Below, piece by piece: positions 1-32,093 of a DNA stretch of 32,093 nucleotides. The stretch covers positions 1 through 32,093 of the forward strand of contig WTKA01000103.1 of NCBI GenBank assembly GCA_011524605.1, given 5' to 3'. This stretch comes from Hyphomicrobiales bacterium (GTDB taxonomy: Bacteria > Pseudomonadota > Alphaproteobacteria > Rhizobiales > WTKA01). The notes under the pieces are model-generated. The model was not told the origin of the DNA. It saw nothing but the letters and a program-made list of their open reading frames with translations, and did no database searches. The translations under genes and the position numbers were made by a program. Each line of letters begins with the position of its first letter. The first letter of the stretch is position 1.

Positions 1-36
1 CCTAATAGTTTTAATTCAAACAGAATTGAACAAAAT

Positions 37-56
37 AATCACGTCCTGAGCCTAGG
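37..56. repeat. 20-bp exact intergenic repeat, copy 1 (AATCACGTCCTGAGCCTAGG)
   Basis: Identical to 22924-22943 on the + strand. Confidence 0.85.
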
Positions 57-77
57 GAATAATATTTATTGTAAAAC

Positions 78-980
78 TCAGCGGCCATAGACCATGTTTT
101 TATAGAGATCAATTAATTTGAATGTGATATCATCTGGTGTGAAATTATATGTATCAATTTCACCAACAGGTGTCACTTCTGCTGCTGTCCCTGTTATAAA
201 ACATTCTGAAAAATCAGCCATCTCTTCTGGCATAATTGGGCGTTCTATCACCTCTATCCCTTGAGAGCGAGCAATATCAATGACAGTACGTCTTGTAATG
301 CCATCGAGAATGCAATCAGGCACAGGCGTATGAATGACACCATCTTTAATGAAGAAGATATTAGCCCCTGTTGCTTCTGCGACCTGGCCGCGATAATCAA
401 GCATTAAAGCATCGTGATAGCCTTGTGCTTCTGCTGCATGCTTAGAAACAGTACAAATCATGTAAAGCCCCGCCGCTTTTGACGCAATAGGTGCTGTCCT
501 AGGGTCAGGGCGTCTATATTGAGCAATATTTAAGCGAATGCCTTTTTTGATCAGTTCTGGATCGAAATAAGAAGGCCATTCCCATGCCGCTATCGCAAGG
601 TTGATTTTATTTTTTTGTGCTGAAATGCCCATCATTTCGCTGCCGCGCCATGCTATGGGGCGCATATAAGCATCAGTGAAGCCTTGCATTTTAATCAATT
701 CATCACAAGCATTATTGATTTCTTCGACAGAATAAGGAATTTCAAAGCCTAAGATTTCAGCTGACTTATGTAAACGCTCAGTATGCTCTGTGAGTTTGAA
801 AACTTTACCACCATAGGCGCGCTGACCTTCAAAGACAGAGCTGGCATAATGCAGACCATGTGTCAACACATGGACTTGCGCATCTTTCCATTCTACGAAT
901 TCGCCATTATACCAAATCTTACCTTCAAGCTTATCGAAAGGAACTGCTGCCATTTTTTGCTCCTGAGAAATTCTCATCAA
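78..980 (-). CDS. ilvE: Branched-chain amino acid aminotransferase
   Basis: Fold-type IV PLP aminotransferase sequence (GKIWYNGEFVEWKDAQVHVLTHGLHYASSVFEGQRAY; SKAAGLYMICTVSKHAAEAQGYHDALMLDYRGQVAEATGANIFF). An internal Met (MAAVPFDKLEG) is an alternative start. Confidence 0.95.
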   Translation of the reverse strand: MMRISQEQKMAAVPFDKLEGKIWYNGEFVEWKDAQVHVLTHGLHYASSVFEGQRAYGGKVFKLTEHTERLHKSAEILGFEIPYSVEEINNACDELIKMQGFTDAYMRPIAWRGSEMMGISAQKNKINLAIAAWEWPSYFDPELIKKGIRLNIAQYRRPDPRTAPIASKAAGLYMICTVSKHAAEAQGYHDALMLDYRGQVAEATGANIFFIKDGVIHTPVPDCILDGITRRTVIDIARSQGIEVIERPIMPEEMADFSECFITGTAAEVTPVGEIDTYNFTPDDITFKLIDLYKNMVYGR

Positions 981-1074
981 ATTTTGTGGAATATTTATTT
1001 AGGATCAAATCAATTTATTCACAAGGAATAGGCAATATGATCACTAAAACAAGGACTAACACTAGACATGAGAG

Positions 1075-1105
1075 AAAAATATGTCAATATAGCTGACATA
1101 TTTTT
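1075..1105. promoter_or_regulatory. Perfect 12-bp-arm palindrome, candidate MarR-family operator
   Basis: AAAAATATGTCA-ATATAGC-TGACATATTTTT, in the ilvE/marR divergent intergenic region, 20-51 bp upstream of the marR ATG. The minus strand also contains TTGACA-N17-TAGTGT (87->59), a possible ilvE promoter overlapping the left arm. Confidence 0.7.
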
Positions 1106-1125
1106 TTGTTGTAATTGGAATTTTA

Positions 1126-1614
1126 ATGCCAGATTTAACGATGCAAAAGGAAAAAGCATTAGATCATCTAAGGCTCGTTGAACTTTTCTTTTTTGCTTAC
1201 CGAGATTTTACCCATGATCCAGACCTGATTTTAGAGCAATATAAATTTGGCCGCGCCCATCACCGTGTTTTGCATTTTGTCATGCGCAACCCCGGCATTT
1301 CTGTTTCGGATCTTTTAAAATTTTTGAAAATAACAAAGCAGAGCCTTGCGCCCATTTTGAAAAAATTGGTTGAGCAGGGTTTTGTAGAGCAAAAAGAGGG
1401 TGTAACAGATCGCCGTCAGCGATTTTTATATTTGACAGAAAAAGGCAATTCTTTGGCAAGAAGGCTCTGTGATGTGCAGGCTGAACGCTTTGAGAAAGCG
1501 CTTGAAAATTGTTCTTTGGAGCAAAAGCGATTTGCATTTGATTTTCTATTCGCTTTAACAGATGGTGAAAATAGAGAAGATATAAAATATTGGATATCAA
1601 GTAATATTGTTTGA
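1126..1614 (+). CDS. MarR-family winged-helix transcriptional regulator (PetP-like)
   Basis: wHTH sequence (HHRVLHFVMRNPGISVSDLLKFLKITKQSLAPILKKLVEQGFVEQKEGVTDRRQRFLYLTEKG), followed directly by an OmpR-type regulator. Confidence 0.85.
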   Translation: MPDLTMQKEKALDHLRLVELFFFAYRDFTHDPDLILEQYKFGRAHHRVLHFVMRNPGISVSDLLKFLKITKQSLAPILKKLVEQGFVEQKEGVTDRRQRFLYLTEKGNSLARRLCDVQAERFEKALENCSLEQKRFAFDFLFALTDGENREDIKYWISSNIV

Positions 1615-1622
1615 GATTTGAA

Positions 1623-2327
1623 ATGACCTTAATTTCCGACACGACAAGCCATATTATCATTATAGATGATGACGCTCGTATTTTATCCCTCACAGGTCGT
1701 TTTTTACAAAAAAATGGCTTTCGTGTTTCAACGGCGACTTCTGCGGGGCAGGCGCGTGAATTAATGACTTTATTTCAATTTGATTTGTTTATTGTTGATG
1801 TCATGATGCCAGAAGAAGATGGTATAAGCTTTACAAAATCCTTAAGAGGATTAACACAAACACCAGTACTTATGCTTACGGCATTAAGTGAAGTTGATGA
1901 TAGGATTGAGGGATTACAATCAGGGGCAGATGACTATCTTGCTAAGCCTTTTGATCCTAGGGAATTATTGTTACGCATTAAAAATTTGCTAAAGCGTATG
2001 CCTGATCATGAGGAAGAAATATTAGAAAAATTAGAATTGATAAAATTTGGAGAATATTCTTACTATTTAAACCAAAAGCTTTTAACGCAAAATGAGGAAA
2101 ATATCGCTCTAACAGATACGGAGCATTATGCCTTATCTGCCTTGTCAAAGGCCTTTGGTCATGTTGTACCTCGTGAATTTTTATCGACAGAAGGGGCTGA
2201 TGTCTCAGGGCGGGCAGTTGATGTCTTAATCAACCGCTTACGTAAAAAAATTGAAAAAGACCCTGCAAACCCCCGCTATATTCAAACAATAAGAGGTAAG
2301 GGATATTTGCTCAAATGCGACTTATAA
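1623..2327 (+). CDS. OmpR/PetR-type two-component response regulator
   Basis: REC domain (IIDDDARILSLTGRFL, FIVDVMMPEEDGISFTKSLR, MLTALSEVDDRIEGLQSGADDYLAKPFDPREL) plus a C-terminal winged helix (VDVLINRLRKKIEKDPANPRYIQTIRGKGYLL). The ORF track starts at TTG 1611; ATG 1623 is the more likely start. Confidence 0.93.
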   Translation: MTLISDTTSHIIIIDDDARILSLTGRFLQKNGFRVSTATSAGQARELMTLFQFDLFIVDVMMPEEDGISFTKSLRGLTQTPVLMLTALSEVDDRIEGLQSGADDYLAKPFDPRELLLRIKNLLKRMPDHEEEILEKLELIKFGEYSYYLNQKLLTQNEENIALTDTEHYALSALSKAFGHVVPREFLSTEGADVSGRAVDVLINRLRKKIEKDPANPRYIQTIRGKGYLLKCDL

Positions 2328-3715
2328 AAATCCGCTTATGGCAATTTATTCGTTTGTTATCAAAATTCTCAAGATTGTTTGGCTTGCCGCAGTTTGGTAG
2401 TTATATTTTATCGCAATGGATGCCCAAAGGTCTTTATGCGCGTGCTATCATGATTGTGATTGCGCCCATGCTCATTTTACAATCTGTCTTATTATTCATA
2501 TTCATGGAGAGGCATTTTGAGCAAGTCACTTATCATTTGTCCAGAGGGGTAGCTCAAAATATTGCCGCTGTTGTTGCTTTATACGAAGCACAGCCTGAGA
2601 GAGCGAAGGAATATGAGGATATTGCTTTGCAAAAATTTGGCCTTAATATGCGCTTCACTGAGCTAGAACCCTTGCCACCGGCTTCTGCAAAGCCCTTTTT
2701 CTCTATTCTTGATCGCGTATTATCGCAAGAAATTACAAATGCCGTTGGCAAAGCATTTTGGATTGATACCTTAGGGCGTTCAAATTTTGTAGAGATTAGG
2801 ATACAGCTTTCTGATAAAACGCTTGTCATCGTTGCGCCAAGAAGCCAGACTTATGCTTCTAATTCGCATATTTTTGTTATTTGGATGGTTGGCACAGCTT
2901 TAGTGCTTATTATCGTAGCCATTTTATTTTTAAGAAATCAAATTCGCCCTATTCAAACTTTAGCAAAAGCTGCAGAGGAGTTTGGTAAAGGGAATGTAAT
3001 GGAACAGATTAAGCCGCGAGGCGCAAGGGAAGTGAGGCAAGCAACGCTTTCTTTTCTTGAGATGCAGGAAAGAATAGAGCGGCAGATTGATCAGCGCACA
3101 ATCATGCTCGCAGGTGTTAGCCATGATTTAAGAACTTTTTTGACGCGTATTAGGCTTCAGCTTGAATTGTTGGATGATCAACCTGGTATTGATGAAATGA
3201 TCTCAGATGCAGATCAGATGAAAGTTATGTTAGAGGATTATCTCGCTTTTGTTAGGGGCGATGCTTTAGAAGAAAGACAAAGGCTAAATTTATGCTATCA
3301 GTTGAATAAGCTTGTAACAGGCTTTAAACATCATAATAAGATTGAGATTGAAGTGATTTGTATTTCTCAAACATATGTTTATTTGCGTAAAAATGCTTTC
3401 ACTCGATGCGTGAATAACCTGCTTCAAAATGCAGAAAAATATGCAACGAAACTTAAAATCTCAGCAATATATCATAAAGATTATGTTGAGATTATTTTTG
3501 AAGATAATGGCATTGGTCTTGAAGAATCACAATGGGAAGAGGTTTTTAAGCCATTTTACCGATCTGATGCCGCGCGAAATCAAAATTTACCAGGGTCAGG
3601 GTTAGGTTTAACGATCACAAGGGATATTATCCGAGGCCATGGCGGCGATATATCTATTTCAAATAGTGAAGAATTTGGAGGGCTAAAAGTCCTGATGTCA
3701 CTTCCAATACAATAG
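2315..3715 (+). CDS. Membrane sensor histidine kinase (EnvZ-like, HAMP-HisKA-HATPase)
   Basis: Two TM segments, H-box GVSHDLRTFLTRIRLQLELL, N-box NNLLQNAEKYAT, G1 EDNGIGL, G2 GSGLGLTI. Overlaps the response regulator by 13 bp. Confidence 0.93.
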   Translation: MRLIKIRLWQFIRLLSKFSRLFGLPQFGSYILSQWMPKGLYARAIMIVIAPMLILQSVLLFIFMERHFEQVTYHLSRGVAQNIAAVVALYEAQPERAKEYEDIALQKFGLNMRFTELEPLPPASAKPFFSILDRVLSQEITNAVGKAFWIDTLGRSNFVEIRIQLSDKTLVIVAPRSQTYASNSHIFVIWMVGTALVLIIVAILFLRNQIRPIQTLAKAAEEFGKGNVMEQIKPRGAREVRQATLSFLEMQERIERQIDQRTIMLAGVSHDLRTFLTRIRLQLELLDDQPGIDEMISDADQMKVMLEDYLAFVRGDALEERQRLNLCYQLNKLVTGFKHHNKIEIEVICISQTYVYLRKNAFTRCVNNLLQNAEKYATKLKISAIYHKDYVEIIFEDNGIGLEESQWEEVFKPFYRSDAARNQNLPGSGLGLTITRDIIRGHGGDISISNSEEFGGLKVLMSLPIQ

Positions 3716-3716
3716 G

Positions 3717-4832
3717 TCATGAGCCTAAACGGTCAAAATAAATTTGTTCAATTTGATCAACCATTGTTTCAATGGAAAACTCAGTAGATATTTTTTCTAA
3801 GCGTTTTTCACTTGTTTCAATGGCTTCTGCATCATTATCCAGCATTTGTGCCATTAAAGAGGACAGCTGGTTTACATCTTCTGATGTAAATAAGTAAGGA
3901 TCATTTTCTAGCATGATTTCTCCAATACCTCCAACATTGGAGGCAATGACAGGCAATCCCGCGCCAATTGCTTCTAAAAGGACGTAAGGCAGGGATTCAT
4001 TGCGTGAGGGCATAATAAGATATTTTGCTTTTGCAAAAGCTTCTCTTGCTGGCTGTGGCTCTTCAAAATCAACATAATCTGTTAGGCCAAGATTTTGCGC
4101 CATATCAACATAGGTTTTCGCATCAGGGCCTGCGCCTACAATCAGAGCTTTTTCTTTCAATAGATGGTTATTTTTTAACTCAGCTAATGCCTTAAGAAAA
4201 ATATCAATACCTTTTAAGCTGCGTAACTCCCCCAAAAATATCCAATCATATTGAGGTTGATTTTGTGTATGGACAGGACTTGTTTCAGCCTTAGATATGC
4301 CGTTATGAATAATTTCGGTCTCATAATGGCTATTCTTTAAAATGGAAGTAAATTTACGCTCGGCAAATTGGCTCTCAAAAATAATTCTACTTGTCTTTTT
4401 TAAAAGAAGTTTTTCAATCTGCCAGAAAATCGCGCCCAGAGGCTTTTTGGGAGAATAATGTAAAATACCGCCATGGGGGGTATAAAAAGCAGGAATATTA
4501 TGAGCGCCAATTCTAGAAAATAACCCGCCTTTTGCGCCATGACCATGCAGAATATCTAATTTTTGCTCTTTAGCAATTTTTCTGATTTTGTAGCCAGTAA
4601 GTCCGTCTTTTATGGAAGGCATACGCCCCATGGGAAATTCATAAATACCGAGCTTACAATTTTCAGATAAATCAGTAAGGCGTTGTTTTTCAAAATCATT
4701 TGGCGGTACCGCGCAGATAAGAGCTATTTCATGCCCTCTATTATCTAGCTCTGTTGTTAGATCTCTGACATGGCGAAATAACCCGCCCATAGGGGCTCTG
4801 AAAATTTGAGCAATACGCAATTTTTTATTCAT
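3717..4832 (-). CDS. Glycosyltransferase family 4 (GT-B)
   Basis: MGGLFRHVRDLTTELDNRGHEIALI at the N-terminus and the C-terminal motif MPSRNESLPYVLLEAIGAGLPVIASNVGGIGEIM. Confidence 0.92.
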   Translation of the reverse strand: MNKKLRIAQIFRAPMGGLFRHVRDLTTELDNRGHEIALICAVPPNDFEKQRLTDLSENCKLGIYEFPMGRMPSIKDGLTGYKIRKIAKEQKLDILHGHGAKGGLFSRIGAHNIPAFYTPHGGILHYSPKKPLGAIFWQIEKLLLKKTSRIIFESQFAERKFTSILKNSHYETEIIHNGISKAETSPVHTQNQPQYDWIFLGELRSLKGIDIFLKALAELKNNHLLKEKALIVGAGPDAKTYVDMAQNLGLTDYVDFEEPQPAREAFAKAKYLIMPSRNESLPYVLLEAIGAGLPVIASNVGGIGEIMLENDPYLFTSEDVNQLSSLMAQMLDNDAEAIETSEKRLEKISTEFSIETMVDQIEQIYFDRLGS

Positions 4833-4844
4833 TAATTTCAGACC

Positions 4845-5936
4845 TTAATATTGGGTAGGGTCTTGATAATAGGGGCGAAGATTAATAGGTGGTGAAAAGC
4901 CATCATCTGCAATGATAGATTGGTTCGTAGGGTCATATATCGTATTATTATCATAACCTGATACAGGTGTTGGGTAATTATAACGAGTGGAGGCCATGTT
5001 CTCAGGGCGTTGTAAAGATTTTGCAGCCATCTCTATTTGACTTTCTGAGGGAGAAAGAGGAATGTTTTGAGGGTTATTTATTTGCATTTGCTGCAAATTA
5101 TTCAGCTGCTGCGCTTGACTATTTTGATAGACTTGCATTTCATGAAGTTTATTCTGAAAACGTTTGCTTTTAAACCTATTGAGATTTTGCTGATTATTCT
5201 GCCCTAAAGTGGCGCCAGCAGGATAAATGGGTTGCACTGCTTGTGTTACAGCCTGTTGATTTTGTTGAAGATTTTGCTGAAGATTTTGGGGTGCGTATAA
5301 TTGGGGTTGTTGTGGCTGCATATGCAGGCTTGTGTTATGCGGATGGGAAGCATTGTTTGATAGGCCAAACCCAAATGATTGTTGAGGTATTTCGATGACA
5401 TCCCCAGGGAAAATTGTGAAGTCAAGAGGGACTTGACCTGAATAGGGTTGCCCGTTGACGTTACGAACAATGCGCGCATATTTTTTATCTGCATAGTCTG
5501 TAAAACCGCCCGCCATGGCGATCGCACGGCGTACTGTTACCCCTGAAAAGAAATCAAATTGGTTTGAATTAAGGACTTCTCCTGAAATGAAAAAAGGGCG
5601 AAACTTTTCAATTTGCACAGCGACTTGTGGGCTTCTTATATAATTGCGTGAGAGTTCATAGGTAATTGTTTGGGCAATTTTTTCTGTTGTCATTGCATCA
5701 ACATTGATTTGCCCAATCATGGGCATGGAAATTTCATTGCTAGCACTAACACGATATATTTGAGATAATTCTTGCTCCCCATATACACTGACTTTGATTT
5801 GGTCATCAGGGCCAACAAAATAAGGCTCTGTCCCCCAAGCCTTAATCATGGGGTTTATATGCATTGTATTTGAACTAACACAGCCTGAAACTGCTAATAA
5901 GAGAATAAATATAAAGTAATTAAATTTTAAAAACAT
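4845..5936 (-). CDS. Polysaccharide export outer-membrane lipoprotein (Wza/BexD-like) with Q/N-rich C-terminal tail
   Basis: Lipobox (LLLAVSGC), poly_export domain (YFVGPDDQIKVSVYGEQELSQIYRVSASNEISMPMIGQI), SLBB-like part (FFISGEVLNSNQFDFFSGVTVRRAIAMAGGFTDYADKKYARIVR), then a long Q/N-rich tail. Confidence 0.9.
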   Translation of the reverse strand: MFLKFNYFIFILLLAVSGCVSSNTMHINPMIKAWGTEPYFVGPDDQIKVSVYGEQELSQIYRVSASNEISMPMIGQINVDAMTTEKIAQTITYELSRNYIRSPQVAVQIEKFRPFFISGEVLNSNQFDFFSGVTVRRAIAMAGGFTDYADKKYARIVRNVNGQPYSGQVPLDFTIFPGDVIEIPQQSFGFGLSNNASHPHNTSLHMQPQQPQLYAPQNLQQNLQQNQQAVTQAVQPIYPAGATLGQNNQQNLNRFKSKRFQNKLHEMQVYQNSQAQQLNNLQQMQINNPQNIPLSPSESQIEMAAKSLQRPENMASTRYNYPTPVSGYDNNTIYDPTNQSIIADDGFSPPINLRPYYQDPTQY

Positions 5937-5993
5937 GCTTATTCCTGCAATAAAACAACGATTCTTTCGTCATTTCTTCAGGATATATGAAAT

Positions 5994-6013
5994 AGGTTAA
6001 CTGTCGGTAACCT
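5994..6013. promoter_or_regulatory. Palindrome AGGTTA-N8-TAACCT in the wza/wzc divergent intergenic region
   Basis: Perfect 6-bp arms; spacer ACTGTCGG. Confidence 0.5.
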
Positions 6014-6064
6014 TAATAAAATATAAACGGTTGCGAGCCATTATATGATTCAAACCAGAAAGAG

Positions 6065-6095
6065 ATTCTGCTTAATTCCATATTTTAAGCGGAAT
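6065..6095. promoter_or_regulatory. Inverted repeat ATTCTGCTTAA-N9-TTAAGCGGAAT upstream of the Wzc-like gene
   Basis: 11-bp arms with one mismatch (T:G wobble if transcribed); about 54 bp upstream of ATG 6149. Confidence 0.5.
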
Positions 6096-6148
6096 GATAA
6101 TTTTAATAATTAATATTATGTAGTCTCGAATAGAAATGAGAGTAATGC

Positions 6149-8737
6149 ATGGCACAGCAAGACGCTGAAGTAGATATTGGTGCTGTAATGGGTGCTTTAA
6201 AGAAAGCAGCAGTTCCCATTGCAGTTGTTGCAGCTATATTATCTTTTTTAATTTTTTCCTATCTTCTATCTAAGCCAGATATTTATCATTCTAGCGGCCA
6301 GATTATTTTAGACAGACAAGTTAATAATTTAACAGTTGCTACAACGGGTCAATTAGAGCAACTTCCAAAAGAGATATTATTAAGTCAACTCTCTGTTTTA
6401 AGTTCGAAAGAGAATGCTCGAGAAGTTTTAACCAAGCTCAACCTATTTGAAAGTGATGTGCTTGATCCTCTTGCTGATGGAGTGGGTACTGGCATGAGTA
6501 TTAAGTTATGGCTGGGTATGATTCCTGATCTGAGAGGGCTTAGTAAAGAAGAACGTATACTTTATAATTTTGATCAGCTTGTTGGCGCTAGCCTTGCCGA
6601 TGGTTCACGGGTCATAACAGTTGGTGCAGATACAGAAAATTCAGAAATTTCCGCTGATCTTGTGAATGGTCTAATCACTAATTATATTGATAATATAAAT
6701 TTAGACAGGGAAAATCTTTTAGAAAATACGCATGATGCTATTGATACTCAAATTGCGAATGTTAAAAAGCAAATTGCTGATTTAGAGCATAAATCCTTAC
6801 AAATACGCACCCAAAGCGGTATTTTTAGTATTGGAGATGGGCGTAAAGCAGAAGATGAAGAATTATCAAGATTAGCAGCAAGTTTGCTTGAGACGCAAAA
6901 TATGCGCGTTGAGCGCCAAGCAAGAGCAAAACAAATTAGGAAACTATTGTCAGAAGGGGCTTTGGATACGGCTTCTGAGGTAATTTCATCGCCCGCTGTT
7001 TCCGATATTCGTTCCCGTTTAATTACATTGTTAGAATTAAGAGCTCAGCTGTTGACTACATATTTACCGGCTCACCCTAGAGTGAAAGAAGTTGCTTCTC
7101 AAATTGCGATACAGCGTTCTGCTCTAAAGTCTGCAATGGAAAAATTTGCAAGAAATTATGATACAGAAGCGCAGATAGCTTTAGAAAAAGAGCGTAAAAT
7201 TACGGCTTCGCTAGCTGCCTTGAAAGAAGATATTCTAGATATTAATGAAGACCAAGTTAAGTTACAGTCCTATAGCCAAGAGATTACAGCGCAACGTCGC
7301 TTTCTTGAAAGTCTCATCAGCAAAAAGGAAGAAGTGACTTCACGACAAAAAACGCAACAAACAGGCGATATTTCAGCACGTCAAATCGTTATTGCCGAAA
7401 GCCCGAACGTGCCAAATCCGAAATTCGCTGGTTCTGCTTCTATTCTTACTTTTATTATCATTAATATGCTGGCGCATGGCATTGTATTTTTAATTTCAGC
7501 AATGAAAAATAATACAAAACAGCCTCATTATGCTCAACAAGCGATGCCACCTTTTAATGAGGCTTATATCAATGCTTATCATCAGATGGCTCATAATGAT
7601 AAGATGAAAAATTATAACAATATGCAAGTCCAACCAGATCGCATGCATAATGAAACTAAGTCTGAATTTACTATTGCTAGGGACTTAGAGCAGCACTCAC
7701 AGGTCCAGGCTGAGCAGGCATATGAACAAGAACATCAACAACAACATCAACAACAATCCGATAATTATAATCAGATAGATGAAGTGAGACATAAACAAGA
7801 AGCAGTTGTTGAAATAGAAGAGCTAAATACGCTCGCAAGTGAAGAATTAGCATTAGCCGACCAAAAAATTAGTGCAAAAAAACAACATATAGAAGACTAT
7901 AGTGATGACTTTTCTTTTGAAGCTAACAATGATCAACAGCGTAAAGAAGTTACAAAAAGCAAAAAGAGTAATTCTCTATTAGAGGCTGCTTTGTCAAAAG
8001 ATAATAGTATTTATCTAGATGATAGAGACCTGCAAAAAAAACAAGCCAATGAATTACTCGGAAATGAGATAAAGCATGATGATGTATTTACGCCAGCCAT
8101 ACATCATAATGATCAAAATATGCGGATTGTAGAGCCTGTTTTTGTTGATCGTATAAGCATAGAGGCTATGTATCATCAATATTTAAAGATTAAGCCACAA
8201 CTTTCAAGCCGTAGAATATTGATTACAGGGCAAACAGATTTTCTTACAGCTATTGCAGGTATTGAATTTAGTCGCGCCTGTTTTCGTGCTGGTAAACGTG
8301 TTTGCTTGGTCGATGCTACTTTAAAAATGAATCTTCTAAACCAACAGTTAGGCTTAAATGCACCTTTAGGTTTAGCTGAAATCTTACGAAATACACATAA
8401 TTTACAGAGTGTGTTAGCTATGGATGTTTCTTCTGGGATGTCAATATTAGCTGGCGGCAATGTTAATGGGCTAGACATGCGCGCTTTACAAAGCGCTGAA
8501 ATGGCACTATTATTATCTCATCTTGAAAATCATTTTGATTATATATGCTTTTGCGGTCCAAATTTGTCTGTTTATGATCAAAAAAGTCACTTTTTAAATA
8601 TGTTTGAATTTATATTGCTTGCAGCACAAGTAGGGCAAGATCGGGATGTGCTTGAGCACAGGGTAAATATGTTAAAATCATTAGGTAAAAATCAGCAAAA
8701 TGGGTTAAGTTCAACAACTGATTTTCGAGTAGGGTAG
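6149..8737 (+). CDS. Wzz/GumC/Wzc-like polysaccharide chain-length/export protein with a degenerate C-terminal BY-kinase-type ATPase domain
   Basis: N-terminal TM and Wzz domain (YHSSGQIILDRQVNNLTV), coiled coil, ESPNVPNPKFAGSASILTFIIINML TM2 region, Q/H-rich linker, and a C-terminal ParA/BY-kinase-like fold (RRILITGQTDFLTAIAGIEFSRACFRAGKRVCLVDATLKMNLLNQQLGL) lacking the P-loop Lys. Confidence 0.88.
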   Translation: MAQQDAEVDIGAVMGALKKAAVPIAVVAAILSFLIFSYLLSKPDIYHSSGQIILDRQVNNLTVATTGQLEQLPKEILLSQLSVLSSKENAREVLTKLNLFESDVLDPLADGVGTGMSIKLWLGMIPDLRGLSKEERILYNFDQLVGASLADGSRVITVGADTENSEISADLVNGLITNYIDNINLDRENLLENTHDAIDTQIANVKKQIADLEHKSLQIRTQSGIFSIGDGRKAEDEELSRLAASLLETQNMRVERQARAKQIRKLLSEGALDTASEVISSPAVSDIRSRLITLLELRAQLLTTYLPAHPRVKEVASQIAIQRSALKSAMEKFARNYDTEAQIALEKERKITASLAALKEDILDINEDQVKLQSYSQEITAQRRFLESLISKKEEVTSRQKTQQTGDISARQIVIAESPNVPNPKFAGSASILTFIIINMLAHGIVFLISAMKNNTKQPHYAQQAMPPFNEAYINAYHQMAHNDKMKNYNNMQVQPDRMHNETKSEFTIARDLEQHSQVQAEQAYEQEHQQQHQQQSDNYNQIDEVRHKQEAVVEIEELNTLASEELALADQKISAKKQHIEDYSDDFSFEANNDQQRKEVTKSKKSNSLLEAALSKDNSIYLDDRDLQKKQANELLGNEIKHDDVFTPAIHHNDQNMRIVEPVFVDRISIEAMYHQYLKIKPQLSSRRILITGQTDFLTAIAGIEFSRACFRAGKRVCLVDATLKMNLLNQQLGLNAPLGLAEILRNTHNLQSVLAMDVSSGMSILAGGNVNGLDMRALQSAEMALLLSHLENHFDYICFCGPNLSVYDQKSHFLNMFEFILLAAQVGQDRDVLEHRVNMLKSLGKNQQNGLSSTTDFRVG

Positions 8738-8740
8738 GGT

Positions 8741-9754
8741 ATGAGGTATTTTTCTATTAAAGCCTGTTTGGCTTTCTTAGGACTAACTGGTCTGCATTAT
8801 TTATACCGCCCAATTGGTCAGGGGCAGGGTATAATTTTTACTTTGCACCGGGTCACCAATAAAAAGCCCAATAAGTTTAGCCCAAACTCAATTTTACAAA
8901 TTCAGCCTGACTTTTTAGATCGTCTTCTTTATTTTTTACGTAGAAAAAATATTGATATCATTTCGATGGATGAAGCAATTGCACGCATTCAAGGGGGCAA
9001 AAAATCTGATAATTTCTTTGTCGTTTTCACTTTAGATGATGGGTATAAAGATAATTTATTAGAAGCACTCCCCATATTTGAAAAGCATAACGCCCCTTTT
9101 ACAATTTATATTCCTACAATCTATATTGATGGTCTTGGGGAGCTTTGGTGGCAAAATCTTGAAGATATTATTTCGAAGATAGACGCAGTAGGCTATGTTG
9201 ATAATAATATTTCAAGATATATAAAATGCCGCTCTCTTTCTGAAAAAAGAGCAGCTTTTGACAAAATGTATAAATGGCTTAATAGCTTAGATCAAATTGA
9301 GCAAAGAATTCAAATTAATGACTTAGCAGCGCGTTATAGCTATGATTGCCAGGAAAATTGCCGCGAGCTAATCATGGACTGGAACCAGCTTAAGCTGTTA
9401 GCTAGCAATCCTCTTGTGACCATTGGTGCGCATACGGTTCATCATTATAATTTAGCAAAATTAAGTAGCGAGAAATTAGAACAAGAAATGGCGCTGGGTG
9501 CAGATATTCTTGAAAAAAGCTTAGGGGTTAGGCCAAAGCATTTCTCCTATCCCTACGGCTGGAAAACGGCTTTTGGGGCACGAGAATTTAGAATGACAGA
9601 AAAACTTGGCTTTGCCTCAGGAGTGACGACCTCGTTTGGTACGATTAAAATCAAGGATAACCTGAATATATATGGTCTTCCGCGAATATCTCTCAATGGA
9701 AAATTTCAATCTGTCTTTTGGACAAATGTTTTGTTAAGTGGAAAACCATTTTGA
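8741..9754 (+). CDS. Polysaccharide deacetylase (NodB homology, CE4)
   Basis: FTLDDGYKDNLLEALPIFEKHNAPFTIYIPT, then GAHTVHHYNLAKLS (metal-site HxxxH) and FSYPYGWK. Confidence 0.92.
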   Translation: MRYFSIKACLAFLGLTGLHYLYRPIGQGQGIIFTLHRVTNKKPNKFSPNSILQIQPDFLDRLLYFLRRKNIDIISMDEAIARIQGGKKSDNFFVVFTLDDGYKDNLLEALPIFEKHNAPFTIYIPTIYIDGLGELWWQNLEDIISKIDAVGYVDNNISRYIKCRSLSEKRAAFDKMYKWLNSLDQIEQRIQINDLAARYSYDCQENCRELIMDWNQLKLLASNPLVTIGAHTVHHYNLAKLSSEKLEQEMALGADILEKSLGVRPKHFSYPYGWKTAFGAREFRMTEKLGFASGVTTSFGTIKIKDNLNIYGLPRISLNGKFQSVFWTNVLLSGKPF

Positions 9755-9761
9755 AATTTCA

Positions 9762-9965
9762 TTAACGAATGAGGCGCAAAATTTTCTTTGCAGGCCATAC
9801 CCATGCTATTCCAGCTATAATGTAAAAAATGAGCATGATAATAGGATGTAGGTCTGATAGCAGCATGCCTATATACATCGCAATGAGTATATAAACTATT
9901 AGATAGCAGAAAAAGACCAATATTCCGATCATTTGTTGTATAAATTGCTTCATTTCTTTGCCCAA
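9762..9965 (-). CDS. Small membrane protein, DUF2842 family
   Basis: 67 aa, two TM segments, typical ending (HPIIMLIFYIIAGIAWVWPAKKILRLI), divergent from the COX15 gene. Confidence 0.75.
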   Translation of the reverse strand: MGKEMKQFIQQMIGILVFFCYLIVYILIAMYIGMLLSDLHPIIMLIFYIIAGIAWVWPAKKILRLIR

Positions 9966-10000
9966 TCTTTTATATTAAATATTTTTGCCTAAGATGTCAT

Positions 10001-10031
10001 AATGGCACATTGTTTTTTGCAAAGTGGCATT
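10001..10031. promoter_or_regulatory. Imperfect inverted repeat in the DUF2842/ctaA intergenic region
   Basis: AATGGCACATTG-N7-CAAAGTGGCATT, 10 of 12 arm positions complementary. Confidence 0.45.
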
Positions 10032-10075
10032 TTATAAATATGTAGAATTGATATTAGCATATTTTGGAATAAAAC

Positions 10076-11125
10076 ATGCCCATTTTAGCCCCTACTTACC
10101 AAAGTCTTTATGACGTCAAATATTATTGGTCAATTATTATTTGGATGTTTTGCGTGGCCTTATTGATTTTTGCCATGGTTATTGTAGGCGGTGCAACAAG
10201 GCTAACAGATTCTGGTCTTTCAATCACTGAGTGGAAGCCTATTTTAGGGGCTATACCACCCTTGTCGCTTGAAGAATGGTTGTTAGCATTTGAAAAATAT
10301 AAAGCAATTCCTGAGTATCAGCTTGTAAATAAAGGTATGAGCCTAGAAGAATTTAAAGTTATATTCTGGTGGGAGTGGGGGCATAGATTTCTAGGGCGTA
10401 TCATTGGTATTATCTATGCTGTACCCTTCTTTATTTTTGCTTTAATGGGATGCTTTAACCGTCGCTTATTCCTCATTCTGTTTTTAATTTTATGCTTAGG
10501 CGGATTACAAGGCTATATGGGTTGGTTCATGGTGCAATCAGGTTTAGTGGAAAGAGTTGATGTCTCTCACTATCGTTTAGCGATGCATCTAAGCCTTGCA
10601 GCTGTTATATTTGCTTTAATCATTTGGGTTGGATCACGAATTGCCGCGCAAAGATATACAGGCATCATCTATGCTAAGGCAGGTAACTTCAGTGTAGCTC
10701 TTATTGTATTATGCCTATTTCAAATAGTCTCTGGCGCTTTTGTCGCAGGTCTTGATGCAGGGAAGGTGTATAATACATGGCCTTTAATGGATGGGCACTT
10801 TATTCCTGATCAGCTATTTCTAGAAACGGGTTTAAATGCTATATTTAGTGATCATATGAATATTCAATTCATTCATAGAATGATTGCTTATCTTCTGTGT
10901 ATTTTTGTTATTATGTATGGGTTGCTTCGCTTCATCAATAGATCAATGCGCGTTACATCCATTCTCATGATTATACTGGTGTTTTGCCAAGCAGGCATCG
11001 GTATTTTAACGCTATTATGGAATGTACCAGTATCTCTTGCGCTTGTTCATCAGGCAGGTGCATTTGCTCTATTAGCTGTGCTAGTGCACCATCGTGCCTG
11101 TTTTTATAGGCTTAGGAAGATATAG
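10076..11125 (+). CDS. ctaA: Heme A synthase (COX15/CtaA)
   Basis: GGATRLTDSGLSITEWKPILGAIPPLSLEEWLLAFEKYKAIPEYQ, WWEWGHRFLGRIIG, VAGLDAGKVYNTWPLMDGHFIP, FIHRMIAY, LVHQAGAFALL. Confidence 0.97.
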   Translation: MPILAPTYQSLYDVKYYWSIIIWMFCVALLIFAMVIVGGATRLTDSGLSITEWKPILGAIPPLSLEEWLLAFEKYKAIPEYQLVNKGMSLEEFKVIFWWEWGHRFLGRIIGIIYAVPFFIFALMGCFNRRLFLILFLILCLGGLQGYMGWFMVQSGLVERVDVSHYRLAMHLSLAAVIFALIIWVGSRIAAQRYTGIIYAKAGNFSVALIVLCLFQIVSGAFVAGLDAGKVYNTWPLMDGHFIPDQLFLETGLNAIFSDHMNIQFIHRMIAYLLCIFVIMYGLLRFINRSMRVTSILMIILVFCQAGIGILTLLWNVPVSLALVHQAGAFALLAVLVHHRACFYRLRKI

Positions 11126-11129
11126 TTGA

Positions 11130-11246
11130 TTTAGAGCATATTCGCGTTTCATCATAATCAAAATTGCTTTCTTTCAAAACAGTAAACTACTGTCATAGAG
11201 CGCATCATTGGATTCTTTTTTTTGATAAAACGCGAGATATCCTAAA
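11130..11246. repeat. ~117-bp imperfect palindromic element (MITE/REP-like candidate) between convergent genes
   Basis: Left end TTTAGAGCATATTCGCGTTTCATCA; right end, reverse-complemented, TTTAGGATATCTCGCGTTTTATCA; near-central palindrome ACAGTA-AAC-TACTGT (11179-11193). Confidence 0.65.
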
Positions 11247-11251
11247 AATCG

Positions 11252-11908
11252 TTAGACAGCAATTGGCTTATCAGGAAATGCAAGTTGTTCGCGTGCACGC
11301 CATTCATCTGTCACATAATTAATAATGATAGATTTGCGAATGCCTTCAATTTTTCTTGGCTCAAAACCATGCCAGCTATGATCTGAAGGAATGAAAATCA
11401 TCGTTGAGTTAGGCTTGAATGGAGATCGAGCAACATGGGTGTCCTTATCAGCATATATGTCTGTGCCAAGCTCTCTATGCTGCTCGTCATCTGAAATGTA
11501 GAACAGCATTGTAAATAGTTTAGGGCCAATATCTGTGTGCGGAACAAGCCAAAACCCATCTATGTCCTGTGCATACTCTATGCGTAGATAGCTGCCCGTT
11601 AAATCAACTTCACATTTATTTTGGATTGTTGAAATGACTTCTTTTGACTGGAAAGCTTTTGCAAGATCACTACAAACGCCATATTTTTGCTGATTCTCAA
11701 TATCAAAATAGACACGTGTTTTATTATTAATTTCACGCGTTCCCGATTCTTCAAGTGCGCTTGGGCTTTCAAAAGGCAAAGACCTTAATGACTGGCTAAC
11801 GTCATCAGGAACCACATTATCAAAAATCCAGTGGTTATAGGGCTCATTTATTGTTTCTGCATTATTGAAGCTATTAATAAAACAAGAGCCAATTTGTGTT
11901 GCGTTCAT
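11252..11908 (-). CDS. 2-oxoglutarate/Fe(II)-dependent oxygenase family protein
   Basis: Facial-triad region (GFWLVPHTDIGPKLFTMLFYISDDEQHRELGTDIY) and distal HGFEPRKIEGIRKSIIINYV. Confidence 0.82.
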   Translation of the reverse strand: MNATQIGSCFINSFNNAETINEPYNHWIFDNVVPDDVSQSLRSLPFESPSALEESGTREINNKTRVYFDIENQQKYGVCSDLAKAFQSKEVISTIQNKCEVDLTGSYLRIEYAQDIDGFWLVPHTDIGPKLFTMLFYISDDEQHRELGTDIYADKDTHVARSPFKPNSTMIFIPSDHSWHGFEPRKIEGIRKSIIINYVTDEWRAREQLAFPDKPIAV

Positions 11909-11980
11909 GAGTTATGCCTTAATAAATCTAAATCTTTAAAGCATAAATCACTATCGCTTTCTTATAAAATATGCAAATTT

Positions 11981-12015
11981 AAAATAACAAAAGCGCGAAG
12001 ATAACTTCACGCTTT
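11981..12015 (-). terminator. Rho-independent terminator of fliI-fliJ
   Basis: On the minus strand: AAAGCGTGAAG-TTAT-CTTCGCGCTTT (one mismatch) followed by TGTTATTTT. Confidence 0.75.
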
Positions 12016-12049
12016 GATCATTAATGCAGAATAATTATTCAATTTAATA

Positions 12050-12457
12050 CTATCTGAAAACGGATTGCCCTGCAATCTCATCAAGCTCAGCTTGTTCTTC
12101 TTCAGCTTGTTGGAAAGCTGCTTCACTTTGTGCACGATCTTCAAGAATATCTAATTTTTTCAATTCTTCAAAGGCTTCTGAGAGGTTCGCACGGGCTTTT
12201 TCAAGTTGCGCATTTAAATCTTCGATAGAATTATACAAATTATCACGACGTTGCATTGCCGCTTTTGCGAATGTTGGGTAAGCATAATGATTAATATCTT
12301 CAATACCAGCTTTACGTTGTTCTTCGCCAATTTGCTTTTCTAGGATATCAACCATTTCTTGGAAGTCAGCTAGCATACCTTCGATCTGTGCAACCTGACG
12401 GCGCTTTTCATCGACTTGGAATTTCTTAAGCCTTAATACTCCTTCACGAGATTTCAT
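12050..12457 (-). CDS. fliJ: Flagellar export protein FliJ
   Basis: 135-aa coiled coil (MKSREGVLRLKKFQVDEKRRQVAQIEGMLADFQEMVDILEKQI), immediately downstream of fliI. Confidence 0.88.
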   Translation of the reverse strand: MKSREGVLRLKKFQVDEKRRQVAQIEGMLADFQEMVDILEKQIGEEQRKAGIEDINHYAYPTFAKAAMQRRDNLYNSIEDLNAQLEKARANLSEAFEELKKLDILEDRAQSEAAFQQAEEEQAELDEIAGQSVFR

Positions 12458-12542
12458 CTCTGTTTACTCCTTACTAAACTCAATACTTAAAAACTAAAAT
12501 ACTTAATAAATGTGACTGAATTACTAAGATTTACACTGTAAA

Positions 12543-13877
12543 TTACTTTTCTTGGGGATTCAGTATATTTGCTAATGCTTTATACCCTTCTTCTAGCGAG
12601 CTAACTTCTTGTTTTCCCTGCTTTAAAAAGGCCTGTAGTTGAGGGAACAGATTAATTGCTCTATCCACTTCTGGGTTCGTACCTTTTTTATAGGCGCCTA
12701 ATCTGATTAGTTCTTCCATATCATCATAAACGGTAAGATGGTTCTTTGCTTGATTTACAACCTCTCGATAAGCTTCTGGGGTTGAATCCGGCATTGTTCT
12801 TGAAATAGATTTTAGGACATTTACTGCTGGGAATTGCCCGCGTTCTGCTAGGGCGCGTTCCATAACAATATGACCATCTAAAATGCCGCGCACTGTATCT
12901 GCTACAGGTTCATTGTGGTTGTCACCGTCAACAAGGACAGAAAATAGCCCTGTAATACTGCCGCCATTTACTCCAGGCCCTGCGCGCTCTAAAAGCTTAG
13001 GTAACTCAGTAAAGACAGAAGGTGTATAACCGCGTGTTGTTGGTGGCTCTCCTGCTGAAAGACCAATTTCACGCTGGGCGAGGGCGACGCGCGTGACGCT
13101 ATCCATCATGCAGAGTACATTTTTTCCTTGATCTCTGAAAAATTCTGCCAATGTGAGGGTTAAATAAGCAGCTTGGCGTCTAATCAGAGGGGGCTCATCA
13201 GATGTTGCGACAACAATGATGGAACGCTCTAATCCTTTTTTGCCAAGAACTTTATGAATAAATTCGTTTACTTCACGACCGCGCTCGCCAATCAAGCCAA
13301 TAATCGCAACATCACAATCTGCATTACTAGCAAGCATTGACATGAGATAAGACTTACCAACACCTGAGCCAGCAAAAATACCGAGACGCTGGCCTTCACA
13401 GCATGTGGTGAAGGTATTAATAGAACGCACGCCAAGGTCAATTGTTTTGCCAACAGGATCTCTGTGTGCTGCAGGAGGGGGGGATGCTTTCAAATCACAA
13501 ACTTTAGAGCCTTTTGGCAATGAGCCATGTCCGTCAGCAGGATTGCCCATGCCATCTACAACGCGACCTAGCCATTCATTCGTAGGGCGAACGGTTTGTT
13601 TGCCACTTAAAATTTTAGCTTCTGCCCCAGGGCCTAGTCCATCCACCTTGCCAAAAGGCATGCAAATTGCCTTATTGTTTTTAAACCCAACAACTTCAGC
13701 AGCAACTGGCGTGCCTTTATAAGGAATAAGCGATAATCGACAGCCAATTTGCATCATATGGATGGGGCCAGAAACCTCAATCACGAGCCCTTCAACAGCG
13801 ACGACGCGCCCAGACACTTCATAAGGTGTATATTCATCTAATTCATGGGCAAGCGATTGTAAGGATGAGAAGAGCAT
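12543..13877 (-). CDS. fliI: Flagellum-specific ATPase FliI
   Basis: F1-like ATPase: RLGIFAGSGVGKSYLMSMLA (Walker A), NVLCMMDSVTRVALAQREIGLSAGEPPTTRGYTPSVF, GSITGLFSVLVDGDNHNEPVADTVRGILDGHIVM. Confidence 0.97.
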   Translation of the reverse strand: MLFSSLQSLAHELDEYTPYEVSGRVVAVEGLVIEVSGPIHMMQIGCRLSLIPYKGTPVAAEVVGFKNNKAICMPFGKVDGLGPGAEAKILSGKQTVRPTNEWLGRVVDGMGNPADGHGSLPKGSKVCDLKASPPPAAHRDPVGKTIDLGVRSINTFTTCCEGQRLGIFAGSGVGKSYLMSMLASNADCDVAIIGLIGERGREVNEFIHKVLGKKGLERSIIVVATSDEPPLIRRQAAYLTLTLAEFFRDQGKNVLCMMDSVTRVALAQREIGLSAGEPPTTRGYTPSVFTELPKLLERAGPGVNGGSITGLFSVLVDGDNHNEPVADTVRGILDGHIVMERALAERGQFPAVNVLKSISRTMPDSTPEAYREVVNQAKNHLTVYDDMEELIRLGAYKKGTNPEVDRAINLFPQLQAFLKQGKQEVSSLEEGYKALANILNPQEK

Positions 13878-14049
13878 GTAACATCTTTGTTTTGAATATG
13901 ATTATTTACATATAGTCTCATTTCTATACTTAATATTCGGTAAAGTTTTTATATTTAGTGAGCCAAATAATATTATTTTCTTGCTAAAATTGATATGGTA
14001 AATTGATTTTTATAATTTATATTCATTTCAATTATTTACCGAAGAGGCT

Positions 14050-14487
14050 ATGATGAATTATTCAATCATATTAATTGCAGCAAATTGCATAGCGTTGTTA
14101 AGCTGGATTTGTTTAATCTGCTGGCCTGTAAAAATAAGACCTTATAAATTATTTTATATTATGCGATTAGGTGTTATTGCACTTTTTAGCTATTTTTATA
14201 TTTTTCTAATTATCATTGCGCTTTCAAACCCTGTAGGCGGCGTTCATTCCATTGAAGCTGTTCGTGCTTTATTTAGCACCGATGCGGGGCTTGTTGCAGG
14301 ATGGCTGCACTATCTTGCTTTTGATTTATTTGTTGGGGTTTATGTCGCGGAATTTGCCGATAGAATTGGCGTGAAAAGGATTGTGCAAGTGCCATTTTTA
14401 CTTCTGGTATTTACATTTGGCCCAATAGGCTGGATTAGCTGGTCCATATATCGCAAATATTGGTTTGAAAAACGCGTTGCAAAATAG
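14050..14487 (+). CDS. ABA4-like (DUF4281) integral membrane protein
   Basis: Four TM segments; VRALFSTDAGLVAGWLHYLAFDLFVGVYVAEFADRIG ... PFLLLVFTFGPIGWISWSIYR. Confidence 0.8.
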   Translation: MMNYSIILIAANCIALLSWICLICWPVKIRPYKLFYIMRLGVIALFSYFYIFLIIIALSNPVGGVHSIEAVRALFSTDAGLVAGWLHYLAFDLFVGVYVAEFADRIGVKRIVQVPFLLLVFTFGPIGWISWSIYRKYWFEKRVAK

Positions 14488-14515
14488 TTTTTTGTTTCAA
14501 CAATATTGATTGAAA

Positions 14516-14580
14516 TTTATATTCTGATTATTAAAATATTTACTTACATTATTCTGATTAACTTTACATTATTATGATTA
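14516..14580 (+). repeat. Three imperfect direct repeats upstream of the desaturase-family gene
   Basis: ATTCTGATTA at 14521 and 14551, ATTATGATTA at 14571; the last two lie in longer units ACTTACATTATTCTGATTA / ACTTTACATTATTATGATTA. Confidence 0.7.
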
Positions 14581-14615
14581 GATCTTTAAGGCGATAACTT
14601 TATTTTGAGATAATC

Positions 14616-15563
14616 ATGGATTTTTTAGATTTAGCTGCACCTATAGAGAAGATTGTAGAAGTTGTTTCGACTACGAGCGAAACAGTATTAATAGCGCTTG
14701 CAATGACTGTTCTGTTTAGTCTCTATAAAGGCCTTTCCTACGGATGGAACTTAGCCTTTCCGCAAAAATCAATATCTGGGATGATTACTACATATGCAAT
14801 TTATGTGTTAAATATGCTATTTGGACCTATAGCGCTTTTAAGCGTTTATTGGCTCCATGGTGTATATGAAGAATATAATCTCCAATTAATTCCGACAAGC
14901 TTTTGGAGCGATATTCCTTTTTGGATCGCTGGAATTTTAGCAATCATTTGCTATGATTTTGCAGATTATTGGAACCACCGTATCATGCATAATAAATGGC
15001 TTTGGCCGATTCATGCGATTCACCATTCAGATGAGCACGTCAATTGTATGACGACATTTAGAGTTCATTTTTTAGAAGTTGTTTTTATGAAAATCAGCTA
15101 TATATTTATTGTATCATGGGCGGGATTTTCACCAGAAGCAGCCGCTTTTGGCGCTGTTTTAAAAACAATACATAGTTTTTACGTGCATGGTGATGTAGAT
15201 TGGACACATGGGCCATTTAAATTATTCATTGCATCACCTCGTTTTCATAGATGGCATCACGCTAATTATCCAGAAGCTTTTGGTAAAAATTTATCAAATG
15301 TGATTCCGTTCTGGGACTATGTCTTTGGTACATATTATGATCCGGGTGCATGTAAAAAGAAAATGGGGGCAGATGGCGTGCCACATGCTGATCCTATTCG
15401 ACTGATAACTTTTCCGTTTATTGAATGGGCTAAAATGATTAAAGCAGCTTTGATTAAGACGGATGTGTCAACAGCACTCGAACATGAAAAAAAATGTGCT
15501 GAGTTGGAACAATCACATGAACCATCAAAATTACAGCACTCATTAGATGGTGAGAAGTCTTAA
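14616..15563 (+). CDS. Sterol desaturase / fatty acid hydroxylase superfamily protein
   Basis: Di-iron His motifs NHRIMH, HAIHHSDEH, FHRWHH; several TM segments. Confidence 0.92.
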   Translation: MDFLDLAAPIEKIVEVVSTTSETVLIALAMTVLFSLYKGLSYGWNLAFPQKSISGMITTYAIYVLNMLFGPIALLSVYWLHGVYEEYNLQLIPTSFWSDIPFWIAGILAIICYDFADYWNHRIMHNKWLWPIHAIHHSDEHVNCMTTFRVHFLEVVFMKISYIFIVSWAGFSPEAAAFGAVLKTIHSFYVHGDVDWTHGPFKLFIASPRFHRWHHANYPEAFGKNLSNVIPFWDYVFGTYYDPGACKKKMGADGVPHADPIRLITFPFIEWAKMIKAALIKTDVSTALEHEKKCAELEQSHEPSKLQHSLDGEKS

Positions 15564-16348
15564 AGATTAAAATTTGCACAAATTGGTACATGATCAGAGG
15601 GCTTATCTTGCCCTCTTATTTCTTTGTCAATCCAACAGTTTTCAAATAAGTCCGTCGCCTCAGGGCTCATTAAAATATGGTCAATTCTGATGCCATTATT
15701 TTTCTGCCAAGCCCCTGCTTGATAGTCCCAAAATGTATATTGGTGAGGGCGTCCGTCACTGGTTTCAAACGCATCTGTTAGGCCTAAATTTTTGAAGGCT
15801 CTAAATTTCTCTTGCGATTCAGGCCGAAAAAGCGCATCTCCCCACCAAGCTTTAGGGTCATGAACATCATTTTCAGTTGGGATAATATTATAATCACCAA
15901 CAATGATGAGCGGCTCTTCTTCCTCTAAAGCCTGTTTAACATAGTTATGCAGCCGATCCATCCAAGACAATTTATAGGGAAATTTATCCGTGTCGACAGG
16001 ATTCCCGTTAGGTAAATATATGCCGATAATGCGCATGGCTCCATTTTCGGTGATTGCGCGTGCTTCAATTAATCTAGCTTGTAAATCGTGCTCATCTCCA
16101 GGAAGCCCTCTTGAAATATCTTCCAATGGGAATTTTGATAATAAGGCAACGCCATTAAATGACTTTTGGCCATGAGTATACACATGATAGCCTAATTGTT
16201 CTATTTGCTCTTTTGGAAAATTCTCATCAATGGATTTTATTTCTTGCAAAGCAGCGATGTCAGGTTTTTCTGCTTCTAACCATGCGAGTAAAGTATCAAT
16301 ACGGGCTTTAATGCCGTTTATATTCCAGCTGGCAATATGTAAAGTCAT
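15560..16348 (-). CDS. xth: Exodeoxyribonuclease III
   Basis: IASWNINGIKARIDTLLAWLEAEKPDIAALQEIK, GDYNIIPTENDVHDPKAWWGD, GIRIDHILMSPE, SDHVPICANF. Overlaps the convergent desaturase gene by 4 bp (TTAA shared by both stops). Confidence 0.96.
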   Translation of the reverse strand: MTLHIASWNINGIKARIDTLLAWLEAEKPDIAALQEIKSIDENFPKEQIEQLGYHVYTHGQKSFNGVALLSKFPLEDISRGLPGDEHDLQARLIEARAITENGAMRIIGIYLPNGNPVDTDKFPYKLSWMDRLHNYVKQALEEEEPLIIVGDYNIIPTENDVHDPKAWWGDALFRPESQEKFRAFKNLGLTDAFETSDGRPHQYTFWDYQAGAWQKNNGIRIDHILMSPEATDLFENCWIDKEIRGQDKPSDHVPICANFNL

Positions 16349-16363
16349 AAATAAACCTAACTA

Positions 16364-16702
16364 TTAAATTGAAAAGCTTGTACCACATCCGCATGAAGCC
16401 GTTGTGTTGGGATTATTTATTTTAAAGCTTTGTCCGATTAAATCATCCACAAAATCAATTTCTGATCCCTCCATATATTGGATTGATATGGGGTCAATAA
16501 CGACTTTGCCGCCATTATTTTCTAAAATCAAATCTTGCTCTTGGATATTATCCGTTAAGTCAAAGGTATATTGAAAGCCTGAACAGCCGCCGCCAACAAC
16601 AGCAATTCGCAGGACGCCACCATTATTGTCTTTCGAATTTTGGACAATTTCATGAATACGCTTACCGGCATTTTCTGAAAGTGTAATATTTGCATTATTC
16701 AT
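16364..16702 (-). CDS. erpA: Iron-sulfur cluster insertion protein ErpA/HesB family
   Basis: A-type carrier Cys motif (GGGCSGFQYTFDL ... TTASCGCGTSFSI). Start at MNNANITL (16702) preferred over 16729; purine-rich GGAGG just upstream. Confidence 0.9.
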   Translation of the reverse strand: MNNANITLSENAGKRIHEIVQNSKDNNGGVLRIAVVGGGCSGFQYTFDLTDNIQEQDLILENNGGKVVIDPISIQYMEGSEIDFVDDLIGQSFKINNPNTTASCGCGTSFSI

Positions 16703-16764
16703 GGGCGAACCTCCATAATTCAAATGCATATATAAATGTCTTCGTCGTCCATTACAATAAGCAA

Positions 16765-16789
16765 TCCTATTTTAGACTATAAAATAGGA
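16765..16789. promoter_or_regulatory. Perfect 10-bp inverted repeat upstream of erpA
   Basis: TCCTATTTTA-GACTA-TAAAATAGGA, between divergent erpA and argS. Confidence 0.6.
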
Positions 16790-17101
16790 ATAGCGAAAGC
16801 TGTAATGAATATATTTTTTTATAGTTATATTCTATAATTATTGCAGTTGTATTCTAGTGAAAATATTATTTTTAATAATCTTTATAAGCGGTTAGTCCTA
16901 TTGGCGAGCAAAAAATGGTTCATTTTGGCGCATATTGGTTGTTTTTTGTTCACTAACAAAAGAAAATACTTTAATTAATCTAGCCTTCTTAATTGAAACC
17001 CATTATTATTGTAAATGAAGAATTAATTATAAGATTAATATATGGAAAGTGATTTCATCACATGCCATATCGTGAAAAATAAAAAGAATATAGTTATAGT
17101 T

Positions 17102-18853
17102 ATGGATATATATCTTAAGCTTGAGCAAGATATTGCAGCAGTTTTGAAAAAGCTGACAGAAGAGCATGATTTCGATTTGAATTTAAATGAAATATCTATT
17201 CAAGTTGAAGCGCCCAAAGATAGCTCCCACGGGGATCTTTCATGCAATATAGCCATGATGCTTTCAAAAAAACTGAAAAAAAACCCAAGGGAAATTGCTC
17301 AGCTTTTTAAAGACGAGTGTGAAAGCCTTTCTGATTATCAAGAGGTTTCTATCGCAGGTCCTGGTTTTTTGAATTTTAAACTCGCCTTGAGTGTTTGGCA
17401 TCAAGTTGTTAAAGATAATTTGAGCGAATTTCCTAAATTAAAATTAGGGCAAAACCGTAAAATTAATGTTGAATATGTATCAGCAAACCCAACAGGGCCA
17501 TTGCATGTTGGGCATGTAAGGGGCGCGGTATTTGGTGATGCCTTATCTAATTTACTTGAAAAAGCAGGCTATTTCGTCACAAGAGAATATTATGTAAATG
17601 ATGCCGGTGGGCAAATCAATGTATTGGCGCAATCAGCCTATCTTCGATATCTTGAAGCATTAGGTGAAGATATTGGTGAAATCCCTGAGGGCTATTATCC
17701 TGGTGATTATCTAATTTCACTCGGTCAATCTTTGGCAAATGAATTTGGCGAAACGCTTAAATCAATGGATGAAGAAAAGCGGATTGATATTTTAAAAGGA
17801 TATTCAGTATTAGCCATGCTTGATATGATTAAGCTGGATCTTGCTTCTTTAGATATTCATCATGATATCTTTTTCTCTGAACAAACCCTAGCGGAAGGTG
17901 AGTTCAATAAAATCGCTCAAATGCAGGGTTTTCTTGAAAGTGAAGGTCATGTTTATCATGGGCGTTTAGACCCGCCTAAAGGGAAGCTTCCCGATGACTG
18001 GGAAGACCGAGAACAGCTATTGTTTAAAGCCAAAAAATTTGGTGATGACAGCGATCGCGCTTTAAGAAAATCTAACGGAGACCATACCTATTTTGCTGCT
18101 GATGCTGCTTATGCTTATGACAAATTTATGCGCGGCTATAAAGATATGATCTTTGTTCTGGGCGCTGATCATACAGGCTATGTCAAGCGCCTTAACGCCG
18201 TCGCAAAAGCAGTAAGTGGCGGGCAAGCGGAAGTCGATGTTAAAATTTGCCAACTCGTAAAATTGATCAAAGACGGCTCGCCCTTTAAAATGTCGAAAAG
18301 AGCAGGCACTATGGTCTACCTAAGCGATATTGTTGAAGAGGTTGGTACAGACGCTATTCGCTTTATGATGTTATTTAGAAAGAATGAAGCGCCGCTTGAT
18401 TTTGATATGACAAAGGTTTTGGAGCAAAATCGCGATAACCCTGTCTTTTATGTGCAATATGCACACGCAAGATGCGCCTCTGTCTTTAGGAATCAGTTAA
18501 GAGATATGCCTGATTTAGAATCAAATATTGACACGCTTTGTGCAGCAAATCTTGAAATTTTAAGTCATGAAGTTGAATTGGCGCTGATTTCATCTATAGC
18601 AGGTTATTCAAAGATGTTGAAATCTGCTGCAATTTCGCATGAACCGCACAGAATTGCCTTTTATCTGTTTGACTTAGCATCAAATTTTCATACTCTATGG
18701 TCTAAAGGGAAAGAAGAGCCTAGCTTGCGTTTTATTCATCAAGATGATGAGGGGGCTACTTTAGCACGTCTTGCTTTAGTAAAAGCAACACAGACAATTT
18801 TGGCTGATGGCTTGAAAATTCTTGGTGTACATGCTCCTGAGTCAATGAATTAA
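17102..18853 (+). CDS. argS: Arginyl-tRNA synthetase
   Basis: VNVEYVSANPTGPLHVGHVRGAVFGDAL-type HIGH motif (KINVEYVSANPTGPLHVGHVRGA), KMSKRAGT. The track start is 17042; Met at 17102 (MDIYLKLEQDI) is more likely. Confidence 0.97.
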   Translation: MDIYLKLEQDIAAVLKKLTEEHDFDLNLNEISIQVEAPKDSSHGDLSCNIAMMLSKKLKKNPREIAQLFKDECESLSDYQEVSIAGPGFLNFKLALSVWHQVVKDNLSEFPKLKLGQNRKINVEYVSANPTGPLHVGHVRGAVFGDALSNLLEKAGYFVTREYYVNDAGGQINVLAQSAYLRYLEALGEDIGEIPEGYYPGDYLISLGQSLANEFGETLKSMDEEKRIDILKGYSVLAMLDMIKLDLASLDIHHDIFFSEQTLAEGEFNKIAQMQGFLESEGHVYHGRLDPPKGKLPDDWEDREQLLFKAKKFGDDSDRALRKSNGDHTYFAADAAYAYDKFMRGYKDMIFVLGADHTGYVKRLNAVAKAVSGGQAEVDVKICQLVKLIKDGSPFKMSKRAGTMVYLSDIVEEVGTDAIRFMMLFRKNEAPLDFDMTKVLEQNRDNPVFYVQYAHARCASVFRNQLRDMPDLESNIDTLCAANLEILSHEVELALISSIAGYSKMLKSAAISHEPHRIAFYLFDLASNFHTLWSKGKEEPSLRFIHQDDEGATLARLALVKATQTILADGLKILGVHAPESMN

Positions 18854-18914
18854 AACTTAATATATAATTTAATTGTAATATTATGATGAAATAAGGGTAA
18901 TTTGGATATAATAT

Positions 18915-21905
18915 ATGGACGATAAATCCAAAACAGATCAGCAAAATGAATTGCAAAACCATAAGGGTAATTCTAACAATTCGCCTGCTGATTTGAAAAA
19001 TATATCAAGGGATCAGACCCCACCATCTCAGCAAGATAATGCACTTTCTGCTGCTGAGCGCTTGCGTGTTTTACGTGAAAATAATGCTAAATATTCTGGT
19101 GTAGAACGTAGGCCTGAAGCTGTTTCAGCTAAATCTTCTTCATCATTACTTTCTTCTTCTTTGCAAAATCGTCAAAACCAAACTTCTCAATCATCGTCAG
19201 GGCCAGATATTGGTCATTCACGTACAAATCTACATGAAGCTGCAAGACGTGCAGCGCAAAGGCTGCAAGAAAGAGAAGCTAGTCAAAATACAGGCACATC
19301 ATCTGAAAGCTTAGGGGCAAGTAAAATAGTTTCACCTGCCTTAAATACAGAAGCAAAGCCTGCGGACACGGGCTCTAATATTCAAAATTCGGTTGATAGC
19401 CTTGCGAATAATAGTCCTTCCAATGCTTATGGTGGGCATGGCTCTGCTTTGGAAGAGCTTCGCGCGCGCGTCAAGGCAAGAACAGAGGCGTTGAAGCAGC
19501 AAAAGAGCGAAGAAGCGCCTGTCACTGAAACGTTGGATCAAAAATCAAATGATGGTTCTTCTGGCGAGAGTAGACAAAAATATATTGTTGAACCTTTAGA
19601 TCAAAAGCTAGATGCTGATAAAGTTGTAAGCGAAGAGGGTAGTTTAGAGCAGCCTTCTAATATTGTTGCTCAAGAAGTAAGTTTTGAGCTTTCAGAAAAT
19701 TCTAATAGTTTAAATATACGGCCTTCCGTACCAGAAGAAGAAAGTTTGGTTTCACCATCGCAGAATGTTTATAATCAAACTCAAGCGGTTGATAGCGGGT
19801 ATCAAGAAGAAAGTTTTTCTACATCTGATCAGGCTGGTGAAATTAACAATCCTATATCAGAAGTAGAAGATGAACAAACTGAGGCAATTCGATCTGACGC
19901 GATAGATGAGCCGCTGCAATCTGATAATATTGAAGATATGCAACAGCCGGAAGCTGAGCCAAGCTTAGACGTGAGCACACCTGAAGAGGTTCCTTCTTGG
20001 ATTAGAAGATATACTGAAAAGCAGAGTGAAGTAAAACAAAGTGAGGTTAAGCAAAGTGAGATAAGGCAAAGTCAGCCTGATGACATAGTCGCGAGCTCAC
20101 TAAGCGATGAAGCTGATGACAATCATATAGCGGATGATAATCATATAGAAGATTCGGAACCTGAGTTCGATGATAGAAATGCTGAAGCTCAGGCATTGGC
20201 AAATTTAGTCTCATCTCAACAAAGTTTTGATATATCTCCTTCTTTGCCTGTTGATCAATCTCATACTCCTAATGAAATAGTGGAGCATGAGGTCGGGTTA
20301 GAGCAGCCTCAGGCATTTGATGAAGATGTTACTACAAGTGATGATTTATTCGATATAAATGAGCTTGATCTTGGCGGTCTTGAAGAACCGCTTGACACAT
20401 CTGTTTATCAGCAAACTCATAATGAGCCTCAGTATGAGCGTGAAGACCTTGACGTTTTAAATGCTCTAAGTGATTTGGATTTTAACTCAGGCCTGCCAGA
20501 GGATCAAACTCAACCTTCAATCGATGATTATGATCCTTCTTCGGCACAGGGTAGTTATGATGAATATCAACAAAACAACGATCGTTATCAAGAGCCATCT
20601 GATAATGATTTGGAACTTGATATTGATTTTGATGCGCTGGATTTAGCGCTAGATTCGAATAATAACTTAGCTTCTCATAGTCATGAAGAGCAGGCCTCTT
20701 TGTCAGAGGACAGATGGGCTCTAAATGATCCTATTGAAACAGAGCAAACTCATCAGTTTGATTTTGTTGAAGAAGATTTATCAAGGCATGATCAAGGCGA
20801 TATGCATGCGCCTCTCGCTGATCAAAATATAAGCAATAATGACTTCTCTCTTGATGATGATTGGTTAGATGATGAGCCTGTTAATGAGCGAAATTACCAA
20901 GAGCAAAAGAAAAGCGGTGGGTTTTTTGAAGGTAAAGGTATTTTAGCTATCTTAGCATTTGTCGGTATATTATTCATCGGTGCTTCTGGTGCTATTATAT
21001 ATAAACTACAATCTGTAAATGAAGCTGATTCTGCTATTCCAGTTATATCTTCACCTCAAGATCCATCTAAAATTGATGTAAGGCAAGTCGAGGAGGGCAG
21101 TGGCATTGCTTCTTCTCAAGATAATAGTCAAGATAATGTTCAGATTGTTGATCGTGAACAAGAGGCTTTCATTTTACCCCAAAGCAATAGTCAAAACCCA
21201 ATCACGCCGAATGCGGATCTTCAGGTAAGAACAATTACAATTGGGCAAAGTGAGGATGATAGTCCTTTACTACCAAATCAATTCCCAAATTCATCGTCCT
21301 TATCTGCTCAGAATGATACTATTATTCCTCAAGTTAATAATAGCAATGATGGGATTAGTAATTTAATCGAATCTGAATTAGGCAATTGGCAGGGGATTGA
21401 ACAGGTGCAACCACAGCGTAATCCTGGTTCGCCTGTCAATATACCAGTTTCTTCGGCACGTAGCTTGCAAGTGAATGAGCAAGCGCCGCAAATCACAACG
21501 CCAGCACGGGTTATAGAAAACCAAGTTCAAACAAATACCCAAGCTACGGTTCAAGCTGTAACACCGCAAACGCAATCAACGCCTTTGCAAATTGTCAACA
21601 ACCAGAGTTTGAATACTTCTGCTAACGCTGCTCAACCGTCTAATGTTGCAGCCACTGGTTCTTATTCTGTGCAACTATCATCGCAGCGCAGTGATGGTGC
21701 AGCTAGACAAACATTTGCTTCTTTACAAAGGCGCTATGGTAATGTGTTAGGGGGATATGCTCCTTTAATTACACCAAGAGAGATCTCAGGCCGTGGTACT
21801 TTTTATCAAGTCAAAGTCGGGCAATTCTCGTCTCAATCTGAAGCAAATAGCCTATGTAATGCGCTAAAAATACAAGGCGGAGATTGCTTTGTTACGCGCA
21901 ACTAG
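18915..21905 (+). CDS. Large acidic low-complexity protein with one TM and a C-terminal SPOR domain
   Basis: Long D/E/Q/S-rich region, TM segment GILAILAFVGILFIGASGAIIYKL, C-terminal SPOR (GSYSVQLSSQRSDGAARQTFASLQRRYGNVLGGYAPLI ... FYQVKVGQFSSQSEANSLCNALKIQGGDCFV). Confidence 0.9.
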   Translation: MDDKSKTDQQNELQNHKGNSNNSPADLKNISRDQTPPSQQDNALSAAERLRVLRENNAKYSGVERRPEAVSAKSSSSLLSSSLQNRQNQTSQSSSGPDIGHSRTNLHEAARRAAQRLQEREASQNTGTSSESLGASKIVSPALNTEAKPADTGSNIQNSVDSLANNSPSNAYGGHGSALEELRARVKARTEALKQQKSEEAPVTETLDQKSNDGSSGESRQKYIVEPLDQKLDADKVVSEEGSLEQPSNIVAQEVSFELSENSNSLNIRPSVPEEESLVSPSQNVYNQTQAVDSGYQEESFSTSDQAGEINNPISEVEDEQTEAIRSDAIDEPLQSDNIEDMQQPEAEPSLDVSTPEEVPSWIRRYTEKQSEVKQSEVKQSEIRQSQPDDIVASSLSDEADDNHIADDNHIEDSEPEFDDRNAEAQALANLVSSQQSFDISPSLPVDQSHTPNEIVEHEVGLEQPQAFDEDVTTSDDLFDINELDLGGLEEPLDTSVYQQTHNEPQYEREDLDVLNALSDLDFNSGLPEDQTQPSIDDYDPSSAQGSYDEYQQNNDRYQEPSDNDLELDIDFDALDLALDSNNNLASHSHEEQASLSEDRWALNDPIETEQTHQFDFVEEDLSRHDQGDMHAPLADQNISNNDFSLDDDWLDDEPVNERNYQEQKKSGGFFEGKGILAILAFVGILFIGASGAIIYKLQSVNEADSAIPVISSPQDPSKIDVRQVEEGSGIASSQDNSQDNVQIVDREQEAFILPQSNSQNPITPNADLQVRTITIGQSEDDSPLLPNQFPNSSSLSAQNDTIIPQVNNSNDGISNLIESELGNWQGIEQVQPQRNPGSPVNIPVSSARSLQVNEQAPQITTPARVIENQVQTNTQATVQAVTPQTQSTPLQIVNNQSLNTSANAAQPSNVAATGSYSVQLSSQRSDGAARQTFASLQRRYGNVLGGYAPLITPREISGRGTFYQVKVGQFSSQSEANSLCNALKIQGGDCFVTRN
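20019..20078 (+). repeat. 15-bp in-frame tandem repeat (about 4 units) in the SPOR protein gene
   Basis: AAGCAGAGTGAAGTA / AAACAAAGTGAGGTT / AAGCAAAGTGAGATA / AGGCAAAGTCAGCCT, encoding KQSEV-KQSEV-KQSEI-RQSQP. Confidence 0.85.
20115..20150 (+). repeat. 18-bp in-frame tandem duplication in the SPOR protein gene
   Basis: GATGACAATCATATAGCG / GATGATAATCATATAGAA, encoding DDNHIA-DDNHIE. Confidence 0.8.
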
Positions 21906-21917
21906 TTTGGGGTCAGC

Positions 21918-22871
21918 ATGACGCGTAAGCCAGTTATTATCAGTTGCTCAACTTTATCTCTTTCGAAAGAGGAAATATCTTTAATTCAAGACTATCAGCC
22001 ATGGGGGCTTATTCTATTTGGGCGTAATATTCAAAGCCAGCCTCAAGTCAAAGAGCTTACAGACCACTTTAAAAGTCTTGTTAAGGATAACAATGCTCCT
22101 GTCTTGATAGATCAAGAAGGGGGGCGCGTGCAAAGATTGGCACCGCCTGATTGGCCGCAATATCCATCTATGGGCGATATTGCAGAGTTATATAGTCAAA
22201 ATTCAGGGGAAGGCTTAAAGCTTTTAACACAAACAATTCAGTCCATAAGCGCGGATTTGAAAGCTTGTGGGATTAATGTGAATTGTGCCCCTGTTGCTGA
22301 CTTAAGGCTGCCAAATACAGATCCGGTTATAGGGAAACGCGCTTTTGCTGCTGATGTAGAAACGACAACTAAATTAGCTGGACATGCAGCTTCTGTCTTT
22401 TTAGAAAATAGCATTTTACCCGTTCTTAAACATGTGCCAGGTTATGGTCGTGTAAATGCAGACCCTCATTTTAAGCTGCCCTTTGTAAAAGGTGAGCTTA
22501 AAACGTTAGAGGATGCTGATTTTAAGCCTTTTAAGGCACTTAGCCACATAAAATCTATGATGGTTGCTCATATCTGTTATGAGGCACTGAACCCAACAGT
22601 TCCAGCAACGCAAAGCCCTGAAATTTTACAGTCGCTTATCCGAGATGATTGGCATTATGACGGTCTGTTAATGACGGATGATATTATGATGCAAGCCTTG
22701 CAAGGCGATGTTGTTCAGCGTTCTTTAGCTTCTTGGCGTGCTGGCATGGACATAATATTGCATTGTTCAGGGAAAATTCAAGAAACAACACAGCTTTTAG
22801 AAAATACGCCAATAGCGTCAGAGCAAACAGCAAGACGTATGAGAGAATTTCAAGATCAACTTACTGTTTAA
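21918..22871 (+). CDS. nagZ: Beta-N-acetylhexosaminidase (GH3, NagZ)
   Basis: GLILFGRNIQSQPQVKELTD, LIDQEGGRVQRLAPPDWPQYP, LKHVPGYGRVNADPHFKLP, GLLMTDDIMMQAL. Confidence 0.94.
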   Translation: MTRKPVIISCSTLSLSKEEISLIQDYQPWGLILFGRNIQSQPQVKELTDHFKSLVKDNNAPVLIDQEGGRVQRLAPPDWPQYPSMGDIAELYSQNSGEGLKLLTQTIQSISADLKACGINVNCAPVADLRLPNTDPVIGKRAFAADVETTTKLAGHAASVFLENSILPVLKHVPGYGRVNADPHFKLPFVKGELKTLEDADFKPFKALSHIKSMMVAHICYEALNPTVPATQSPEILQSLIRDDWHYDGLLMTDDIMMQALQGDVVQRSLASWRAGMDIILHCSGKIQETTQLLENTPIASEQTARRMREFQDQLTV

Positions 22872-22923
22872 TTGCGTTTTTTTCTATTCATAAAGAAGAG
22901 TTGGTAGGGCAGAATGGGTTAAC

Positions 22924-22943
22924 AATCACGTCCTGAGCCTAGG
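22924..22943. repeat. 20-bp exact intergenic repeat, copy 2 (AATCACGTCCTGAGCCTAGG)
   Basis: Identical to 37-56. Confidence 0.85.
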
Positions 22944-23022
22944 TTATGCACATAAAAGCAAGGTCTGAATATTGGAATAGTCTACATTATCCCATATATT
23001 AATATTGGATTAATGAAAATAA

Positions 23023-23880
23023 ATGGCACACCAAAATAAGATTTACGCTTTGGCTGAAAAAAACGCAAAAACACAAAAAGAGATTGATGAAGCAAGTGTG
23101 AAAGAATTTGACTTTCATAAAGAGAATGTCGGCACGTCATCCATGGAGCTGATTTTAAATATCAAAGGTTTTGAAGGGCCTATTGATATGCTTCTTCATC
23201 TGGCACGTAAGCAAAAAGTAGATTTATCAGAGATTTCTGTTTTGCACATAGTCAAGCAATATCTGTCTTTTATTGATAGAGCAAAAAAGCTCCGTGTTGA
23301 ACTAGCAGCAGATTATCTTGTGATGGCTGCATGGCTTGCTTTTTTAAAGTCAAAGCTTTTGCTTCCTGTCGTTGAAGAGGAAGATGAGGTCGGTGCCGAG
23401 CTCGCAGAGCATTTGCAATTTCGGTTGAAACAGCTTGAATCAATGCGCCATGCGGCAAAAAATTTATTTGAACGTCCAAAGCTAGGCGTGGAGGTTTTTG
23501 CCCGCGCTGAGCCTGAGGGTGTTGTGATTAATAAGCAAAAAGAATTTGAAGCTAGCTTATATGACTTGCTTAATGCATATGCAGATCAAGCGCAGCGAAA
23601 TCAAAAAATCTCTTATGAGATTAAAAAGCGTGAAGTTTGGTCAATTACCGATGTCAGAACGAAGCTAGACGGGAAAATGACTGAGATATTAGATTGGGAA
23701 AGCTTAGATCTTTTGCTAGACCAGTTTAAAACAAGCCCTGATCTTGATGAAACAGTAACTGCCTCTGGCTTTGGTGCCATGCTAGAATATGCGAAAGAGG
23801 GCATTATTGATCTCAAGCAATCAGAGCATTTTTCACCGATCTATTTAAAATCCCGTTCTGAATTAAACTATTCAATTTAA
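23023..23880 (+). CDS. scpA: Segregation and condensation protein A
   Basis: GFEGPIDMLLHLARKQKVDLSEISVLHIVKQYLSFIDRAKKLRVELAADYLVMAAWLAFLKSKLLLP; upstream of scpB. Confidence 0.93.
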   Translation: MAHQNKIYALAEKNAKTQKEIDEASVKEFDFHKENVGTSSMELILNIKGFEGPIDMLLHLARKQKVDLSEISVLHIVKQYLSFIDRAKKLRVELAADYLVMAAWLAFLKSKLLLPVVEEEDEVGAELAEHLQFRLKQLESMRHAAKNLFERPKLGVEVFARAEPEGVVINKQKEFEASLYDLLNAYADQAQRNQKISYEIKKREVWSITDVRTKLDGKMTEILDWESLDLLLDQFKTSPDLDETVTASGFGAMLEYAKEGIIDLKQSEHFSPIYLKSRSELNYSI

Positions 23881-23921
23881 TATATAGTTTTGCTGACTTA
23901 AAATAAATTATAAATGAGGAA

Positions 23922-24671
23922 ATGATGCAAACGATTGAAAAAGAAGCAATGAACTCATCAAAACCGATTGAAATCGATGCGTTAGAACCGGCCTCTTATC
24001 CTGAAATAGAGTCGGCGCAGACACAGGATAATATTTTCAAGCAAGATGATGAATCCGATCGTGATCCCAAAATTGACATTTCGCAAAAATTAGAGCAGTT
24101 GAGAATTTTGGAAGCCATTATTTTTGCTTCCAAAGAGCCTTTAACAATTAAGCAAATGGAAGACTATTTGCCAAATGGTGTGGCGATAAAACCGCTTCTT
24201 GAGGAATTGGAAGAGAAATATCAAGATCAAGGTTTTAATCTAGTGCAGCATGGGAGCGGGTGGTATTTTAGGACAGCCGTTGACCTCAGCCATATTTTGC
24301 AAAAAGATGTAACTGAGCAAAGAAAGCTATCTCGGGCAGCCTTAGAAATTTTAGCGATCATTGCTTATCACCAGCCCATCTCCCGCCCTGAAATGGAAGA
24401 TATTCGCGGCGTTAGCTTATCTCGTGGCACGTTAGATGTATTGCTAGAGTTGGGATGGATTAGAACAGCTGGTCGACGTGAAGTGCCGGGGCGCCCTTTG
24501 CTTTATGCGACCACTCAGAACTTTCTTCAACATTTTGGTTTGTCTAAGCTAAATGATCTACCAGGCCTTGATGAGTTAAAGGCAATTGGCCTTTTAGAAA
24601 ATCGCCCTGGTTTGCCTGGTTTATTTGATGCGGATATAGGCGCATTAGATGGGCATGAAATTGATGAATAA
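23922..24671 (+). CDS. scpB: Segregation and condensation protein B
   Basis: ILEAIIFASKEPLTIKQMEDYLP ... ALEILAIIAYHQPISRPEMEDIRGVSLSRGTLDVLLELGWIRTAGRREVPGRPLLYATTQNFLQHFGL. Confidence 0.95.
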   Translation: MMQTIEKEAMNSSKPIEIDALEPASYPEIESAQTQDNIFKQDDESDRDPKIDISQKLEQLRILEAIIFASKEPLTIKQMEDYLPNGVAIKPLLEELEEKYQDQGFNLVQHGSGWYFRTAVDLSHILQKDVTEQRKLSRAALEILAIIAYHQPISRPEMEDIRGVSLSRGTLDVLLELGWIRTAGRREVPGRPLLYATTQNFLQHFGLSKLNDLPGLDELKAIGLLENRPGLPGLFDADIGALDGHEIDE

Positions 24672-24752
24672 ATGCAATAGTGATGAAAGCATATTAATTT
24701 AAAATTATAGATATGACTGACACATTATATGCGTGATTGAGTAGGCAAAAAG

Positions 24753-25853
24753 ATGCTTTTTGATAAAATACAAAAAGAAGATGATATATATCAGCCAACG
24801 CCAAAGATAGGCGCTTCATTTGGTGGATGCCTAACTTTTGAAAATATCAAACATCGCTACCAAACAGATAATGTGATTCACAACCTCTCGCTTGAAATTA
24901 ATCCGGGCGAAGTTTTATGTCTTTTAGGGGAATCTGGTTGCGGTAAGTCAACGCTTTTACGCATAGCAGCCGGCATAGAACAACAAATGTCAGGATCAGT
25001 AAAGTTAGACAGCGTATTACTTGCTGATGAGAATAGTTTTACGCCGCCAGAGCAGAGGCGTATAGGCCTTGTTTTTCAAGATTATGCTCTATTTCCGCAT
25101 ATGACTGTTTTAGAAAATGTTATGTTTGGCTTACGTAAGCTCACAAAAAGTGAAGCAAAAAAGCAAGCGCGCATTGCTTTGAAGGCTGTTCGCTTAGCAC
25201 AATATGAAGATATTTCCCCCGCTTTTTTATCGGGTGGAGAACAGCAAAGGGTCGCGCTGGCAAGAGCTTTAGTACCACGCCCAAGTGTGTTGCTTTTAGA
25301 TGAACCTTTTTCAAATTTAGATAGACTTATGCGTGACGAGGTGAGGGAGGCTACCATCTCAGCGCTTCGTGATGCACGCATGACAAGTATTATCGTTACG
25401 CATGATGCTGAAGAGGCTATGCGCATTGGTGACCGTATTGCGCTCATGCATAAAGGGACTATCGTTCAGATTGGTACCCCTTTTGAAATTTATAGACACC
25501 CTAATAGTCTTCTAGCAGCACGGTATTTCGGCTCTTTAAATGAGGTTGAAGGGGTTTGTACGGGCACTGAAATTGAAACAGCCCTAGGCATTATTCCTAA
25601 CCGTCAATTGATGGAAAAAGGCAAGTGTAAAGTCTGTGTTCGACCAGAAGGTTTTTTAATCGATAAGCCGAAAAAAGGGTGTAAAATGGGGCGGGTGCTA
25701 AGGCATCAATTCTTAGGCAGTATTGACCAAATTGAAATTGCAGTTGAAGGTCTTGAACAGACCCTCATTGCCAGAGGACGGCCAGAATTAACTCTAAAAA
25801 AAGGCGATGATATATCAATTGATATTCTTGCTCTTGAAACGCTTGTCTTTTAA
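24753..25853 (+). CDS. Orphan ABC transporter ATP-binding protein (FbpC/PotA-like, with TOBE-like C-terminus)
   Basis: Walker A GESGCGKSTLLR, signature LSGGEQQRVALARAL, Walker B VLLLDEPFSNLD, H-loop VTHDAEEAM; no permease or binding protein nearby. Confidence 0.9.
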   Translation: MLFDKIQKEDDIYQPTPKIGASFGGCLTFENIKHRYQTDNVIHNLSLEINPGEVLCLLGESGCGKSTLLRIAAGIEQQMSGSVKLDSVLLADENSFTPPEQRRIGLVFQDYALFPHMTVLENVMFGLRKLTKSEAKKQARIALKAVRLAQYEDISPAFLSGGEQQRVALARALVPRPSVLLLDEPFSNLDRLMRDEVREATISALRDARMTSIIVTHDAEEAMRIGDRIALMHKGTIVQIGTPFEIYRHPNSLLAARYFGSLNEVEGVCTGTEIETALGIIPNRQLMEKGKCKVCVRPEGFLIDKPKKGCKMGRVLRHQFLGSIDQIEIAVEGLEQTLIARGRPELTLKKGDDISIDILALETLVF

Positions 25854-25886
25854 ATGAACATTCTTTATGGTTAGATCATATTATTT

Positions 25887-25901
25887 ATTCTTAGTAAGAA
25901 T
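25887..25901. promoter_or_regulatory. 15-bp palindrome ATTCTTA-G-TAAGAAT upstream of tatA
   Basis: Perfect 7-bp arms around one base, about 22 bp upstream of ATG 25923. Confidence 0.4.
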
Positions 25902-25922
25902 TTCTGCTTTGAGGAGAAGAAA

Positions 25923-26138
25923 ATGGGTTTGAGTGTTTGGCAAATTCTTTTGGTTGTCGTTTTACTAGTATTATTATTTGGTCGCGGCAAAATCCCTGGT
26001 CTTATGAAAGACGTTGCTGAAGGCATTCAAGGCTTTAAAAAAGGCATGGCTGAACAAGACACGGCTAAGTCTGAAATAGAAGAAAATTCGGGTGAAACAA
26101 TCGAAGTTAAAGTAAAAGAAACTTCTGAAAAGTCATAA
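25923..26138 (+). CDS. tatA: Twin-arginine translocase subunit TatA
   Basis: [42 protein letters not shown]. Confidence 0.96.
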
Positions 26139-26192
26139 TTTATCGTTTTGCAATTTATAAATATGCGTAAAAATTGCGCATAGGGTTGGTAT

Positions 26193-26585
26193 ATGTTTGA
26201 CATTGGCTTTTTTGAGATATTGATCATCGCTGTTATCGCTCTGTTTGTCATTGGCCCTAAAGAGCTGCCCAGCTTTTTGCGGACAGTGGCAAGATATGTT
26301 AAACAAATCCGTAGCCAAATATCGGATATTCAAAGAGAAGTCACAAAAGCAATAGACACTGAAGAGATTAGGTCAATTCGTGATGATGTGAATTCAATCA
26401 CGTCTTTCGACCCAGTTAAAGATCTTAAGGAAGATATCTCTCAAGCTGTTGAAATGCCTAAGCAAAATTCTGAAGCGCAGCCAGAAATAGATAAAAGCAA
26501 AACTGAAGTGAGAAAATTTGTTCCAAAAACAACAGAAACAAATAGATTTTCACAAACAGAGAATAAAAGCGAAACAGAGAGTTAG
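26193..26585 (+). CDS. tatB: Twin-arginine translocase subunit TatB
   Basis: MFDIGFFEILIIAVIALFVIGPKELPSFLRTVARYVKQIR. Confidence 0.95.
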   Translation: MFDIGFFEILIIAVIALFVIGPKELPSFLRTVARYVKQIRSQISDIQREVTKAIDTEEIRSIRDDVNSITSFDPVKDLKEDISQAVEMPKQNSEAQPEIDKSKTEVRKFVPKTTETNRFSQTENKSETES

Positions 26586-26587
26586 TC

Positions 26588-27367
26588 ATGTCTGCTGAAG
26601 TTGATCAAGAAGAAAGCATAGAAGACAGCCGAGCTCCTTTAGTTGCGCATCTCACAGAGCTGAGACGGCGTTTGCTTTACTCTGTGGGGACTTTACTCGT
26701 TCTTTTTGCATTTTTTTGCTTTTTCGCAACAGACATATTCAATTTTCTAGTGCAGCCATTTCGTGATGCTTATGGCGCGGATGCAAAGTTGATTTACACA
26801 GCACCTCAAGAGAAATTTATGACCAATTTGAAAGTTGCTATGTTTGCTGCTTTCTTTATGTCTTTTCCTGTTATTGAAATTCAAATCTGGAAATTCATTG
26901 AGCCAGGTCTTTATCATACTGAGAAAAAAGTATTTTGGCCTTATCTTGTTGCAACGCCAGTATTATTTTTAATTGGCGCTCTCATGGTCTATTATTTTAT
27001 TTGGCCCATGGCAATGAGTTTTTTCATCTCTTTTGAACAGACAGGAGCTGATATTGCCAATATTGAAATTTTGCCTAAGGTAAATGAATATTTAGGGCTG
27101 ATTATGCTTTTGATATTTGCTTTTGGCCTTTGTTTTCAGTTGCCTGTTGTTCTTACCCTTTTAGCGCGGGCAGGATTGGTCTCAGCGGATCAGCTTGTTG
27201 CAGGGCGAAAATATGCAATTGTCGGTATTTTTGCGGCCGCTGCCATTCTAACGCCACCAGATTTTATTTCCCAAGTCGGGTTAGGCGTACCGACTGTCTT
27301 GCTTTATGAAGTCTCTATTTTTATGGCAAGACGCGTTGAACAAAGGCGTGAAGAAGAAGCGGCATAA
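26588..27367 (+). CDS. tatC: Twin-arginine translocase subunit TatC
   Basis: APLVAHLTELRRRLLYSV, LIYTAPQEKFMTNLKVAMF, six-TM pattern, AAAILTPPDFISQ. Confidence 0.97.
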   Translation: MSAEVDQEESIEDSRAPLVAHLTELRRRLLYSVGTLLVLFAFFCFFATDIFNFLVQPFRDAYGADAKLIYTAPQEKFMTNLKVAMFAAFFMSFPVIEIQIWKFIEPGLYHTEKKVFWPYLVATPVLFLIGALMVYYFIWPMAMSFFISFEQTGADIANIEILPKVNEYLGLIMLLIFAFGLCFQLPVVLTLLARAGLVSADQLVAGRKYAIVGIFAAAAILTPPDFISQVGLGVPTVLLYEVSIFMARRVEQRREEEAA

Positions 27368-27596
27368 CGCGGTAAGCTGTTCTTTGTTGGAATGATAATT
27401 CAGTAAAATAGTTATTGAGAATCGAACTTGGGTTTTTATATACGTCTGCAGTCAATAATTTTTTGAGATTGGATAAATAAAGCTTTGATCATAAAGATTA
27501 TAAACTCAGAACTAAAATATTGAAAAATGATAGGCGCTAGCTTATAGGTTTTTTAAAGATAAAAATAGTCCTATCAAATATGAAACGAGTTCTATT

Positions 27597-28874
27597 ATGC
27601 ACGATATTAAATGGATACGTGAAAACCCTGAAACTTTTGATGCAGATTTGAAAAAACGTGATTTTCCTGCAAAATCTGAAGAAATTCTAGCAGTTGATCA
27701 AAAAAGACGTTCCCATTTAGAAAAGCTGCAAGAAGCGCAATCGCGCCGCAATACAGCATCAAAAGAAATTGGTAAGGCTAAAGCAACTGGCGATGAAGAA
27801 AAAGCTAAAGCTTTGATGAATGAGGTTGCTGAATTAAAAGCATTTGTTCAAAATGGTGAAGAGATTGAGCGCGTTCTTGATAAAGAGCTTGAAGATATTT
27901 TATCTGGTTTGCCTAACCGTGCTATGGATGATGTGCCGCTTGGTGCCGATGAGAGCGATAATGTCGAAATTCATAAAAAAGGGGTAATCCCAACATTTGA
28001 TTTTGACGTTAAAGATCATATTGAAATTGGGGAAGGGCTTGGTCAGCTTGATTTTGAGATTGCCGCGAAGATTTCTGGTGCTCGCTTTGTTGTTTTGAAA
28101 AAAGACCTAGCAAGACTTGAGCGTGCATTAGGGCAGTTTATGCTGGATACTCATAGCCAAGAAAATGGGTATATGGAAGTTGTTCCTCCCTTTTTAGTTC
28201 ATGCGCCAGCGCTTTATGGAACAGGTCAGCTGCCAAAATTTGAAGAAGATTTATTTAAAACCGAAGACGAACGCTATCTCATTCCAACAGCGGAAGTCCC
28301 TTTAACAAATTTAGTGCGGGAACAAATTTTGAAGGGTGAAGATTTGCCCATGCGTTTCACCGCTTATACGCCATGCTTTAGATCTGAGGCTGGCTCTGCG
28401 GGTCGCGATACAAAAGGTATGATCCGCCAGCACCAATTTTCAAAAGTTGAGATGGTTTCAGTGACGACTGAAGAGCAGTCTGAAGCAGAGCATGAACGTA
28501 TGTTAGCATGTGCAGAGGGGATTTTAGATAAGCTTGGTCTTGCCTATCGTACTGTAACATTATGCGTTGGCGATATGGGTTTTGGTGCGCGTAGAACATA
28601 TGATATTGAAGTATGGCTCCCGGGTCAGCAGACTTATCGTGAAATTTCATCTTGCTCTACCTGCGGTGATTTTCAGGCTCGGCGCATGAATGCTCGCTAT
28701 CGTCCTGAAGGGGAGAAGGCTGCGAAATTTGTGCATACTCTCAATGGCTCAGGTCTCGCTGTTGGCAGGACTATGATTGCAGTTTTAGAAAATTATCAAA
28801 ATGCTGATGGAAGTGTAACGATTCCTGAAGTATTACGCCCGTATCTTGGCGGACAAGAAGTTATAAAAGCATAG
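27597..28874 (+). CDS. serS: Seryl-tRNA synthetase
   Basis: [81 protein letters not shown]. Confidence 0.97.
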
Positions 28875-28889
28875 CATTAGGGGGCAGAG

Positions 28890-29654
28890 ATGCGTATTTT
28901 AATCACAAATGATGATGGTATTAATGCTCCAGGCCTTGCTGCTCTTGAAAAAATTGCAAGAAAAATTTCAGATGATGTTTGGATTGTTGCGCCCAAAGAA
29001 GAGCAAAGTGGTATGGGGCGATCGATAACGCTGCATAGGCCACTAAGACTGAACTATTTTGGCGAGAACCGGTATAGTGTTGCTGGTACGCCTGCAGATT
29101 GTGTTATCATGGCTGTAAGAGAAATATTGGCCGATAAATTACCAGATATCGTACTTTCTGGTGTTAATCATGGCGCTAACATTGCCGATGATTGCCTTTA
29201 TTCAGGGACAATAGGCGCTGCTTTTGAAGCCTCACAATATGGCATTCGTTCTTTTGCCTTGTCTCAAGCGGTTGCATTTCGTTCCCCAGACGAGGTGATC
29301 CATTGGGAAACTGCCATCAAATTTGCGCCTCAATTGATTAATAAGCTCTTTGAAACAAAAGCAGATACATCTATTATTTATAATCTCAATTTTCCAAATT
29401 GTAGCCCAGAAGATGTAAAAGGATTTGAAATTACCCATACCGGGCGTTATGCTGATGCAGCTTTTGGATTAGATAAAAGAGAAGATGCGTGCAATAGAGA
29501 ATATTATTGGATTAATTTCCGCCAGCGCGGCGCTTTAAAAGATGAGGAATCCGATATTCAAGCCATAAGAGATAATAAAGTTTCAATTACCCCCCTAAAA
29601 AGAGACTTATCTGCAAAAGAAGAGATGGACAATATAGGCGATCTATTGAAATAA
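28890..29654 (+). CDS. surE: 5'/3'-nucleotidase SurE
   Basis: MRILITNDDGINAPGLAAL, VAPKEEQSGMGRSITLHRPLR, GTPADCVIMAV, LSGVNHGANIADDCLYSGTIGAA. Confidence 0.97.
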   Translation: MRILITNDDGINAPGLAALEKIARKISDDVWIVAPKEEQSGMGRSITLHRPLRLNYFGENRYSVAGTPADCVIMAVREILADKLPDIVLSGVNHGANIADDCLYSGTIGAAFEASQYGIRSFALSQAVAFRSPDEVIHWETAIKFAPQLINKLFETKADTSIIYNLNFPNCSPEDVKGFEITHTGRYADAAFGLDKREDACNREYYWINFRQRGALKDEESDIQAIRDNKVSITPLKRDLSAKEEMDNIGDLLK

Positions 29655-29696
29655 TAGGTTAGGGATCGCTAGAATAATTTGCATCGGGGAGAAAAT

Positions 29697-30344
29697 ATGC
29701 AAAGTGAAGAGTTGCTTGGGCAGCGCATGGCTTTTTTTCTCGCCTTAAGGCAGGCAGGGGTCGGGGATCATGAAGTCTTAAAGGCTTTTGAAGCAATTCC
29801 GAGGGAATTTTTTATACCAGATTATTTGAAATCTCATATATATGGGGTTCATGCGCTGGAAATTGATGAACATGTCACGTTAGAGCATCCCACCTATCTT
29901 GCCCGCTGTATTCAAAATTTAGATTTAAATAAAACAACGACAGTATTAGAATTTGGTAGCGGCATTGGTTATTCAATTGCTGTTATGTCAAAACTATCTA
30001 AACGGGTTACGGGCATAGAGCGTATTCGTACCCACGCCCATAATAGCCTTCGAATTCTTGAAAAAATTAATATTAGAAATGCAACTGTGATCCATGGGCA
30101 TACCGAAGCAATGGCGCAAAATGCTGGGCCTTTTGATCGCATCTTATCTTCTGTTGCTTTTCATGATATTCCTGATTTGTTGATTGATCAATTAAAACCA
30201 GGCGGTATTTTAATTGCACCCATGATTTATGATACAGATGAGTGCTGGACATATCGTTTTTCTATTAATGCTTTGACCGCAAACTTGGACTGTGAGCGCC
30301 TTTTCCCCTCTCACGTTGCAATGATTTCAGATAGATTAGCATAA
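29697..30344 (+). CDS. Divergent protein-L-isoaspartate O-methyltransferase-like SAM methyltransferase
   Basis: N-terminal PCMT-like helices (LRQAGVGDHEVLKAFEAIPREFFIP), SAM motif LEFGSGIGYSIAVMSKLSKRVTGIER, syntenic with surE. The track start is 29679; ATG 29697 is preferred. Confidence 0.8.
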   Translation: MQSEELLGQRMAFFLALRQAGVGDHEVLKAFEAIPREFFIPDYLKSHIYGVHALEIDEHVTLEHPTYLARCIQNLDLNKTTTVLEFGSGIGYSIAVMSKLSKRVTGIERIRTHAHNSLRILEKINIRNATVIHGHTEAMAQNAGPFDRILSSVAFHDIPDLLIDQLKPGGILIAPMIYDTDECWTYRFSINALTANLDCERLFPSHVAMISDRLA

Positions 30345-30402
30345 TATTTTTTCTTTACTTAAAATTAACCAAAAATCAAACGAGTTTAAAGTTTAATCGC
30401 CT

Positions 30403-30423
30403 GTTAACCGTTAAGTGGTTAAC
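30403..30423. promoter_or_regulatory. Palindrome GTTAACC-N7-GGTTAAC upstream of the LysM/M23 gene
   Basis: Perfect 7-bp arms around GTTAAGT, with three TTAA cores in 19 bp. Confidence 0.5.
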
Positions 30424-30461
30424 TAGATATTGATATTTTTATTAAGTGTTGAGTTTAGTTT

Positions 30462-31976
30462 ATGCGTATTTCACTAGTTACAGGGATAAAATCCCAGCAG
30501 ACATTATCTGCCCTAATATTAGCCGCTTTGGTGGCTGGATGTTCTAGCACTGGCAATCAAATTGCATGGCCTTGGAAGTCTAATAACAGCACCACAGCAT
30601 CCGTGCCAACTTACCAGCCCTTGCCAACAGCGAATACGGCGCCGATTACGACAGCTTCAATTCAACCTCAGTCTTTTGCGCAAAATACAAGTAATTCAAT
30701 TCGTGTTGGCGAAGGGGATACTTTATACGGCATTGCGCAACGTGCGGGGATTACAACAAGCTCCCTCATGCAAGCTAATGGTATAACCTCAGCATCTCAG
30801 CTTAAAGTGGGGCAGTATCTTGTTATTCCGCGTTTCTCAACACCTGCAGCACAGTCAACAATTATAACACAACCGATGCCATCAGCACCAGTGGCTGTTA
30901 CTCCTGTTCCAATGCAGCAGGCATTATATAGCAGTACGCCTCCTCAGCAAATAACTCAGCCAATGCCAGCAGCACCTGTTACAACTGCTTCAGTGCCAAA
31001 GCAAGCGCCACAACAGCATTTATACACAGGTAGTATTGCTTCTACAGCGGGGCATTATCGTGTTCAAACGGGTGATACGCTTTACTCAATTTCAAGGCGC
31101 ACAGGCGTGCCTGTTAATCAGATTATGGCACAAAATGGCATAAGCGATGCCTCATCTTTAAAGATAGGCAGCAATCTAGTCTTGCCAACGGGCGTAAAAA
31201 CTCAGTCTTTTGCTTCCAATACTCAAAATGTCAATATTGATCCAATTACGACAGCGAGCATCACGCCAAAAACCACGCCAAGCTATGGATCTTCTTATAA
31301 AGTTGTCAAAGGCGATACGTTATATGGTATTGGGCGTAAAACGAATATCCATCCTAAAGCAATAATGGCTAAAAATGGTTTTTCTTCTTCAACAACGCTA
31401 AAGCCAGGCCAATATATTAAGCTGCCAGCGAAAGCGGAAGAAGCGGCATTAGTGAAAAAATATGCGCCGACGCCTGTTGCTGTCAAGCCAACAACATCAA
31501 CGCAGTCAAGTTTAATCTCTACACCGCCAAAAACTTTTACGCCTATAAAAACAGCGGCAAAGCCAACCGTGGTCACACCGTCAACAGCGCCTGTTGCTTC
31601 TGGATTTAACTGGCCTGTAAAAGGGCGTGTTATTTCTGGTTTTGGCTCAAAAACAGATGGCTCTTTTAACAATGGTATTGATATTTCTGTACCAGAAAAT
31701 ACAGAAGTGCGCGCCGCTGATAATGGTGTTGTTGCCTTTGTAGGCGATACGTTAAAAGGGTATGGTAATCTTATTTTGCTTCGTCATAATGACGGATGGG
31801 TTTCAGCCTATGCGCATAACTCGAAAATACTTGTTCAGCGTGGGCAAACTGTAACGCGCGGTCAACCTATTGCACTTTCTGGTAAAACAGGTGCTGCAGA
31901 AACACCAAGATTACATTTTGAATTACGCAAGCAGTCAAAAGCAGTTGACCCAATTGGTGAATTGCCGCGTATTTAA
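30462..31976 (+). CDS. Lipoprotein with three LysM domains and a degenerate M23 (LytM) domain, NlpD/DipM-like
   Basis: Lipobox (LAALVAGC), LysM copies (IRVGEGDTLYGIAQRAGI; YRVQTGDTLYSISRRTGV; YKVVKGDTLYGIGRKTNI), C-terminal LytM (GRVISGFGSKTDGSFNNGIDISVPE ... YAHNSKILVQRGQTVTRGQPIALSGKTG ... RLHFELRKQSKAVDP). Confidence 0.92.
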   Translation: MRISLVTGIKSQQTLSALILAALVAGCSSTGNQIAWPWKSNNSTTASVPTYQPLPTANTAPITTASIQPQSFAQNTSNSIRVGEGDTLYGIAQRAGITTSSLMQANGITSASQLKVGQYLVIPRFSTPAAQSTIITQPMPSAPVAVTPVPMQQALYSSTPPQQITQPMPAAPVTTASVPKQAPQQHLYTGSIASTAGHYRVQTGDTLYSISRRTGVPVNQIMAQNGISDASSLKIGSNLVLPTGVKTQSFASNTQNVNIDPITTASITPKTTPSYGSSYKVVKGDTLYGIGRKTNIHPKAIMAKNGFSSSTTLKPGQYIKLPAKAEEAALVKKYAPTPVAVKPTTSTQSSLISTPPKTFTPIKTAAKPTVVTPSTAPVASGFNWPVKGRVISGFGSKTDGSFNNGIDISVPENTEVRAADNGVVAFVGDTLKGYGNLILLRHNDGWVSAYAHNSKILVQRGQTVTRGQPIALSGKTGAAETPRLHFELRKQSKAVDPIGELPRI

Positions 31977-31979
31977 AAT

Positions 31980-32093
31980 TGATAGTGTCAAAACGCTTTT
32001 CCCGGAATTTAATTGCTTTCACGCCAATTTCACTTTGTTCAATGGCTGCGAGTGCGCGCAACATAAGTTGCGGGGCGAAGTCTCGCCCTCTGG
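31980..32093 (-). other. Possible 3' end of an unidentified minus-strand gene, truncated by the window edge
   Basis: An open minus-strand frame from the edge reads RGRDFAPQLMLRALAAIEQSEIGVKAIKFREKRFDTINFKYAA; it stays open into the antisense of the M23 gene, so the true 3' end is unclear. Confidence 0.25.

Follow-up and report, generated by a model that had tools for sequence, protein, structure and literature searches.

The Hyphomicrobiales window, a 32,093-nucleotide stretch of contig WTKA01000103.1, encodes a PCP-2a-type polysaccharide co-polymerase of 862 aa with a C-terminal BY pseudokinase domain (6149-8737, forward strand), as identified from the ORF call, family models, and the tree. 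That this domain is a pseudokinase and not a kinase is held at a probability of about 0.85; its exact job is less certain than this figure. Judging from the sequences compared, the pseudokinase co-polymerase is the rule for the orthologous locus across Hyphomicrobiales and is not peculiar to the window gene. Fused proteins of this kind are already in the literature (PMC12004946), and the window protein is a divergent member.

The periplasmic and transmembrane half of the protein resembles that of known co-polymerases. The exopolysaccharide transport family model TIGR01005 matches residues 5-442 (1e-25), while Pfam Wzz gives E=0.0013, under its gathering score. A hydropathy scan predicts transmembrane segments at residues 22-40 (6212-6268) and 431-450 (7439-7498), the second preceded by the Pro-containing stretch SPNVPNPKF. 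A Wzz-type domain between two transmembrane-like segments, the mark of PCP-2 proteins, is thus present by TIGR01005, the sub-cut-off Wzz match, and the hydropathy profile. The first-pass annotation had described a fusion to an intact Wzz region; by its sequence matches, the region is real but divergent. It is followed by a Q/E/N-rich cytoplasmic linker of ~200 residues (about 456-657; 7514-8119), which is longer than in two relatives aligned with the window protein. The BY pseudokinase domain occupies residues 658-862 (8120-8734), all on the forward strand.

The AlphaFold2 model of residues 658-862, computed with an input of 52 domain sequences, has a mean pLDDT of 87.3 and a pTM of 0.84, and pLDDT falls below 50 for the last ten residues only. 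When the model was compared with the PDB by Foldseek, the top 50 matches were all BY-kinases, including CapAB, Etk, Wzc, VpsO, and BceF, with a TM score normalised by query of ~0.75 and identities of 12-18%. By sequence, the BceF kinase domain is the closest protein of solved structure (2e-7), and the BY-kinase family model TIGR01007 matches residues 708-847 (1e-8, under its cut-off). The ParA/BY-kinase fold suspected in the first-pass annotation is therefore borne out by structure prediction. Since the top 50 Foldseek matches are all BY-kinases and the motifs are degenerate, the domain is, by model and sequence, a BY-kinase fold from which the catalytic residues are gone.

Alignment with canonical kinases locates the losses. 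The Walker A position reads ITGQTDFLTA (residues 692-701; 8222-8251, slightly displaced from the 8215-8250 first given) and has no GxGK[ST]; the lack of the Lys reported earlier is confirmed. The Walker A' position is CLVDATLKMN (residues 719-728; 8303-8332), as first described, with the first Asp retained (D722), the second replaced by T724, and the Arg by K726. Walker B is ICFCGPN (8543-8563), in which the Asp is replaced by Cys (C802). The C-terminal tail NGLSSTTDFRVG (8699-8734), where model confidence is low over the last ten residues, has no Tyr, and none occurs in the last 40 residues, in agreement with the reported lack of a tyrosine cluster. The window protein consequently lacks these marks of a canonical BY-kinase or PCP-2a protein such as Wzc: Walker A GxGK[ST], Walker A' DxDxR, the Asp of Walker B, and a Tyr cluster at the C-terminus. 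What it does have is a BY-kinase fold stripped of its catalytic motifs and joined to a PCP-2 in a single chain. A sequencing error, an assembly error, and a recent pseudogene were rejected as explanations, because syntenic relatives share the motif loss and the ORF is open over its full length.

A protein search of 101 Hyphomicrobiales genomes found relatives in 91, canonical PCPs counted too. The best relatives whose ORF extends into the kinase-like domain all lack Walker A, save the second PCP of the organism's own genome. Scanning named genomes yielded 80 loci, and their titles place nearly all of them in Hyphomicrobiales, including Tepidamorphus, Lutibaculum, Enterovirga, Phyllobacterium, Hansschlegelia, Methylobacterium, Methylorubrum, Roseitalea, and Salinarimonas. 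One low-coverage contig (L083), filed under Nostoc sp. CHAB 5715, has the locus in a form resembling that of Hansschlegelia and is probably a contaminant contig. No P-loop is present at the Walker A position in any of the 76 loci aligned over the site, and two pattern matches (L106 and L123) fall outside the stretch aligned to Walker A. A single-protein scan of the genome contigs with the window protein, which is too divergent for this purpose, gave no matches. A class-wide profile search matches most genomes several times each, in short ORFs of 250-300 aa and in PCP-sized ORFs; canonical kinases and ParA-like ATPases are probably among these matches, and the search was not used as a pseudokinase count.

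The control set comprised 26 PCPs of the same order chosen by the kinase family model. Their Walker A Lys position holds K in 23 of 26 and R in two, the two Walker A' Asp positions hold D in 25 and 26, and the Walker B D is present in all 26. A tree was built by a quick method from the PCP half only, so that the columns of the pseudokinase trait itself were excluded. It groups the window protein with its syntenic relatives and with the S. meliloti protein in a clade of 49 rows, drawn from many Hyphomicrobiales families (SH-aLRT 98); the other canonical PCPs and the same genome's second PCP lie outside it. The window protein is a long branch (2.57), with an identity to its relatives of at most 28%. 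In one shared alignment over the Walker A site, the Lys occurs in 0/49 clade members versus 23/26 canonical kinases of the order, and this difference (two further canonical proteins having R) makes its loss more than chance. Homologues lacking the Lys, for which a search had been suggested, thus exist, and the pseudokinase assignment of the first-pass annotation is supported by the structure prediction, this motif census, and the published BY pseudokinase class (PMC12004946). Fold, motif loss, orthology, and synteny are all computed results.

The EX2RX2R motif holds BY-kinase rings together, as in CapAB. It is missing from the window protein, and by pattern it occurs in one of the 49 clade members versus 15 of the 26 canonical proteins, a canonical figure which makes the pattern an imperfect test. 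Because this motif is lost as well, a ring-shaped scaffold is not assured, and its loss as read from sequence would count against the domain simply reproducing the ring of Wzc.

The identity of the pseudokinase domain to its relatives is low (9-22%), as might suit a decaying relic without function. A relic would be expected to be truncated or frameshifted in many relatives, whereas the domain is open, confidently foldable, and kept with its conserved structural positions in nearly all relatives from many families, which makes such decay very unlikely.

One relative appears to be half-way. One of the two control-set proteins with R, L161, was placed inside the 49-row clade; this PCP (L161/L176, genome G036, G036:C14:64500-84400) retains GQGRT, DADFG, and IDAP. 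The gene order around it is Wzy-PHPT-GT4-Wza|PCP-GNAT-deacetylase-CtaA, the same arrangement as elsewhere. By its sequence it may represent a stage between kinase and pseudokinase. If its placement in the tree is right, motif decay was gradual and would have been incomplete in the common ancestor.

This near-complete site, together with the conserved Rossmann-like core, the first Walker A' Asp, and several fold positions (G741, D797), would also suit a domain that still acts as a nucleotide-dependent switch or sensor, binding ATP, ADP, or another nucleotide such as a second messenger without a P-loop. Such a role is unlikely, as the residue replacing the Walker A Lys differs among members (A, S, T, R, I, C, G), there is variation at Walker B and Walker A', and no new conserved pocket is seen in the alignment.

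The window gene lies in a polysaccharide export locus. Upstream, on the reverse strand, are a GT4 glycosyltransferase (3717-4832) and a Wza-type outer-membrane polysaccharide export protein (4845-5936; Poly_export + SLBB). The latter is extended at its C-terminus by a Q/N-rich stretch of ~170 residues, and the S. meliloti Wza has only 191 aa in total. On the forward strand, a polysaccharide deacetylase (8741-9754) follows directly downstream and, after a gap, a COX15/CtaA-like protein (10076-11125), which serves as a synteny marker and lies outside the pathway. CtaA is adjoined by a 2OG-Fe(II) oxygenase-like protein (11252-11908, reverse strand) with a weak Pfam match. The order GT4-Wza|PCP-deacetylase-CtaA recurs in 19 stretches from other families and in the 80 named loci. 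Of the 80, 31 have all five genes and 77 have Wza with PCP, many contigs or stretches ending early. By sequence comparison, the order appears largely conserved across Hyphomicrobiales, and mostly so in S. meliloti.

The locus of S. meliloti strain Ak57 reads GT4-Wzy-PHPT-GT4-Wza|PCP-acetyltransferases-...-CtaA, with CtaA about 3.3 kb beyond the PCP; the window deacetylase has no match in this cluster. Proteins matching its PHPT (47% identity) and Wzy (33%) are adjacent on contig C122 of the organism's own genome (L175 3166-5903), separate from the window locus. In Bradyrhizobium, uppC is likewise apart from the other upp genes (PMC12727192). Judged against the S. meliloti cluster and not the A. 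tumefaciens upp genes themselves, the components of a unipolar-polysaccharide (UPP)-type locus are present: Wza (UppC-like), GT4, and PCP together, and PHPT (UppE-like) with Wzy on the other contig. Owing to the synteny and similarity to the S. meliloti cluster, the product is probably a unipolar-polysaccharide-like adhesin.

A TIGR01007 search for a separate CpsD kinase, as the first-pass annotation had envisaged, covered this genome and returned a second PCP, whose P-loop is intact. It lies on contig C73 (L059 10388-12730), adjoins a recA-like gene, and has intact STVTGEGKS, LIDADFHN, and IIIDVPP; no Tyr-rich tail is found in it. An LMW phosphatase family gene (PF01451) is also present. These two genes indicate that the genome may have phosphorylation machinery, probably for another product. 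The second PCP and the PssP2-PssP interaction in R. leguminosarum (PMC4182512) raise the alternative that the window protein forms mixed rings with this protein, which would give the ATP site in trans. That arrangement is quite unlikely: the second PCP lacks a Tyr-rich tail, is encoded on a different contig, and is not a clade member, and the window protein offers no Tyr tail for phosphorylation.

BY pseudokinases were defined, and fused PCP/pseudokinases named, by Blocher et al. 2025 (PMC12004946). The fused examples, after Cuthbertson et al., are SMc01795 (S. meliloti), Brucella ceti BCETI_6000729, Mlr8439, and V. vulnificus VV1_2305 (PMC12004946). Like the window protein, they combine in a single chain a transmembrane and periplasmic PCP part with a BY-kinase domain devoid of the motifs. 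The S. meliloti protein of the syntenic locus (L039 11749-13887) is in the same clade and likewise lacks the motifs; from its annotation and ctaA neighbourhood, locus tag aside, it is taken to be SMc01795 itself. It differs in having only 24% identity to the window protein over the PCP part, and the window protein has the long Q/N/E-rich linker.

EcpK, a motif-less BY-kinase homologue, binds its PCP and is required for EPS synthesis, and both EcpK and HfsB are BY pseudokinases required for polysaccharide export (PMC12004946). EcpK/EpsV of Myxococcus xanthus and HfsB/HfsA of the Caulobacter holdfast share with the window protein a BY-kinase fold that lacks both the catalytic motifs and a Tyr tail, but their pseudokinase is a separate protein. 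The canonical PCP-2a proteins Wzc and ExoP have in common with it the Wzz half, two transmembrane helices, and the C-terminal BY-kinase fold, whereas the window protein lacks the Walker A, A', and B catalytic residues, the Tyr tail, and EX2RX2R. R. leguminosarum PssP2 is kinase-like without the specific motifs, phosphorylation of it was not seen, and it alters EPS chain length (PMC4182512). Its likeness to the window protein is drawn from its published description; it is shorter (586 aa) and belongs to a different gene cluster.

The window protein would therefore be, in the reading preferred here, the co-polymerase in a unipolar-polysaccharide-like export system of the Wzx/Wzy type. The periplasmic and transmembrane half would assemble and would link polymerisation by Wzy to the Wza-like exporter of the adjacent gene. 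The cytoplasmic BY-kinase fold would have neither P-loop ATP binding nor Tyr-tail phosphorylation, and is probably retained to provide structural scaffolding or protein docking. With both activities lost, the system most likely does not depend on cycles of autophosphorylation by this protein; we infer this phosphorylation independence, as we do the polymer identity. The scaffold role first proposed agrees with the published pseudokinase class, but it is suggested by analogy with EcpK and HfsB and not by the window protein itself.

A wider reading is offered tentatively, at a little under even odds: the co-polymerase of the order's unipolar-polysaccharide-type locus may have lost tyrosine phosphorylation, apparently stepwise in several lineages, with polymer export controlled otherwise, and, the ring motif being lost too, the domain may have a job other than the octamer ring. 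The census, the synteny, the loss of the EX2RX2R ring motif, and the relative with a half-decayed P-loop are new here. They provide an order-wide data set for a class published in 2025 from a few examples, and allow the need for phosphorylation cycles in such co-polymerases to be tested in tractable Sinorhizobium or Methylobacterium. If the stepwise-loss reading is true, something other than tyrosine phosphorylation must control polymer export.
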